Shown: piece by piece, positions 1-64,000 of the stretch
Numbering within the stretch: position 1 is the first letter of the stretch
How the letters are laid out: the number at the start of each line of letters is the position of its first letter
Assembly (NCBI RefSeq): GCF_025398335.1
Contig: NZ_JAODOO010000002.1
Coordinates: 248,001-312,000 of the forward strand
DNA from: Clostridium sp. CX1
GTDB taxonomy: Bacteria; Bacillota; Clostridia; Clostridiales; Clostridiaceae
Length of the DNA stretch: 64,000 nucleotides
Direction of reading: 5' to 3'
Program-made: the position numbers and the translations under genes
The notes under the pieces: generated by a model
What the model was told of the DNA's origin: nothing
Seen by the model: only the letters and a program-made list of their open reading frames with translations
Databases searched by the model: none

Positions 1-147
1 TATCATTGATATTACTGACGCTCCAACACAAACAAGTATATGGGTTCTAAACCCAGCAGGTCTATTCTTATACTCTCTTTCATATCCGATTAGTCCACCA
101 ACAATAGTTGCTAAAAGCAGCCTTATTATAACCTCATAAACATTCAT
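1..147 (-). CDS. MgtC/SapB family membrane protein, N-terminal fragment
   Basis: The first 49 codons of a minus-strand gene that runs off the left edge of the window. The peptide starts MNVYEVIIRLLLATIVGGL and continues with IGYEREYKNRPAGFRTHILV, followed by a second hydrophobic stretch. The GxxxGxERE...PAGxRTH pattern is typical of the N terminus of MgtC/SapB-family inner membrane proteins, linked elsewhere to Mg2+ stress and virulence but of unsettled biochemical function. The start is supported by AAGGAG about 7 bases upstream. Only the N terminus is visible, so domain completeness cannot be judged. Confidence 0.8.
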   Translation of the reverse strand, partial: MNVYEVIIRLLLATIVGGLIGYEREYKNRPAGFRTHILVCVGASVISMI

Positions 148-273
148 ACTTAACTCCTTCTTGCAAAAACTTATTTTTCAATTTATGATGTTTAGTTACT
201 ATTCTATGTAATTATACTGATAATTTTACTGATTTTTATAAAAGTTAAGTTAAAACTAATTATATTCATTTAT

Positions 274-1644
274 TTACATATTCTTAATTACATTTCTCAC
301 CCATCTATTAGAAACTAATCTGGTTATACCAATTATACATTTAACTACTTCCTCAACAGCAATCAATGCAAAAACTAAGTAAACAGGCCACTTCAATACT
401 AGTGCTCCTATGAAAGATAATGGTACTCCTATTCCCCACATAGTACAGGCCTCTGCTATAAATGAAAACTTGGTATCCCCTCCCCCTCTTAAGATTCCTA
501 CAACTAGTATTATATTAAACATCTTAATGACTAAAATTGCTGAATTTATATATAAGATCATTAAAGAATCATGGACTACATTCTCAGAAACCTTGAAGAA
601 GGATAAAATACCTGGTGCACTAAGCGCAAGTATTCCTCCTAAAACTACTCCTATAATGGAAGCTATTATTGAAAACTTTTTTGCATATATCTTTCCCGTT
701 TCCTCGTCTCCAGCGCCGATCTTCTTTCCAATCATTACAGTGGCAGAACTTGCAACTCCAAAGGTTAAAACCATAAATAAATTTTGTATAGTATTACTAA
801 TTTGCACAGAGGCCATTGCCTGGGTTCCAATTCTCCCATATGCAATAGAGTAAACAACAACACCTAATCCCCAACAAGCCTCATTTAACACCACTGGGAT
901 TGTAGTTTTAAGCATCCTTAAAGCAAAATCTTTGGTTACTTTCTTTAGATCACTTATTCTAGCTGCTAACTCATTATTTGTTTTATACACATATGTGACC
1001 ATTATTATCATTTCAATTATCCTGGCAATTACTGTAGCTATTGCAGATCCCCTTACTCCTAGTGCTGGCGCTCCAAACTTTCCAAAAACTAACACATAGT
1101 TTAAAAAAGTATTACATAGTAGAGCAATAGCACTAACAATCATAGGTGTAAAAGCCTTTTCTATATATCTAGAACCCATACTGAAGCTAAAGGTTATTGC
1201 TGAAAATATGTAACTTAAGCAAGCTATTCTTAAAAATTGGGAACCTAGATTTAAAACCTCAGGATCTGTATTAAATACAGAAATAATACTTCTAGGAATA
1301 GAAAGGGCTATAGTAGTAAATATAATGGCAAGAATAACTCCGGAAGTAAGGGATACAGCTGCAACCTTTTTAATATTTTTAACATCCCTCTTTCCCCAAA
1401 ATTGAGAAATAAATATCCCAGATCCACTAAACATCCCAAAAGCAATTATATTGAACAATACCATGAATTGATTTGCTATACCTACTGAAGCTAGCTCTGT
1501 TTCTCCTAGTTTTCCCACTATTACTGTATCTATCATATTCAGTGAACTTGCAATAAAATTTTGAATAATAATGGGCAGCGCTATCTTTAATAAGTTCCTA
1601 TAAAAACTCGAATCATTAAATAATCCCCCAAACAACCTCTTCAC
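274..1644 (-). CDS. MATE family efflux transporter
   Basis: A 456-residue polytopic membrane protein with about 12 hydrophobic segments in two similar halves, the layout of MATE (NorM/DinF-type) Na+- or H+-coupled multidrug exporters. The N-terminal half holds the typical PIIIQNFIASSLNMIDTVIV opening of helix 1, and SGSGIFISQFWGKRD is a conserved MATE loop. Length matches the family (about 450 residues). The start is a GTG with GAGGAGG about 10 bases upstream. It is monocistronic or follows the flavodoxin-like gene after a weak hairpin at 1681-1703. The substrate cannot be read from sequence. Confidence 0.9.
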   Translation of the reverse strand: MKRLFGGLFNDSSFYRNLLKIALPIIIQNFIASSLNMIDTVIVGKLGETELASVGIANQFMVLFNIIAFGMFSGSGIFISQFWGKRDVKNIKKVAAVSLTSGVILAIIFTTIALSIPRSIISVFNTDPEVLNLGSQFLRIACLSYIFSAITFSFSMGSRYIEKAFTPMIVSAIALLCNTFLNYVLVFGKFGAPALGVRGSAIATVIARIIEMIIMVTYVYKTNNELAARISDLKKVTKDFALRMLKTTIPVVLNEACWGLGVVVYSIAYGRIGTQAMASVQISNTIQNLFMVLTFGVASSATVMIGKKIGAGDEETGKIYAKKFSIIASIIGVVLGGILALSAPGILSFFKVSENVVHDSLMILYINSAILVIKMFNIILVVGILRGGGDTKFSFIAEACTMWGIGVPLSFIGALVLKWPVYLVFALIAVEEVVKCIIGITRLVSNRWVRNVIKNM

Positions 1645-1680
1645 AACAAAAAATCCTCCTCATTTAAAACAAAATAAATA

Positions 1681-1703
1681 CCACTTTGAAGTTTTCAAAG
1701 TGG
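1681..1703 (-). terminator. Weak intrinsic terminator after the flavodoxin-like gene
   Basis: Inverted repeat CCACTTTGAA / TTCAAAGTGG with a 3-base loop. On the minus strand it is followed by a T-rich stretch (TATTTATTTTG). It lies between the stop of the 1828-2781 gene and the MATE start, so it may partly insulate the two. Confidence 0.5.
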
Positions 1704-1827
1704 TTTGCTTCATCACTTTATAATATTTGCAAAGGTAATTTATATTTATATAAGTAAATATTTTCTCACATATTATAGCACAACACATTAACTATGTTCA
1801 ATTTGTACTTTTAATAATGCCTTTTTC

Positions 1828-2781
1828 CTAGCTGCTGCCACTATTGCCTGAGTTATTATTTTTATTATCCTTATTATTTCCCTGACTATTATTATTGCTT
1901 TCCTGTTTAACATTTTCATTGTTTTTGTTATTGCTGCCTTCACTGTTATTTTGGCCATTAGCATTATTACTTGCTTGGTTATTATTCTCTTTATTATCGC
2001 CCTGTTTATCCTTGCTATTGGATCCCTGATTATTGTTTTGACTACCTTTATCATTATTTCCTTGGCTACTATTTTCTTTATTACTCTCTTTATTGTTGCT
2101 GCTGCTTTTTCCTTCACCTTTACTTTCCTTATTTTTATTATTAACTTCATTGCTATTACTTTTGTTGCTTTTATCGTTATTTCCTTGATTAACACCGCAG
2201 TTTAGAGTTTTAGAAAGCAGCTCTACAACAGACTGTAAATACTGTTTTCTTGTCTCCTCCTCTGTAGTGGAAACTTCCCCTAAAAATATATGTTGTTCAA
2301 CCTTCATACCACAGAAGGTAAATATACCTGTATCACAGGTTTGTTTTAAAGCGTCAAGCATACCATTACTATTATAGGTATCCTCTGCAGTTCCCATTGG
2401 AGTAAAAATGAAAACCTTTTTATCCTTAAGCAGACCCTTCTTCCCATTTTTCCCTCCGGAATAAGCCATCCCATAAGAAAACACTCTATCTATATATCCT
2501 TTTAACATAGCAGGCATTCCAGTCCACCATAGTGGATATATAAAAGTAATTATATCTGCCCACTCTATATAATTTTGTTCCTTTTTAATATCTTCTGGTA
2601 TATTACCGCTCTGAATATCCTGTAATTCCGGCAGCTTTAGTACCGGATCAAAGCCTATGGAGTATAAATCTCTAAGTTCTGTCTTGTACTCCTGTTCAAT
2701 TGAAAATTGTTTTACAGCATTTGCTACTGCATTAGAAAAACTATTCGTATTTGGATGAGCATAAACAATTAAATGATTCAT
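1828..2781 (-). CDS. NAD(P)H-dependent flavodoxin-fold oxidoreductase with Asn-rich C-terminal tail
   Basis: Residues 1-~195 form a flavodoxin-like NAD(P)H:quinone oxidoreductase of the KefF/MdaB type. It starts MNHLIVYAHPNTNSFSNAV, contains the FMN-binding segment FIYPLWWTGMPAMLKGYIDR and a second phosphate-side segment IFTPMGTAEDTYN. These enzymes use bound flavin to reduce quinones or other electrophiles in the cytoplasm. After about residue 198 the protein changes into a roughly 120-residue tail made almost only of N, S, K, G, Q, E and D. No signal peptide or membrane segment is present, so the tail is probably cytoplasmic and disordered. The family normally ends near residue 200. The start has GGGGGC upstream at good spacing. 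The reading frame stays open through the repeats, so I regard the tail as translated. Confidence 0.85.
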   Translation of the reverse strand: MNHLIVYAHPNTNSFSNAVANAVKQFSIEQEYKTELRDLYSIGFDPVLKLPELQDIQSGNIPEDIKKEQNYIEWADIITFIYPLWWTGMPAMLKGYIDRVFSYGMAYSGGKNGKKGLLKDKKVFIFTPMGTAEDTYNSNGMLDALKQTCDTGIFTFCGMKVEQHIFLGEVSTTEEETRKQYLQSVVELLSKTLNCGVNQGNNDKSNKSNSNEVNNKNKESKGEGKSSSNNKESNKENSSQGNNDKGSQNNNQGSNSKDKQGDNKENNNQASNNANGQNNSEGSNNKNNENVKQESNNNSQGNNKDNKNNNSGNSGSS

Positions 2782-2870
2782 AATTATAGCCCCCGATTTT
2801 GTTTTATATTTAAATTTATTTTTTTCATATTACCTTCTTTTTATGAATTACTTTTAAAACTTTTTAAATT

Positions 2871-2901
2871 GAATACTTTAATAGGTTATTGAGAATATTA
2901 A
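2871..2901 (+). promoter_or_regulatory. Possible sigma-G-like promoter of the SpoVAF-like gene
   Basis: GAATA at 2871-2875 and AATATTA at 2895-2901 resemble the sigma-F/G consensus GHATR and CATHHTA, with a 19-base spacer where about 18 is usual. The match is imperfect in an AT-rich background. The gene class makes forespore expression likely, but the motif alone is weak. Confidence 0.25.
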
Positions 2902-2949
2902 AACCAGGCTTTTCGGAAAAGAAAAATAATTTAGTAAAAGGTGATTGCT

Positions 2950-4377
2950 ATGATACTGACATCTTCACTAGAGGAAAATAAACGTATTTTAAAAGAGAAC
3001 TTAAATATTGGTAAAAGTTTTGATATAGTTGGACGAGAATTTGTTATTGGCGAAGGAAGAAGGCTATCCTATTTGGTTTTTATAGATGGCTTTGCAAAGG
3101 ATGATATTCTTCTTAGAATACTAGAAGAACTGCAGCCTGTTAGACAGGAAAATACTTCCTCTAATCTTATTAAAGGATTAATTCAAAGTAGAATTGGCTA
3201 TATCGAAGTGGATACAGTTACTGATGTAGGTAAACTCCAGTCCTCCGTTCTAGCTGGCGCACTAGCCCTTATTATAGATGGTGAAAAGGAAGCTATAATA
3301 ATAGATGCCAGAGAATATCCTGTTAGAAGTCCAGAAGAACCAGATTTAGAAAAGGTAACAAGAGGTTCTAGAGACGGTTTAGTGGAAACAGTAATTTTCA
3401 ATACAGCTCTTATACGAAGAAGAGTTAGAGATCCTAAATTGATATTTGAAATTAAAAATATAGGAAAAAGATCTAAAACTGACGTAGTTATAGGATATAT
3501 TGACGATCTTGCAGATAAAAATCTTTTAAAAAGTATAAATGAAAAGTTAGATCAAATTAATGTAGATGCCTTAATTATGGCAGAGAAAACACTGGAAGAA
3601 TGCATGATAAAGAAAAAGTGGTATAATCCTTTGCCACAAGCAAAGTTTACGGAAAGGCCAGATGTTGCTGCTGCTCATCTACTAGAAGGACATATATTAA
3701 TTTTAGTAGATACTTCTCCTAGTGTAATGATTTTACCGGTCACCCTATTTCATTTTACTCAACATGCAGAAGATTATTATCAAAATCCTTTTATAGGAAC
3801 ATATATACGCTGGATTAGATTTATAGGAATGTTATCAGCCTTTATCCTACTGCCTTTATGGCTTTTGCTTGTTTATAATAGAAACATGCTCCCTGACTAT
3901 CTTCAATTTTTAGGTCCTAAAGAACCAGGTAAAATTCCTTTATTTCTTCAATTCTTATTGTTAGAATTTGGCTTAGATTTACTTAGAATTTCATCTATAC
4001 ATACTCCTAACTCTCTTTCAACTTCTCTTGGAATAATAGGTGGACTTCTTCTCAGTGAATTTGCGGTAAAAGTTGGTTGGTTTACCTCTGAAACAGTTCT
4101 ATATGCAGCTCTTGCGGGAATAGGAACCTTTGCTACTCCAAGCGTAGAATTTGCTATGGCAATTAGGATATTTAGAATATTCCTTCTAATTTTAACAGGC
4201 TTATTTAGAAATATTGGTTTTATTATAGGTATTCTAATTACTTTTTGGATTATATATAGTACCAAAACCTTTAGTGGTACAAAACGATACACTTGGCCCT
4301 TAATTCCCTTTGACAGTAAAGCTCTTTCTCACCTTCTATTTAGAAAACCAATACCGGAAATTAGGAAAAAAGATTAA
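2950..4377 (+). CDS. GerA-family spore germination protein, SpoVAF-like
   Basis: A 475-residue GerA-family protein: a soluble N-terminal half (about 1-265) followed by a C-terminal half with about five membrane helices. Phrases such as SFDIVGREFVIG, the HFTQHAEDYYQNPF segment and GTYIRWIRF resemble SpoVAF more than GerAA/GerKA, but both belong to one family. These proteins sit in the inner spore membrane and act in germinant signalling or Ca-dipicolinate release. No B or C receptor subunit follows, so it is an orphan A subunit, which again favours SpoVAF. I chose ATG at 2950 rather than GTG at 2941 because AAAGGTGA overlaps the GTG and sits correctly for the ATG. Expression is expected in the forespore; a weak sigma-G-like motif is noted separately. 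Confidence 0.85.
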   Translation: MILTSSLEENKRILKENLNIGKSFDIVGREFVIGEGRRLSYLVFIDGFAKDDILLRILEELQPVRQENTSSNLIKGLIQSRIGYIEVDTVTDVGKLQSSVLAGALALIIDGEKEAIIIDAREYPVRSPEEPDLEKVTRGSRDGLVETVIFNTALIRRRVRDPKLIFEIKNIGKRSKTDVVIGYIDDLADKNLLKSINEKLDQINVDALIMAEKTLEECMIKKKWYNPLPQAKFTERPDVAAAHLLEGHILILVDTSPSVMILPVTLFHFTQHAEDYYQNPFIGTYIRWIRFIGMLSAFILLPLWLLLVYNRNMLPDYLQFLGPKEPGKIPLFLQFLLLEFGLDLLRISSIHTPNSLSTSLGIIGGLLLSEFAVKVGWFTSETVLYAALAGIGTFATPSVEFAMAIRIFRIFLLILTGLFRNIGFIIGILITFWIIYSTKTFSGTKRYTWPLIPFDSKALSHLLFRKPIPEIRKKD

Positions 4378-4412
4378 AGGTTGAGGCCTTAAGTAAAGCC
4401 TCAACCTTTTTA
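4377..4412 (+). terminator. Intrinsic terminator, shared by convergent genes
   Basis: AAGGTTGAGGC / GCCTCAACCTT stem with a 10-base loop, then TTTTAATTT on the plus strand. It lies between the SpoVAF-like gene and the convergent transglutaminase gene, whose stop codon overlaps its edge. Confidence 0.85.
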
Positions 4413-5843
4413 ATTTACTGTTATTCTAATATATTCAGCATTATTTATCTCATCAGTAGACATGCTAATGCTGAAGGTTCCATAAGTAGCCGTTTTATTA
4501 GATATTTTCTGTAAGGTACCTCTTAAATCATATGTTGTTTCATTATAATCAAGTACTTTTAAGCTAATGGAGTTATTTCCTTTTTCTAACTCTCCTTTTA
4601 TTGCGTTATAAAATTCATCATAATTATTAACTACTATTATAGTATTTCCTTTTGAATCCTTTTCCTCAATATTTAAATTGTTAAAGTTATAGATTGTACC
4701 ATTAGCCTCAGGGTAATCTTCTCTATTCCATCTGTGATCTTTTGACATCTGCTCATCTGTAATATTAAAATATGAGTGTACAAGTTTATTAGAGCCATCA
4801 CTGGTTACCGGGTCATCCCATGTAGAATCTACATGATAGTATTCTCCATCTAGTTTAACCATATTCCAAGCATGTCCAATCCATTTATCTCCGTCATATG
4901 CATCTCCCACAATCATTAAAGATTCTATACCGGAAGCTAACAACAATCTATTCATGGCTTCTGCATAGCCTTGACACACCCCGGTACTATTTATAAGCAC
5001 ACCGTATGCTGTATAGGAATCTTCAGGCATATTTCCTGAATACAGTCTTTTATCATAGGTTGCATTATTTACTAAATAATCGTGAAGTACCAACTCCTTT
5101 TCATAATCCTTCATCTCTGGCTTAATTAGATTATTAACTATTTCTGTAACCTTTTCTTCAACCACTCTTTCTTTATTAATCAAATTTTCCCTAGAATCTG
5201 CATAGCTAAATTTTATTACTAATTTAGCAGGATCTGAATATAGTATGGTTGCGGAAGCACCTTCATAGACTCCTCTCAAATTTGGATTTTTCAGCAAAAT
5301 TTCATCTATTACTTCTAGGTTGTACATACTTTTATCATAATTTTCTATAAATAGTGTAATACTACTTTCATAATTAGAAAGTGTATTTTTTACAGCATCA
5401 TAATACTCACTGTAGCTACTGATAGTGCCCTGTTCATTAGTGCTCTGTACTGGCTGAATTTTAAAACTAAACTTAATAGGCTGTTTTATTTTTTCTCCAT
5501 CTTCTGCTTCCAAACTATCTTCTACAACTAATGTATAACTTTTTCCACTTTCATAAGGCTTACTAGGAGAAATATTTATAATTTTACCACCATCACTGCT
5601 AGTAAATTCTAAATCAACCTTTTCATTATTTTCCTCTTTATAAACAGCTATAGACTTTTTGCTAGACTGAATGGTTGTACCTTTAGTGAATTTAATGTTC
5701 CAAACCTTAGTAGGTTCGACAATCTCTTTATCACTTGTATTCCATATTTTGTAGTTTACAGCTGCTTTAACATGAGTGCTGATAGAAATTAGTGAAAATA
5801 ACACCACAGTAGTAATTACTAAAAAGCATTTTTTAACTCTCAT
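4410..5843 (-). CDS. Secreted transglutaminase-like protein with N-terminal Ig-like domain
   Basis: A roughly 477-residue exported protein. The N terminus (MRVKKCFLVITTVVLFSLIS) is a signal peptide. Residues ~30-135 form an SbsA-type Ig-like domain (VWNIKFTKG ... KSYTLVVEDSLEAEDG). The C-terminal half contains a transglutaminase/cysteine-protease fold: GVCQGYAEAMNRLLL with candidate nucleophile Cys290, then WIGHAWNMVKL (His) and YHVDSTWDDP (Asp), the complete Cys-His-Asp triad. Such proteins act on the cell surface, but substrates are mostly unknown. The start at 5843 is favoured over an in-frame ATG at 5858 because GGGAG lies just upstream of the former and overlaps the latter. The same Ig-like domain occurs at the C terminus of the secreted protein at 33608-34723. 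Confidence 0.85.
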   Translation of the reverse strand: MRVKKCFLVITTVVLFSLISISTHVKAAVNYKIWNTSDKEIVEPTKVWNIKFTKGTTIQSSKKSIAVYKEENNEKVDLEFTSSDGGKIINISPSKPYESGKSYTLVVEDSLEAEDGEKIKQPIKFSFKIQPVQSTNEQGTISSYSEYYDAVKNTLSNYESSITLFIENYDKSMYNLEVIDEILLKNPNLRGVYEGASATILYSDPAKLVIKFSYADSRENLINKERVVEEKVTEIVNNLIKPEMKDYEKELVLHDYLVNNATYDKRLYSGNMPEDSYTAYGVLINSTGVCQGYAEAMNRLLLASGIESLMIVGDAYDGDKWIGHAWNMVKLDGEYYHVDSTWDDPVTSDGSNKLVHSYFNITDEQMSKDHRWNREDYPEANGTIYNFNNLNIEEKDSKGNTIIVVNNYDEFYNAIKGELEKGNNSISLKVLDYNETTYDLRGTLQKISNKTATYGTFSISMSTDEINNAEYIRITVN

Positions 5844-6035
5844 ATTTTCATCTCCCATTACTTTGATTAACTATTATATATGATGCTTTATAATATATTA
5901 TCGTAGAAAATCTACTAAATGTGAAGACTAAATCTTACTTTAGACCATAAAATAGATATAAACTAATTGATATTCATATTTTAATATTATTATTTTAGGG
6001 AAAGCTATGTTATATGATAAGAAAGGAGTGCTAAA

Positions 6036-8636
6036 ATGAATGAATTTTACAAAAAAAACGTAGCAGAGGTACTTACAAAGCTAAATACTTCTGAAGACGG
6101 ATTAAATGATACAGAAGTTGAGAAAAAAAGAGCTGAATATGGCTTTAATGAACTTAAAGAGGGAAAAAGAAAAAGCGCTATTCAAGTATTTTTTGAGCAG
6201 TTTAAAGATTTTTTAGTATTAATCTTAATTGGAGCTGCAATAATTTCAATGCTGTTCAACAATGTTGAAAGTGCAGTTGTTATTATTGTAGTTATTATAA
6301 TAAATGCATTACTTGGTACTATACAACATATCAAAGCTGAACAATCACTAAGCAGCTTAAAAGCTCTCTCTGCTCCCTCTTCCAAAGTACTAAGGAATGA
6401 AAAAAAGATAGAACTTCCTTCTCGGGAAGTAGTGGTAGGTGACATATTATTTTTAGAAGCAGGGGATTATGTAAGCGCCGATGGTAGGATTATTGAAAAT
6501 TTTAGCCTTCAAGTTAACGAAAGTTCTTTAACCGGAGAATCTGAAAGTGTGTTAAAAATATCCGATACCATTAATAAAGATGATGTAGCTCTTGGTGACA
6601 GAATTAATATGGTCTTTTCCGGAAGCTTCGTAACTTATGGCAGAGCAGTTATAGTAGTCACTGCTATTGGTATGAGTACAGAAATAGGAAAAATTGCAGC
6701 TCTCTTAGAAAGTGCAAAGGAAAAGAAAACTCCTCTTCAAGTAAGTTTAGATGCCTTTGGTAAAAAACTTGCAGTTGTAATATTAGTAATTTGTGCCCTT
6801 ATATTTGGATTAAATATATTTAGGGGTAATCCTTTAATTGAATCCTTTATGTTTGCAGTATCTTTAGCAGTAGCTGCAATTCCAGAAGCTTTAAGTTCTA
6901 TCGTTACTATTGTGCTTGCCCTTGGCACTCAAAAAATGGCACAGGAAAATGCAATTGTAAGAAGGCTCCATGCTGTTGAGAGTTTAGGAAGTGTTTCTGT
7001 AATTTGCTCCGATAAAACTGGAACCTTAACACAAAACAAAATGACTGTAAAAAAAGTACATGTAGATAGTAAAGTGGTAGATTTTGACCAATTGACCAAG
7101 GATGACCCATTAGAAAAAAGGCTTATACTAATGTCATTACTTTGCAATGATGCTATTACTACAAATGAAAAAGAGTTAGGCGATCCAACAGAAGTAGCAT
7201 TAGTTAACCTAGGAGCTTTTTATGATCTAGATGAACTAGAAGTCAGAAAATCTTATCCTCGACTTAGTGAACTACCCTTCGACTCTGACAGAAAGATGAT
7301 GAGTACAGTTCATAAAATAGGTGATCAATCAATAATGATTACTAAAGGTGCTCTAGATGTGCTTCTTAAGAGATGTGTTAAAATTCTAAAAACTACTGAA
7401 CCAGAAGAACTTAAAGAAAAGCATAAAAAGGACATTGAAAATATTAACAGGGATTTCTCTACAAGTGGTCTTAGGGTGCTTGCCTTTGCCTGCAAGGATG
7501 TAGAAGATGGAAAAGAGTTAAATTTAGAAGACGAAAAGGATTTAACCTTTGCAGGTTTAATTGCTATGATGGATCCTCCAAGAGAAGAATCAGCAAAGGC
7601 TGTGGCAGATTGTATAAGTGCTGGAATTAAGCCTGTAATGATTACAGGAGACCATAAAATAACTGCTTCTGCCATTGCAAAGCAAATTGGAATACTTAAG
7701 AGTGAATCAGAGGCTATGGAAGGCTATGAGCTGGATAAAATCAGCGACGAGCAATTAAAAGAAAAAGTGGAACAGGTTTCAGTATATGCTAGAGTCTCAC
7801 CGGAACACAAGATTAGGATAGTAAGAGCTTGGCAAGAAAAAGGAAATGTAGTTGCTATGACTGGAGATGGCGTTAACGATGCTCCTGCACTTAAGCAGTC
7901 AGATATAGGCGTAGCTATGGGAATTACAGGAACGGAAGTAGCTAAGGATGCAGCAGCCATGGTGTTAACAGATGATAATTTCTCTACTATAGTAAAATCT
8001 ATTGCAAATGGAAGAAGTATATATGCCAATATTAAAAATTCTATTAAATTTTTGTTATCTGGAAATACCGCTGGAATAATTTCTGTACTATATGCTTCCT
8101 TAGTAGCTCTTCCAAATCCCTTTGCTCCAGTTCATTTACTTTTTATAAATCTTCTTACAGATAGTCTTCCAGCTATTGCCATAGGCTTAGAACCTCATAA
8201 TGAACATGTAATGAAGGAAAGGCCTAGAAATATAAGCGAACCAATTTTAAACAAAGCCTTTGGAATAGAAGTTTTAGTAGAAGGTTTCTTGATTGCAGTC
8301 TGCACCTTAACTGCATTCTACCTTGGTTTAAGAACTGGAAATATAGCCCTTGCTAGTACAATGGCCTTTTCTACTCTATGCCTCGCAAGACTTTTTCACG
8401 GATTCAACTGCAGAGCTAAGGAATCAATTTTTCGCATTGGAGTTTTTTCCAATAAATACTCATGGTTTGCTTTTGGTATAGGAGTAATTTTTCTAGTTCT
8501 AGTATTAGAAATACCCTTTCTAATGAATATCTTTGAGGTAGAACCTCTTACATCTAATGAGTATTATACTATTTTTGGGCTATCAGTACTTCCTCTTTTA
8601 CTAGTTCAAGCCTACAAACTGCTATTTGTTAAATAG
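6036..8636 (+). CDS. P-type Ca2+-translocating ATPase (SERCA/PMR1 type)
   Basis: An 866-residue cation pump. It has an N-terminal cation ATPase domain, two membrane helices, an actuator domain with the TGES-type loop (SSLTGESESV), helix M4 with AIPEAL (the ion-binding proline/glutamate motif of Ca2+ pumps), the phosphorylation site SDKTGTLTQNK with Asp326, the nucleotide-binding KGALDVLL, the hinge GDGVNDAPALK and a C-terminal set of membrane helices. The intact motifs indicate an active P2-type ATPase exporting Ca2+ (possibly Mn2+) across the cytoplasmic membrane. The start has AAGGAG 7-8 bases upstream. The gene stands alone and ends in a strong terminator. Confidence 0.93.
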   Translation: MNEFYKKNVAEVLTKLNTSEDGLNDTEVEKKRAEYGFNELKEGKRKSAIQVFFEQFKDFLVLILIGAAIISMLFNNVESAVVIIVVIIINALLGTIQHIKAEQSLSSLKALSAPSSKVLRNEKKIELPSREVVVGDILFLEAGDYVSADGRIIENFSLQVNESSLTGESESVLKISDTINKDDVALGDRINMVFSGSFVTYGRAVIVVTAIGMSTEIGKIAALLESAKEKKTPLQVSLDAFGKKLAVVILVICALIFGLNIFRGNPLIESFMFAVSLAVAAIPEALSSIVTIVLALGTQKMAQENAIVRRLHAVESLGSVSVICSDKTGTLTQNKMTVKKVHVDSKVVDFDQLTKDDPLEKRLILMSLLCNDAITTNEKELGDPTEVALVNLGAFYDLDELEVRKSYPRLSELPFDSDRKMMSTVHKIGDQSIMITKGALDVLLKRCVKILKTTEPEELKEKHKKDIENINRDFSTSGLRVLAFACKDVEDGKELNLEDEKDLTFAGLIAMMDPPREESAKAVADCISAGIKPVMITGDHKITASAIAKQIGILKSESEAMEGYELDKISDEQLKEKVEQVSVYARVSPEHKIRIVRAWQEKGNVVAMTGDGVNDAPALKQSDIGVAMGITGTEVAKDAAAMVLTDDNFSTIVKSIANGRSIYANIKNSIKFLLSGNTAGIISVLYASLVALPNPFAPVHLLFINLLTDSLPAIAIGLEPHNEHVMKERPRNISEPILNKAFGIEVLVEGFLIAVCTLTAFYLGLRTGNIALASTMAFSTLCLARLFHGFNCRAKESIFRIGVFSNKYSWFAFGIGVIFLVLVLEIPFLMNIFEVEPLTSNEYYTIFGLSVLPLLLVQAYKLLFVK

Positions 8637-8672
8637 AAAAAACTAAAAAATAATATACTCAAATGATGGAAG

Positions 8673-8710
8673 AATCCACTAATCAACTCAAGTTGATTAG
8701 TGGATTTTAA
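8673..8710 (+). terminator. Strong intrinsic terminator of the Ca2+ ATPase gene
   Basis: Perfect 16-bp inverted repeat AATCCACTAATCAACT / AGTTGATTAGTGGATT separated by two bases and followed by TTTAAACC. Confidence 0.85.
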
Positions 8711-8751
8711 ACCTTTTACTAAAATTATTTTATACATATTCAAGTATAATT

Positions 8752-9060
8752 TTATGATTTTCTTTCTCTTTTTCCACCTTGAAGAACAGTTAAATTACAA
8801 TTACTTAAAGGTGAATCATTATTTAAAATATTATCTTTTTTTCTCCTTCTTTTTTTAGCTGAACTCTTTTTTGTTACTCCCTTATAATATCTACTTTGCA
8901 CCGAAGCCATATAATACTGAAGCATTATCCTATCATCAAAGTGGTATTTACTAGGCACATCCTTTGTCAATCCATTCATCCCACTATAGTAGCTTAGATT
9001 ATTTATAATTTTTTTAACAAAGATTATAAATAGTATTATTATAAGAATTGAACCTATCAT
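8752..9060 (-). CDS. Small membrane-anchored basic protein, unknown function
   Basis: About 102 residues: an N-terminal membrane helix (MIGSILIIILFIIFVKKIIN) followed by a hydrophilic region with a very basic run (KKSSAKKRRRKKD). I do not recognise a family. The start at 9060 is preferred because GGGGGAGC is six bases upstream; an upstream in-frame ATG at 9108 lacks such a site. The topology suggests a small membrane protein with a cytoplasmic basic tail that could contact nucleic acid or phospholipid, but this is inference only. It is followed at higher coordinates by another small basic gene on the same strand. Confidence 0.6.
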   Translation of the reverse strand: MIGSILIIILFIIFVKKIINNLSYYSGMNGLTKDVPSKYHFDDRIMLQYYMASVQSRYYKGVTKKSSAKKRRRKKDNILNNDSPLSNCNLTVLQGGKRERKS

Positions 9061-9266
9061 ATTAGCTCCCCCGTTTAAAATAAGTTTTGCCTTATGATAA
9101 TAACTCATTTTATTCTTATAGCAGCAAAATATTAAACATATCTTATTTTTATAAATTGTACTCCTAAAAACCTTCTATCCTTTTTTAATTTATTCATTTT
9201 AATAAGAGTATAACTTATAGTTATACTAAGTTATAAGAACAATAGAATCTACTTAAATAATAAGTA

Positions 9267-9614
9267 TTACTTTTTAAGTTTAAGTTTGATATTATACAAT
9301 AGGGTTTTAATTCTTGACCAAAGTATATAAAAAAGTGATGCAAAGTTGCCTTCATTTTCATAAGAATAGTATTTATTATTCTTTTTATTTTTGTTATTTT
9401 TCATCTGACTATTTTTTTTAGCAGTTCTAGAGTTTTTTTTGTTTACATTCTGCTTGTTTCCTACAATGACCTTAAAATTCCTTACCGTTCTTGTACTATT
9501 AAAATCTTCCTGATAATTAGATTTACTATTGTCCATAAAATTACCTTTATCCTTTTTTCCTCTTTGATTTACACTTATAGATTCTTCAAATTCATATTGT
9601 TTATCATCGATCAT
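9267..9614 (-). CDS. Small Lys/Asn-rich protein, unknown function
   Basis: A 115-residue, strongly basic protein. The N-terminal part is charged (MIDDKQYEFEESISVNQRGK), the middle is a Lys/Asn-rich low-complexity stretch, and the end is an amphipathic, partly hydrophobic segment (FASLFYILWSRIKTLLYNIK) that could bind a membrane. AAGGTGG lies about 9 bases upstream of the ATG. No recognised domain. It is on the same strand as the small membrane protein at 8752-9060, about 200 bases away. Confidence 0.5.
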   Translation of the reverse strand: MIDDKQYEFEESISVNQRGKKDKGNFMDNSKSNYQEDFNSTRTVRNFKVIVGNKQNVNKKNSRTAKKNSQMKNNKNKKNNKYYSYENEGNFASLFYILWSRIKTLLYNIKLKLKK

Positions 9615-9829
9615 TCAATATCGCCACCTTATAACTTAATGAAATAAAATCAATATTTTTTAAGTTTTAAGCTTAATCTTTTTATTATTACTTATATTAT
9701 ACTATCTATCCTCTTTAAATTCCATGAATTTTTAAAGTTTTCTTAAAAATCAATATATTCCAAAATATGACGTTTTTATCTAATAAATCTCCACTTACTT
9801 ATAATTTGAAAATAATTTTAAAACTAATA

Positions 9830-9859
9830 TTGGTATTTTAATGATGTCTCTTGTATAAT
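9830..9859 (+). promoter_or_regulatory. Predicted sigma-A promoter of the DegV gene
   Basis: TTGGTA (9830-9835) and a perfect TATAAT (9854-9859) with an 18-base spacer, about 85 bases before the start of the degV-family gene. The rest of the AT-rich 9615-9945 gap shows no other feature I can support. Confidence 0.45.
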
Positions 9860-9945
9860 ATTATTATTTTTTGTAGAATATCAGTATGACTAGTGTAGAA
9901 AACTTTATTATCAAAAATAACATTGAAAGTTTATGAGGAAATATG

Positions 9946-10833
9946 ATGAGAGATTTTACAATTATTACTGATAGTTGTTGTGATTTGCCTATTACATCCA
10001 TTAATGAACTAAACATTCCCTACGTAAGTTTAAGCTATCATTATAATGAAATTGAAAGATTAGATGACTTTGGTACAAGCTATTCACTTAAAAATTTTTA
10101 TGATGACATGAGGTCTGGTGCTGTTCCTAAAACTTCACAGCCAAGCAGTCATTTATTCTGTCAAGCTTTTAAAAAAATTCTAGATGAAGGGAAGGATATT
10201 CTATATATAGGTGCATCTAGTGGATTAAGTGGTACTATAAACGGAGCGAATATAGCTAAAGATATGCTTGAACAAGACTATCCAGATTATAATATATATA
10301 TCTTAGATATTTTAACTGCATCTTTAGGACAAGGTTTAATGGTTCTAAAAGCAAAAGAAATGCAAAATGAAGGAAAATCAATAGAAGAGATTTTTAATTA
10401 TTTGCTAGCCATTAGACAAAACTTAAATACTTATATGATAGTGGATGATATTAATCATGTAAAAAGAGGAGGAAGGATCTCTTCCGCCGCAGCCTTTGTC
10501 GGTATGCTTTTAAACATTAAGCCATTCTTGTCCATAAGTGATTCAGGAAAGGTTGTTGCCTTGGACAAAATTAGAGGGAGAAAAAGAGCCATAAATGCGC
10601 TTTTTGAAAAAATATTAGAAAAGATAGAAAATGCTGAGGATCAAATTATTGCTATTTCCCATGGTGACTGCATTGAAGATGCCTTAGCCTTGAAAAAGCT
10701 AATATTAAGTAAGATACCTGTAAAAGATGTGCTTATAAGTTTTATCGGTCCTGTGGTTGGAACTCATGGGGGACCTGGGGCTATAGCAGTATTTTTTTTA
10801 GGAAAAGAAAGAGAGCTTCACAGAGAATCTTAA
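9946..10833 (+). CDS. DegV family fatty-acid-binding protein
   Basis: About 295 residues, the normal length for DegV proteins. It begins MRDFTIITDSCCDLP, contains KTSQPSSHLFCQAF (the fatty-acid carboxylate-binding TSQPS motif), YIGASSGLSGT, VKRGGRISSAAAFVG and the C-terminal FIGPVVGTHGGPGA, all hallmarks of the family. Members bind fatty acids and, as FakB, present them to the kinase FakA for phospholipid synthesis. No FakA gene is in the window. Two adjacent ATG codons exist; GAGG is 7 bases before the second (9946) and only 4 before the first (9943). Confidence 0.92.
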   Translation: MRDFTIITDSCCDLPITSINELNIPYVSLSYHYNEIERLDDFGTSYSLKNFYDDMRSGAVPKTSQPSSHLFCQAFKKILDEGKDILYIGASSGLSGTINGANIAKDMLEQDYPDYNIYILDILTASLGQGLMVLKAKEMQNEGKSIEEIFNYLLAIRQNLNTYMIVDDINHVKRGGRISSAAAFVGMLLNIKPFLSISDSGKVVALDKIRGRKRAINALFEKILEKIENAEDQIIAISHGDCIEDALALKKLILSKIPVKDVLISFIGPVVGTHGGPGAIAVFFLGKERELHRES

Positions 10834-10861
10834 ATCTGTAAAATGAAAATATATTTTAAAA

Positions 10862-10895
10862 AAGGGCTGAGATTTTTTCTCAGTTCTTTTATTTT
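10862..10895 (+). terminator. Intrinsic terminator of the DegV gene
   Basis: An 11-bp stem (AAGGGCTGAGA with TCTCAGTTCTT, two G-U pairs) with a T-rich loop, followed by TTTATTTTG. Confidence 0.75.
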
Positions 10896-10970
10896 GTATA
10901 TTATTGTATAATTAGTATATAAATCATGACTTTTTTTTAACAATTTATAATTAAGAAAGGATGTTTAAAT

Positions 10971-11246
10971 ATGATAGTTTCTATTGATGAAAAAACTGTT
11001 CCTTTACTAAAAGAAATGCTTAAGGTACAAAATAAGGAAGCGGTAAGGATATCAAAATCCGGTGTAGGATGAGGAGGCCTTCAACTGGAAATTGTTCTGG
11101 ATGAACAAAAGCCTAATGATGATATAGTCATAGATCATGATATTAAAATCATAGCAGATAAAAGCTTTTCCTTCTTTTTTACCAGTGCACTAATTACTCA
11201 CAAGGAAGGTATTTTCGGACCTAGATTTAAACTGGTGTCAAGGTAA
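10971..11246 (+). CDS. HesB/IscA-like protein with in-frame UGA, probable selenoprotein
   Basis: A 91-residue reading frame interrupted only by TGA at 11070-11072 (codon 34). It starts with ATG after AAGAAAGGATG and ends at TAA 11244-11246. Around the TGA the peptide reads ISKSGVG-U-GGLQLEIVLDE, where U falls where HesB/IscA proteins carry the first metal-binding Cys of the G-C-x-G loop. The downstream part (IVIDHDIKIIADKSFSFFF ... GIFGPRFKLVS) fits a small Fe-S biogenesis-type fold. A HesB-like selenoprotein family with GxGUGG is known from clostridia. A possible bacterial SECIS hairpin follows: AAC (11083-11085) / GTT (11094-11096) with an 8-base loop having G at position 2, starting 16 bases from the U of UGA. 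The alternative is a recent nonsense mutation. An automatic caller would miss or split this gene. Confidence 0.78.
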
Positions 11247-11360
11247 TTAAATATCTATCTTTCCTATAAAGGCAGCAAGACATTTCATTCTCCCTAGTAA
11301 AAACACCTCTTATAATATATCAGAAAATGAATACTTTATTGCAGTTTAGAAAAGATGAAC

Positions 11361-11398
11361 AATGTAGAATTTTTAACATATGTTTAAAATTCTACATT
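11361..11398. repeat. 38-bp near-perfect palindrome upstream of adhE
   Basis: AATGTAGAATTTT (11361-11373) is matched by AAAATTCTACATT (11386-11398). The centre AACATATGTT is itself palindromic, leaving only a T-T mismatch on each side. There is no following T-tract, so it is not a normal terminator. It could terminate weakly after the HesB-like gene, bind a dimeric regulator or form a cruciform. Confidence 0.6.
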
Positions 11399-11485
11399 AT
11401 AACTTAAAGATTTTAATATTTTCCCATGAAAATATTTTTCTCATGAAATAATATTAATTTTTTCTATAAAGTGGTAAAAAAGTAA

Positions 11486-11514
11486 TTGACAGAGTATGGA
11501 TAATATTGCATAAT
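11486..11514 (+). promoter_or_regulatory. Predicted promoter of adhE
   Basis: Perfect TTGACA (11486-11491), a 17-base spacer and CATAAT (11509-11514). It predicts a transcription start near 11521 and a leader of about 125 bases before adhE. Confidence 0.6.
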
Positions 11515-11520
11515 ATTATT

Positions 11521-11600
11521 CATAGCCGTAAGATTCAGAAATTTTTAGTTTGTCTGAATTTTTACTAAATTGCACTGGATAATCCAGGTGCTAATCATAA
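11521..11600 (+). promoter_or_regulatory. Structured adhE leader with attenuator-like hairpin
   Basis: Within the predicted leader, ATTCAGA (11533-11539) pairs with TCTGAAT (11553-11559), and the stem runs directly into TTTTT, like an attenuator. Just after it, CTGGAT-A-ATCCAG, flanked by GCA and GTGC, forms a second hairpin (about 11571-11593). No known riboswitch class is recognised. Confidence 0.4.
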
Positions 11601-11647
11601 AATTATTAAATTAATTTTAAAAGTAATTAGAAAGAGGTGTGTTATAC

Positions 11648-14275
11648 ATGAGAGTAACTAATGTTGAGGAATTAATGAAAAAATTACAGGAGGTAAAATC
11701 TGCACAAAGAATATTTTCCACTTTCACTCAAGAACAGGTTGATGAAATTTTTAGACAAGCTGCTATGGCTGCAAATGCAGCAAGAATTCCACTTGCAAAG
11801 ATGGCTGTCGAAGAAACTGGTATGGGAATAGTTGAAGATAAGGTTATAAAGAATCACTTTGCTTCTGAATATTTATACAATAAATATAAAGACGACAAAA
11901 CCTGCGGGGTTCTAGATTGTGATGCTGGTTTTGGTATTACTAAAGTTGCAGAACCTATCGGAGTAGTTGCTGCTGTTGTACCAACAACTAACCCAACTTC
12001 AACTGCAATATTTAAGTCCTTGTTAGCGCTAAAAACTAGAAACGGAATAATATTCTCCCCTCACCCTAGAGCTAAAAAATCAACTATAGCTGCAGCTAAA
12101 TTAATTCTTGATGCAGCAGTTAAAGCTGGAGCTCCAGAAGGTATAATTGGTTGGATAGATGAACCTACAGTTGAACTATCTCAGGTTATAATGAGAGAGG
12201 CAGATATAATACTTGCAACTGGTGGTCCTGCTATGGTTAAAGCTGCTTATTCATCCGGTAAGCCAGCAATTGGTGTTGGTCCTGGTAATACTCCTGCCAT
12301 TATAGACGAAAGTGCTGATATAAAAATGGCTGTAAACTCAATACTTCTTTCTAAAACTTTTGATAATGGAGTTATATGTGCTTCTGAACAATCCGTTGTA
12401 GTTGCAGATTCCGTTTATAATGAAGTTAGAAAAGAGTTTGAAGAAAGAGGTGCCTATCTCCTAAAGGAAGATGAAGTAGAAAAGGTTGGTAAAGTAATAT
12501 TAGTTAATGGCAACATTAATGCAAATATAGTTGGACAACCTGCTTACAAAATAGCTGCAATGGCAGGAGTTACTGTTCCTCAAAGTGCAAAGGTTCTTAT
12601 AGGAGAAGTAGAGTCCGTTGAGCTAGAAGAGCCATTCTCCCACGAAAAACTTTCTCCTGTTCTTGCTATGTATAGAGCTAAGAATTTTGACGATGCTGTA
12701 AAAAAAGCTGCGAGACTTGTTGAATTAGGAGGACTGGGTCATACGTCAGTATTGTATGTTAATGCGATGGCTTGTAAGGATAAAGTAGAAAAGTTTACTG
12801 CTGCTATGAGAACAGGCAGAACTTTAATTAACATGCCTTCATCACAGGGTGCTATAGGAGATATCTATAACTTTAAACTAGCTCCTTCATTAACATTAGG
12901 CTGTGGATCCTGGGGTAATAACTCTGTTTCAGAAAACGTTGGACCTAGACACTTAATAAATATAAAAACTATAGCTGAAAGAAGGGAAAATATGCTTTGG
13001 TTTCGAGTTCCAGAAAAGGTTTACATTAAATACGGAAGTCTTGGAGTAGCATTACAAGAACTTAAACCCCTTGGAAAGAAAAAAGCATTTATAGTAACTG
13101 ATAAGGTTCTTTTTGAACTTGGATATGTAGATAAAGTTACAAAAATTCTTAGTAAAATAGGTGTTGACTATAAAGTGTTTACTGATGTAGAACCAGATCC
13201 AACTTTAGAAACAGCTAGAAGAGGTACCGAGCAGTTAGCAAGTTATAAACCAGATACAATTATAGCAGTTGGCGGTGGTTCCGCTATGGATGCTGCCAAG
13301 ATTATGTGGGTAATGTACGAGCATCCAGAAGTAAGATTTGAAGACTTAGCAATGAGATTTATGGATATAAGAAAGAGAGTTTACACCTTCCCTAAGATGG
13401 GCGAAAAGGCTATGATGATATCAGTAGCAACATCCGCTGGTACTGGTTCAGAGGTTACTCCTTTCGCAGTTATAACTGATGAAAAAACAGGAGTTAAATA
13501 TCCATTAGCAGATTATGAGTTAACTCCAGATATGGCTATCGTTGATGCTGAATTAATGATGGGTATGCCAAGAGGTTTAACTGCTGCTTCTGGTATAGAT
13601 GCTTTAACTCATGCTGTTGAAGCTTATGTATCTGCTTTAGCAACAGATTTCACTAATGGACTAGCATTAGAAGCTGTAAAAATAATATTTGAATACCTTC
13701 CACAGGCTTATAATGAAGGTCAGACTAATATAGTAGCAAGAGAAAAAATGGCTCATGCATCCTGTATAGCTGGTATGGCATTTGCTAATGCTTTCTTAGG
13801 TGTATGTCACTCAATGGCTCATAAGCTCGGCTCAACTCACCACGTACCTCATGGAGTAGCTAATGCACTATTGATCAACGAAACTATAAGATTTAATTCA
13901 GTAGATGCTCCAACAAAGCAATGTACTTTCCCTCAGTATAAATATCCAAACGCTAAAGCTAGATACGCTAAGATAGCGGATACCCTTTGCTTAGGCGGAA
14001 GCTCTGATGAGGAAAAAGTAGAATTATTAATCGAAGCTATTGATGAGCTAAAAGCTAAGGTAAACATGCCAAAATCAATACATGAGGCAGGAGTTAAGAC
14101 AGAAGCTTTTTATGCTAATCTTGATAAGATGGCAGAGCAGGCTTTCGATGACCAATGTACAGGAGCTAATCCAAGATACCCATTAATCAGCGAAATTAAG
14201 CAAATGTATATTAATGCCTTTGATAAAGCAGAAGTAATTTTAGAAGCTGCGGCAACAGATGAGGAAGAAGAATAA
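11648..14275 (+). CDS. adhE: Bifunctional acetaldehyde-CoA/alcohol dehydrogenase AdhE
   Basis: An 875-residue fusion enzyme. Residues ~1-440 are a CoA-acylating aldehyde dehydrogenase with the nucleotide-binding run VVAAVVPTTNPTSTAIF and catalytic Cys244 in NGVICASEQS. Residues ~450-870 are an iron-dependent group III alcohol dehydrogenase with AVGGGSAMDAAK, SAGTGSEVTPFAVI and Fe-ligand histidines in HSMAHKLGSTHHVPHG (His721, 725, 735). It converts acetyl-CoA to ethanol (or butyryl-CoA to butanol) in two NADH-using steps, regenerating NAD+ during fermentation. The start is ATG 11648, with AGAGGTG upstream; the in-frame GTG at 11639 overlaps this binding site. It is preceded by a promoter and structured leader and followed by a strong terminator. 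AdhE usually forms filaments (spirosomes). Confidence 0.96.
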   Translation: MRVTNVEELMKKLQEVKSAQRIFSTFTQEQVDEIFRQAAMAANAARIPLAKMAVEETGMGIVEDKVIKNHFASEYLYNKYKDDKTCGVLDCDAGFGITKVAEPIGVVAAVVPTTNPTSTAIFKSLLALKTRNGIIFSPHPRAKKSTIAAAKLILDAAVKAGAPEGIIGWIDEPTVELSQVIMREADIILATGGPAMVKAAYSSGKPAIGVGPGNTPAIIDESADIKMAVNSILLSKTFDNGVICASEQSVVVADSVYNEVRKEFEERGAYLLKEDEVEKVGKVILVNGNINANIVGQPAYKIAAMAGVTVPQSAKVLIGEVESVELEEPFSHEKLSPVLAMYRAKNFDDAVKKAARLVELGGLGHTSVLYVNAMACKDKVEKFTAAMRTGRTLINMPSSQGAIGDIYNFKLAPSLTLGCGSWGNNSVSENVGPRHLINIKTIAERRENMLWFRVPEKVYIKYGSLGVALQELKPLGKKKAFIVTDKVLFELGYVDKVTKILSKIGVDYKVFTDVEPDPTLETARRGTEQLASYKPDTIIAVGGGSAMDAAKIMWVMYEHPEVRFEDLAMRFMDIRKRVYTFPKMGEKAMMISVATSAGTGSEVTPFAVITDEKTGVKYPLADYELTPDMAIVDAELMMGMPRGLTAASGIDALTHAVEAYVSALATDFTNGLALEAVKIIFEYLPQAYNEGQTNIVAREKMAHASCIAGMAFANAFLGVCHSMAHKLGSTHHVPHGVANALLINETIRFNSVDAPTKQCTFPQYKYPNAKARYAKIADTLCLGGSSDEEKVELLIEAIDELKAKVNMPKSIHEAGVKTEAFYANLDKMAEQAFDDQCTGANPRYPLISEIKQMYINAFDKAEVILEAAATDEEEE

Positions 14276-14291
14276 GACTAATAGTTATTAT

Positions 14292-14330
14292 AGAAGCTGA
14301 GGTAATTCCTCAGCTTCTAATTTATTTCTA
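14292..14330 (+). terminator. Intrinsic terminator of adhE
   Basis: Perfect stem AGAAGCTGAGG / CCTCAGCTTCT with a 5-base loop, then AATTTATTTCT. It is convergent with the next minus-strand gene. Confidence 0.85.
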
Positions 14331-14822
14331 AAGTTCTATGTATTTGACATCGTTTTTACACCACTTAAGAAACTTTTCTAAATCAGAAAAAGATAATACC
14401 ACTGTGGCTGTATTTACATTAGGATGAGCGCCTATGTATTCTAACTTTGATAAGTCTTTGTCTATGATAACTTTTACCTTCTTATCTTCATTGTTAATCA
14501 CTCCAAAGGGACTAACAGAACCAGGCTTAAGCCCTAAGTTTTTAAGTAGTCTTTCTTCAGAAGCAAAGCTTAAAGTGGTGCTTCCTATTTTCTCAGCAAG
14601 TTTTTTTAAATCTACTTTTTTTGATTCTTCTACTACAATTAAATAGTGAATATCTCCTTTTTTGTTACGAACAAAAAGATTTTTACAGTGGGCTCCCTGA
14701 AAATCTATATCTACTTCATCAAGTTCCTCTATAGTATAGACAGGCTTGTGTTCATACCTTGTATAAGAAATACCTAGTTCTTTTAGGACATCGTATACCT
14801 TTTGTTCATTTTCTAAAATCAT
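14328..14822 (-). CDS. ProX/YbaK-type aminoacyl-tRNA deacylase (PrdX-like)
   Basis: A 164-residue free-standing editing domain of the prolyl-tRNA synthetase-associated type. Characteristic runs are CKNLFVRNKKGDIHYLIVV, the catalytic-lysine region VEESKKVDLKKL, LSFASEERL, GSVSPFGVINN and the terminal HPNVNTATVV. Proteins of this family (ProX, PrdX, YbaK) hydrolyse mischarged Ala- or Cys-tRNA(Pro). The length and the SVSPFG and HPN motifs match well; which amino acid is edited cannot be decided here. AAGGAGAG sits about 8 bases before the ATG. Single gene between converging terminators. Confidence 0.88.
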   Translation of the reverse strand: MILENEQKVYDVLKELGISYTRYEHKPVYTIEELDEVDIDFQGAHCKNLFVRNKKGDIHYLIVVEESKKVDLKKLAEKIGSTTLSFASEERLLKNLGLKPGSVSPFGVINNEDKKVKVIIDKDLSKLEYIGAHPNVNTATVVLSFSDLEKFLKWCKNDVKYIEL

Positions 14823-14900
14823 TTTTATCTCTCCTTCGTTTGCTTTTTATAAAGTCAATTTTACTATATAAATCTGTTTTTGTAAAACTTTTCACAATAT

Positions 14901-14931
14901 TAAAAAATGGTGGAGTATTCCCCACCATTTA
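14901..14931 (-). terminator. Intrinsic terminator of the M29 aminopeptidase gene
   Basis: AAATGGTGG (14905-14913) / CCACCATTT (14922-14930). On the minus strand it is followed by TTTA, just past the stop codon of the aminopeptidase. Confidence 0.75.
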
Positions 14932-14932
14932 C

Positions 14933-16048
14933 TTATTTTAAGTTTTCAGGATTTAATCCTTTTAATTCCTCCACCACAAAAATTCCATCTTTTCTTATTA
15001 AAACGTCATCAAAATAAATTTCTCCACCACCGTACTCTGGTCTTTGAATATACACTAAATCCCAATGCACCGAGGATTTGTTTCCATTAAAACAATCATC
15101 ATAGGACGCTCCTGGAGTAAAGTGAATTGAGCCTGCAATTTTCTCATCAAATAAAGTATCTTTCATAGGCTTTAATATATAAGGGTTAACTCCTATTGCA
15201 AATTCACCCACATATCTAGCCCCTTCATCTGTGTCAAATACCTTGTTTATCCTTTCAGTATCATTTGCAGTGGCCTTAATTATCTTTCCATCCTTAAATT
15301 CCAACCTTATGTTTTCATAGGTAAATCCATTGTAAACTGCTGGTGTGTTATATGTAATATATCCATTCACAGAATCCTTAACTGGAGCACTATAAACCTC
15401 TCCATCTGGAATATTTAGCTTTCCATCACATTTTATAGCATTAAGTCCCTTAATAGAAAAGCGTAAGTCTGTTCCCTCTCCTTTTATGTGAACTTTATCT
15501 GTTCTGTTCATTAGTTCTACTAATGGATTCATAGCTTCTGACATTTTTCTATAGTCTAAATTACAAACATTAAAATAAAAATCTTCGAAGTCCTCTGTAC
15601 TAGTACCTGCTGCCTGGGCCATTGCTGCTGTTGGATATCTTAACACTACCCATTTTGTCTTTGGAACTCTTATGTCCCCATGTACTGGCTGCCAAAACTT
15701 TTTCATCATTAGAGACATATTTTCACCTGGTACATCAGAAGTTTCTGTTAAATTACTTGGCACTCTTAATCCTATATAGGCATCCATGTCAGCCATTCTC
15801 GCTGCTTCATATTTAGCCATCATCTCTAACTGCTCTTCAGTGCAGTTCATGTATAATTCTCTATCCACCTCCGGAAGTTTGTTTGTTACAAAAGGAATTC
15901 CACCGGCAAGATAGGTTTGTTTTATAAGCTCAAGGGTTAAAGGATTTGGAGTACCTATAGTTTCAATTAAAACCTTTTCACCCTTTTGAATATTGCAAGA
16001 ATAGTTAATTAAATTTTTTGCTAAAGTTATTATTCTAGGATCTTTCAT
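14933..16048 (-). CDS. M29 family aminopeptidase
   Basis: A 371-residue metallo-aminopeptidase of the thermophilic aminopeptidase (AmpS/PepS) family. The N-terminal half shows NLINYSCNIQKGEKVLIE. The catalytic half has NIPDGEVYSAPVKDSVNG (metal ligand Glu), VGEFAIGVNPYI, SIHFTPGASYDDCFNGN, SVHWDLVYIQRPEYGGGEI and the terminal DGIFV. The conserved Glu, His and Asp ligands for the two-metal site appear present. It removes N-terminal residues from peptides in the cytoplasm. AAGGAGG lies about 9 bases upstream. A mobile-looking repeat element (16071-16200) sits directly upstream and could separate the gene from its promoter. Confidence 0.92.
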   Translation of the reverse strand: MKDPRIITLAKNLINYSCNIQKGEKVLIETIGTPNPLTLELIKQTYLAGGIPFVTNKLPEVDRELYMNCTEEQLEMMAKYEAARMADMDAYIGLRVPSNLTETSDVPGENMSLMMKKFWQPVHGDIRVPKTKWVVLRYPTAAMAQAAGTSTEDFEDFYFNVCNLDYRKMSEAMNPLVELMNRTDKVHIKGEGTDLRFSIKGLNAIKCDGKLNIPDGEVYSAPVKDSVNGYITYNTPAVYNGFTYENIRLEFKDGKIIKATANDTERINKVFDTDEGARYVGEFAIGVNPYILKPMKDTLFDEKIAGSIHFTPGASYDDCFNGNKSSVHWDLVYIQRPEYGGGEIYFDDVLIRKDGIFVVEELKGLNPENLK

Positions 16049-16070
16049 ATAAATTCCTCCTTTGATTTAT

Positions 16071-16200
16071 GAAGTGGAAACTTGAATCAGATGGAGTTTC
16101 AACTCCATCTGATTCTTAGTTGAACGAATCCAGGGACGTAGCCGCTCAGAACGTAATCTTAGATAAGAGGGAGTATTAGAGCGGATAGTCATCGGATAAA
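16071..16200 (+). mobile_element. Structured repeat element, copy A (candidate non-autonomous IS200/IS605-like element)
   Basis: A 130-bp non-coding element whose first 71 bases are identical to 52135-52205 and whose last ~30 bases match 52284-52315 with two substitutions. It begins after TTAT, as does copy B. A long palindrome (AATCAGATGGAGTT / AACTCCATCTGATT) lies near the left end. The right part can fold as an RNA: CCGCTC (16142-16147) pairs with GAGCGG, GAC with GTC, and ATCC with GGAT. Copy B keeps the CCGCTC helix with a C-G to U-G change. No open reading frame. A left-end hairpin next to a TTAT tetranucleotide is the layout of IS200/IS605 elements, and the right end could derive from their guide RNA. 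Context differs between copies, which argues against a cis-regulator. Confidence 0.6.
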
Positions 16201-16304
16201 AATCTATGGTTTTATTATAGATAATTTTAGAAATAATTAACTGCAATAGCTATTATAGTACATATTATTTATTTTATCAAATTCTATGATATTTATCCCA
16301 AAAT

Positions 16305-16328
16305 AAAAAGGGGGAACCTCCCCCTTTT
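16305..16328 (-). terminator. Intrinsic terminator of the NhaC/MetT-type transporter
   Basis: GGGGG / CCCCC stem with AACCT loop, flanked by AAAA and TTTT. It works in either direction and lies directly after the transporter stop. Confidence 0.85.
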
Positions 16329-16331
16329 CAG

Positions 16332-17660
16332 CTAAGCAACTTGCTCATTATCCAAATTTATTTTTTCTTTTATCGGTGTTAATTTTGGTAACCCAGTTAA
16401 AATAGCAATAATTGCACATATTCCCATAAGATATGGATAATATAAATATTTCATTACCAAAATTGGTGATATTTTTGCTACACCTGCAGCAACTAATATT
16501 TGAGCTCCATAGGGTATAATTCCTTGTACAAAGCATGAAAAAGTATCTAATAAACTAGCAGTTTTTCTAGGGTCCACGCCAAACCTATCGGCAATATCCT
16601 TTGCTAAAGGTCCCACCATAACAATTGCTACAGTATTATTTGCTGTGCATGCATCTACTATACTTATAAGAGCAGATATGCCAATTTCAGCACCTTTTTT
16701 ACTCTTAATTCTTTTTACAATAAAATTAATGATAAAATCAATACCACCATTGTGTTTAACCAATTCTACTATTCCACTTATTAAAAGGGACATAATAACA
16801 AGGTCAGACATACCTGTAATGCCTTTGCCCACTGACTGAGCGAAACCTACTATATTAAAAGCACCTGTTGCAATTCCAACAACACCAGAAAATACTGTAC
16901 CAAATATCAATACTAGGATTACATTTCCGCCTAATAGAGCACCTACTAAAACGAAAATATATGGCAGCACTTTAACTAATGAGTAACTATAGGCCCCAGT
17001 TAAGGAAATTTCATTTCCACTTGTTATAACAGCAAGTATTACTGTAGTTAAAATAGCTGCTGGAAGAACTATCTTAAAGTTAACTCGAAACTTATCCTTA
17101 AGTTCACAGCCTTGAGTCTTAGTAGCAGCTATAGTGGTATCTGAAATCATTGAAAGGTTATCCCCAAACATAGATCCCCCTACCACTGCTGCTAAAGCAA
17201 GCTCTACTGGAACACCGGTCTTGGCAGCTATTCCTACTGCCATTGGAGCTATTGCGGCAATTGTTCCCATTGAAGTTCCTATAGAAGTAGAAATAAAACA
17301 TGCAATGACAAATACTCCTGCAATCAATATGTTGCCTGGCAATAGACTAAGTCCAAGGTTAACTGTTGAATCAACTGCTCCCATATCTTTTGCTACCTGA
17401 GCAAAGGCACCAGCTAATATAAATATTATACACATTAATATAATATTAGTATCTGCTGCCCCTAGGCAAAATCTCTCAAGTTTAGCATTAAAACTTTCCC
17501 TTTTATTCATAGCTAGGGCTACCAGTGCCGCTAACAAAAATGGCACAGTAACTGGAAGGGCATAAAAATCATTAGTTACAATTCCTGAAATTATGTACAC
17601 TGCTACGAAAACAAAGAAAGGCAATAACGCCCACGGATTTCCTTTTTTACCTTCAATCAT
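16332..17660 (-). CDS. metT: NhaC-superfamily transporter under S-box control, putative methionine transporter MetT
   Basis: A 442-residue membrane protein with about 11 helices of the NhaC Na+/H+ antiporter superfamily. Conserved runs include CFISTSIGTSMGTIAAIAPM, VVGGSMFGDNLSMISDTTIA and the mirror region SIVDACTANNTVAIVMVGPL. The 5' region carries a SAM-I riboswitch, so expression should rise when S-adenosylmethionine is low. NhaC-type proteins under S-box control have been predicted to be methionine transporters (MetT), which fits better than plain Na+/H+ exchange. AGAGGATG is 8 bases before the ATG. Function as a methionine carrier is inference from regulation; the fold assignment is secure. 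Confidence 0.85.
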   Translation of the reverse strand: MIEGKKGNPWALLPFFVFVAVYIISGIVTNDFYALPVTVPFLLAALVALAMNKRESFNAKLERFCLGAADTNIILMCIIFILAGAFAQVAKDMGAVDSTVNLGLSLLPGNILIAGVFVIACFISTSIGTSMGTIAAIAPMAVGIAAKTGVPVELALAAVVGGSMFGDNLSMISDTTIAATKTQGCELKDKFRVNFKIVLPAAILTTVILAVITSGNEISLTGAYSYSLVKVLPYIFVLVGALLGGNVILVLIFGTVFSGVVGIATGAFNIVGFAQSVGKGITGMSDLVIMSLLISGIVELVKHNGGIDFIINFIVKRIKSKKGAEIGISALISIVDACTANNTVAIVMVGPLAKDIADRFGVDPRKTASLLDTFSCFVQGIIPYGAQILVAAGVAKISPILVMKYLYYPYLMGICAIIAILTGLPKLTPIKEKINLDNEQVA

Positions 17661-17751
17661 TATGAGTTCATCCTCTTTTGTATTAATTCAAAACATTCAC
17701 AACTATCAATTATCAGCAAGTTATTATAAGCTTTCACTTAATTTTGGACAA

Positions 17752-17785
17752 TAAAAAAAACTTCTTGGAGATAAATCAAGAAGTC
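17752..17785 (-). terminator. Riboswitch expression-platform terminator
   Basis: On the minus strand, ACTTCTTG / CAAGAAGT followed by TTTTTTTTATTG. It lies directly after the SAM aptamer and upstream of the transporter, as expected for transcriptional attenuation. Confidence 0.85.
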
Positions 17786-17787
17786 TA

Positions 17788-17906
17788 TACCTCTCTCCTC
17801 ATCTTCCAGGTAAAACCTGCTGGATTTAGCACCATTAAAAGCACAATATGCTTTTGGGTTGCCGGGTATCATAGGGCCAGTCCCTCCACCGCTCTTGATA
17901 AGAAGC
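17788..17906 (-). ncRNA. SAM-I (S-box) riboswitch aptamer
   Basis: Read on the minus strand it shows the S-box hallmarks in order: CTTATCAAGAG, GGTGGAGGGACTGGCCC, TATGATACCCGGCAACC, then GGTGCTAAATCC and AGCAGG. The one-base variation TATGATACC for TATGAAACC is tolerated in the class. It binds S-adenosylmethionine and then favours the adjacent terminator, shutting off the downstream NhaC/MetT gene. Confidence 0.95.
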
Positions 17907-18061
17907 AAATATTTAATTTTACTTTTGTATTATATCAATTTAATTAAATAAAGTCAATCATTATTTGAATTAAATCTACTAGAATATTTCATATTTCTCA
18001 CAATAAACAAGAATTATAAAGACAGACTATATTCATATTATCCTAAAAGGAAATCTCCCGA

Positions 18062-18099
18062 ATAAAAAAGAATATAGTCTTATTTTAACTATATTCTTT
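18062..18099 (-). terminator. Intrinsic terminator of deoC
   Basis: AAAGAATATAG / CTATATTCTTT stem with an 11-base loop. On the minus strand it is followed by TTTATTC. A further copy of GACTATATTC at about 18025 could form an alternative longer-range pairing. Confidence 0.75.
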
Positions 18100-18115
18100 A
18101 GTTCAAACAATCTTA

Positions 18116-18769
18116 TTACTTTGTAGATTCTTCTACTATTTTTATTCCGGCACTGGCACCTATTCTATTAGCACCAGCTTCTACCATAGCCATCGCTGTC
18201 TTGAAATCCCTTATTCCACCAGAGGCCTTAACCCCTACTCCACTTCCTACAGTTTTTCTCATTAGAGCTACATTCTCTACTTTTGCACCATCGCTGCTAA
18301 AGCCTGTTGAAGTTTTTACAAAGTCAGCCCCAGCCTTTACTGATAACTCACAAGCCTTTATAATCTCTTCTCTATTTAAAAGGCAGGTCTCAATTATAAC
18401 CTTAACTAAGGCCTTTCCCTTTGCTTTATCTACAACTGCTTTAATATCCTCTTCAACAACAGAGTATTTCTTATCCTTTAAGGCACCTATATTTATTACC
18501 ATGTCAACTTCTTCAGCACCATTGCCAATAGCATTTTCAGTTTCAAAAGCCTTAACTTCTTTAGTATTGGCTCCTAAAGGAAAGCCAATAACAACACAAG
18601 TTTTTACACCTGTTCCTTTTAGATTTTCCTTAACTAAAGCTGTATAGTATGGGTTTACACAAACAGATGCAAATTTATACTCTTTTGCCTCTTTGCACAG
18701 CTTTATTACTTCCTCCTCAGTAGCCTCTGGTTTTAATATTGTATGGTCTATGTATTTTTGTATTTCCAT
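18116..18769 (-). CDS. deoC: Deoxyribose-phosphate aldolase
   Basis: A 217-residue class I aldolase. It contains [51 protein letters not shown], the Schiff-base region [25 protein letters not shown] and [10 protein letters not shown] with the second essential lysine. It cleaves 2-deoxyribose-5-phosphate into glyceraldehyde-3-phosphate and acetaldehyde, feeding deoxynucleosides into glycolysis; the acetaldehyde could be used by AdhE. AAAGGAG precedes the ATG. Single gene, not next to other deo genes here. Confidence 0.96.
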
Positions 18770-18986
18770 CTATATTTATCTCCTTTCAAAATTATATCTA
18801 ATTTTTAAAGTTATAATCAAATCTAAACCTATACTTCTATCTTACGCAACCTTCCTATTCATAATACCATAGTTTTGACTATTTTCACCTTTTAACACTA
18901 AATACTCTTAAATTCAAGTATATTATTTTCAAATCTTCAAACTCTATTTAAGTAAATTTAAAATAATATTAATGGAGTTGGAACTT

Positions 18987-19385
18987 ATGTTTGAAGAATT
19001 TAAGAAATTTGCAGTAAAAGGAAATGTAATTGACCTAGCAGTTGGAGTTGTTATCGGTGGTGCCTTTGGCAAAATTGTCACCTCCCTAGTAAATGATATA
19101 CTTATGCCTATTATAGGACTTTTATTAGGTGGAATAAACTTTACTAACTTAAAATTTGTAATTCGCCCTGCCAAAGGTGGAGCAGCTGAAGCAGCAATTA
19201 AATATGGTCAGTTTATTCAATCTGTTGTAGACTTTTTAATAATTTCTTTTTCTATTTTTATTTTTGTAAAAGCTATATACAGATTCAAGAAAAAAGAGGA
19301 AAAGAAGGAGGAAAAACTTCAAAGTTCTGAGGAAGAAAGACTCCTTGCAGAAATAAGAGATTTACTTAGAGATAACCTAAAGTAA
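18987..19385 (+). CDS. mscL: Large-conductance mechanosensitive channel
   Basis: About 132 residues, the usual MscL length. It starts [20 protein letters not shown], runs into TM1 ([20 protein letters not shown]), a periplasm-type loop, TM2 ([18 protein letters not shown]) and a charged C-terminal helix ([13 protein letters not shown]). The homopentameric pore opens on hypo-osmotic shock to release solutes. I take ATG 18987 because the MFEEF start is family-typical and GGAG lies upstream; ATG 18972 is in frame but less likely. Confidence 0.95.
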
Positions 19386-19508
19386 TGAATTTATGACCTT
19401 ATTGTTCACTTTTTTATTGTTTATCTAAAGTTTTTAGCTCAAGTTAAGGATATCTTTATAGTATTACCGCTTCAATGGTAGATTTTTAATGAAAAAGCAA
19501 GCTATTTT

Positions 19509-19546
19509 ATATTATTTCTTTAAATTGAAGGAAATAATATTTTTTT
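19509..19546 (+). terminator. Possible terminator downstream of mscL
   Basis: ATATTATTTC / GAAATAATAT stem with a short loop followed by TTTTTT, about 125 bases after mscL. The remaining parts of the 19386-19705 gap are AT-rich without another feature I can support. Confidence 0.55.
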
Positions 19547-19705
19547 GCACAATATTAAGAGTTTAACATACACCTATTATATAGTATAATTTAACTCATA
19601 TCAAAGATATTTAGTTTAAATTTATATCTAACTTTTAAATATAGAGTATGAATTTAATAGCTTCTTATCACATAAAATTATTATAGAAATTTGGAGGTAA
19701 AATTA

Positions 19706-19924
19706 ATGTTCACTTTAATAATCCTAATATCCCTTGCCATATTTTTTATAGTTGGCTTCTTTGTGAGTGTACTAGCTCTTCCGCTGCTGGCAGCTATACT
19801 GCCTATTGTTATAGCCGTTGCTATTCTTTCCTTTGCACTTAAATTGGTCTTTGGAGCTCCTTTATTTATTTTAGCTATAATTATCGCCGCTATTTACTTC
19901 TCAAAAAATAAGAAAAGCAAGTAG
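19706..19924 (+). CDS. Small hydrophobic membrane protein, unknown function
   Basis: A 72-residue protein that is almost wholly hydrophobic, with two or three membrane helices (MFTLIILISLAIFFIVGFF, then a long Leu/Ile/Val/Ala stretch) and a short positively charged tail (SKNKKSK). No family recognised; similar small proteins resemble PspG/YtxH-like or holin-like peptides only in composition. The ATG at 19706 is chosen because GGAGG is 8 bases upstream; an in-frame TTG at 19691 overlaps that site. It has its own terminator. Confidence 0.65.
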   Translation: MFTLIILISLAIFFIVGFFVSVLALPLLAAILPIVIAVAILSFALKLVFGAPLFILAIIIAAIYFSKNKKSK

Positions 19925-19928
19925 AAAA

Positions 19929-19982
19929 AATACACCCTGTATAGAAGACAAAAACCGTCTTTTATATAGGGTATATTTTTTC
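19929..19982 (+). terminator. Intrinsic terminator of the small membrane protein gene
   Basis: Imperfect long stem (ATACACCCTGTATAGAAGAC with GTCTTTTATATAGGGTATAT), loop AAAAACC, then TTTTTCTTCC. Confidence 0.8.
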
Positions 19983-20082
19983 TTCCTGCTGAATGCCTCC
20001 TTTTATGAATTATTAAAGATAAAAATAAATTAATGGGATTAAACACATAATATTATTAACTTTTAATAGATGAGGTGAAATA

Positions 20083-21297
20083 ATGAAGTACGGAATCCCA
20101 AAAATGTCTCTAAATCGTGATATTTTAATTTTGCTGTTATCTATACTTATATTACATATAGGAATTTATATAATCACTCCAATATTTCCTGTTTTACTTA
20201 GCTCAGAAAAAAGACTTACTGCAGCACAAATTGGATTAGTAATTGGAGTGGGTTCATTAGCATCACAGTTAGGTAGTGTACTTGGTGGTTTTTTATCCGA
20301 TAGAGTTGGTAATAGGACAACAATGGTTATAGGAGCGTTATTTCAGTCCTCTGCACTTTTTGGTTACGGCATAAGTAACACATTTTTTCTTATACTTATT
20401 TTTTCTATTGTTAATGGAATTGGAGGAGGCACCTATGCGCCAACAGTAAGAGCAGCTATAGCTTCTATTGCTTCTGATTCCTCTAAAGGCCGTACTACTG
20501 CTTTTTCACTTAGAGGAATAGCAGCAAATATAGGAGTATGCATTGCTGGACTTCTCATTTTATTTCTTTCAAATAAACAATCGATGTTTATTTTTTTTAC
20601 TAGTGCAGCTATATTTTTACTTTTAGCATTGGTAACCTGGATATTTCTTTCTAAGGACTGTGGAGGGAGGGAATGTCCTAAGTTGCCATTAAACAGTTAT
20701 TCCCTCATTTTTAAAAATAGATCTTTTATAATTTTTACAATAATATCCCTTCTTATATCCGCTGTATATGCACAGCTAACCCTTTTGCTACCATTAAGAG
20801 CAGAAGCAGTTTTAAATAATGGAAAGATCGTAGGAAGCATTTGGACTATCACCAGTATTATTGTTATAATTTTTCAAGGATTTATTTCAAAATATATTCT
20901 TCAAAGATTTAGTCCTTTTACATCATTATCTTGGTCAGTATTATTCTTTGGAGCCGGTATATTTTTAATTGGGTTATCTAGTAACTTTCTCTTTCTTACT
21001 TTTAGTGCTATAATTTTCCTCATTGGTGAGATGATGATGCTTCCCACTACAGATAGTCTAACCAGTGAATTTGCTCATGCTGATTTAATCGGCGCCTATT
21101 TTAGTGTTGCCAGCCTGATTTCTGGCTTTGGAACAGCTCTTGGAAATTTCATTGGTGGAAAAATTATTAGTATTTATGGTATAAATTCCTCTATATATCC
21201 CTGGATAGTTTTTGCTATTGCCGCTATTATTGTTTCTGGAATGACTTTTATGACAGGAACATTACACTTGATGAAAAAAGAAATAAGAGAATTATAA
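20083..21297 (+). CDS. Major facilitator superfamily transporter
   Basis: A 404-residue protein with 12 predicted membrane helices. The MFS signature between helices 2 and 3 is GGFLSDRVGNRTTM (the G-x-x-x-D-R-x-G-R-R motif with N for R). The N-terminal half has GIGGGTYAPTVRAAIAS, typical of drug or metabolite H+ antiporters. It probably exports a small molecule; the substrate is unknown. GAGGTG is upstream of the ATG. Single gene with a strong bidirectional terminator. Confidence 0.9.
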   Translation: MKYGIPKMSLNRDILILLLSILILHIGIYIITPIFPVLLSSEKRLTAAQIGLVIGVGSLASQLGSVLGGFLSDRVGNRTTMVIGALFQSSALFGYGISNTFFLILIFSIVNGIGGGTYAPTVRAAIASIASDSSKGRTTAFSLRGIAANIGVCIAGLLILFLSNKQSMFIFFTSAAIFLLLALVTWIFLSKDCGGRECPKLPLNSYSLIFKNRSFIIFTIISLLISAVYAQLTLLLPLRAEAVLNNGKIVGSIWTITSIIVIIFQGFISKYILQRFSPFTSLSWSVLFFGAGIFLIGLSSNFLFLTFSAIIFLIGEMMMLPTTDSLTSEFAHADLIGAYFSVASLISGFGTALGNFIGGKIISIYGINSSIYPWIVFAIAAIIVSGMTFMTGTLHLMKKEIREL

Positions 21298-21298
21298 A

Positions 21299-21338
21299 AA
21301 ACAAATCCGCCTATAGAAAAGAGCGGATTTGTTTTTTT
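21299..21338 (+). terminator. Intrinsic terminator, bidirectional
   Basis: ACAAATCCGC / GCGGATTTGT stem with a 12-base loop, followed by TTTTTT. It separates the MFS gene from the convergent NIF3/CutA-like gene. Confidence 0.85.
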
Positions 21339-21684
21339 ATAAATATTCTATTACAGCATTAGGACTAAGAATTGGAATTGTATTTATAACAGGAACTTCG
21401 TAAGGGTGAACTTTTTTTATAGTTTCAATGACTTTCTTCAAAACTTCTTTTTTGCAGCAAAATTCTACTTTACATTCCTCTGCTTCACAAATTTCTCCTA
21501 CCTCACCTTCAAAAGGATTCGCACCATTCAAAGGTCTCCAGGATCCTGTAACTTTAGACACTGACATGCAGTTATCGTAGTTACCACCTATGGTCAATGC
21601 CCCTATGTCATTAAGATTTCGTCTTAAATCTTTCAGGTACCCCTCTGGAATAAAGGTTTCTACTTTAAAATTATTAAACTCCAT
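21337..21684 (-). CDS. YqfO/NIF3-CutA-like small protein
   Basis: A 115-residue protein with the ferredoxin-like, CutA-related fold found inserted in YqfO/NIF3 proteins and also as a free-standing family. Marker segments are VETFIPEGYLKDLRRNLND, IGGNYDNCMSVSKVTGSWRP, and the terminal KKVHPYEVPVINTIPI, where HPYE-P is strongly conserved. Its biochemical role is unknown; metal or nucleotide binding has been suggested for relatives. It contains a Cys-rich stretch (CEAEECKVEFCCKK) that might bind metal. AAGGAG is upstream. Confidence 0.7.
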   Translation of the reverse strand: MEFNNFKVETFIPEGYLKDLRRNLNDIGALTIGGNYDNCMSVSKVTGSWRPLNGANPFEGEVGEICEAEECKVEFCCKKEVLKKVIETIKKVHPYEVPVINTIPILSPNAVIEYL

Positions 21685-21807
21685 TTCATCTATTCTCCTT
21701 TCACTACTTTACAAGACTATTATGTTCATGAACTTTATATTATATTTTATATTATTTCCTTAATTGTTCAACACTTATAGCAATAAGTGCTTTTAAATTA
21801 TAATAAC

Positions 21808-21840
21808 AAGGAGGATACATAAATTTTGTATCCTCCCTTT
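21808..21840 (-). terminator. Intrinsic terminator of the YcdB/SLH protein gene
   Basis: GGAGGATACA / TGTATCCTCC stem. On the minus strand it is followed by TTGTTATTAT. Confidence 0.75.
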
Positions 21841-21846
21841 ACTTCA

Positions 21847-24174
21847 CTATTTTTGTATGTTTCCTAGAGCAGTGTACACAGCTTTTACTATTTCAGACAT
21901 TGTTACAGTATCCTTTGGCCTGAATTTCCCATCGCCGCTTCCTTCCAAAAGCTTAAGACCGCCAGCTAAAGTAACATATCCAACTTTATCTTCAGCAATT
22001 GTGGTTTTATCGGTATAATTCACATTAAATAGCCCTTTAATCTCAGCTATTTTATCGTAGCCTAACAGCTTTATTAAACTTGCAGCTACTTCCTCTCTTG
22101 TAACTAGTTCATCTCCTTTAAATTCTTCCCTTTTATCTTGGATTATGCCATATCTTACTCCAAATTGTAGATATTTATAGTCAATAGACTCCTTATCTCC
22201 TGTACCACTACTAAAACTAAGCTCATTCATTCCCTTTAAATAAGGGTCATATCCTTTAGCATTAACTAATATTTTAACTAACTGAAGCCTTGTAATTTTA
22301 GAATCCAATTTAAAATCCTTAGTATCTATTATACCTTGAGATGCTAGGATTAGAGCCTCCTTCTCCACAGCAGTACCTTTAACTGCTGCTTTAAAGGTCT
22401 CTAAATTGTTATCAATATTTTCCCCATAAAGATTTAGTAATTTACCATTAGCTGCATCAACAGCATTTATTGGTGAATACCTATTGCCAATAGAGTATAC
22501 AAGCTTCATGTTAGAATCAACCTTACCCCCATTAAAAAGAAGGTATGTAAGGGTTGGCTTGTTGTCTTCTAGAAATATTTTTTTCGCCTCATCTTTACTT
22601 ATAACTTTTTCCGCTGTTGGTAATTCTAATTTATCCTGCCACATATATGAGAAAGAATTTATCTCTCCAGTTTTAGTATCTAAAGTAATATTTATACCAT
22701 CATTGTTATAAGGTACACCGTTATTATTGAAGGCTACCCCGTTTACTGTTCTTCCAAAATTAAAAGTTATATATTTTCTAGCATAATCTTCTGGATAGCT
22801 ATAGCTTTGGTTATTATAATCCTTTTGTTCTGTATTTATTTCCTTGATTCTTTGAGGACAGTTTTTAGCTATAAATTCTATTGCTTTATCGTAAGCCTTT
22901 TCCCAAGTAAGCTGAGGCGTAAAGTTTTCATCTACTTTTTCATTATAATTAAACTTATCTATTCTGACTAATTCTTCTGTTAAAGCATTTATTGATATTT
23001 GCCCTTCTGCTGGTAAGTAATTAGAACTTGCTCCTTTTTTTACATAACTTGCAGACCAGATTTTCATTCCTCTTCCCATATAACCATATTCTTGATCACT
23101 ATAGTTTATAGATTGAATCTCATATCCATCACCGCATAATTCTTTAAGCTTATTGTTTATTACCTCAGTAGCACGTTCACTGCTTATCTCTTTATCTAGT
23201 GTCACCACTGGTTTTCCACCTTTAAATATTTGTTCTTTTTGCGCTTCCGTTATATTTCTGGATTTTATAGTTTGAATTGACTGTCCATTCCAGTTTAGTT
23301 CTTTCCCACTTACTGCATCTATTAAAAATGGAGAGGTTGGATTCTGGATGTAAACAAGCTTTGTTTTATTTTCCTCTGCACCATTAGGTCTTCCAGGATA
23401 GTTATTATAACTTAAATCCATTTCCGTATTTTTATTAAATATTTCTTCTGCAGCCTTTTGTTCTATAGTCTTTTCTTCACCAGGAATCTTTAGGTCACTA
23501 TCCCAGTTAATTTCATAGGATGTAACTTTTCCACTGACTCCATCTACTCCTAAATTAATGTAGTTACCCTCAAAAGGAATTTCCTTTATAGTTCTGTTAT
23601 AGTGAAAAGAATAGTTGGTCATTCCATAGTATTGAATAGAATTTTTATCCTTGAAAAGTTTGATTTCCTTAAATTCTTCTGGATTTATTCTTTTAAGAAA
23701 ATTCTCTCCTATCTCTTTTGCCTGTTCTTCCGTAATTGTTGCCAGTAGTTGAGACCCTTGCTTTTGACTAAATTCATATTTGTTAACATTAAGTATCTTT
23801 CCAGTAGTTCCATCTACAGAAACATTGACGTTAACTTGTTTATCTTCATCATTATTATACCAATGTATGTTCCAAACACTTTTTTTCTGTCCTTGAAAAT
23901 CATTTAAGCTAAAATTCACCTCTGTCCGAAATCTTGTTTCATCAATATTTAACTCAAAGTAATCCGCTAGTATTTTTTTTGCTTTATCCTTTGCCTGTTC
24001 TTGAGATATCTTTGCTTTATCCTTTTCAGATACAATAACAAGCTTGTCCATAACTACTGCTGATGTAGAGGTGGATAAATTGCTGCTGCTATTTAGCTCT
24101 TGGGCAAAAACTGGTTTTGACGATAACAACAAAGCTGCGGTAAGAACAAGTAAAATAGTTCTTTTACTTTTCAT
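21847..24174 (-). CDS. Secreted YcdB/YcdC-repeat protein with C-terminal SLH domains
   Basis: A 775-residue exported protein. MKSKRTILLVLTAALLLSSK with PVFAQE is a signal peptide with a good cleavage site. Residues ~45-600 hold repeated PepSY-like/YcdB-YcdC units, seen as recurring phrases: QAKDKAKKILADYF, ITEEQAKEIGENFLKR, TEAQKEQIF, ISKDEAKKIFLEDN. Residues ~610-770 match S-layer homology domains (DGKFRPKDTVTMSEIVKAVY), which attach proteins to secondary wall polymers. It is thus probably a surface-anchored protein; PepSY-type repeats are often linked to protease inhibition or stabilising roles, but no function is proven. AGGAGG precedes the ATG. Confidence 0.85.
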   Translation of the reverse strand: MKSKRTILLVLTAALLLSSKPVFAQELNSSSNLSTSTSAVVMDKLVIVSEKDKAKISQEQAKDKAKKILADYFELNIDETRFRTEVNFSLNDFQGQKKSVWNIHWYNNDEDKQVNVNVSVDGTTGKILNVNKYEFSQKQGSQLLATITEEQAKEIGENFLKRINPEEFKEIKLFKDKNSIQYYGMTNYSFHYNRTIKEIPFEGNYINLGVDGVSGKVTSYEINWDSDLKIPGEEKTIEQKAAEEIFNKNTEMDLSYNNYPGRPNGAEENKTKLVYIQNPTSPFLIDAVSGKELNWNGQSIQTIKSRNITEAQKEQIFKGGKPVVTLDKEISSERATEVINNKLKELCGDGYEIQSINYSDQEYGYMGRGMKIWSASYVKKGASSNYLPAEGQISINALTEELVRIDKFNYNEKVDENFTPQLTWEKAYDKAIEFIAKNCPQRIKEINTEQKDYNNQSYSYPEDYARKYITFNFGRTVNGVAFNNNGVPYNNDGINITLDTKTGEINSFSYMWQDKLELPTAEKVISKDEAKKIFLEDNKPTLTYLLFNGGKVDSNMKLVYSIGNRYSPINAVDAANGKLLNLYGENIDNNLETFKAAVKGTAVEKEALILASQGIIDTKDFKLDSKITRLQLVKILVNAKGYDPYLKGMNELSFSSGTGDKESIDYKYLQFGVRYGIIQDKREEFKGDELVTREEVAASLIKLLGYDKIAEIKGLFNVNYTDKTTIAEDKVGYVTLAGGLKLLEGSGDGKFRPKDTVTMSEIVKAVYTALGNIQK

Positions 24175-24315
24175 TTAAGAATCCTCCTAGAAATTTAATA
24201 TGGTTATTTATATTATATATTGACAACTAGAAAATAAATGACTAATTGTCAGAAAATTTCAAAGTTTTCCTTAGACAAATAATATTATTTTTCTCGTTTA
24301 TTACCACTATTAGAA

Positions 24316-24358
24316 AAAATCCAGTAGAGCTCTTATATTGAGTTTCTACTGGATTTTA
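24316..24358 (-). terminator. Intrinsic terminator of rnjA
   Basis: Perfect 13-bp stem AAAATCCAGTAGA / TCTACTGGATTTT with a 16-base loop. On the minus strand it ends in TTTTCTAATAG. Confidence 0.75.
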
Positions 24359-24386
24359 AATAAGAACTATTAAATTATTTTACACA

Positions 24387-26051
24387 TTAGATTTCCATAA
24401 TAATAGGAAGAATAATCGGTCTTCTTTTTGTCTTTTCATATAAGAATTTTTCTATTTCCCTCTTCATACCGGATTTTAGCAAATACCAATCTGTTATCCT
24501 ATTATCTAAATTTCTTTCCAATTCTCTTCTAACAATTGATTTTGCTTGATAAATTAATTCTTCTGATTCTTTTACATAAATAAAACCTCTGGTTATAATA
24601 TCAGGACCAGCAATTAAACTATAAGTTTCTTTTTCTATAGTAACCACTACTGTTAAAATACCATCCTGTGCTAGGTGTTTTCTATCTCTAAGAACTATGT
24701 TTCCTACATCTCCAACACCAAGTCCGTCTACAAGTATGGCACCAGTTGGAACATTTCCTGTTATCTTAGCCTCTTCTTCAGATACTTCTAATACCTGGCC
24801 AGATTCTAAAGTATATATGTCCTTCTCTTCCATACCTAGTTTTTGTGCTAAAGCAGAATGGTGAATTAAATGCTTATATTCACCGTGAACTGGCATGAAA
24901 TACTTAGGACGAACTAAGGTGTGAATTAACTTTAATTCCTCCTGATAAGCATGCCCAGATACATGCACTTCCTCTAGAGCCTCATAGATAACATCAGCAC
25001 CTTTTTTAAATAATTGGTTAATTACTCTGGAGATAAATTTTCTATTTCCAGGAATTGGAGAAGCAGAAATAATAATTAAATCCTTAGGTTCAACTCTAAT
25101 CATTCTATGTGTTGAAAAAGCTATTCTAGCAAGGGCAGACATAGACTCTCCCTGGCTGCCTGTAGTGATTATTGTTATTTGCTCATTAGGATAATTGTGT
25201 ATTTTATCTACCGTTGTAAGATATCCCTCCGGTATGTGTAGGTATCCAAGTTCCATAGCTACCTGTGATATATTTTCCATTCCCCTTCCACTAAAAGCTA
25301 TTTTTCTTCCATATTTTATAGAAGCATTAACGATTTGCTGCATTCTATGTATATTGGAAGCAAAGGTTGCCACTATAACTCTTCCTTCTGCTTTAGAGAA
25401 AATTCTAGTTAGGGTGTCTCCTATTACCTTTTCAGAAATAGTATGGCCTTTTCGTTCTACATTTGTACTATCTGCCATAAGTAGCAGTACACCTTCTTTT
25501 CCTAAATCTGAAATACGCTTTAAGTCCATAACAAGACCATCTATAGGTGTATAGTCTATTTTAAAATCACCGGTATGTAATATGATACCAGCTGGTGTGT
25601 GGATAGCAATCGCACAGGAATCTGCTATGCTGTGAGTATTTCTTATAAATTCAACCTTTATATTTTCTAGCTCTACTGTGTCCCCTGGGTTTACCACATT
25701 TAATTCAGAAACTGAAAGTAGATTATGTTCTTTTAATTTTATCCCTACTATTCCTAATGTTAACTTCGTACCATAAACAGGAATATTTAATTGCTTTAAA
25801 AAGTAAGGTAACGAGCCTATATGATCCTCATGTCCATGGGTTAAAAAAATCCCCTTCACCTTATCTGCATTATTTACCAAATAGGTTATATCTGGTATTA
25901 CTAAATCAACACCGTACATATCTTCCTCTGGGAAAGATATTCCACAATCTATAACCATGATTTCATCCTTATATTCAATAGCCGTTATATTTTTACCTAT
26001 TTCTCCAAGACCTCCTAAAGGTATAACCTTTATACTATCGCCCTTGTTCAC
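24387..26051 (-). CDS. rnjA: Ribonuclease J
   Basis: A 554-residue metallo-beta-lactamase/beta-CASP ribonuclease. It opens with VIPLGGLGEIGKN, has the Zn motif THGHEDHIG at about residues 72-80, HTGDFKIDYTP, MADSTNVERKGHT and MPVHGEYKHLIHH, and ends in the RNase J C-terminal domain. It degrades and matures RNA by 5'-3' exonuclease and endonuclease action in the Firmicute degradosome. AGGAGG sits 7 bases before GTG 26051; an adjacent TTG at 26054 is possible. Upstream (26055-26352) is an AT-rich divergent promoter region without a recognised element. Confidence 0.95.
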   Translation of the reverse strand: MNKGDSIKVIPLGGLGEIGKNITAIEYKDEIMVIDCGISFPEEDMYGVDLVIPDITYLVNNADKVKGIFLTHGHEDHIGSLPYFLKQLNIPVYGTKLTLGIVGIKLKEHNLLSVSELNVVNPGDTVELENIKVEFIRNTHSIADSCAIAIHTPAGIILHTGDFKIDYTPIDGLVMDLKRISDLGKEGVLLLMADSTNVERKGHTISEKVIGDTLTRIFSKAEGRVIVATFASNIHRMQQIVNASIKYGRKIAFSGRGMENISQVAMELGYLHIPEGYLTTVDKIHNYPNEQITIITTGSQGESMSALARIAFSTHRMIRVEPKDLIIISASPIPGNRKFISRVINQLFKKGADVIYEALEEVHVSGHAYQEELKLIHTLVRPKYFMPVHGEYKHLIHHSALAQKLGMEEKDIYTLESGQVLEVSEEEAKITGNVPTGAILVDGLGVGDVGNIVLRDRKHLAQDGILTVVVTIEKETYSLIAGPDIITRGFIYVKESEELIYQAKSIVRRELERNLDNRITDWYLLKSGMKREIEKFLYEKTKRRPIILPIIMEI

Positions 26052-26352
26052 CAAATCCCCTCCTCTTTTTTACATGTCCTATAAACCCTTTTCTAATGAG
26101 AGACTTTATTTTAAAACCTTAAGTTTATAAATTCTCTTATAGATAATAAATTTTACTTATATTCTATTTTTCCTTGTAGTTATTAAAATAATTCTATTTA
26201 TTTCGAAATTTTCTTTGCTCTTAACTGTATATTGTAGTCAAGTTGTATTTCTTTTCATTTTACCCTCTATAGTTTTATGTTATAATTTAATTCAAAACTA
26301 AATTTTATAATATACATTTAAAGAATAAACCTTATATTTTGAAGGAGTTATT

Positions 26353-26835
26353 ATGGGAAAAGTAATTGAATTTAAGAAATTCAGTAGAAAAATTAATAAA
26401 GATAACTTTAAAGAAACTAATGATGATTTAGACATATTTACCGAAAATGATTTAGCCTATAAAAGAAGAGAACTAGAGATTACTGCCAATGAGATAGACC
26501 ATCTTATCAGCTGTGTTTATAAGCAAATACTTATGAATGAACAAATTATTTCAAAGGTGGAAAAGGATTATGATTTTGAAAAATCCACCTATTTAAAAGA
26601 CTTTAATGATAAGCTTCATGATATTATGTATTTTTTAACAAACAGTGTCTATGGAGATTGTATTATTATCAATATTAATTTCTTGGAACTTAAGTACTTA
26701 ACCGGTACCCTTCAGTTAGAATTAGAAATGATAAAGGAATCCACTGACAACACCTCAGAATATATGGAAGCTATAGAAGAATTATTTTCTAGAATTTATC
26801 CCTTATATAGATCTTGGGAAAAAGAGCTGCTATAA
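26353..26835 (+). CDS. Conserved-looking protein of unknown function
   Basis: A 160-residue hydrophilic protein, MGKVIEFKKFSRKINKDN at the N terminus and mostly helical-looking afterwards (ANEIDHLISCVYKQILMNEQ, YMEAIEELFSRIYPLYRSW). No signal peptide, membrane helix or known domain. AAGGAG is 5-6 bases upstream of the ATG, and the gene has its own terminator, so expression is likely. It is divergent from rnjA. The composition suggests a small cytoplasmic helical-bundle protein; nothing more can be said. Confidence 0.65.
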   Translation: MGKVIEFKKFSRKINKDNFKETNDDLDIFTENDLAYKRRELEITANEIDHLISCVYKQILMNEQIISKVEKDYDFEKSTYLKDFNDKLHDIMYFLTNSVYGDCIIININFLELKYLTGTLQLELEMIKESTDNTSEYMEAIEELFSRIYPLYRSWEKELL

Positions 26836-26847
26836 AGTTAGATAAGA

Positions 26848-26882
26848 TTAAGAGGTAAAGCTTTTTTACCTCTTAATTATTT
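26848..26882 (+). terminator. Intrinsic terminator of the 160-residue protein gene
   Basis: Perfect 12-bp stem TTAAGAGGTAAA / TTTACCTCTTAA followed by TTATTTTATA. Confidence 0.8.
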
Positions 26883-26906
26883 TATATAGAAAAGTATACC
26901 TTAGAA

Positions 26907-27050
26907 CTAATCTCTTGTTTGATATTCCACTATATATTTTCCATCCTCTTCAAAGTTTCTTAAAACTTTAAATCCCTTCTTTGCTAATTTTTTATAAGCT
27001 TTATTAAATTGTTTCTCGCTTCTATAGGTTCTCTCAGTAATTTTTTTCAT
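26907..27050 (-). CDS. Small basic protein of 47 residues, unknown function
   Basis: A short reading frame: MKKITERTYRSEKQFNKAYK, then KLAKKGFKVLRNFEEDGKYI and VEYQTRD. AGGGGAG is six bases before the ATG, and the peptide looks like a compact two-strand/one-helix protein with mixed charge rather than random sequence. It lies alone between the terminator of the 160-residue gene and cheV. No family recognised. Below 60 residues, so it is easily missed. Confidence 0.5.
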   Translation of the reverse strand: MKKITERTYRSEKQFNKAYKKLAKKGFKVLRNFEEDGKYIVEYQTRD

Positions 27051-27236
27051 AGTTATCTCCCCTTTTTTCCTAAGCATAATTATATTATTGGATGGATGCT
27101 GTATTTACATACATCGAATAATATGGAAAGATAGAAGAGTATAATGTATAATAAATTTAGAAGAAATTTTTTTAAGGAATAACCATTACTTGGAAACATT
27201 TGTATGCACTCAAATTTTAAAAAGAGGTGATAAATC

Positions 27237-28142
27237 ATGGAAACAAATATATTATTAGAAAGCGGAACTGGAGAAGTAGAAATACTAGAGTTTGTAATTA
27301 ATAACAAGCATTATGGAATAAATGTAATAAAAGTTAAGGAAGTTTTGGAAATAGACAACCTAACAAGATTTCCTCAAGCTCCCCCTTCCATAGCTGGTGT
27401 TACCTTAATTAGGGATCAAATAATACCTCTTGTTAACTTAAAGTATGTACTAGAAGGAAACTCTGAACTTCATGAAAAAAACAATATAATATTATGTGAA
27501 TTCAATAAATCTAGAGTAGCTTTTAGTATAGATAAGGTAATCGGTACTCATAGAATCGGATGGAACCGAATAACTAAGCCTGATAATATTTTCGCAGATA
27601 CTTTAGTTATAGGAAATATAATGATGGAAAATAAGATACTTTTCCTATTAGATTTCGAAAAGATAGTTACGGATATAAATCCAAAGGTAGGTATAAGTGA
27701 AGATAGAATTGAGGATATTGAATATAAGGATAGATCTCACATTAAACTTATGTTGGCAGATGATTCTTTTCTAATAAGAGCTTTGTTGAAGGATACCTTA
27801 ACCAAAGCAGGCTTTACTGACCTAAAACTTTTCAATGACGGTGAGGAAACCATAAATTATCTATATAAGCTGGTTGAAGAGAAAAATGATAGATTTATAG
27901 AGGATGTACAGATTCTCATAACAGACATAGAAATGCCTAGAATGGATGGTCATACACTGACAAGGAAGATTAAAGAGCATAATATTTTAAAAAAGCTGCC
28001 AGTAATAATCTTTTCTTCCCTAATTACTGACGATTTAGTTCATAAAGGGGTATCTGTAGGGGCTGATGCTCAAATGAGCAAACCTGAAATAGAAAATTTA
28101 GTTCAAATAATAGATAGCTTTGTAGAGAAAAATAGGGCTTAA
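27237..28142 (+). CDS. cheV: Chemotaxis protein CheV (CheW-receiver fusion)
   Basis: A 301-residue CheV. Residues ~12-150 form a CheW domain (EILEFVINNKHYGINVIKV, GVTLIRDQIIPLVNLKYVL). Residues ~165-298 form a response-regulator receiver domain with the acidic pair in MLADDS, the phospho-acceptor Asp in ILITDIEMPRMDGH and the conserved Lys near the end. CheV couples chemoreceptors to CheA and contributes to adaptation. AGAGGTG precedes the ATG. It is a single gene; an MCP gene is 26 kb away in this window. Confidence 0.94.
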   Translation: METNILLESGTGEVEILEFVINNKHYGINVIKVKEVLEIDNLTRFPQAPPSIAGVTLIRDQIIPLVNLKYVLEGNSELHEKNNIILCEFNKSRVAFSIDKVIGTHRIGWNRITKPDNIFADTLVIGNIMMENKILFLLDFEKIVTDINPKVGISEDRIEDIEYKDRSHIKLMLADDSFLIRALLKDTLTKAGFTDLKLFNDGEETINYLYKLVEEKNDRFIEDVQILITDIEMPRMDGHTLTRKIKEHNILKKLPVIIFSSLITDDLVHKGVSVGADAQMSKPEIENLVQIIDSFVEKNRA

Positions 28143-28148
28143 AATAAG

Positions 28149-28206
28149 AAGGACAGTTCAACATTTTCACTAGTATTAGTATAATGCTGAACTGTTCCTT
28201 TTCTTT
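28149..28206 (+). terminator. Intrinsic terminator of cheV
   Basis: AAGGACAGTTCA (then CATT) pairs with AATG-TGAACTGTTCCTT; followed by TTCTTTTATT. Confidence 0.75.
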
Positions 28207-28372
28207 TATTAAGTGTAAAGATGCTATTACCAAAATATTAAAGCATCCCTAGTATTACTTTAAAAGTTTATATTTTGTTTATAATTAGTTTATAGAAAAT
28301 AGAGATATAGATTTTAAAATAGTATTATGAAAGGCCTTCATATACAAACAAATTAAAAGGAGATGTTATAAA

Positions 28373-29614
28373 ATGAAATTAAAGAAAAAGACAGCAATGT
28401 TCTTAAGCTTTGCTGTAGGAACTGTAATGTTTGCTTCTACAGCTATGGCTGAAGTAGTATCTAAGAGTGGATATGATCAATTAAAGGATTCTGTTAAATA
28501 TACAGCGGATAGTCTTACTGGTAAAGTTTCAAACTATACTATGGATATGTCTTTTGTTGTAAAGAGTAATGGTACTGTAGTTTCTTCAGAAACTAGTTTG
28601 GGCAAGTATGATGTTTCGAAACAAGCCTATGAAACTACATCTACTTCTACTGATGGACCTAATAAAAGAGAAAATTATTCCTACGTTGATAAGAATAACT
28701 ATATAGGTAAAAACAGTGACCAAAATGTTTATTATGTTACTGAGTATACAAGCCCCCAAGAAAATCACTCTTTCAAAAATCCTTTTAAAGAAAAACAAGC
28801 TGGAGATGTGGAAAGAATAGCTGATGCCCTTGTAGGTAATTTAAAGGATTCTGTCATTGTAACTCAAAATCCTGATGGCAGTAAGGAGTTATCTGGAACC
28901 TTAAATGAATCACAAATACCAGCATTAATTAATGCAATAGTATCACTCCAATCTAAGAATGAATTTGGCAACGGCCGTGGTAGTGAAAGCTATTTGCCTA
29001 AAATAACAAAGGACATATTTGTAAAAGAAATCAAAGGAAAAATGGTGACAAGCAAAGATGGATTAATACAAAGTGTTCTTGGAACTGGTGTAATTTCCGG
29101 TAAAGATGATGCTGGAAAGGAGCATACTATAACTTTTGAACTATTAGGTAAAGTATCTAATGTTAACTCTACCTCTGTTAAGAAACCTGACCTTTCAGGA
29201 AAAACTGTAGAAAAAACTGTAGAAAAAGATTATAGCAAGCTATCCAACCCACAAAAATTTATAGGAAAATATAAGACTGACATCTTAATTGAAAAGGATG
29301 GAAAGTTCCAAAAGATAGGTGAAAAATTTGTGGATATTCAAGAGATAAATGAAACCTCTGTTAGTGGAAGATACTATGAAGAGTATGCAAAAGGCTTTGA
29401 ATCCTATGGAAGTAACAAAAAAGACTTCAAATTTAGCGGAAAATTTGGAGAAGACCACTTTAACGCACCATTTACTGCTTCTACCTCTTCTGGCAATAAT
29501 ATAAAGGGAGACATTTATATTGACCAACATTCAGCAAAAGTAAACTTTAGTATAAATCAAAACATGAATAGTAATATGTTATCTGACAGTCAGTTCAGCA
29601 GAATCTTTGATTAA
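28373..29614 (+). CDS. Secreted protein of unknown function upstream of an ABC/two-component locus
   Basis: A 413-residue protein with a clear signal peptide (MKLKKKTAMFLSFAVGTVMF, cleavage after ASTAMA). There is no lipobox, cell-wall anchor or later membrane helix, so release or non-covalent surface binding is likely. The mature part looks beta-rich with many Ser/Thr/Asn/Lys; I do not recognise a family, though the pattern of long strands (SYVDKNNYIGKNSDQNVYYV) recalls LolA-like lipid-carrier folds. A short internal duplication (KTVE KTVE) occurs near residue 282. AAGGAG is upstream. It lies 198 bases before the ABC transporter genes on the same strand, and a sensing or substrate role in that system is possible. 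Confidence 0.75.
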   Translation: MKLKKKTAMFLSFAVGTVMFASTAMAEVVSKSGYDQLKDSVKYTADSLTGKVSNYTMDMSFVVKSNGTVVSSETSLGKYDVSKQAYETTSTSTDGPNKRENYSYVDKNNYIGKNSDQNVYYVTEYTSPQENHSFKNPFKEKQAGDVERIADALVGNLKDSVIVTQNPDGSKELSGTLNESQIPALINAIVSLQSKNEFGNGRGSESYLPKITKDIFVKEIKGKMVTSKDGLIQSVLGTGVISGKDDAGKEHTITFELLGKVSNVNSTSVKKPDLSGKTVEKTVEKDYSKLSNPQKFIGKYKTDILIEKDGKFQKIGEKFVDIQEINETSVSGRYYEEYAKGFESYGSNKKDFKFSGKFGEDHFNAPFTASTSSGNNIKGDIYIDQHSAKVNFSINQNMNSNMLSDSQFSRIFD

Positions 29615-29812
29615 AACATATTTCAAATTCTAAGTTTAGTTAAGAACTGGTTTTTGTTTACTAATATCTTCTGTATAGTTAACTGTTTTAGCAACTATTA
29701 ACTATAAGATAGCCTTTGGTAAATAAAAACCTATCTTAATTAACTTTTAATCTAAAAACTTACGCTAGACAGTTGTTCCAAAGAATAGCTTATTAAGCTT
29801 GGAGGTATTAAA

Positions 29813-30538
29813 ATGGAAAAAGTAATAGAGATTAAAAATCTATCTAAGTTATACAAAAACGGAAGAGGTATAAGTGATATTAACTTAGATATACATAAAG
29901 GAGATATCTTTGGATTTTTAGGACCTAATGGTTCAGGAAAAACTACAACAATGAAAATCATGACCGGTCTTATAAAACCAGATAGTGGTGATGTTAAAAT
30001 TTTAGGCCACAGCATTTCAGAAGAATTTGAATTAGCTATGGAAAAAGTAAGCTGCATCATAGAAACTGCTGAATCTTACTCTTACTTAACAGCCTTTGAA
30101 AACTTAAAACAATTTTCAAGATACTATAAAGATATCGACAATAATAGAATTGAAGAAGTCTTGGAACTTACCGGGCTATTAAAATATAAGGATGAAAAGC
30201 CAAAGAAGTTTTCCTTAGGAATGAAACAAAGGCTTGGAATTGCCGCTGCAATATTGTCTAAACCGGAAGTGATTATTCTAGACGAGCCTTTAAATGGTCT
30301 AGATGTTGAAGGTATGATTCAAATGAGGAATATTATAAAGGATCTTGCAGAGAAAGAAAACACAACCTTTTTTATCTCCAGCCATCTTATTCACGATGTT
30401 GAGTTAACCTGTACAAGTATTGGTGTTTTATATAATGGAAGAATGCTAAATGTAGACAGTACTAAAAATATACTGAATAACTATGCTTCCCTTGAAAATT
30501 ACTTTATAAGCGAGGTAGAAAGAAATGGTAGGATTTAA
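29813..30538 (+). CDS. ABC transporter ATP-binding protein
   Basis: A 241-residue ABC ATPase of the DRA/ABC-2 (BcrA-like) type: Walker A GPNGSGKTTT, signature FSLGMKQRLG, Walker B VIILDEPLNGLD, and a H-loop in FFISSHLIHDVE. It energises the permease encoded next; the two reading frames overlap by 14 bases, implying translational coupling. With the following sensor kinase and response regulator it resembles antimicrobial-peptide detoxification or cell-envelope-stress modules. GGAGG is upstream of the ATG. Confidence 0.93.
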   Translation: MEKVIEIKNLSKLYKNGRGISDINLDIHKGDIFGFLGPNGSGKTTTMKIMTGLIKPDSGDVKILGHSISEEFELAMEKVSCIIETAESYSYLTAFENLKQFSRYYKDIDNNRIEEVLELTGLLKYKDEKPKKFSLGMKQRLGIAAAILSKPEVIILDEPLNGLDVEGMIQMRNIIKDLAEKENTTFFISSHLIHDVELTCTSIGVLYNGRMLNVDSTKNILNNYASLENYFISEVERNGRI

Positions 30539-31277
30539 AGCAGCTTTAATTAATGAAATTGAAAAACTATATAAGAAAAAGAAAGTTTTGGTGGCAGCCA
30601 TAGTATCACTTCTTTTTATAGTGTTAGGTCAACTATCTATTGTTGGCTTAAGAAGTGGCTTTGGTGTTCGCGGAGTTTCTAGTACAGATTTTCCGCTACT
30701 AGTACTTTCTGTGGTAGTAAATACAATTCTTCCTCTATTTACAGCCCTTGTAACTATAGATGCTTTTTCTGGAGAATACTCACAAAACACCATGAAGATT
30801 GCACTAACACGACCAATCACCAGATTAAAATTTTTCACTGCAAAGATTACTGCTGTAATGCTCTTTGTAGCAGTTAACCTAATATTTGTGATGTTTTTTT
30901 CAACTATAGCTAGCTTTATTTTTAATTCAAGTTCCTTCAAAGCTTTAGATATTATAAAAATAATAATTTCTTACTTAGTAACCTTGCTTCCTATGATGGT
31001 TTTAGTACTATTCATTGTACTTTTTACAAACATATTAAAAAGTGGAATAAGTGTATTTTTTGTAACTATTCTTCTATTTATGGTTTTCAAAACTTTAGGA
31101 ATTGTTTTTTCCAGTTATTCTGGCATATTGTTTACAAGCATGATGAACTGGTATAACCTATGGATTATTAGTGATGTTTCCTTTATAAAAATTCTACGTC
31201 AGTTTATGATGTTGCTTAGTTATGTTATACTATTATTTACAGGAAGCTATTACTTGTTTGACAAGAAAGAGTTTTAG
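30525..31277 (+). CDS. ABC-2 type transporter permease
   Basis: A 250-residue membrane protein with six helices. It contains DAFSGEYSQNTMKIALTRPI, the amphipathic coupling-helix motif (SGEY...TRPI.R) typical of ABC-2 permeases such as BcrB-like and NatB-like proteins. Two copies would pair with the preceding ATPase. Its start overlaps the ATPase gene. The exported compound is unknown. Confidence 0.9.
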   Translation: MVGFKAALINEIEKLYKKKKVLVAAIVSLLFIVLGQLSIVGLRSGFGVRGVSSTDFPLLVLSVVVNTILPLFTALVTIDAFSGEYSQNTMKIALTRPITRLKFFTAKITAVMLFVAVNLIFVMFFSTIASFIFNSSSFKALDIIKIIISYLVTLLPMMVLVLFIVLFTNILKSGISVFFVTILLFMVFKTLGIVFSSYSGILFTSMMNWYNLWIISDVSFIKILRQFMMLLSYVILLFTGSYYLFDKKEF

Positions 31278-31350
31278 AATAGTAGGTCAATTGAACTGCA
31301 GCCCTTTATACCAAACTTTAAAATTTCTATAAGTGATATAAGGTGAAAAA

Positions 31351-32793
31351 ATGGAAGTAAAAAAACGTATGATTATCTTTAATACCATAACTGTTATAAC
31401 ACCCTTTATAGTTGCCGCTTTAACGGCTTTCATATTTGTACTTGTATCATCAAAGGTTTTTAATACAAATATTAATTATGATAACTTTAGAAAACTGGCT
31501 GCTACAAGGTACGAATTATTAAATACGATAAAAGATTTATCTAGGTCAAATCCTGAACATTTAGAGGATGTTGAGTTTCAAAAGTACTTATATGGAAAAC
31601 TTTCTAATATTGATGGTGAGATTTTAATAGTAAAAAATAATGCAGTTATATTTGGAACAAAGGATATAAATAAAATCGACATAGAAAAATCCTTGGACAC
31701 TGTAAAAGATGAGACCTTAAAAAATGTAGTAAAAATAAATAATGACTCTTATATGGTTGAAGCTGCTTCACTTACCTTTAAAGATGAGTCTACAGGTAAT
31801 GTAATATTATTAGCTCCCGTTGGAAAGGAACCGAATATCTTTGGGAGGTTTATACTAGTAGTTTTAGGTATTTTTTTTATTTCCTTTATAGGCACCAACT
31901 TGTTTATGTCCTATCTCTTTTCAAAAAGAATAGTAAGCCCTATAGGTCAATTAAAAAAAGCTACCGCTGAAATCAGTAAAGGTGATTTAAATTCTCAAAT
32001 TATGGAGATCGGTGACAATGAGATTAAAGAATTGTGTGCAGATTTTGAAAAAATGAGAGTACAGCTTAAAGATTCTATCCGTATGAAAATGAAATATGAT
32101 GACAATAGAAAAATGTTAATTTCTAGTATATCTCACGATTTAAAAACTCCTATAACTTCTATAAAAGGGTATGTAGAAGGTATTTTAGACGGCGTAGCAA
32201 ATACTCCTGAAAAAAAGGACCGCTATTTAAAAACTATCTATTCAAAAGCAGAACAAATTGATATTATGATTGATGATTTGCTTTTATATTCCAAACTGGA
32301 TTTAAATCAAATTCCATTTAACTATGAAAAGACAGATATTGTTGAATACTTTAGCTATTGCATCCATGAAAGCGGTCCAGAGCTGGAAAAATCCAACATT
32401 CACATACAGTTACATAATGCTCTTCAAAACTCAAAGTATGTTATGATAGATAGAGAAAGAATGAGAAGAGTTATTGTTAATATTATTGATAACTCTCGTA
32501 AATACATGGATAAAGCTGAAGGGCAAATAGATATTTTGCTGAGAGAAACCAATCTAAGTATTATAGTTGAAATAAAGGATAACGGAGTTGGAATCCATAA
32601 GGATGACGCAAACAAAATATTTAATAGATTTTATAGAGCTGATTTAGCACGAAGCGGCACAACAGGAAGCGGATTGGGCCTTGCCATTGCAAAGCAAATC
32701 GTAGAAGGACATAAAGGGAAAATATGGGCTGTAGGTCATGGTAGTGAAGGGACTAGTATAATACTATCATTAGCAAAGGTAAAAGACCTCTAA
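31351..32793 (+). CDS. Sensor histidine kinase
   Basis: A 480-residue kinase. It has one N-terminal helix, an extracellular sensor of about 125 residues (~36-160), a second helix (FILVVLGIFFISFIGTNLFM), a HAMP linker, HisKA with the phospho-acceptor His in SSISHDLKTPITSIKGYVEG and a HATPase domain with N-box VNIIDNSRKY, DNGVGI and GSGLGLAIA. The extracellular sensor is much larger than in the small intramembrane-sensing (BceS) kinases, so it probably binds a ligand directly. It is encoded 73 bases after the ABC permease and 67 before the response regulator. Confidence 0.92.
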   Translation: MEVKKRMIIFNTITVITPFIVAALTAFIFVLVSSKVFNTNINYDNFRKLAATRYELLNTIKDLSRSNPEHLEDVEFQKYLYGKLSNIDGEILIVKNNAVIFGTKDINKIDIEKSLDTVKDETLKNVVKINNDSYMVEAASLTFKDESTGNVILLAPVGKEPNIFGRFILVVLGIFFISFIGTNLFMSYLFSKRIVSPIGQLKKATAEISKGDLNSQIMEIGDNEIKELCADFEKMRVQLKDSIRMKMKYDDNRKMLISSISHDLKTPITSIKGYVEGILDGVANTPEKKDRYLKTIYSKAEQIDIMIDDLLLYSKLDLNQIPFNYEKTDIVEYFSYCIHESGPELEKSNIHIQLHNALQNSKYVMIDRERMRRVIVNIIDNSRKYMDKAEGQIDILLRETNLSIIVEIKDNGVGIHKDDANKIFNRFYRADLARSGTTGSGLGLAIAKQIVEGHKGKIWAVGHGSEGTSIILSLAKVKDL

Positions 32794-32860
32794 TCATATT
32801 TGTTCTATACCAGTATATAGGTGTTACTGGTAAAAATAACTTTGAACTGGGGATGATTGT

Positions 32861-33556
32861 GTGAAAAGAATTTTAGTAGTTGAAGATGACCTAAGTATAG
32901 CTGAACTTCAAAAGGACTACTTAGAACTGGAGGGTTTTGAAGTTACTATATGCACAGACGGAGTACAAGGTCTAAATGCTATAAAAGAAAATGAATTTGA
33001 CTTATTAATTCTTGATATTATGCTGCCTAAAGTTGACGGCTTTAGTATTTTACGAAGCATTCAGGATATTAAAGACATTCCTGTTCTGCTAGTTTCAGCT
33101 AAAAAAGAAGAAATTGATAAAATTAAAGGTCTTACCCTAGGTGCTGACGACTATATTACCAAACCCTTCAGCCCTGGCGAACTGGTAGCTAGAGTTAAAT
33201 CTCATATTCAAAACTATGAGAGAATAAAGAGTAAATTTGCCTCAAAGGTTAAAACTAAAAGAATAATCATAAGAGGCTTAGAATTAGTTAAGGACTCAAG
33301 GCAGGCCTTTGTAAATGGTAAGGAAATTAGCCTAGCTCAAAAGGAATTTGATTTACTGCTTTATTTAGCTGAAAATCCTAACAGAGTGTTCAGCAGAGAT
33401 GAGTTATTTGAAAAAATCTGGGGTTTAGATGCCCTTGGAGATACTTCCACTGTTACAGTACACATTGGAAGAATAAGGGAGAAAATAGAGTCATCTCCTT
33501 CCAATCCTCAATACATAGAAACTGTTTGGGGAGCTGGATATAAGCTTAGAATATAA
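32861..33556 (+). CDS. OmpR-family response regulator
   Basis: A 231-residue regulator. The receiver domain has acidic VVEDD, the phosphorylation site LLILDIMLPKVDGF, the conserved Ser in VLLVSAKK and Lys in DDYITKPFSPGEL. The C-terminal winged helix ends GAGYKLRI with RVFSRDELFEKIWG. It starts with GTG after GGGGATG. It is the natural partner of the preceding kinase and probably controls the ABC genes and possibly the secreted-protein gene upstream. A strong terminator closes the unit. Confidence 0.94.
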   Translation: MKRILVVEDDLSIAELQKDYLELEGFEVTICTDGVQGLNAIKENEFDLLILDIMLPKVDGFSILRSIQDIKDIPVLLVSAKKEEIDKIKGLTLGADDYITKPFSPGELVARVKSHIQNYERIKSKFASKVKTKRIIIRGLELVKDSRQAFVNGKEISLAQKEFDLLLYLAENPNRVFSRDELFEKIWGLDALGDTSTVTVHIGRIREKIESSPSNPQYIETVWGAGYKLRI

Positions 33557-33597
33557 ATGTCCTCTGGGTACATATTCCCAGAGGACATTTTTATATT
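33555..33597 (+). terminator. Intrinsic terminator of the two-component operon
   Basis: Perfect 14-bp stem AAATGTCCTCTGGG / CCCAGAGGACATTT with an 8-base loop, then TTATATTT. Confidence 0.9.
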
Positions 33598-33607
33598 TAA
33601 ATATCTT

Positions 33608-34723
33608 TTACTTTACACTAAAGTCTTTTTGCACAGAGGTTGTAAGGTTCTTACCATCGGCAGATTTAACGTTATCTCCAATTAGAATAGAATAACTCTC
33701 CCCTTTTTTAAACCCATCCTTAACTTCAATAATAACTTCATTAGTATTTGAGCTATAGGATACTTCTGCATCTATTACATTGTTTTTAGAATCTATAACA
33801 GATATATTTTCTGAATTTATAGTATCTGGATTTATCTGCTTAGTAAATCTTATTTTCCAGCTCTTTTTAGCTGCATCAATTTTTTCTTCTTCCATTACTT
33901 TTTTATTTGTTTTGCTCTTTAAGGCATCAACCTTTTTTTGTTGTATAGTTCCTAGCTTGCTAATTGACTCTTGAACTTCCTTCACTAAGGCTTCTGTTCT
34001 AGTGTTTAACTCAGCTATTTGAGGATCATCTACAGTAGATATTCTGCCAAGCTGTCTCTTCACAGTATTAAGTCTATTCATAACAGCACTTAGCTTACCG
34101 TAAAAGCTATTATTAGTTTCTTCGTCTTCATTTTCATACTCTTCTTCAAAATCATTACTTAAATCCTGCTCATCAGCACCTACTTCTGTATTATCATCAG
34201 CACCTACTTCTGTATTATCATCAGCATCTACTTCTGAAGAATTTTCTGTATCCTCATCACTATTTGACACACTTGCTTCATTTGTACTTTCTGTATCATT
34301 TGAATCAACAACTGCATCCTCCTTGGATGTATCTTCTAATTTCTCTGTGCTGTCTGCTTCTGCAGCCTCATCATTTTGTCCTAAAGTTCCATCTATTGAG
34401 CTTCCAGTAGTTGTTTCTGCAGGCTCCTCTATGTTATTAAAATAACTATCCATCTTTTCATTGATTTTATCTAGTGTCTTTTCAATATGGTCTAACCTTT
34501 GATCAATTATACGTGCTTCCTTTGAAACTTTTTTATTAGCTTTGTCTTGTTTTTTATTGTCTTTCTCCTCTTTTTCTTTCTTGTCACTCTTTTCTTCTTT
34601 TTGTTGGACCTTAGCCCCTTTTTTATCACTGAAATCCGGTTTAGCCGCTAATACAGTACCTGTTGAAAAGGTGGTTGCTACTAAAACTGCTAAAATCATT
34701 AACTTAATATTCTTCCTATTCAT
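33608..34723 (-). CDS. Secreted acidic protein with coiled coil and C-terminal Ig-like domain
   Basis: A 371-residue exported protein. The signal peptide MNRKNIKLMILAVLVATTF ends in VLAAKP. A Lys/Glu-rich segment (~30-100) with coiled-coil character follows. Residues ~100-210 are highly acidic and low in complexity and contain a short tandem repeat (VGADDNTE). The last ~85 residues form an SbsA-type Ig-like domain (SWKIRFTKQINPDTINSENI ... SADGKNL) like that of the transglutaminase-like protein at 4410-5843. No anchor motif is visible. Role unknown; a wall-associated or adhesin-like function is plausible. AAGGAGGG precedes the ATG. Confidence 0.8.
   Translation of the reverse strand: MNRKNIKLMILAVLVATTFSTGTVLAAKPDFSDKKGAKVQQKEEKSDKKEKEEKDNKKQDKANKKVSKEARIIDQRLDHIEKTLDKINEKMDSYFNNIEEPAETTTGSSIDGTLGQNDEAAEADSTEKLEDTSKEDAVVDSNDTESTNEASVSNSDEDTENSSEVDADDNTEVGADDNTEVGADEQDLSNDFEEEYENEDEETNNSFYGKLSAVMNRLNTVKRQLGRISTVDDPQIAELNTRTEALVKEVQESISKLGTIQQKKVDALKSKTNKKVMEEEKIDAAKKSWKIRFTKQINPDTINSENISVIDSKNNVIDAEVSYSSNTNEVIIEVKDGFKKGESYSILIGDNVKSADGKNLTTSVQKDFSVK
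34172..34236. repeat. 24-bp tandem repeat inside the acidic secreted protein gene
   Basis: Units at 34172-34195 and 34196-34219 are identical, and a third partial unit (34220-34236) differs at one base. The unit is in frame and encodes the eight residues VGADDNTE, so slippage would change length without breaking the gene. Confidence 0.85.
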
Positions 34724-34936
34724 TTAAACACCCTCCTTAGGAACATATAACTATGTATCCAATAAATTCATAGTTTATTATCGTCTAACCCTTTTAGAAC
34801 TTTATCTAGTTGAATCGTTAAATTTTAATGTTTTTTTAAATTTTGTTAATAAAAAAATTAACATTCCTAAAAGTTCTAATGATTGTAGCTGAAAATTATC
34901 TATATTTTCATAGGAGGTTTAAATAAATTAATGTAC

Positions 34937-35398
34937 TTATAAATAGTCTTCTTCCTTTGGCATTATAGAATAATTATTTTTAATAGTTGATAAAGTAACG
35001 GTAGTCTTTGTTTTTGCAATTCCGCTCATACCTTTAATTTTGTTTAGAATTGCTTCAAGAGTTTCTGTATTTTCTGTAATGATTTTTAATACATAATCAT
35101 AATCTCCAGCAACATAATGACACTCTATTATTTCATCCTCTTTCTGAATTGCTTCTAAGAACTTAGTAGTATATTTTGGAGATTCTAAAGTAATAAACAT
35201 GATAACTGCTAAATTTCTATTTAGTTTTTTTCCATTGATGATTATTGTATATTTTTCTATTACTCCAGAGGCATCCAGTTTTCTTAACCTATCACTTACT
35301 GCTGGAACAGACAGGTTAACTCTACTACTTATTTCAGACGCTGTAATTCTGGCATTATTTTGTAATAATTTTAGTATTTTAATATCTAAACTATCCAT
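34937..35398 (-). CDS. Lrp/AsnC family transcriptional regulator
   Basis: A 153-residue regulator. The N-terminal helix-turn-helix reads MDSLDIKILKLLQNNARITA with VNLSVPAVSDRLRKLDASGV; the C-terminal RAM ligand-binding domain includes IIECHYVAGDYDYVLKI and a terminal GIAKTKTTVTLSTIKN. It probably senses an amino acid. It is transcribed divergently from gdhA across a 366-base region containing inverted repeats, so gdhA control and autoregulation are likely but inferred. AGAGAGGTG precedes the ATG. Confidence 0.9.
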   Translation of the reverse strand: MDSLDIKILKLLQNNARITASEISSRVNLSVPAVSDRLRKLDASGVIEKYTIIINGKKLNRNLAVIMFITLESPKYTTKFLEAIQKEDEIIECHYVAGDYDYVLKIITENTETLEAILNKIKGMSGIAKTKTTVTLSTIKNNYSIMPKEEDYL

Positions 35399-35613
35399 AT
35401 TGACACCTCTCTAACTAATTAATTAATAGGATAATACTCTTAACTTTGTTTAATAAATAACAATCAAACCTTTAAAGTTTAATCTATCATAAAAGATTAT
35501 AACAGATTAATAGGCAATAATCTATTTTTCACCTAAAAAATTTAGTCAATAACATTTTTCAACCTTAAATTTATAATTCGCATAAGGCTGTAAACATTAT
35601 CACGCACAATAAA

Positions 35614-35634
35614 TTTAGGCAAAATTAACCTAAA
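35614..35634. promoter_or_regulatory. Inverted repeat in the lrp-gdhA intergenic region, candidate operator
   Basis: TTTAGG (35614-35619) / CCTAAA (35629-35634) with a 9-base AT-rich spacer; a second imperfect palindrome (AAATGTATACGTTT) lies about 25 bases further toward gdhA. Lrp proteins bind such degenerate AT-rich palindromes. The remainder of the 35399-35764 gap shows no other clear structure. Confidence 0.35.
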
Positions 35635-35764
35635 ACATTAATTATTATCGAAATTAAATGTATACGTTTAAATTAATTTTAAATTGTAGTATTATAAAGG
35701 CGAGCAATAAATTACAGATATTTTTTCAATAAATTATAGATTAATTATTTGGGGGTTGAAAACA

Positions 35765-37126
35765 ATGACTAATGAAAAAGTAACTAGTTACATTAATGGA
35801 GTAATTGAAAACGTTAAGAAAAGAAACGGTAATGAACCTGAATTCCTTCAAACTGTTGAAGAAGTTTTAGCTTCATTAGGACCAGTACTTGAAAAACATC
35901 CAGAATACATCGAAGAAAATCTTTTAGAGAGATTCTGCGAGCCAGAAAGACAAATCATGTTCAGAGTTCCATGGGTTGATGATGCTGGAAAGTTACAAGT
36001 TAACAGAGGTTTCAGAGTTCAATTTAACGGAGCTATAGGACCTTACAAGGGAGGATTAAGATTCCATCCTACAGTTTATATAGGAATAATCAAATTCCTA
36101 GGTTTCGAGCAAATATTAAAGAACTCCTTAACTGGTCTTCCAATAGGAGGAGGTAAAGGTGGTTCAGACTTCGATCCAAGAGGAAAATCAGATGCTGAAA
36201 TCATGAGATTCTGCCAAAGCTTCATGACTGAGCTTTACAGACACATCGGACCAGACGTTGACGTTCCTGCTGGAGACATCGGAGTTGGCGGAAGAGAAAT
36301 TGGTTACCTTTATGGACAATATAGAAGAATCAGAGGAGCTTTCGAGAACGGAGTTCTTACTGGAAAAGGCTTAACTTATGGCGGAAGCTTAATAAGACCA
36401 GAAGCTACAGGTTTCGGAGTAACTTACTACTGTAACGAAATGTTAAAGCACGAAGGAGAAACTTTCGAAGGAAAAACTGTTGTAGTTTCAGGTTTCGGTA
36501 ACGTTGCTTGGGGAGTTTGCCAAAAGGTTAGCGATTTAGGCGGAAAAGTTGTAACACTTTCCGGTCCAGACGGATACATCTATGATCCAGCTGGAGTAAC
36601 TGGTGAGAAGATAGACTACATGGTTGAAATGTTAAGAGTAAACAAAGGTGCAAGAATTAAAGACTATGCTGACAAATATGGCGTAGAATTCTTCCCAGGA
36701 CAAAAACCATTCGGCGTTAAAGCTGACATAATAATACCATGCGCAATCCAAAATGATATTAAAATAGATGAAGCTAAGCAAATAGTTGCAAACAATGTTA
36801 AATTTGTTTGTGAAGCTGCTAACATGCCATGTACAAATGAAGCAGTTGAATACTTCCAACACAACGGCGTAATAGTAGGACCTTCAAAGGCTGCTAACGC
36901 TGGTGGAGTTGCTACATCTGCATTAGAAATGGCTCAAAACAGTGGAAGAATAGCTTGGACTGCAGAAGAAGTAGATGCTAAGTTACACCAAATAATGGTT
37001 AATATCTACAACAACTGTAAGTCAGCTTCAGAAGACTATGGCTTTGGATACAACTTAGTTGCTGGTGCTAACATCGCTGGTTTCGTAAAAGTTGCTGAAG
37101 CTATGCACCAACAAGGAAACTACTAA
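35765..37126 (+). CDS. gdhA: NADP-type hexameric glutamate dehydrogenase
   Basis: A 453-residue enzyme. It has the N-terminal GPYKGGLRFHPTVYIGIIKF substrate-binding region with GLPIGGGKGGSDFDP (catalytic lysines), PAGDIGVGGREIGYL, the dinucleotide motif VVVSGFGNVAWG, and CAIQNDI, the length of the 450-residue small hexameric class. It interconverts glutamate and 2-oxoglutarate plus ammonia. Codon usage differs from its neighbours (Phe mostly TTC, Ile often ATC), suggesting very high expression. ATG 35765 with GGGGG ten bases upstream is preferred over in-frame TTG 35756. The divergent Lrp gene suggests amino-acid-responsive control. Confidence 0.96.
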   Translation: MTNEKVTSYINGVIENVKKRNGNEPEFLQTVEEVLASLGPVLEKHPEYIEENLLERFCEPERQIMFRVPWVDDAGKLQVNRGFRVQFNGAIGPYKGGLRFHPTVYIGIIKFLGFEQILKNSLTGLPIGGGKGGSDFDPRGKSDAEIMRFCQSFMTELYRHIGPDVDVPAGDIGVGGREIGYLYGQYRRIRGAFENGVLTGKGLTYGGSLIRPEATGFGVTYYCNEMLKHEGETFEGKTVVVSGFGNVAWGVCQKVSDLGGKVVTLSGPDGYIYDPAGVTGEKIDYMVEMLRVNKGARIKDYADKYGVEFFPGQKPFGVKADIIIPCAIQNDIKIDEAKQIVANNVKFVCEAANMPCTNEAVEYFQHNGVIVGPSKAANAGGVATSALEMAQNSGRIAWTAEEVDAKLHQIMVNIYNNCKSASEDYGFGYNLVAGANIAGFVKVAEAMHQQGNY

Positions 37127-37145
37127 AATATACTTTACTCATATT

Positions 37146-37177
37146 AAAAACCTCTGTGATTTTCACAGAGGTTTTTC
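37146..37177 (+). terminator. Intrinsic terminator of gdhA
   Basis: Perfect 14-bp stem AAAAACCTCTGTGA / TCACAGAGGTTTTT with a 3-base loop. It is T-flanked on both strands, so it may also serve truA. Confidence 0.9.
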
Positions 37178-37243
37178 CAATTGTTCATATCTTTTGTTAC
37201 TTTATCAAAAATAAAATAAAACTTTCTAATCAAAAAGTACTTA

Positions 37244-37981
37244 TTAGTATTGAATGCTTTTTAGACAGAGCCCTTTTGCTTGAGCTATTGGCCCAGCCTC
37301 TGATCTTTTCTTCTCCTTTAATATTCTCTCAACATCTGCAGGCTTAAGATTGCCTTTTCCCACTTCTAAAAGAGTTCCTGTAATTATTCTTACCATATTT
37401 AATAAGAAACTATTTCCATTTACCTCTAATTCTATCATTCCATCCTTTTCTGTTATATCTATATAATTGATAGTTCTAATAGTAGATTTAGTATTAGGCT
37501 TTAAGCTAGTAAAGCTCTGAAAATCATGAGTTCCAACTAAAAGTTCTGCTGCATTTCGCATTTGTTCTAAGTCAAGCTCTTCATCAGTATGGTATACATA
37601 TTTTCTATTGAACACATTTCTAAATTTATTATTATTTATTCTATATATGTAAGTCTTAGATTTAACATTGTATCTTGCATGAAACCTTTCTGTTGTATCT
37701 TTCATAGACTTTACTACTATATCTTCAGGCAAAAATTCATACAAATAATCTAGCATAAATTCTGTAGTAAATGTACCTTCAGTATGAAAGTTAGCTATAT
37801 AATTTTCTGCATGTACTCCGGAATCTGTTCTCCCGCAGCCTATTACCTGAATATCTTCCCCTGTCATTTTAGACAACACACTTTCTATTTTTTCCTGTAT
37901 TGTTGGAATGCCATCCTTTTGTTTTTGCCATCCCTTATATCTAGTTCCATCATATTCTATTGATATTTTTAAGTTTCTCAT
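37244..37981 (-). CDS. truA: tRNA pseudouridine synthase A
   Basis: A 245-residue enzyme. It opens NLKISIEYDGTRYKGWQKQK, has the catalytic Asp in GCGRTDSGVHAEN, the FHARYNVKSKTYIYRI segment and the C-terminal FLLNMVRIITGTLLEVG. It makes pseudouridine at positions 38-40 of the tRNA anticodon stem-loop. In many clostridia it follows ribosomal protein and ecf genes; here it stands alone next to gdhA. AAGGAAGGTG precedes the ATG. Confidence 0.96.
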   Translation of the reverse strand: MRNLKISIEYDGTRYKGWQKQKDGIPTIQEKIESVLSKMTGEDIQVIGCGRTDSGVHAENYIANFHTEGTFTTEFMLDYLYEFLPEDIVVKSMKDTTERFHARYNVKSKTYIYRINNNKFRNVFNRKYVYHTDEELDLEQMRNAAELLVGTHDFQSFTSLKPNTKSTIRTINYIDITEKDGMIELEVNGNSFLLNMVRIITGTLLEVGKGNLKPADVERILKEKKRSEAGPIAQAKGLCLKSIQY

Positions 37982-38264
37982 TCAGTAGCACCTTCCTTAT
38001 CATATCTATTACACATCTTTATAACTCTTAACATTATAGCACATATTGTAGAAAAAGGTGTCTTAAATAATGGATATATATTGGCTATTACAAATATTAT
38101 ACAATTTCAGCACTACTTTAATCTTTTTTAGCTATACCCCCTAAAATCGCAGCTTCTTTTCGTATAAATATATATAGCATATTATAATCATAATACTATT
38201 TGTCGAATTATACTGGACAACTTAGCTATAAAAATCTTTTTTAGATCTGAAGGGAGAAACCTTA

Positions 38265-39296
38265 ATGAATTTTTTTTTAAACTCTAAAGACATAGGAATC
38301 GATTTAGGAACATCAAATACTTTATTATATATAAAAGGAAAAGGCATTTCATTATTAGAACCTTCTGTAGTAGCAGTAAATGCAAAAAACAATCAAATTT
38401 TAGCTGTTGGATCTGATGCTAAGAAAATGATAGGTAGAACACCTGGTAATATTGTTACTATAAGTCCATTAAAGGATGGTGTTATTGCCAATTTAGATAT
38501 AACCCAACAAATGTTAAAAAAGTTTATTGGTAAAGTTTTTAGTAAAGGCAGCTTTAAAAGTTCTAATATTATAATCTGTCATCCTACAGGCATTACCGAA
38601 GTGGAAAAAAGAGTGCTTAACGATGCAACAAGTTACGCTGGAAAAGGTAAGGTCATACTAATCGAGCAGCCTGTAGCAGCTGCAATAGGTGCTGGTCTTC
38701 CTGTAAGCGAACCTATTGGTAGTATGATAGTGGATATAGGAGGCGGTACTACGGAAGTTTCCGTTATTTCTCTTGGCGGCATTGTAACCAGTCAAAGTTT
38801 AAGAGTTGCCGGAGATGAATTAGATGATGCAATTATAAATTATGTAAAAAAGCAATTTAACTTGTTTATAGGACAAATAACTGCAGAAAAGATAAAGATT
38901 GAGCTTGGATCTGTATTTGCTGAGGAAAAGGATGAATTGAAAGAAATGCAAATAAGTGGACGAGACTTAATATCTGGACTTCCAAGAGCTGTTACTATTA
39001 CTAATAAAGAAATACGAGAAATTTTGCAGGAGCCAGTGTCTTTTGTCATTGATGCAATTAAATCTACTATTGAGCAAACAGCACCAGAACTAGCAGCAGA
39101 CATAATGGATAACGGCATAATGCTTTCTGGCGGAGGAGCACTGCTAAAGGGTTTAGATAAGCTTATACATAGTGAATTACATATACCTGTTCACATTGCA
39201 GAACATCCTATTGAGTCTGTAGTTATTGGTGCCGGAAAATGCCTAGACACAATGAATAAAATTAAAGAGACAAAGACACCATTAAACTTATTATAG
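38265..39296 (+). CDS. MreB/Mbl family actin-like cell-shape protein
   Basis: A 343-residue bacterial actin. It contains GIDLGTSNTLLYIKGKGISL (phosphate 1), SMIVDIGGGTTEVSVISLGG (phosphate 2), the connecting ICHPTGITEVEKR and LSGGGALLKGLD (adenosine site). Proteins of this group polymerise under the membrane and organise side-wall peptidoglycan synthesis. No mreC/mreD follow, so it is more likely a Mbl- or MreBH-like paralogue than the operon mreB. AAGGGAG is 9 bases before the ATG. The 38000-38264 region upstream holds no other supportable feature. Confidence 0.93.
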   Translation: MNFFLNSKDIGIDLGTSNTLLYIKGKGISLLEPSVVAVNAKNNQILAVGSDAKKMIGRTPGNIVTISPLKDGVIANLDITQQMLKKFIGKVFSKGSFKSSNIIICHPTGITEVEKRVLNDATSYAGKGKVILIEQPVAAAIGAGLPVSEPIGSMIVDIGGGTTEVSVISLGGIVTSQSLRVAGDELDDAIINYVKKQFNLFIGQITAEKIKIELGSVFAEEKDELKEMQISGRDLISGLPRAVTITNKEIREILQEPVSFVIDAIKSTIEQTAPELAADIMDNGIMLSGGGALLKGLDKLIHSELHIPVHIAEHPIESVVIGAGKCLDTMNKIKETKTPLNLL

Positions 39297-39322
39297 TCGT
39301 TGAAAACTCATTTTAAATAAGA

Positions 39323-39367
39323 TGTAGAGGAAGAATAAATGCTTTTTATATTTATTCTTCCTCTACA
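39323..39367. terminator. Perfect 18-bp inverted repeat between convergent genes
   Basis: TGTAGAGGAAGAATAAAT (39323-39340) / exact complement at 39350-39367, loop about 9 bases. The stem is long but has no good T-tract on either strand. It probably acts as a bidirectional terminator or 3'-end stabiliser for mreB/mbl and the aldehyde dehydrogenase. Confidence 0.6.
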
Positions 39368-39444
39368 ATAAGTATATCGTTAAATCTCACCATTTATATT
39401 ATTAGTAAATATCTTTCAAATAATATATACTCTCCTGTTCCCTT

Positions 39445-40824
39445 TTATTTCATTATCTTTCTAAGTAAAGCTACCTTTCCTCTATTATAAGGCGGAAAGA
39501 TAAACTTAAAATTAATTTTTGTGCTTTTCTTTAAAACGCTCTTCATGTGGGAAAAGGTTTCAAAACTCTTTCTACCATGATAAGATCCTAAGCCTGCTGT
39601 ACCAACTCCTCCAAAGGGTAGAAATGGACTAGCTAAGTGGGTCATTGTATCGTTAACGCAGCCTCCACCATAAGATATTCCTTGAATAGTCTTTTCCTCA
39701 ATCTTCTTATCCTCTGTAAATACATAAAGTGCTAAAGGCTTTGGTCTACTGTTTATTTTTATAATGACATCATCTAGATTCTCATAGGTTAAAACAGGAA
39801 GTATTGGTCCAAATATCTCTTCTTCCATAACCTTATCTTCCCATGTAACATTATCCATAATTGTAGGATGGATATATAAATCTTCTATATCGTAATCTCC
39901 TCCAAAAACAGTTTTATTTTTATCAATTAATCCAATTAGTCTGTTCATCTGCTTCTCATTCACGATTCTTCCATAATCCCTGCTAGTTTTAGGGTTGTTG
40001 CCATAAAAGACTTTTATCTTTTTAATCATTTTAGCTATCAGCTCTTCCCTAACCTCTCTGTGAACAAGTATATAATCTGGTGCCACACAGGTTTGACCAA
40101 CATTCATAAATTTTCCCCAAACTATTCTTTGCGCTGCAATTTCTATATTAGCATCCTTATGTACAATAGTTGGACTTTTCCCTCCTAACTCAAGGGTCAC
40201 CGGAACAAGATTTTTAGCAGCTGCTTCCATAACTATCTTTCCTACATTAATACTGCCAGTAAAAAATATATAGTCAAAGGGAGAATTAATCAAAGCTGCA
40301 GTAGTTTCCTTACCTCCTTCTATTACTTTTATATATCTTTCATCAAAATTTTCTCTTATTAGTTTAACTACTACCTTTGAAACATTTGTTGTGAATTCAG
40401 AGGGTTTTATTACTACACAATTCCCTGCAGATATGGCCCCTATAAGAGGCTCAATTACTAGTTGAAAGGGATAATTGAAAGGTCCCACTATTAATACGGA
40501 TCCATAAGGTTCTGAGTATATGTAACTTTTTGAGCCAAAGTGAACCCTTGGTGTTCTCACAGTTTTTACCCTTACCCATTTCCCTAAGTTTTTAATAAAA
40601 TGCCCTATACTATCATATAAATATCCTATTTCTGTGGCATAGGCCTCAAATTCTGGCTTATGTAAGTCCTTATATAGTGCATCAATTATTAACTTCTCAT
40701 TTTCACTTATTCCTTTTTTAAGCTTTTTTAATTGATTTATTCTAAAATAGATATCTTTTGTTTTTCCTTCATAGAAATACTTTTTTTGTTCCTCTAAAGT
40801 ATTTAATACTTCTTCCATATCCAA
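39445..40824 (-). CDS. Aldehyde dehydrogenase (class 3-like)
   Basis: A 459-residue NAD(P)-dependent aldehyde dehydrogenase without CoA-acylating features. It has PYGSVLIVGPFNYPFQL, FTGSINVGKIVMEAAAK, the catalytic Glu in VTLELGGKSPTIV and nucleophile Cys in NVGQTCVAPDYILV; the C terminus matches fatty/aromatic aldehyde dehydrogenases (YwdH/AldH type). It oxidises aldehydes to acids. GGAGG is 8 bases before TTG 40824; the first ATG (40818) lies 14 bases away, so TTG start is plausible and either would be active. Confidence 0.92.
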   Translation of the reverse strand: MDMEEVLNTLEEQKKYFYEGKTKDIYFRINQLKKLKKGISENEKLIIDALYKDLHKPEFEAYATEIGYLYDSIGHFIKNLGKWVRVKTVRTPRVHFGSKSYIYSEPYGSVLIVGPFNYPFQLVIEPLIGAISAGNCVVIKPSEFTTNVSKVVVKLIRENFDERYIKVIEGGKETTAALINSPFDYIFFTGSINVGKIVMEAAAKNLVPVTLELGGKSPTIVHKDANIEIAAQRIVWGKFMNVGQTCVAPDYILVHREVREELIAKMIKKIKVFYGNNPKTSRDYGRIVNEKQMNRLIGLIDKNKTVFGGDYDIEDLYIHPTIMDNVTWEDKVMEEEIFGPILPVLTYENLDDVIIKINSRPKPLALYVFTEDKKIEEKTIQGISYGGGCVNDTMTHLASPFLPFGGVGTAGLGSYHGRKSFETFSHMKSVLKKSTKINFKFIFPPYNRGKVALLRKIMK

Positions 40825-40945
40825 CTTTTATTCCTCCTATCTTATCTTATATTATACTACTACAATAATTTTTATTATAATTTATGGTTGTACTTAATAG
40901 ATTAATATAAGGGTATCTTCATTATCTATTACTAAAATAAAATTC

Positions 40946-41034
40946 AATTATTTTCCAATCCCTTTAGAAGGAAAATAATTATAAAATCACGAATGATTAA
41001 TAAAAAAATAGGAATTCTATTTAGTGATAGAATT
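40946..41034 (+). promoter_or_regulatory. Two inverted repeats upstream of kbl
   Basis: AATTATTTTCC (40946-40956) / GGAAAATAATT (40970-40980), and AATTCTAT (41013-41020) / ATAGAATT (41027-41034). Both lie in the kbl leader or promoter region. They could be operators or leader hairpins; no T-tracts follow, so they are not ordinary terminators. Confidence 0.4.
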
Positions 41035-41110
41035 AATTAAAACAAAATATAATTAGACAGAAATAAAAAGTAAATATAAGATTAATTTAAAATTTCAAGG
41101 AGGCAAAGCT

Positions 41111-42307
41111 ATGGGAAGTAAAGCACTAGAAAAATTTCTGACAGAAAACTTAAACGACTTAAAAAGTAAGGGTCTTTATAACGAGATAAATACAGTAATA
41201 GGTGCCAATGGGCCAATTATTGAAGTTAACGGTAAAAGGTTAATAAACCTTTCATCAAACAACTATTTAGGCTTGGCTAATAACGAAAGAATGATAGAAG
41301 CCAGTATTAAGGCTACAGAAAAGTATGGAGTTGGTGCTGGTGCTGTAAGAACAATAAATGGAACTTTAGATATTCATGATCAATTAGAAGAAACCCTAGC
41401 AAAATTCAAACACACAGAAGCAGTTATAACCTTCCAATCAGGATTTAACTGCAATATGGGCGCTATTTCCGCTGTAATGAATAAAAATGATGCAATACTA
41501 TCAGATTCATTAAACCATGCATCAATCATAGATGGCTGCCGTCTATCAGGATCTAAGGTTATCAGATTTGAACACGCTGATATGGATGAACTAAGAAAAA
41601 AAGCTAAAGAAGCTAGAGATTCAGGACAATATGAAAAAATAATGGTTATAACCGATGGAGTTTTCTCAATGGATGGAGATATAGCACCACTGCCTGAAAT
41701 GGTAAAAATAGCAGATGAATTTGATTTAATAACTTACGTTGACGATGCCCATGCTTCTGGTGTACTTGGTGAAAATGGTTCCGGTTCTGCAACTCACCAT
41801 AATCTAGTTGGTAAAATAGATTTCCAAATAGGAACACTATCAAAAGCTATTGGAGTAGTTGGTGGATATGTAGCAGGAACTAGAGATTTAATTGACTGGT
41901 TAAAAGTTAGAGCAAGACCATTCTTATTCTCCACTTCTATGACTCCTGGTGCAGCAGCAGCATGTATAGAAGCAATTAATATACTAAGCGAAAGCACAGA
42001 GCTTGTAGATAGATTATGGGAAAATGGAAGATATCTAAAGAAAGGCCTTCAAGAGTTAGGCTTTGATATCGGTCATAGCGAAACTCCAATTACCCCTTGC
42101 ATTATTGGAGATGCTGATAAGGCTCAAGAATTTAGTAGAGAATTATTTAATGAAGGTGTTTACGCTAAATCAATAGTCTTTCCAACAGTACCATTAGGAA
42201 CAGCAAGAGTGAGAAACATGCCAACAGCTGCACACACTAAGCAAATGTTAGACGATAGTTTAGAAATATACGCTAAGGTTGGAAAAAAACTAGGCATAAT
42301 AAAATAA
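41111..42307 (+). CDS. kbl: Glycine C-acetyltransferase (2-amino-3-ketobutyrate CoA ligase)
   Basis: A 398-residue PLP enzyme of the alpha-oxoamine synthase family. It contains [52 protein letters not shown], the Schiff-base lysine (Lys245) in [16 protein letters not shown] and the C-terminal [14 protein letters not shown]. It cleaves 2-amino-3-ketobutyrate with CoA to glycine and acetyl-CoA. It is 37 bases upstream of the threonine dehydrogenase gene, completing the threonine-to-glycine pathway. AAGGAGG precedes the ATG. Confidence 0.95.
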
Positions 42308-42344
42308 ATAAGGCTTTAATACTTTAATTTAAGGAGGAAATAAC

Positions 42345-43301
42345 ATGAAAAAAATATTAGTAACAGGATCACTAGGACAAATCGGATCAGAATTAGTTAT
42401 GCATATGAGAAATATTTATGGAAATGACAATGTTATTGCAACGGATATAAGAAGAATAGAAGGTATGCCAGCAGTTGAATCTGGTCCTTTTGAAATAGTT
42501 GATGTTTTAGACTCAAAAGCTATGGCAGAAGTAGCAAAGAAACATAATGCTGATACCATAATACATCTTGCAGCCTTATTGTCAGCAGTTGCTGAAGCAA
42601 AACCAGTATTAGCTTGGGAAATTAACATGGGAGGACTATTTAATGCCCTAGAAGTAGCAAGAGAACTAAACTGCTCCTTCTTTACTCCAAGTTCAATTGG
42701 TGCCTTCGGACCTTCAACACCAAAGGTTAAAACTCCACAGGATACAATTCAACGTCCTCAAACTATGTATGGAGTTACTAAAGTGTCTGGTGAGCTTCTT
42801 TGCGACTATTACTTTAAGAGATTTGGAGTTGATACTAGAGGAGTACGTTTCCCAGGACTTATATCCTATGAAACATTGCCTGGTGGCGGAACAACTGACT
42901 ATGCAGTTGATATTTATTATGAAGCATTGAAAAATGGTAAATATACTTCCTTTATTGATAAAGGAACCTTCATGGATATGATGTATATGCCAGATGCCCT
43001 AAATGCTATAGTTACTCTTATGGAAGCAGATCCTAAGAAACTTATTCACAGAAACGCTTTCAACATTACAGCTATGAGCATTGAGCCAGAAATGGTAGCA
43101 GCTGAGATTAAGAAGCATATACCAAGCTTTGAAATTAATTATGATGTTGATCCAGTAAGACAAGGAATTGCTAACTCATGGCCAGATTCTATAGATGACA
43201 GTGCAGCAAGAGAAGAATGGGGCTTTAATGCAAAATATGACCTAGCACTAATGTCAAAAGATATGTTAGAAAAATTAAGAGTAAAATTAAATATTAAATA
43301 A
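42345..43301 (+). CDS. tdh: L-threonine 3-dehydrogenase, SDR (GalE-like) type
   Basis: A 318-residue short-chain dehydrogenase/epimerase-type protein. It has the NAD-binding motif [12 protein letters not shown], the YxxxK active site in [27 protein letters not shown] and [20 protein letters not shown], a set typical of NAD-dependent threonine dehydrogenases unrelated to the zinc-containing medium-chain type. It oxidises threonine to 2-amino-3-ketobutyrate, which Kbl, encoded just before, cleaves. AAGGAGG precedes the ATG. Confidence 0.93.
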
Positions 43302-43312
43302 TTTAAACTAAG

Positions 43313-43342
43313 AAGCCTGCGGTTTATACCGCAGGTTTTATC
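43313..43342 (+). terminator. Intrinsic terminator of kbl-tdh
   Basis: AAGCCTGCGGT / ACCGCAGGTTT stem with a 4-base loop, then TTATCATT. Confidence 0.85.
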
Positions 43343-43461
43343 ATTCTATAACATTATTATGAATAAAATAATCTCTCCTACTTATACTACCTGTAGCACA
43401 ATAATTTGATACTATAGGTTTTTACCTTTCTAAAAAATACTTAAAGGAAGGAAGTTAATAA

Positions 43462-44199
43462 ATGAATGAGACTATTAAGATAATCCAGAATCATAGATCC
43501 ATAAGAAAGTACCTAGATAAAGATATACCTCAAGAGGTGCTAGTAGACATATTGAAGGCTGCACAATCTATGCCTACTTCTATCAATGGTCAGCAGGTTT
43601 CCATTATTGTTGTAAAGGATAAAAGTAGAAAGGATGTAATATCAGAGTTATCCGGTGGTCAGCCATGGATAAGTGCTGCTCCAGTTTTTTTAGTCTTTGT
43701 GGCTGATTTCTACAAGACATATTTAGCCTGTGAAAAAAACAAAACTACCCAAGTAATACATGAAAGTATAGAAGGAACCCTAGTAGGTACCTTTGATGCT
43801 GGAATTGCAATGGGAGGAACTATAGTTGCTGCTGAATCTTTAGGATTAGGAATTGTGCCTATTGGTGGCATTAGAAATAATCCTGAAAAGATAATTGAGC
43901 TACTGGAACTTCCTAAATATACTTATCCTATAGCGGGACTTGTTCTCGGATATCCCGAGGATTTATCCAAGGAAAAACCAAGACTTCCCTTTGAAAGCTT
44001 TATTCATAATGAAAGCTATGACAAGGAAAATCTTAAAGGTCATATAGACAATTATGATGATACTATGAGTAAGTACTATGCTGAACGAGGAGATAAGCAA
44101 AGCAACTGGTCTAGCCAAATTGCCCATGCCTATAAGGTTGTTTATTTTCCTAAGGTATATCCTACCATTAAAGAACAAGGCTTTAAAAACGATAAATAG
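43462..44199 (+). CDS. NADPH-dependent nitro/flavin reductase (NfrA/NfsA-like)
   Basis: A 245-residue FMN-dependent oxidoreductase. It begins with the family-typical IIQNHRSIRKYLDKDIP, has MPTSINGQQVSIIVVKD, GAIAMGG-type LVGTFDAGIAMGGTIVAA, LGLGIVPIGGIRNNPE and YTYPIAGLVLGYPED, and the C-terminal region that reaches over the partner subunit. It reduces nitro compounds or free flavin with NAD(P)H in the cytoplasm; the physiological substrate is unknown. AAGGAAGG precedes the ATG. Confidence 0.88.
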   Translation: MNETIKIIQNHRSIRKYLDKDIPQEVLVDILKAAQSMPTSINGQQVSIIVVKDKSRKDVISELSGGQPWISAAPVFLVFVADFYKTYLACEKNKTTQVIHESIEGTLVGTFDAGIAMGGTIVAAESLGLGIVPIGGIRNNPEKIIELLELPKYTYPIAGLVLGYPEDLSKEKPRLPFESFIHNESYDKENLKGHIDNYDDTMSKYYAERGDKQSNWSSQIAHAYKVVYFPKVYPTIKEQGFKNDK

Positions 44200-44217
44200 C
44201 TACAGTTGTAAATATTA

Positions 44218-44352
44218 TTACTGTACTGGTCTAAAGGGCTGTGGCACTAAGAATAAATTTTACATCATATTGTATTTGTTATTGAGTTGCAAACCAATAT
44301 ATTGTATGCAAATTTCTTAATGCTACAGCCTCTTTAATATTTTTACTGTACT
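44218..44352. repeat. Candidate small MITE-like inverted-repeat element
   Basis: Imperfect inverted repeats of about 26 bases at 44234-44260 (starts AAGGGCTGTGGCACTAAG) and 44310-44335 (complement starts AAAGAGGCTGTAGCATTAAG) flank an AT-rich core. A 10-bp direct repeat TTACTGTACT lies outside at 44218-44227 and 44343-44352. It has no coding capacity. Either a miniature transposable element or a large transcription-stopping hairpin after the nitroreductase gene. Confidence 0.4.
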
Positions 44353-44395
44353 ACATTACTAAAGTTTTTATATTTTGCCCCTAACCTACTTAACT

Positions 44396-44764
44396 TTAAT
44401 GCTCACAGTCATGATGGTTGCAAGTATTGTTAATAGAAAACTCCATTAGTTCATTTTTCTTTAGCAGTTCAATATTTTTCAACACCGTTTCATTAACAGC
44501 TCTATATACTTTTATTCCTCTTGCAGTTAGTTTATTTATAGCCCCTGCACCGATACCGCCAACTAAAATAGCGTCAACCTCTTCTCCTGAAAGTGCTTTC
44601 ATTGGCTGGCACATTCCATGTTGATGATTTAAATCCCCGTTTTGAATTGCCTTTAATTCTTCTTTCTCTGAATCATAAATTAAGAATAATGGTGCTGTAC
44701 CAAAATGATTGAACGGAACACTGTCTAACCCCTTATTTTCTTTTACTGGAACACATACTTTCAT
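44396..44764 (-). CDS. NifX/NifB-family (dinitrogenase FeMo-cofactor biosynthesis-like) protein
   Basis: A 122-residue protein of the small NifX/NafY/NifB-like family: MKVCVPVKENKGLDS, FNHFGTAPLFLIYDSE, ALSGEEVDAILVGGIGAGAI and KLTARGIKVYRAV. The domain binds Fe-S or FeMo-type cofactors in nitrogen fixation but many free-standing members occur in non-fixers with unknown role. The extreme C terminus carries a Cys/His cluster (CNHHDCEH) suitable for metal binding. It is 14 bases downstream of an ArsR-type regulator, so the pair is co-transcribed and probably metal-responsive. AAAGGGG precedes the ATG. Confidence 0.85.
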   Translation of the reverse strand: MKVCVPVKENKGLDSVPFNHFGTAPLFLIYDSEKEELKAIQNGDLNHQHGMCQPMKALSGEEVDAILVGGIGAGAINKLTARGIKVYRAVNETVLKNIELLKKNELMEFSINNTCNHHDCEH

Positions 44765-44778
44765 TTTTATTCCCCTTT

Positions 44779-45144
44779 CTAAACTTTATTTTTCTCACAA
44801 CATTTATATTTATTTGCTTTGCAAGCTGCCTTACAATCCATAGGTATATCTACTGTAAATTTACAGTTACCTAAGGTTTTATCACCCTTTAGCTCATTAA
44901 TAAAATCCGTTAGAAGCAGTAATGCTGTCTGCTGTAAATTATAATAGACATAGTACCCAACCTTTTCTCCTATAATAATTTCCGCTTCCCTAAGTATCTT
45001 TAAGTGCTGGGATACTGCCGCTTCTGAAATGTTCAAATGTCTAGAAATACCTTTTGCACAAATTTTTCTCCTTGAAAGTATAATTAATATTTTTAATCTA
45101 GTTTCATCTCCTAATGCTTTAAATATCTGTACTATATCATTCAT
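44779..45144 (-). CDS. ArsR family transcriptional regulator
   Basis: A 121-residue winged-helix repressor: IFKALGDETRLKILIILSRR, the recognition helix NISEAAVSQHLKILREAEI and wing GEKVGYYVYYNL. The C-terminal tail is Cys-rich (CKAACKANKYKCCEK), a likely metal-binding site distinct from the classical alpha3 site. It is the first gene of a two-gene unit with the NifX-like protein. A palindrome lies immediately upstream. AGGAG precedes the ATG. Confidence 0.9.
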   Translation of the reverse strand: MNDIVQIFKALGDETRLKILIILSRRKICAKGISRHLNISEAAVSQHLKILREAEIIIGEKVGYYVYYNLQQTALLLLTDFINELKGDKTLGNCKFTVDIPMDCKAACKANKYKCCEKNKV

Positions 45145-45161
45145 AGATTTCTCCTATAATT

Positions 45162-45185
45162 TTAATTAAGCATTTCCTTAATTAA
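45162..45185. promoter_or_regulatory. Putative operator of the ArsR-type regulator
   Basis: Perfect inverted repeat TTAATTAAG / CTTAATTAA with a 6-base spacer, 18-41 bases upstream of the regulator start. A second palindrome ACTTAACTAAGT follows at 45196-45207. The symmetry suits a dimeric ArsR repressor controlling its own unit. Confidence 0.55.
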
Positions 45186-45245
45186 ATAATACCTCACTTA
45201 ACTAAGTCTGTCAACTAAATCCATTTATTCCTTATTAAAATATAT

Positions 45246-45279
45246 AAAGGCCAATGCTCACTATTAAGCATTGGCCTTT
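45246..45279 (-). terminator. Terminator of aat overlapping its last codons (shared-core family, member 1)
   Basis: AAAGGCCAATGCT / AGCATTGGCCTTT stem. The aat stop codon (45264-45266) is in the loop, so the last four residues KANA are encoded by one arm. The core CCAATGCT...AGCATTGG recurs in six other terminators up to 63.2 kb. Confidence 0.85.
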
Positions 45280-45905
45280 ATAATATTCAAGAATTCTTCT
45301 CTAGAGATATTTATTGCACCTAGACTTTCAAGATGTTTAGTATAAACTTGACAATCTACCAATGCAAAATTTTCTGCTTCTAATCTCTTGCAAAGAGTTA
45401 TGAAGGCTGTTTTAGAAGCATTGTCCATAGTTGAAAACATTGATTCACCAAAAAAGCACTTTCCAATAACTATACCGTATAAGCCCCCTACTAATTTATC
45501 TTCATACCAGGCTTCTACAGAATGAGCAATTCCCAATTCATGAAGCTTGCAATAAGCTTCTATCATATCCTCAGTAATCCATGTACCACTTTCTTTTCTT
45601 ACATTTCCACAGTTAGATATTACTTCCCTAAAGGAGGTATCAAAGGTAACTGTATACCTATTTTTCTTAAGCAGCTTTTTCATAGAATGGGAAACCTTTA
45701 TATCCTTTGGATAGATAACAAACCTAGGATCTGGAGACCACCAAAGTATGGGATCTCCTTCTGAAAACCAAGGAAATATGCCATTTTTATAGGCAAGCAG
45801 TAGTCTCTCAGGAGATAAATCCCCTCCTACTGCTAAAAGTCCATCTTCCTCTGCAAGGGAGGGATGGGGAAATATTAAATCCTCTGGCAATCTAAATATA
45901 GTCAT
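45264..45905 (-). CDS. aat: Leucyl/phenylalanyl-tRNA-protein transferase
   Basis: About 213 residues starting [20 protein letters not shown]. It has [39 protein letters not shown], the substrate loop [31 protein letters not shown] and [17 protein letters not shown], all strongly conserved. It transfers Leu or Phe from tRNA to proteins with N-terminal Arg or Lys, marking them for Clp proteolysis (N-end rule). I start at 45905 because GGAGG is eight bases upstream; an upstream in-frame ATG (46052) would overlap the neighbouring gene and has no family match. Confidence 0.95.
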
Positions 45906-45969
45906 AATTAATTCCTCCAAATTTTCTATATACCTATCAATATTCCCTAAAATATATGTAAATAAAGCT

Positions 45970-47076
45970 TTATTCCTTTGGCTTATACCAGTTTCTAATA
46001 ACTGCAGTACTCTCTTCACTTGGATAATATCTCTTATCACTACTTGTTTCACCTATAGCAAATATGGAAAAACCTAAAAACCACTGTTCCTTTTCAAAGT
46101 TTCTTCTATATGCCTCAAAACAATTTGCCTGCTCAATATTATTTACAACATCATTCTGATATGGATTCCAAGGATGTACAGAGGCACTGTTGGTTTTTGG
46201 AAAACCTAGTTCACCAAAGAAAATAGGTTTGCCCCATTTATCATGAAAGTTTTTTATTTCCTGCTTTATATTCTGTTTCCTATCGTATATTTCCGAACTT
46301 CCTATGGAGCTAGCCAAAGCTTCTATAGTATTTGTATCTCTGTCTGTAAGCTCAAAATATGCTGCAATAGAAATAAAATCTAGCTTTGAAAATAATTTAT
46401 TATTCAACTTTTTTTCATAATCTACAATGGTTTCTGGTTTCCAATGGGCTGTATACCACCATCCAGTTCTGTAGGTTACCAGCCCTTTATAATATTGTCT
46501 CACGTAATCTATAGTGTCACACCAATAGCCTTCTGCATATTCCATATGTACAAAACTAGAACCTATATTTAAAGCATCTACATGATAAGGAACTGCTACC
46601 TCATCGATGAGTACCTTTAACACCTTTGTTTTCCAATTCCAAAAGAAAGCATCTATATTGTCCGGCTTCCAGGCAGTTTCATACTTACTACCATTATCTA
46701 TCCATGGGTAGGGTTCTAATATTATGTTTATATGTTTACCCCTTAATTTTTTCATCAGGCTTTTTGCCCTCTTTATACTGCCTTCATCTACTGTCATATC
46801 ACTAGAAGACAGGTTGTCTATATTTATCACTATAGGGATATTTAAAGTGTTTAGCTTAAACTTATCTATATCCCTTAGAACCTGTTCTATATTATAATCT
46901 GTAGATAGATTTCCAGATTTAATTTTCACTTCAAATTTTTCGTCTAGTGTTTTTCCCTGAAGTTTATTTATTTTTTTATTTATGAAGCCCCTAGCTTCTG
47001 GGTTAGTTTTTATGAAATAGCCTAAAGCTATTATAATAACCAATATAAAAAATAGTGCTATTTTTTTCTTACTCAT
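45970..47076 (-). CDS. Membrane-anchored GH113-like (TIM-barrel) protein
   Basis: A 368-residue protein with an N-terminal membrane anchor ([19 protein letters not shown]) and an extracellular TIM-barrel similar to glycoside hydrolase family 113 mannanase-like proteins: [65 protein letters not shown] and [12 protein letters not shown]. The nucleophile-type Glu (FFGELGFP) is present, but the segment where family members carry the acid/base Glu after a Gly reads NIGSSF, so catalysis is doubtful or uses the nearby Glu of HMEY. It could bind rather than cleave a glycan. GGGAG precedes the ATG. It is upstream of aat on the same strand. Confidence 0.72.
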
Positions 47077-47256
47077 CTCTTTCTCCCGTTCTGCTATATT
47101 GAATTTTAAATTCCCTCTAAAATATTATAACTGTTTTAATAAAACAAATCTATGTATATGCAAAATAAGCTTTTCTTGCCATCTGTGGAAAACCTTATAT
47201 AACCTTGATATAATAAGGAGAGCCCCTATATTATTAAAATGAGGTGTATATGTATT

Positions 47257-48843
47257 ATGAAAAAACTAAAGCTAAACTTATTTTTAATTTTTACTATACT
47301 TTTAATATCATTATATAATTTTAAGGTTCAGGCTTCTCCTAATATTACAAGGATCTCTGGAGATAGCAGATATAAGACCTCTATAGAAATAAGTAAATAT
47401 GGCTGGAATAAATCAGATTATGTAGTCTTGGCTTCCGGTGAGAATTTTGCTGATGGCCTATGTGCTACTCCCCTGGCTAAAAAGTATGATGCTCCTATTC
47501 TTTTGACAGAAGGAAGGGATTTGTCTCAGGATATTTCTGAGGAGCTATCAAGATTGAATGCCAAGAACATATTAGTTATAGGCGGAACCGCTGTAATATC
47601 AGACTCAGTAAAAGAAGCTTTAGAAAAGCTAGGCTATAGTTGCAGAAGAATATCTGGACAAGATAGATATGAAACCAGTGTTAAAATCGCAGAGGAATTA
47701 GATACTCCTAAGGAACTAGTAGTTGTTAATGGAGATAACTACCCTGATGGATTATCCATATCTCCTGTAGCTGCTATGAAGGGAATTCCTATTCTATTAG
47801 TTAATTCCAATATTATACATAATTCAGTGTTAAACTATATCAAGGATAAAAAAATAAACACCACTTATGTTATTGGAGGTCCAAACTCCATAAATCTATC
47901 TGTACTAAGTGCTTTTAGTAATGCTACTAGGATATATGGAGATGATAGGTATTCTACAAATATGAAGGTATTTCAACAATTTTTTGACGCAACCTCATTA
48001 AATTCCTCCTATATTGCCAGCGGAGAAGGCTTTCCTGATGCTTTAGCCTGTTCTGCTTTATCCGCTAAAAACTTAAAACCCTTACTTCTTATGGACAAGT
48101 CTGGTACCACTGAATCCTATAAATACATATACTCTAACAAGGACAGCATAGAAAATATGATAGTTGTTGGTGGCGGCGGTTCTATAAGACCAAGGGTGGT
48201 AAATAATTTAATGGGTGTTCCAAATAAACTTATAGATAACTTAAATTCTGTAGGAAACTCCTCGCAGGTTATAATTGTAGAGTCACCTTCCACAGGAACT
48301 TTCCAGGTTACTGCTTCAGCCTATGAGCTTATTGATGGAAAATGGTCAGAGTATATATCTCCCTTCAGTGCTGTTATAGGTATGAATGGATTTTCCACTA
48401 ATAGACATGAAGGCGATAAGACAACTCCTGTTGGTGCCTATCATTTTCCCTTCTTATTTGGTTGGAATGGAAATCCTGGGTTTAAGTATCCCTTTAGAGC
48501 AGCAGGTCCTTATGATTACTGGGTAAGTAATACTACCTGGGATGAGTATAATGTTTGGATGACTTATAAGGGTGATCCTAAAAAAAGATTTGCAGACTAT
48601 GAGCTTTTATCTTCTCAACCATTATATAAATATGCTGCAGCAACAGATTTTAACTATAACTCAGATAAAATATACGGCAAAGGCAGCGGCATATTCCTAC
48701 ATATAGCCCCTTACTCCGGCGGAGGAACCTTAGGTTGTGTAGGAATGCCTGAAGACAAGCTTTTAAAAATACTGCTGTGGATGGATCCATCAAAAAATCC
48801 AGTAATAATTATGGGTCCTACCGCTGAATTAAATAGCATGTAA
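47257..48843 (+). CDS. Secreted L,D-transpeptidase with cell-wall-binding repeats (CWB2)
   Basis: About 528 residues. After the signal peptide (MKKLKLNLFLIFTILLISLY) come three cell-wall-binding repeat 2 units (~residues 30-325; e.g. RISGDSRYKTSIEISKY, RISGQDRYETSVKIAEEL, RIYGDDRYSTNMKVFQQF), which hold clostridial proteins to the wall. The C-terminal ~190 residues form a YkuD-like L,D-transpeptidase domain ending in HIAPYSGGGTLGCVGMPED, with His and Cys of the catalytic motif present. It probably makes 3-3 cross-links or attaches proteins to peptidoglycan. ATG 47257 is preferred: GAGGTG is ten bases upstream and the peptide then starts MKKL. Confidence 0.88.
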   Translation: MKKLKLNLFLIFTILLISLYNFKVQASPNITRISGDSRYKTSIEISKYGWNKSDYVVLASGENFADGLCATPLAKKYDAPILLTEGRDLSQDISEELSRLNAKNILVIGGTAVISDSVKEALEKLGYSCRRISGQDRYETSVKIAEELDTPKELVVVNGDNYPDGLSISPVAAMKGIPILLVNSNIIHNSVLNYIKDKKINTTYVIGGPNSINLSVLSAFSNATRIYGDDRYSTNMKVFQQFFDATSLNSSYIASGEGFPDALACSALSAKNLKPLLLMDKSGTTESYKYIYSNKDSIENMIVVGGGGSIRPRVVNNLMGVPNKLIDNLNSVGNSSQVIIVESPSTGTFQVTASAYELIDGKWSEYISPFSAVIGMNGFSTNRHEGDKTTPVGAYHFPFLFGWNGNPGFKYPFRAAGPYDYWVSNTTWDEYNVWMTYKGDPKKRFADYELLSSQPLYKYAAATDFNYNSDKIYGKGSGIFLHIAPYSGGGTLGCVGMPEDKLLKILLWMDPSKNPVIIMGPTAELNSM

Positions 48844-48883
48844 TACTTAATCAAAAAAATATCAATTTGCTTTAAATATACTA

Positions 48884-48915
48884 TTGTGTTAGACCCCTAA
48901 ATATGCTATTATAAT
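48884..48915 (+). promoter_or_regulatory. Predicted promoter of the 6S RNA
   Basis: TTGTGT (48884-48889), a 17-base spacer and TATTAT (48907-48912), overlapping a perfect TATAAT at 48910-48915. Confidence 0.5.
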
Positions 48916-48944
48916 TACATCAAGAAACAACAATTTTCTTGGTA

Positions 48945-49138
48945 AAGCATTCTGAAATATGCGTTACGCTCTTGTTTTGAACCTACATTTAAGCTACGGG
49001 AGTCCGATAAGTTAGATATGGAAATGTACTTTCTTATGAGTCCTTTTTACGGCATTGAAGGCGATTGAAACATCTATGCTGACACCCACCTATCGGGAGA
49101 TAGGTATCAAAATTAGAGTACCGGTATTTTGGACATTT
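48945..49138 (+). ncRNA. ssrS: 6S RNA (ssrS-type)
   Basis: A non-coding region with the architecture of 6S RNA. A long closing helix forms from CTCT-TG-TTTTGA (48969-48980) and TCAAAA-TT-AGAG (49107-49118), extended outward by AAATA/TATTT. Inside it, a central bubble contains GAACCTACATTT on the 5' side and a small 3'-side hairpin CCTATC-GGGA-GATAGG (49089-49104), as in Firmicute 6S RNAs, followed inward by the paired terminal arm. It is preceded by a promoter and followed by an intrinsic terminator. 6S RNA mimics an open promoter and sequesters sigma-A RNA polymerase in stationary phase. The exact ends are estimates. Confidence 0.7.
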
Positions 49139-49149
49139 AATTAGAATTT

Positions 49150-49190
49150 AAAGCCAACGCTTATTTTAAGTGTTGGCTTTTAGCTTTTCT
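49150..49190 (+). terminator. Terminator after 6S RNA (shared-core family, member 2)
   Basis: AAAGCCAACGCTT (49150-49162) / AAGTGTTGGCTTT (49168-49180), one G-U pair, then TAGCTTTTC. Confidence 0.85.
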
Positions 49191-49304
49191 ATAACACATA
49201 GAAAAAATTATTTTGACGGAGTTTGTAATAGAGCCTATACTTCTATTTTTCTAGTTTATCTGATATTATTAGACTATCTTAATAAATTTAGGCAGGGTGA
49301 TAAC

Positions 49305-49982
49305 ATGGCTGTTAACATTAAAAATGACTGGATGGACTTATTGAAAAATGAGTTCGAAAAGGATTATTACAATCAATTAAGAAAATTCCTAATAAAAGAA
49401 TATAATTCTACCATTATATATCCAGATAAATATGATATATTTAACGCCTTAAACTTTACAGCATATAAGGATGTAAAAGTGGTTATATTAGGTCAGGACC
49501 CTTACCATGGTCCTAATCAAGCTCATGGTCTTAGCTTTTCAGTAAAACCAGGGGTAGCTATTCCTCCTTCGCTGGTTAATATATACAAGGAATTGCAGGA
49601 TGATCTTGGCTGCTATATACCTAACAATGGCTACTTAAAAAAGTGGGCTGATCAAGGAGTACTTTTGCTTAACACCTCATTAACAGTAAGGGGTGGGCAA
49701 GCGAATTCTCACAGGGATAAAGGTTGGGAGATACTTACTGATAGAATAATATCTATACTTAATGAAAGAAAAAAACCTATTGTTTTTATTCTATGGGGCA
49801 GTAATGCTATTTCTAAGAAAAAACTTATAACAAATAATGATCATTATATAATTACTTCTCCTCATCCAAGTCCTCTTTCAGCTTACAGAGGTTTTTTCAA
49901 TAGTAAGCCTTTTTCAAAGACCAATAACTTTTTAATGTCTATAGGTGAAAAAGCTATTGATTGGCAAATTGAAAGTATTTAA
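49305..49982 (+). CDS. ung: Uracil-DNA glycosylase
   Basis: A 225-residue family 1 enzyme. It contains the water-activating motif [50 protein letters not shown] and the DNA-intercalation loop [14 protein letters not shown]. It removes uracil from DNA as the first step of base-excision repair. The ATG at 49305 follows GGGTGAT; longer in-frame extension to 49170 would overlap the 6S terminator and lacks family similarity. Confidence 0.96.
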
Positions 49983-49983
49983 G

Positions 49984-50032
49984 AACAGCTATTAGCTGCA
50001 GTCTAACTATGCAGTTAATAGCTGTTTTTGTT
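49984..50032 (+). terminator. Intrinsic terminator between ung and tkt
   Basis: Long stem AACAGCTATTAGCTGCA / TGCAGTTAATAGCTGTT, then TTTGTTCCC. It serves both convergent genes. Confidence 0.85.
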
Positions 50033-50034
50033 CC

Positions 50035-52017
50035 CTATTTCAATATATTTAACGCTTTCTCTACTACATTCTCTACAGTAAATCCAAATTCTTTAAATAA
50101 TATTTCTCCTGGGGCAGAAGCTCCAAAGGTATCTATGGAAATTATATCTCCATCAAAACCTACATACTTGTGCCAACCAAAGGAACTAGCTGCCTCTACT
50201 GCCAGTCTTTTTCTTATATTAGAAGGTAGTATACTCTCCTTATACTCTTTACTTTGTTTTTCAAATATCTCCCAAGAAGGCATACTTACAACTCTTGCAT
50301 CTATTCCCTTTTCCTTTAAAAGCTTTGAGGCTTCATATATCAATTCTACCTCTGAGCCACTAGCCATAAGTATAATGTCTGGCTGGGACTTTTCGCTGTT
50401 CTTTAAAATATATGCACCCTTTAAAGCTTCCTTTGAACTTTCCTTATATAGAGGTAAATCTTGTCTTGAAAGCACTAATGCTGTTGGTCCATCTTTTCTC
50501 TCTAAAGCATAAATCCATCCTGCAGCAGTTTCCTTTGAATCAGCTGGTCTAAATACTGTAAAGTTCGGAATACTTCTAAGAGAAGCTAAATGCTCTATTG
50601 GCTCATGGGTAGGACCATCCTCTCCAACTCCAATGCTATCATGGGTGAGAACATATACTACTGGCAGCTTCATAAGGGCAGATAACCTCATAGCTCCTTT
50701 CATATAATCACTGAATACAAAGAAGGTTGCCACAAAGTTTCTAAGACCGCCATGAACTGCAATACCATTGGCAATGGCAGCCATAGCATGCTCTCTTACT
50801 CCATAGTGAAGATTTGCTCCACTTCTATCCTCTGCTGAAAAATCCCCTTTATCCTTCATATAGGTTTTATTTGAAGGAGCTAAATCTGCAGAACCTCCAA
50901 TTAGATTTGGAACTAATTTGGCTAATTTATTTATTATCGCTCCAGAAGATGCTCTTGTAGCCATCTTCTTATCGAAATTCCAAAGCTCTTCATTGTTTAG
51001 TAAATCCACAGGAAGTTCCTTGCTGTGCCAAGGGTCCCATTCCTCTGCAAGCTCTGGATACTTGTTTTTGTAGTCTTCAAAGAGCTTATTCCAGTTCTCC
51101 TCCTCCTTCTTCCCTTTAGTCTTAAGGGTTTCCATATGATCTCTAACTTCCTTAGGCACATGAAAATCTTCACTATAAGTCCATTTTAAGAACTCCTTTG
51201 TCTTGTGAATATTCTCTATTCCCAAGGGTTCACCATGAACAGAAGCTGTTCCCTGCTTAGGTGATCCATATCCTATTTGAGTTTTTACTATTATTAAACT
51301 TGGTCTTTTTTTATCTTCCTTTGCAGTACCTATTGCTTTGGTAATTTGTTCAATATCATTGCCATCTTCAACAGTTAATACCTGCCAGCCGTAAGCTTCA
51401 TAGCGTTTTGCTACATCTTCTTTAAAGGCAATATCCGTGTTTCCCTCTATAGATATATTATTAGAGTCATATAAAAGTATAAGTTTACCTAATTCTAAAG
51501 TACCTGCTAGGGATGCTGCCTCTGCAGATACTCCTTCCATCATACAGCCATCTCCAGTTATAGCATAGGTATAATGATTTATTACCTCATAGCCTGGTTT
51601 GTTAAACTTATTAGCTAAGTATGCCTCTGCCATTGCCATGCCTACTGCATTGGCTACACCCTGGCCTAAAGGTCCTGTGGTAGTTTCAACCCCTACAGTA
51701 TGACCATACTCAGGATGTCCTGGTGTCTTACTTCCAAGTTGTCTAAAGTTTTTAACATCCTCTACAGTAAGTCCGTATCCAAAAAGATGAAGTAGAGAAT
51801 ATAACAGTATAGAACCATGTCCAGCAGACAGCACAAATCTGTCTCTATTTATCCACTCTGGGTTTTCTGGATTATGATTCATTTGCTTTGCCCATAGAGC
51901 ATAGGCCATTGGAGCTGCACCTAGCGGCAGACCTGGATGCCCTGACTTTGCTTTTTCAACACCTTCAGCAGATAGTAGTCTTATAGTATTTACTGTTAAC
52001 TCTTGAATATTTTCCAT
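50035..52017 (-). CDS. tkt: Transketolase
   Basis: A 660-residue thiamine-diphosphate enzyme. It has [36 protein letters not shown], the ThDP/Mg motif [18 protein letters not shown] ... NNISIEG, the pyrimidine domain [19 protein letters not shown] with the catalytic Glu, and [19 protein letters not shown]. It moves two-carbon units in the pentose phosphate pathway, linking ribose and deoxyribose use to glycolysis. AGAGGAG precedes the ATG. A copy of the structured repeat lies 118 bases upstream of its start. Confidence 0.96.
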
Positions 52018-52134
52018 TTTATAAGTTCTCCTCTCTTAATTACATGAAGCTAGTATAATATATAGTATGACTCTAAGTTTATATAATATTAGTCCTAAAC
52101 GCTAAGTGCAGTAAAAGTACCCTATAATGCTTAT

Positions 52135-52315
52135 GAAGTGGAAACTTGAATCAGATGGAGTTTCAACTCCATCTGATTCTTAGTTGAACGAATCCAGGGA
52201 CGTAGTCGCTCTTTACTCCCTCCTAGAGAAAAGTAGAGAACCAAAATCTTTGATTTTGTGTGAATCACTTTCACACCGTGCGAGGAAGTATTAGAGCGGG
52301 TAGTCATCGGATAAA
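52135..52315 (+). mobile_element. Structured repeat element, copy B
   Basis: A 181-bp copy of the element at 16071-16200. Bases 52135-52205 are identical to copy A, and the right ~30 bases match with two differences. It again follows TTAT. The middle is longer by about 50 bases and can form extra hairpins (CAAAATC/GATTTTG; GTGTGAA/TTCACAC), consistent with a variable loop capping the conserved TCGCTC/GAGCGG helix. It lies between the divergent tkt and SufS-like genes. The rest of the 52018-52392 gap shows no other feature. Confidence 0.6.
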
Positions 52316-52392
52316 TTACTACAAAATAGGGAGCCTAAGGTTGTCACTCCCTTTGCAACTTTGCATATTATTATCATAAGGAGTGATTTACT

Positions 52393-53697
52393 ATGAGTCA
52401 TAATAAAACAAAATTAGATTATAGATCCATGGTAGTGGGTGTAGATGAAAAGGTTCCTATCAGAGGTAGAAAAGTAACAGCGGCCATAAATTTTGATAAT
52501 GCGGCTACTACTCCTCCACTTAAGTATGTCCTAGAGGAAATAGGAAGCTTTTCAAAATACTATTCCTCAATTCACAGAGGAACGGGATTTAAATCAGTAT
52601 TTTCCTCTAAACTATACGAGGATTCTAGAAAAACAATATGCAAATTTGTTCACTGTAATCCTGATAAAAACACAGTGATTTATGTAAAAAATGCTACAGA
52701 AGCTATAAATAAGCTATCCTACGCTTTTTCCAACTTAGAAAAAGATTGTATAGTTTTATCTACACGAATGGAGCACCACTCTAATGACTTGCCTTGGAGA
52801 AATAAGTTTAAAGTTGATTATATTGATGTAGATGAAACCGGAAGACTTCTAGTAGAAGATTTAAAAAGCAAGTTGAAAAAATACGGCGGAAAAGTTAAAT
52901 TAGTATGTGTTACTGGTGCCTCAAATGTTACTGGGTACAAAAATCCCATATATAAGATAGCTAGCATCTGTCACAGATATGGTGCAAAGATACTAGTTGA
53001 TGGTGCTCAGCTGGTTCCTCACTATCCTATCTACATGGAATCCTCAAAGAAAGACGAGGAGATAGATTTTCTTGTTTTTTCAGCCCATAAAATGTATGCT
53101 CCCTTTGGTATAGGGGTACTTATAGGCCCTAAAGAATTTTTTATGCAGGCTGAACCTGACTATGTTGGTGGTGGAACCATAGATATTGTAACAGATGACT
53201 CTGTAACCTGGGCTAAGCCTCCTGATAAAAACGAAGCTGGTACCCCTAATGTTATGGGGGTTATAGCCTTAACTGCCTCAATTCATACCTTGATGAAATT
53301 AGGCATGAAAAATATAGACAAATATGAAATGGATATCTATAATTATGCTCTAAGTGAGCTAAAGAAAATACCCGGTGTTACAATATATTGCGATACAGAC
53401 AGCCCTAGGGATAAGGTTGCAATTTTACCTTTTAATATAGATGGTGTTTATCATGAAGAAACAGCAAAATTACTATCACAAATGTCCGGAATTGCAGTAA
53501 GAAGTGGTTGTTTTTGTGCACATCCCTATGTAAGACGACTTTTAAAAATTCCAACTGAAGAAATGAAATTTTATCAGGACAACAAAAGCGCCAAACGTCC
53601 TGGGATAGTTAGACTTAGCTTTAGTTTTTATAACACTTACTCTGAAGTGGATGTGCTAGTAAAAACTATAAAAAAAATTATTAAAAATAAGTCTTAA
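52393..53697 (+). CDS. Cysteine desulfurase-like class V aminotransferase (SufS/CsdA type)
   Basis: A 434-residue PLP enzyme. After about 30 non-conserved residues it has INFDNAATTPPLKYVLEEIG, VIYVKNATEAINKLSYAF, RMEHHSNDLPWR, VDGAQLVPHYPI and the Schiff-base lysine in FSAHKMYAPFGIGVLIG. The C-terminal SGIAVRSGCFCAHPYVRRLL contains the candidate persulfide Cys. It may supply sulfur for Fe-S clusters or thio-cofactors. No sufC/sufU/iscU gene is adjacent, so the physiological acceptor is unknown. AAGGAGTG precedes the ATG. The long N-terminal extension is unusual for SufS. Confidence 0.87.
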   Translation: MSHNKTKLDYRSMVVGVDEKVPIRGRKVTAAINFDNAATTPPLKYVLEEIGSFSKYYSSIHRGTGFKSVFSSKLYEDSRKTICKFVHCNPDKNTVIYVKNATEAINKLSYAFSNLEKDCIVLSTRMEHHSNDLPWRNKFKVDYIDVDETGRLLVEDLKSKLKKYGGKVKLVCVTGASNVTGYKNPIYKIASICHRYGAKILVDGAQLVPHYPIYMESSKKDEEIDFLVFSAHKMYAPFGIGVLIGPKEFFMQAEPDYVGGGTIDIVTDDSVTWAKPPDKNEAGTPNVMGVIALTASIHTLMKLGMKNIDKYEMDIYNYALSELKKIPGVTIYCDTDSPRDKVAILPFNIDGVYHEETAKLLSQMSGIAVRSGCFCAHPYVRRLLKIPTEEMKFYQDNKSAKRPGIVRLSFSFYNTYSEVDVLVKTIKKIIKNKS

Positions 53698-53792
53698 GGA
53701 TGATTATTCATGGATGAAGACAATTAAAATTCCTATTGCATAAGGCCTAAGTTATCTACTAACATTTATAATATTATATTTTATAAAACTTT

Positions 53793-53832
53793 AAGCCAAT
53801 GCTTCTAAATATTAAGCACTGGCTTTTATTTT
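53793..53832 (+). terminator. Terminator of the SufS-like gene (shared-core family, member 3)
   Basis: AAGCCAATGCTT (53793-53804) / AAGCACTGGCTT (53814-53825), then TTATTTTTTT. One base-pair variation (A-C opposite) relative to the family core. Confidence 0.85.
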
Positions 53833-53854
53833 TTTAAACTATAAGATAGACTTT

Positions 53855-55570
53855 CTATAAATTAAACTCTTCAACAAGCTTTTCTAATTCTTTGGCGCTT
53901 TCTGCATTGTTATTTGCTTCCCTTATTACAAGTCCATTTTTATTATTAACTTCAGCAGTACTAGAAGCAATATCTTCTGAAGTCTTTGCCACCTCTGACA
54001 CAGAAAGGGCAACTTCCTCCATGCTTTTTGATATATGATCTACAGAAGTAGAAATACTCTTAGAAACCTCTGCAAATTTCTCTACTATATTTTTTACAGT
54101 ATGTCCATCCTTTTTATATTCACTACTTATTAAAATTAATTTGTCATAATCCTTAAGAACATCCTTCTCCACAAACATTAAAATATTCTGAGAGGAGTTT
54201 GTCAGTTTATCAACTGCCTTTAAGACTGTATCCACTTTACTTTGTATTTGTGCAACTGCTTTTGATGACTCTTCTGCAAGCTTTCTCACTTCTTCTGCAA
54301 CAACAGCAAAGCCTTTTCCCTGCTCTCCAGCTCTAGCCGCTTCTATAGCTGCGTTTAGTGCAAGAAGGTTAGTTTGATTTGATATTGCATCTATGCTTTT
54401 TGCCATTTCTAATATCTCATTTACAACCTTTGCTTCTTCCAGCGCCTTCTCTAAACTTACCCTTGTTTGGCTATATATCTTTTCTGCACTTTCCCTTGAT
54501 TGAATAGATTCATTATTCATAGAAGCAGCTTTTTCTTGTATATTTAAAGCAAGATCTAAGCCCTCCTGTGCTTTTTTAGCAGTTGTATTTACCTCCTCCT
54601 TTACTGTTAAAGACATTGAAGCAACTTCTTCAACTGCAGCAGAACATTCTTCCATTCCAGCTGAAATTTCTTCCGTAGAGGCAGATATTTGCTCAACTTC
54701 AGCGCCTATCTCTGCAAACATCTGGTTTGCAGATTCGCTGCTTTCCAGAATGGTAACACTCTTATTTTTAATTTCGCTCATACTTTCATTAAGCTTTTCA
54801 ACGGCATTATTTAGAGATGCGATGATTTGTCCTATTTCATCCTTAGAAACTACCTTCATCTTAAAATTAAGATTTCCTTTTGCTAGCTCTAAAGCACCCT
54901 TTACTACTTCCTGAAGTTGACTTATGATACTTTTTCTTATAACATAGGTAGAAAGAACTCCAACTATAACACTTGTTGTTAAAAATATAACCATCAATTT
55001 TGAAGAAAGGGAAGCAGTTTGTCTAATAGTATCTCCTTTAGACTTAGACATTTCTTCTTGTAAGGTTATTATAGTTTCTATATTTTGTATCAAATTATTC
55101 TGTGGCTTTTCTATTGTAGTCATTACACCTTGAAGTTCTGCATTTGTTAGTCCACTCTTCATACCAGCCTCTATAGCCTTCCCAAAAGCAGAAAAAGTAA
55201 TTTCGTCGTTAGCTAATAGCTCTTTATATACTTCTTTACCTTTTTCAGTGTAAATTAGCGCTCCTAGCTGCTTTTCCTTATCTCTGTAAAGCTCTTCATT
55301 TTCCTCTATTATTTTTTTCTGTTCTTCCATGTATTTCGGTTCATCGCTAATTGCTATATTTCTTACACTAATAGCAATTTTGTTAATATGACCTCTCATT
55401 TCATAGGATAAAGATACTTTTTTGTTGTCAGTAGAAATTAGATCTTCTACTATTTTATTAGTTTGGTTTAGACGAATTATTCCTAGTGAAGATACTGCCA
55501 CTACAAGAATAATCATTAATGAAAATCCAATAAGCAGCTTGTTAGACAATTTAATCTTGTTAAAATTCAT
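53855..55570 (-). CDS. Methyl-accepting chemotaxis protein
   Basis: A 571-residue receptor. Two membrane helices ([20 protein letters not shown] near the N terminus; ~190-210) flank an extracellular four-helix-bundle sensor. A HAMP domain and a long coiled-coil signalling domain follow, with the hairpin tip [40 protein letters not shown]. It senses an unknown stimulus and controls CheA; CheV is also in this window. GGGAGGGG precedes the ATG. Confidence 0.94.
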
Positions 55571-55803
55571 AAGACCCCTCCCAATGCATAATACTACTGT
55601 ATGTATAAAAATCGACAGTATATATCATTTATCGCTACTATTTGTAAAACCTTTACTTAAATTTCTAAATTTTTGTATAAAAATTAATGTTAAATTTCTA
55701 TAGTATTTTTAAAAAAATATTTATGCCCCCCCTTAAAAAGTAAAATACTTCCCGTATATATCTGTGAAAAGAATATGATAAGGAAATTTAGGGAGGAACA
55801 ATC

Positions 55804-56922
55804 ATGAAAAAAATTGCATTATTTGTTACAGCTTTAGCTGTATCTTTAAGTTTAGGAGGAAGGGCTTTTGCAGATACAACTGCTGAATCACTTGCAGACA
55901 AGGCTGGCATAACACCAGATAATACTATATTGTATCCTGTAGATCAAGCTTTAGATAACTTGAAGATTGACATGGCTTCCGGTGAAGAGAAAGAGGCTGA
56001 GGCTTTAGTTGAAGTAGCAGAAGAGAGACTTGGAGAAAGTGAAGTAATGGTCACTGAAAATAATGGTGAGCTTTCCACAGAAGCCTTAAATGAGTACAAT
56101 GAAAAAATGACAGAAGCTCAAGATAAAGTAGATAGTGCTATAGAAAAAGCAACTGATGGTACTACAGACAGTGCTATAAAATTAGAGGATTTAGAAAAAC
56201 TAGAAACAACAATAGCTGATAAACAAACAAAATCTATAGAGGTTCTAAAAGGCATAGAAAGCAAAGTTTCTGGAAACGCTAAAGAAACTTTAGCTCTAGT
56301 TATAGAAATGCAAACAAGAAAGAAAGAAGCAGTAGCGGCAGTTGCTCAAGAAAGACAAACACTAATTCAAAATAAGCAGGCAGTAAAGACTGCTGAAAAG
56401 AATCTAGAGCAAGCTAAAAAAGCTGGCGACCAGCAGGCAGTAAAAACTGCTGAAGAAAGCTTAAAACAAGCTCAACAAGCACTAGCTACTCAAACTGAAA
56501 AATTCAACCAAGTAGTTGCTACAAAGAAAGAAGCTATGAAAGGAGGAGTAGGTCAGTTAAAGAAACAAGCAAACAAAGAGAAAAAAGAAGAAGCTAAGGA
56601 TGACACTACACCTCAAGAGGGTACTACCACTGAAAATAAGGATACATCAACTGTAACTGCTCCAGCAGAAAACAGCGAGACTACAACAAAAACAGATGGT
56701 ACTGAGACAACTACAACTACTGAAGCTCCTGTTAACAACGATAGTACAGTTACAAATACTACTAAAGTTGATGTAACAGAGAAGGTAAATAAAGGTCAAG
56801 AGGTAAAAACTAATAAAGAAAATAACTCATCAAAGGAAAATAATGCTAAAGAAAATAAAGGTCAGCAAATAAAATCTGATAAGGAAAATAATTCATCAAA
56901 AGAAAATAAGTCTAATCACTAA
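55804..56922 (+). CDS. Secreted DUF5667-type protein with coiled coil and repetitive tail
   Basis: A 372-residue exported protein. The signal peptide (MKKIALFVTALAVSLSLGGR) is followed by the DUF5667-like segment GITPDNTILYPVDQALDNLK and AEALVEVAEERLGESEVM. Residues ~170-260 form a Lys/Gln/Ala-rich helix, and ~265-372 is a Thr-rich then Lys/Asn/Ser-rich low-complexity tail containing two similar copies of a NKENNSSKEN block. Function unknown; the domain occurs in secreted or membrane proteins of Gram-positives. AGGGAGG is upstream. A divergent MCP gene lies on the other side of the 230-base promoter region. Confidence 0.82.
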   Translation: MKKIALFVTALAVSLSLGGRAFADTTAESLADKAGITPDNTILYPVDQALDNLKIDMASGEEKEAEALVEVAEERLGESEVMVTENNGELSTEALNEYNEKMTEAQDKVDSAIEKATDGTTDSAIKLEDLEKLETTIADKQTKSIEVLKGIESKVSGNAKETLALVIEMQTRKKEAVAAVAQERQTLIQNKQAVKTAEKNLEQAKKAGDQQAVKTAEESLKQAQQALATQTEKFNQVVATKKEAMKGGVGQLKKQANKEKKEEAKDDTTPQEGTTTENKDTSTVTAPAENSETTTKTDGTETTTTTEAPVNNDSTVTNTTKVDVTEKVNKGQEVKTNKENNSSKENNAKENKGQQIKSDKENNSSKENKSNH

Positions 56923-56935
56923 AAGGGCTTAAACT

Positions 56936-56978
56936 AAAAGCCAGTGCTTGCATTGCTTAGCACTGGCTTTTAAGCTTT
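56936..56978 (+). terminator. Terminator of the DUF5667 gene (shared-core family, member 4)
   Basis: AAAAGCCAGTGCT (56936-56948) / AGCACTGGCTTTT (56959-56971). Both arms carry the same change (CAGTG/CACTG), a compensated variation of the family core. Confidence 0.88.
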
Positions 56979-57043
56979 TCTAAACAAATAGTTTTCCTAA
57001 GGGTTAACTACAGTGTATTATTAAAATATCTATAAATTTCAAT

Positions 57044-59254
57044 CTAAAGTATAAACTCACTTTTTTCTCCAGTATAATACAATGTTAGTTGGTGCAGTGC
57101 TCTAGTGCAAGCTATATAGAGAAGTCTTTTATCGAAGTCACTTTTATAATTGACTTTAGAAACATTATAGACAAGCACTACGTCAAATTCTAAACCCTTG
57201 GCTAAATAGGAAGGCACGACTAATAAGGAGTTTTTCTTTTCATAATTTCTATCATTTAAAACCTTTATATCTATGCTGTCCTTTAATCTAATTTGAATAT
57301 CCCTGGCCTCTTCTTTAGTTTTACATATTATAGCTATTGACTTATATCCCCTTTGATAAAACTTACGTACATCTTCACAAAGAGATTTATCTAGTTGATT
57401 TAAATCCTCCATAAATTTAACTTCCGGTTCTGACTCATGTCTCTCGAAAGATATAATATCCTGTTTTTTATTAAGCAGTCTTTGATTAAAGGCATTAATT
57501 TCAAAAGAGGATCTATAACTTTTATTTAGAGTAACCTTAAAGGATTTTGCTTTGAGAAGTATACGCTCCACATAATCGTATATATTGTCATCTCCACTTC
57601 TTTCCAAGGTCTGGTTAAAGTCCCCTAACACAGTATATTTTGCGTTTCTAAATAATAGATTAAAAATGTGATAGTGAATAGGATAATAGTCCTGTGCCTC
57701 ATCTATTACTACCTGTTTAATTTCACCAAAGTCTTCATTACCTGCCATTTTAAGCTTAATGTATAAAAGAGCAGCGGAATCCTCATAGGATATAAATCCT
57801 CTATTAAGGTTTTTATTAGTTTCAGTTATAATTTTTTCTATGTTATCAGGCAGCTTAATACCTTTAGATAACCTAAAAAACAAGTCCTTATCCTTAAAAA
57901 TCAGCTTATATAATCTCATGTAATCTATCTCAGTAAAACTGTGAATGTACTCCATAAGTTTATTAGCTTCTTTAATAGCTATAAGCCTACTAAAGGACTT
58001 TATTTCAAGACTATGAGATTCCGTAGTTCTTTCCACAACCTTTTCAATGGCTTCAAGTCTTTTCTTTCTTAGAGGATGAATCTTATTGAGTATCATGTTT
58101 TCTAGTCTCTTTAGCCTTTTGGCTGCTGGCATATTAATCTTATTATTAAGAAATACATCTTTTAACTGTTGTGCTGTTTCAATTATTTTCCCGTTATAGT
58201 AAACATCTTTAAAGGGAATTAATTTTCTCTCATAGTATTTAATCACTCTATCAATTATTTCTACAAATTCACTGGAACCCTTAAATTTTATACTTTCAAG
58301 TTTAATAACAAACTCTTCGCTTCCCTGCAGCTCCATGAGCCTTTCCATCTGATTTTGTCTTTTCTCACCTTGAACAAAATCATCAAAGGTTAGCTGTTCT
58401 ACATTTTCTTCTCCTAGCTCTGGCAGTACGTCAGATATATATTTACTAAATATTGAATTAGGAGAAATTATCATAACATTATTTGCACTTAACTTTGAGT
58501 TTAAGCCTTCATAAAGTAAAAAGGCTATTCTATGCAGTGCAATAGAGGTTTTTCCACTTCCTGCTGCGCCTTGCACAATTAAAAGATCACTTTCGGTATT
58601 TCTTATAATAAGATCCTGCTCCTTTTGAATAGTTTCAACTATACTTTTCATTTTAGGAGAAGAGTTTCTGCCTAATATCTCCTGAAGTATTTCATCATTT
58701 ATTTTTATACTGCTGTCGAAAAAATACTTAAGCTTAGAATCTTCAATTTTATACTGCCTTTTTAGCAAAACCTCTCCATTGACAATACCTGCTGGAGACT
58801 TATAGAAAGCCTTTCCTAATTCATTTCTATAAAATATGCTGGATATAGGAGCTCGCCAGTCGTATACATAGATATCCTCCTTTTCCGAATCCATTAAATT
58901 ACATAGACCAATATAAATTTTCTCCCTATCCCCAAAGCCTTCTTCCGAAAAATCAAACCTTCCAAAGTAGGGAACTTTAATCAGCCTATTATATCTGTCA
59001 ATTCTTTTTTCTGTTCCTATATAATCTCTTGTTTTTGTATCAGCTTCATTTAAATATGCTATCATCTCTGGTATTTTGTCAAAGTCCTCTGAACCGTGAG
59101 AAGTATTCTCCCACATTTCTCTTCTTGAAGATATAACATTACCTAGTTTTAAATTTAAAGCTTCCTCTTCCTTTTTAATTTCCTTTTTAATAATAGATAA
59201 AGTTTTTTCAAGATAATCTAATTCTTCTTTTTGGCTCTCATCAAAATTATTCAT
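57044..59254 (-). CDS. helD: HelD-type RNA polymerase recycling motor (UvrD/Rep-like ATPase)
   Basis: A 736-residue superfamily 1 helicase-like protein. The N-terminal ~70 residues form an antiparallel coiled coil that in HelD enters the polymerase secondary channel. Walker A is GAAGSGKTSIALHR (residues 229-242); Walker B-like VVIDEAQDYYPIHY and the later motifs LGDFNQTLERSGD, LNKSYRSS and LLYIACTRALHQLTLYYTG follow. HelD removes stalled RNA polymerase from nucleic acid with ATP. The length and the coiled coil separate it from UvrD and PcrA. AGGAGAG precedes the ATG. Confidence 0.9.
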   Translation of the reverse strand: MNNFDESQKEELDYLEKTLSIIKKEIKKEEEALNLKLGNVISSRREMWENTSHGSEDFDKIPEMIAYLNEADTKTRDYIGTEKRIDRYNRLIKVPYFGRFDFSEEGFGDREKIYIGLCNLMDSEKEDIYVYDWRAPISSIFYRNELGKAFYKSPAGIVNGEVLLKRQYKIEDSKLKYFFDSSIKINDEILQEILGRNSSPKMKSIVETIQKEQDLIIRNTESDLLIVQGAAGSGKTSIALHRIAFLLYEGLNSKLSANNVMIISPNSIFSKYISDVLPELGEENVEQLTFDDFVQGEKRQNQMERLMELQGSEEFVIKLESIKFKGSSEFVEIIDRVIKYYERKLIPFKDVYYNGKIIETAQQLKDVFLNNKINMPAAKRLKRLENMILNKIHPLRKKRLEAIEKVVERTTESHSLEIKSFSRLIAIKEANKLMEYIHSFTEIDYMRLYKLIFKDKDLFFRLSKGIKLPDNIEKIITETNKNLNRGFISYEDSAALLYIKLKMAGNEDFGEIKQVVIDEAQDYYPIHYHIFNLLFRNAKYTVLGDFNQTLERSGDDNIYDYVERILLKAKSFKVTLNKSYRSSFEINAFNQRLLNKKQDIISFERHESEPEVKFMEDLNQLDKSLCEDVRKFYQRGYKSIAIICKTKEEARDIQIRLKDSIDIKVLNDRNYEKKNSLLVVPSYLAKGLEFDVVLVYNVSKVNYKSDFDKRLLYIACTRALHQLTLYYTGEKSEFIL

Positions 59255-59404
59255 TTAATCACTCTCCTATAATTTTAAAATAAAATCTTGACATTACCAT
59301 TAATGTTGTGATAAGATTATTGTGTAAAATAATTAATTATGATAAAATCGTTATAATTCTGCACAAAACTTAATTATACTCTTAGAATATAACTTTGTAA
59401 AGAT

Positions 59405-59443
59405 AAAAGCCAATGCCTAATTAAATTAAGCATTGGCTTTTGA
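59405..59443 (-). terminator. Terminator of clpB (shared-core family, member 5)
   Basis: AAAAGCCAATGC (59405-59416) / GCATTGGCTTTT (59430-59441). On the minus strand it continues into TTTTATCTTTAC. Confidence 0.87.
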
Positions 59444-59448
59444 ATATG

Positions 59449-62049
59449 CTATTCAACTATAATTACAATATTATCATCCTTACCATCTACAACTATAGTA
59501 GAGCCATCGTAAACTTCACCGGCTATTATTTTTCTAGCTATATTAGTTTCCAGAGTGTTTTCAATATATCTTCTTAGTGGTCTAGCTCCATAAACTGGAT
59601 CATAACCTTCCTCCGCTAAAAGCTCTTTAGCCTCTTCAGTAACCTTCATAGTGATATTTCTGTCCTTAAGTCTCTTTCTTACATCTTGAAGGAATATATC
59701 TATTATTTTCTTAATACCTTCATTGTTTAGTGGTCTAAATAATATAATGTCATCTAATCTATTTAAAAATTCAGGTTTAAATCTTCCCTTCATTTCCTTC
59801 ATTACTGCATTCCTAATATTTTCATCAATAGAATTTTCACTTTTATTTTCAAGAAGATAACTGCTTCCTATATTAGAAGTCATTATTATTATTGTGTTCT
59901 TAAAATCAATAGTTTTTCCTTTATTGTCTGTAAGCCTTCCGTCATCTAAAATTTGAAGAAATACATTAAAGACATCCTCATGGGCTTTTTCTATTTCATC
60001 AAATAAGATTACTGAATAGGGTTTTCTTCTAACAGCTTCTGTTAGCTGTCCTCCTTCTTCATAGCCTACATATCCTGGAGGTGCTCCTATAAGTCTTGAT
60101 ACTGAATACTTTTCCATATACTCAGACATATCTATTCTAATAATATTTTCCTCACTATCAAAAAGATTTCTAGCTAAGGTCTTTGCAAGCTCTGTTTTAC
60201 CTACTCCTGTTGGTCCCAGGAATATAAAGGAACCTATTGGTCTTCTTTCATCCTTCATACCAGCTCTCGCTCTTATAACTGCATTAGACACACTTCTTGT
60301 TGCCTCTTCTTGACCTATAACCCTCTTTTGTAAATCCTCTTCAAGGTTTAACAGTTTTTCCCGTTCTCCTTCTACTAATTTAGACATAGGAATTCCAGTC
60401 CATTTAGCTACTATTTCAGATATCTCATTTTCCGTTACCTCTTCTTTTAGTAGAGCACCTTCATAATTTTCCTTCATTTCCTCTTCTTTTTTCTTTATTT
60501 CAGCCTCAAGCTTAGGAATAAGACCATACCTCAATTCTGCTACTTTATTTAAGTCATATTCTCTTTCGTATTTTTCAATGTTTCCTCTTGCCTCATCTAA
60601 TTGCGCCTTTAGATTTCTTATTTGGAGTATATGTCCCTTCTCTTTATCATATTTAGCTGTCATTTCATCATTTTTTTCCTTAAGCTCTGCAAGCTCTTTG
60701 TCTAACACTTCTAGCCTTGATTTTGATGCCTCATCATTTTCCTTTGATAAAGCCTCTTTTTCCGTTTCTAATTGAAAGAGTTTTCTTCTAACCATATCTA
60801 ATTCTGTTGGAAGAGAATCTATTTCGCTTCTTATCATAGCACCAGCTTCATCAATTAAGTCAATAGCCTTATCTGGCAGAAATCTTCCTTGAATATATCT
60901 ATGTGATAGCTTTGAAGCTGCCACAATAGCAGAATCATGAATTCTAATACCATGATGAATTTCAAATCTTTCCTTCAACCCTCTAAGTATAGAAATAGTA
61001 TCTTCCACAGTAGGTTCATCTACAGTTACCTTCTGAAATCTTCTCTCTAAGGCCTTATCCTTTTCAATATACTGTCTATATTCATCAAAGGTAGTTGCAC
61101 CTATACAATGAAGTTCTCCTCTGGCAAGTAGTGGCTTAATAAGATTGCCAGCATCCATAGCTCCTTCTGTTTTACCAGCTCCCACTATGGTGTGAATTTC
61201 ATCTATAAATAATATTATTCTTCCATTGGAGCCTTGCACTTCCTTAAGTACAGCCTTCAATCTTTCTTCGAATTCCCCTCTGTATTTAGCTCCAGCAATT
61301 AAAGCTCCCATATCTAAGGAGAATATTATCTTATCCTTTAACCCTTCAGGAACATCTCCTCTTACAATTCTTTCTGCTAGACCTTCTACTATAGCAGTTT
61401 TACCTACACCTGGCTCTCCGATTAATACTGGATTATTTTTAGTTCTTCTCGAAAGAATTCTAACAGTTCTTCTTATTTCTTCATCCCTTCCTATAACAGG
61501 ATCTAACTTATGCTTTTTAGCTAATTCTACTAAGTTTGTTCCATACTTAGCTAATGCATCATAGGTTCCTTCAGGATCTTGAGTATCCACCCTTTGACTA
61601 CCCCTTACTTGAGATAACACCTTCATAAACTCTGATTTTTTTATATCAAATTTAGCTAATAGGCTTCCTACCAACCCTTTATCATCTATATCCATAATAG
61701 CTAACATAACATGTTCTACACTAATGTAGGAATCCTTAAACTTTTCAGCTATAGAATCTGCCTTAACTAAAACCTCTTCTATTCTCCTAGTTGCATAAAC
61801 CGCTGAGTTTTGAGCTCCTTCTCCTAAAACTTTAGGCATCTTATCTAACTGAAGGTGTATATCTTCCTTTAAAGCCTTGATATTCACACCTATCTTCTCA
61901 AATATGTTAGGTACTAACCCATCTTCTTGGTTTACTAAAGCTGAAAACAGATGAATTACATCTACCTGTTGATGGTTATACTTAACCGCTGTTAGTTGGG
62001 CATCATTTAAACTTTGTTGTACTCTTATAGTCATTTTTTCTATGTTCAT
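59449..62049 (-). CDS. clpB: ATP-dependent disaggregase ClpB
   Basis: About 866 residues. It has an N domain (MTIRVQQSLNDAQLTAVKYN), NBD1 with Walker A GEPGVGKTAIVEGLA, a long coiled-coil middle domain (~400-520) and NBD2 with GPTGVGKTELAKTLA, SEYMEKYSVSRLIGAPPGYV and DILFRPL-type ending. The middle domain and absence of an IGF loop identify ClpB, not ClpA/C. It rescues aggregated proteins with DnaK. Start ATG 62049 follows GGAG at good spacing and gives MNIEKMTIR; the longer in-frame start at 62112 would run across the promoter and CtsR box. Confidence 0.95.
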   Translation of the reverse strand: MNIEKMTIRVQQSLNDAQLTAVKYNHQQVDVIHLFSALVNQEDGLVPNIFEKIGVNIKALKEDIHLQLDKMPKVLGEGAQNSAVYATRRIEEVLVKADSIAEKFKDSYISVEHVMLAIMDIDDKGLVGSLLAKFDIKKSEFMKVLSQVRGSQRVDTQDPEGTYDALAKYGTNLVELAKKHKLDPVIGRDEEIRRTVRILSRRTKNNPVLIGEPGVGKTAIVEGLAERIVRGDVPEGLKDKIIFSLDMGALIAGAKYRGEFEERLKAVLKEVQGSNGRIILFIDEIHTIVGAGKTEGAMDAGNLIKPLLARGELHCIGATTFDEYRQYIEKDKALERRFQKVTVDEPTVEDTISILRGLKERFEIHHGIRIHDSAIVAASKLSHRYIQGRFLPDKAIDLIDEAGAMIRSEIDSLPTELDMVRRKLFQLETEKEALSKENDEASKSRLEVLDKELAELKEKNDEMTAKYDKEKGHILQIRNLKAQLDEARGNIEKYEREYDLNKVAELRYGLIPKLEAEIKKKEEEMKENYEGALLKEEVTENEISEIVAKWTGIPMSKLVEGEREKLLNLEEDLQKRVIGQEEATRSVSNAVIRARAGMKDERRPIGSFIFLGPTGVGKTELAKTLARNLFDSEENIIRIDMSEYMEKYSVSRLIGAPPGYVGYEEGGQLTEAVRRKPYSVILFDEIEKAHEDVFNVFLQILDDGRLTDNKGKTIDFKNTIIIMTSNIGSSYLLENKSENSIDENIRNAVMKEMKGRFKPEFLNRLDDIILFRPLNNEGIKKIIDIFLQDVRKRLKDRNITMKVTEEAKELLAEEGYDPVYGARPLRRYIENTLETNIARKIIAGEVYDGSTIVVDGKDDNIVIIVE

Positions 62050-62093
62050 ATTCAGCTTCTCCTCTCCTGTTGTTATTTTTAATCTATAATTAA

Positions 62094-62122
62094 ATAATAA
62101 TACAAAGGTCAAAGAAAGTCAA
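62094..62122 (-). promoter_or_regulatory. Predicted sigma-A promoter of clpB
   Basis: On the minus strand TTGACT (62122-62117), 17 bases, TATTAT (62099-62094). The -35 hexamer lies inside the CtsR operator, so bound repressor would block it. Confidence 0.65.
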
Positions 62123-62123
62123 A
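62107..62123 (+). promoter_or_regulatory. CtsR operator upstream of clpB
   Basis: GGTCAAAGAAAGTCAAA matches the CtsR heptad repeat (A/G-GTCAAA-N3-A/G-GTCAAA). It overlaps the predicted clpB -35 region. CtsR represses clp genes until heat or protein stress inactivates it. Confidence 0.88.
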
Positions 62124-62168
62124 GTGCATTTTTACTTTGATTTTATGTCTATTATATTCAAAAACAGC

Positions 62169-62205
62169 AAACCAATGCTTAGTCCTATTAAGCATTGGTT
62201 TTTCA
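62169..62205 (-). terminator. Terminator of the EFR1 gene (shared-core family, member 6)
   Basis: AAACCAATGCTT (62169-62180) / AAGCATTGGTTT (62190-62201), 9-base loop. On the minus strand it is followed by GCTGTTTTTG. Confidence 0.75.
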
Positions 62206-62240
62206 TACAGTATATTTAAGTATACTTAATTACAATTCCA

Positions 62241-63032
62241 TTAACTATTTACCTTCATTTCCTCTACAGTAATATTAGGATTTTTGTATCTTCCCTTACT
62301 CTCTGTACCTTTACCATATTGAATAGCTCCAACTGGACAAAGATGAATACAGGCTAGGCATTGAGTACAGACTTTTCCCCATTTAGGTTTTCCCTCTACC
62401 TTTATAGTTTTGCAGTTACATACACTTTCGCAAATACCACAGCCTGTGCAATTATCCTTTGCATAAAACTTTTTAGTATTAGCAGCACCTTTAGCAAATA
62501 GAGGATTGATAACACCGGTTAAAAGACCTGGCATAGCTCCCTTAGTAATTTGAAAGACATTCTTCTTTCTTTCCTTTATAACTTTGTTTATATTTTTTAA
62601 GCTTTCTTCTGCAGCTAAAAGCTTTTTCTTCTCTATTTCCTTTGAGTCAACATTACCCATGATAATGTAGTTGTTAGGCATTTCAATAGAAAAGCCACTA
62701 TTTAAATTTAAATTCTTTTTCCTTAAGGCATCACCTAAAACCTTCATAGTGTTTCCTATATTTGCCCCACAGGTTGCTACAGAAAAAATGTAGTTATCTT
62801 TATAATTATTAAGTTTTAGTTTTTCAATAAACTCAATAACCATCTTCGGTGGTGCCCAAGCGTACACTGGATATACAAAACCTATAACTTCATTATCCTT
62901 TAGAGTATAATTGAAGTCAGCATCTTTTTTGCCCATTTCTGCTGCTATAGATATTAGCCTATCATCGTTATCCTCCGCAATGCTTTTGGCTACTTGCAGT
63001 GAATTCCCCGTTCCAGAAAAATAAAATATCAT
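62241..63032 (-). CDS. EFR1-family ferredoxin with flavodoxin domain
   Basis: A 263-residue electron-transfer protein. The N-terminal half is a flavodoxin-like domain (MIFYFSGTGNSLQVAKSIAE, GFVYPVYAWAPPKMV). The C-terminal part has two 4Fe-4S motifs, CTGCGICESVCNC and CTQCLACIHLCPVGAI. It is a flavodoxin-ferredoxin fusion common in clostridia and probably passes electrons between low-potential carriers and an unknown enzyme. GAGGGG precedes the ATG. Single gene. Confidence 0.93.
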   Translation of the reverse strand: MIFYFSGTGNSLQVAKSIAEDNDDRLISIAAEMGKKDADFNYTLKDNEVIGFVYPVYAWAPPKMVIEFIEKLKLNNYKDNYIFSVATCGANIGNTMKVLGDALRKKNLNLNSGFSIEMPNNYIIMGNVDSKEIEKKKLLAAEESLKNINKVIKERKKNVFQITKGAMPGLLTGVINPLFAKGAANTKKFYAKDNCTGCGICESVCNCKTIKVEGKPKWGKVCTQCLACIHLCPVGAIQYGKGTESKGRYKNPNITVEEMKVNS

Positions 63033-63141
63033 ATTATCCCCTCTTTTTTCTTATACTTTATAATTATTATATTTTATCATAAATAGGTGTGAATTTTTGC
63101 TATAATCTAAAAAGCTTTTTAACATTTTTTCACAGAAAGTT

Positions 63142-63182
63142 TAAGGTCAATGCTCAAGTTTTATTGAGCATTGACCTTTAGA
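63142..63182 (-). terminator. Terminator of dapL (shared-core family, member 7)
   Basis: AAGGTCAATGCTCAA / TTGAGCATTGACCTT, 6-base loop; on the minus strand it is followed by AAACTTTCTGTG, so its T-tract is poor. It is the most diverged member of the family. Confidence 0.65.
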
Positions 63183-63193
63183 ACTCTATTCTT

Positions 63194-64000
63194 TTAAAGT
63201 TTATTAATTCTTTCCATGGCGTCTAAGGTATTTTCATAAGTACCGAAGGCAGTAAGGCGGAAATATCCTTCTCCCTGTGGACCAAATCCAATTCCTGGTG
63301 TACCTACAATATTGGCATTTTCTAATAGGTAGTAGAAAAACTCCCAGGAGGTTATGTTTTTTGGTATTTTCCACCAAATATAAGGTGCGTTTACACCACC
63401 ATAGACAGAATAACCTGCCGACTTTAATCCTTTAAGGATTAACCTTGCATTATTCATATAGTAATTCACTTGCTTTTTTATCTCTTCTCTTCCCTCTTTA
63501 GAGTAAACTGCCGCTCCAGCTCTTTGAATAATATATGGCGCACCATTGTATTTTGTTCCATGCCGTCTAGCCCAAAGTGCATTCAGCGAAACACTACCAC
63601 ATTTTAAAGCCTTCGGAACAACTGTATAGCCAAGTCTTACACCTGTAAAACCAGCACTTTTTGAAAAACTCTTCAGCTCAATAGCACAGTTTTTAGCACC
63701 CTCACATTCATAAATGGAATGAGGTACATTGTCTTCAGAAATATATGCCTCATAGGCTGCATCATATATAATAATGGCCTCTATTTTATTAGCATAATCA
63801 ACCCAAAGTTGCAGCTGTTTCTTTGTAAGCGTTGAGCCTGTTGGATTATTAGGCAAACAAAGATAAATAATGTCTGGTCTTTCCTTTGGAAGCTCTGGCA
63901 CAAAATTATTATCTGGAGTACATGGCAAATAGATAACGTCGCTCCATCTTTTTGTAATTCTATCGTAGTTTCCCGTTCTTCCAGCCATTACATTTGTATC
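63194..64000 (-). CDS. dapL: LL-diaminopimelate aminotransferase, C-terminal part
   Basis: The last 269 codons of a PLP aminotransferase that runs off the right edge. The visible part includes [42 protein letters not shown], the Schiff-base lysine in [20 protein letters not shown], and [20 protein letters not shown], typical of DapL. It forms LL-diaminopimelate from tetrahydrodipicolinate and glutamate in one step, for peptidoglycan and lysine. Whether the N terminus is intact cannot be seen. Confidence 0.92.

Follow-up and report, generated by a model that had tools for sequence, protein, structure and literature searches.

Selenoproteins of the HesB-like kind are already on record: 11 were counted in 2006, together with two Sec-to-Cys conversions (PMC1794560), and a UxGP motif is listed for them (PMC13188914). 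PMC11097638 gives no established function for these proteins; it describes a member from Methanococcus maripaludis, found through mutagenesis and 75Se labelling, whose disruption did not impair nitrogen fixation, the latter reported by its authors as an unpublished observation. The ligand set of A-type proteins is given as Cys-Xn-Cys-X-Cys in PMC7144353. The original prediction for the locus described below treated a HesB-like selenoprotein family as established knowledge, and PMC1794560, PMC13188914 and PMC11097638 agree with it.

The locus lies in a window of 64,000 nucleotides from the genome of Clostridium sp. CX1, and very probably contains a working selenoprotein gene, in which UGA codon 34 would be read as Sec via a SECIS hairpin at 11092-11108 and whose product would be a divergent A-type protein. 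The 91-codon frame that had been predicted is present as described, running from ATG to TAA at 10971-11246 with a TGA at codon 34 as its sole interruption. Read through, it encodes a protein with one Sec, zero Cys and the motif U-G-G-L at the Sec. The features of the gene are as follows.

10971..11246, plus strand: probable HesB/IscA-like selenoprotein gene, 91 codons, Sec at 34, no Cys
11070..11072, plus strand: UGA codon 34, probably read as Sec; TGA or Cys in relatives, Sec machinery in the genome
10956..10961, plus strand: probable ribosome-binding site AAAGGA, 9 nt 5' of the ATG, as read from the sequence
11092..11108, plus strand: putative SECIS hairpin at 25 nt from the UGA, with stem TTGTTC/GAACAA closing the loop TGGAT (11098-11102)

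A frame scan of the window returned eight frames in which a single TGA joins at least 30 codons before it to at least 50 after it. By eye, the other seven of the eight resemble antisense or composition noise, one of them extending a transporter-like gene upstream. The interruption of 10971-11246 is judged to be more than chance, recurring at the same codon in the assemblies of other species.

As in the TIGR01911 family (HesB_rel_seleno), the window gene encodes a small HesB/IscA relative with UGA at the first conserved Cys and has Cys-containing homologues; it differs in having U-G-G-L where that family has UxGP, in lacking the C-terminal Cys and in scoring under the family cut-off. TIGR01911 is its best NCBIfam family (50.5 bits, E 2.4e-13; cut-off 66.35), and the match, although below the cut-off, spans residues 2-88, so that the peptide is family-like on either side of the TGA, as had been proposed. 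Scores against NF038090 (33.2 bits vs a cut-off of 85) and Pfam PF01521 (18.2 vs 26.3) are lower. A profile of 10 relatives matches solved A-type structures (2apn, 1.2e-6; 1nwb, 2.4e-5; 1s98 and 1r94, both ‘yfhF’, E 4e-5 and 6e-5), and in the alignments to 2apn, 1nwb and 1s98 the Sec is in register with the Cys of GCSG, which places the TGA, as predicted, at the metal-binding Cys of HesB/IscA proteins in the GxG-U-GG loop. Homology of the window protein to the IscA, SufA and ErpA carriers is weak and extends over most of its length, with the Sec corresponding to their first cluster-binding Cys; their Cys-Xn-Cys-X-Cys set is reduced to a single Sec or Cys in the clade of the window protein. A structure model made from three sequences has a mean pLDDT of 42.8, too low for use.

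This clade comprises 14 of the 46 rows of our tree (support 100/100). None of its 14 rows has a Cys after residue 70, vs 31 of the 32 rows outside. It consists of eight Sec rows and six Cys rows, two of the latter (L079, L113) scored as Cys by reading and the other four by a script rule, and the tree needs four Sec/Cys changes over its labelled rows. A Cys is found four residues before the Sec in L017, L019, L026 and L029; the window protein has Ser at this position. The same genome carries, outside the window, two further HesB-like genes, which belong to two other subfamilies; both genes keep UxGP and the C-terminal Cys.

C12:83098-83358, minus strand: HesB-like selenoprotein gene (L015), in-frame TGA; SECIS model match with four of six pairs
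C12:233211-233396, plus strand: HesB-like selenoprotein gene (L016), in-frame TGA; SECIS model match; Cys-rich C-terminus

All five clade relatives that were scored singly are below the TIGR01911 cut-off (L018, 45.6; L019, 37.5; L021, 49.4; L024, 47.0; L026, 44.3). Among the UxGP relatives scored, L015, L025 and L028 are also below it and only L016 is above, so the cut-off alone does not separate the clade. HesB-like selenoproteins as a kind are not new, and the window gene is a divergent branch of the known family; a literature search of partial coverage, mostly of titles, returned no title or abstract on a HesB-like branch without the C-terminal Cys.

A search for relatives across 206 family genomes gave matches at E 0.001 or better in 89, and codon 34 was read in the 34 best-scoring loci (L014-L047) rather than in all matches; these include the window gene as L014, and L020 is a duplicate of L018. 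Homologues had been expected to carry U or C at codon 34 if the Sec reading was right: in the relatives read the codon is TGA or Cys, and the sequence past it is conserved, not degraded. The nearest TGA relatives among these loci are two copies in Clostridium magnum (L017, L019) and one in Clostridium sp. OS1-26 (L018, genome G098). A Cys codon is found in the same-genus genomes G095, G094 and G097 (L021-L023; 70-73% identity) and in G122 (L024; 52% identity), and G099, of the same genus, has no close orthologue. In-frame TAA codons flagged in L022 and L023 are simply where these genes terminate. Comparisons of the window gene with L017, L018 and L019 gave dN/dS values of 0.118, 0.111 and 0.085 for the part preceding the TGA; for the part following it the values are 0.109, 0.033 and 0.075. 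All are rough, since the sequences are short and the synonymous sites of L018 near saturation. Ratios of about 0.1 on both sides indicate that the part after the TGA is selected as protein.

Across 225 genomes of the order, 43 match in a profile search at 1e-15. Ten matches to the clade profile exceed 140 bits and come from nine of the 225 genomes, all of the window's family, while three genomes of another family give weak matches of 60-66 bits. When 398 genomes sampled from the whole phylum were searched, no genome other than that of the window passed E 1e-18, and a search of IMG/VR viral contigs returned no relative. Locus L081 carries a tandem pair of HesB-like genes (L081:9466 and L081:10343), one with Sec and an intact SECIS, the other with Cys and a broken SECIS.

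The host genome (G000; 71 contigs, 99.97% complete) encodes the complete Sec-decoding trait. The original prediction had proposed a search of the rest of the genome for selA, selB, selD and tRNA-Sec, and all four were found on contig C10 as one cluster within ~5 kb, in the order given here.

C10:51549-52466: selD, family cut-off passed
C10:52789-54141: selA, family cut-off passed
C10:54207-56099: selB, family cut-off passed
C10:56250-56342: tRNA-Sec, family cut-off passed; identified by ARAGORN as tRNA-Sec with anticodon TCA

The selD gene at C10:51549-52466 itself has one in-frame TGA; Sec-containing SelD is a known type. Of 20 genomes tested, 13 have selA. It is absent from G196 and G202, both with Cys in the HesB-like gene, and present in G094, G095, G097 and G122, all likewise with Cys. 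Its presence in these four despite a Cys gene indicates that Cys and Sec have been exchanged without loss of the Sec machinery in some lineages. The direction Sec to Cys is favoured, because Sec is commoner in the wider tree and the Cys genes L021-L023 keep a TGGAT loop on a broken stem.

The published bSECIS model, as set out in PMC13188914, has a stem of 4-16 bp, a loop of 3-9 nt with G in one of its first two positions, a distance of 16-37 nt from the UGA and an MFE at or below -7.5. The hairpin at 11092-11108 keeps all four constraints: its arms (TTGTTC, 11092-11097; GAACAA, 11103-11108; relative positions 23-39 from the TGA) form 6 bp around a 5 nt loop with G at position 2, 25 nt from the UGA, and the folding energy is -10.9 kcal/mol for 11070-11115 and -7.5 for 11086-11115. 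It departs from most bSECIS loops, which form an N1-N2 pair, in having U/U there. For comparison we assembled 35 TGA sequences, comprising the window gene, 26 loci from L015-L047 and 8 copies from further fetched stretches, and 7 Cys sequences, and counted pairs at a fixed distance from the TGA; L079, missed by the motif rule, is absent from this Cys set. Paired cells number 203/210 in the TGA sequences vs 23/42 in the Cys sequences. Four additional copies gave 6/6 pairs each for L111 and L114 (TGA), and 4 and 3 for L113 and L079 (Cys). An alternative hairpin, AAC at 11083-11085 with GTT at 11094-11096, had been put forward as a possible SECIS and does not hold up: with a stem of 3 bp, and 13 nt separating UGA and loop, it falls short of the model's minimum of 4 bp and spacing of 16-37 nt, and its three pairs are kept in only 6 of the 35 TGA sequences, window included. 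The loop of the conserved hairpin (11098-11102) lies 12 bases beyond that of the AAC/GTT hairpin.

To assess covariation, the window was set aside, 30 of the remaining 34 TGA sequences were aligned, and 500 shuffles served as the reference. Paired cells amount to 97.8% (shuffled, 90.9), cells changed on both sides number 12 (shuffled mean, 2.2), and covariation scores 0.234, against 0.108 in the shuffles; none of these was reached in any of the 500 shuffles, and slid versions of the stem come nowhere near. The number of pairs with a double change (3 of 6, reached in 33/500 shuffles) and the number of further pair types (4, reached in 475/500) do not stand out. Compensatory changes convert UUGUUC/GAACAA, for example, to UUGCUC/GAGCAA or UAACUC/GAGUUA, and the encoded residues then change too. 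The stem is kept by compensation in TGA genes and broken in the Cys forms. The conserved peptide accounts for part of the conservation of the hairpin: synonymous codons drawn with the peptide kept give a mean of 155.7 paired cells and a maximum of 169 in 300 draws, vs 203 in the real sequences. The window gene taken alone forms six pairs in 3432 of 20000 codon shuffles, and the case for the hairpin therefore comes from the set of sequences and not from the window by itself. Codon choice in the loop is also distinctive, the Leu codon that gives the loop its TG being CTG in 35/35 TGA sequences and 0/7 Cys sequences. Elsewhere in 27 of the TGA genes, CTG accounts for 5 of 147 Leu codons, and across 34 long window ORFs its share of the Leu codons is 5.2%.

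A covariance model built from 30 sequences, with the window excluded, recovers the window site at E 1.6e-13, the next best match having E 3.8. Applied to the whole genome, with scores computed for 150 of the 3398 first-look candidates, it has strong matches at three sites, each in one of the HesB-like genes (E from 2.4e-13 to 2.5e-11), followed by E 0.04; this model was built from orthologues and both of the genome's own paralogues, and is thus not independent of protein homology. The weak matches at C45:201682 and C67:27543 (E ~0.04) were rejected as lying outside open frames, and that at C14:7504 (E 0.85) as having no TGA at its first codon. A search of 10500-11700 against Rfam gave three matches, all far under gathering scores.

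The predicted Sec reading of codon 34 is thus upheld by the Sec machinery, the TGA/Cys relatives, the conserved downstream sequence and the covarying SECIS. If the TGA were instead a nonsense mutation or a sequencing error, the gene would be a pseudogene; its frame is formally broken, and its scores under the curated cut-offs mean that an annotation pipeline may call it a pseudogene or miss it. Conservation across species refutes this explanation, to which we give practically no credence: the TGA occupies the same codon in independent assemblies, purifying selection is as strong past it as before, and the SECIS is conserved and covaries. A functional gene could also have its UGA read as Trp or Cys in another way, through a recoded genome or a UGA-misreading tRNA. 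Relatives without the TGA do have Cys, and none of the 43 mechanical ORFs of at least 150 codons in the window ends in TGA, which is therefore rare as a stop here. Set against this are the full Sec machinery, the disruption of the SECIS in those Cys relatives that were read, and the lack of Trp at codon 34 in all 46 tree rows, and we consider such a reading highly improbable. One of the C. magnum copies appears to end in a TGA stop (L017:5277-5279), where TGA would serve as both Sec and stop.

With UGA 34 decoded as Sec, the 6-bp hairpin and its UGGAU loop, which lie within the coding sequence, would be bound by SelB. By homology, the product would be an A-type (IscA/HesB) protein with Sec at the first of the three cluster-binding Cys positions. 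IscA forms dimers or tetramers, and by analogy the window protein, which would have an A-type fold, would likely do the same. Since the branch has no C-terminal Cys, the usual binding of a [2Fe-2S] cluster by three cysteines is probably closed to it; iron or a labile cluster destined for transfer may be bound at the oligomer interface, where the single selenolates of at least two subunits would come together. We put the chances that the protein is such an iron or labile-cluster carrier at roughly even, arguing from the missing Cys. The main alternative, somewhat less probable and still a serious contender, is a selenolate redox enzyme or a sulfur/selenium carrier. It would suit a protein with one Sec and zero Cys from a clade in which 0/14 rows have a C-terminal Cys, and the authors of PMC13188914 think that most uncharacterised selenoproteins serve redox functions. 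It fits less well with the A-type sequence and the GxG-U/C-GG loop, which are kept, and with the lack of a conserved resolving Cys, the Cys four residues before the Sec being Ser in the window protein.

A role tied to a single partner could involve the neighbouring gene, an 878-codon ORF at 11639 on the plus strand that we take from its sequence to be adhE. Upstream, a gene ending at 10833, presumably degV-like as read from its sequence, is followed by a possible terminator.

10860..10890, plus strand: terminator-like hairpin after the degV-like gene (consensus scan, 2 sites vs 0.2 expected)

This hairpin speaks against transcription of the selenoprotein gene from degV. On the other side, 392 bp separate the selenoprotein gene from adhE, and this gap, with a promoter-like site at 11486-11514 (in a scan that was near chance overall, 10 sites vs 6.2 expected), suggests that adhE is possibly transcribed on its own in the window. 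An AT-rich inverted repeat at 11359-11401, noted by eye between the two genes, is possibly a terminator or regulator site of adhE.

The original prediction placed the selenoprotein gene directly upstream of adhE. This is correct for the window, where adhE is the next gene on the same strand; the arrangement is seen in this genus only. All six same-genus carrier genomes (G000, G094-G098) have adhE on the same strand near the HesB-like gene, adjacent in G000, G096 and G098 and ~7.5-8.4 kb away in G094, G095 and G097, where the intervening ORFs are, from our reading of them, presumably trp genes. In Clostridium sp. OS1-26 and at the C. magnum L017 copy, adhE ends ~75-80 bp before the HesB-like gene. 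In one C. magnum stretch (L048; G096:C3:187000-206999), three consecutive adhE genes are interspersed with, and followed by, the two HesB-like selenoprotein genes. No adhE above 300 bits was found in 26 stretches outside the genus, four of which carry clade members, within a reach of at most ~10 kb on each side. A dedicated AdhE helper, delivering for example iron to the alcohol dehydrogenase site, would account for the recurrence of adhE on the same strand, adjacent or within ~8.4 kb, and for the close spacing at the OS1-26 gene and one of the two C. magnum copies. It sits poorly with the stretches outside the genus, with the trp genes that intervene in three genomes and with the gap and promoter-like site before adhE in the window, and shared ancestry of the neighbourhood explains the proximity; we regard such a helper as improbable. 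A functional tie between HesB-like protein and AdhE is possible but weak, the neighbourhood being explained by shared descent.

Tentatively, and at odds that we judge to be unfavourable, the clade may be a distinct, unmodelled A-type branch in which a single selenolate or thiolate replaces the three-Cys site and does all of the metal or chalcogen chemistry, possibly with a tie to AdhE. A branch with one reactive residue would be the simplest system for studying the role of selenium on the HesB scaffold, and the same genus offers matched Sec and Cys versions in six genomes, all with selA.
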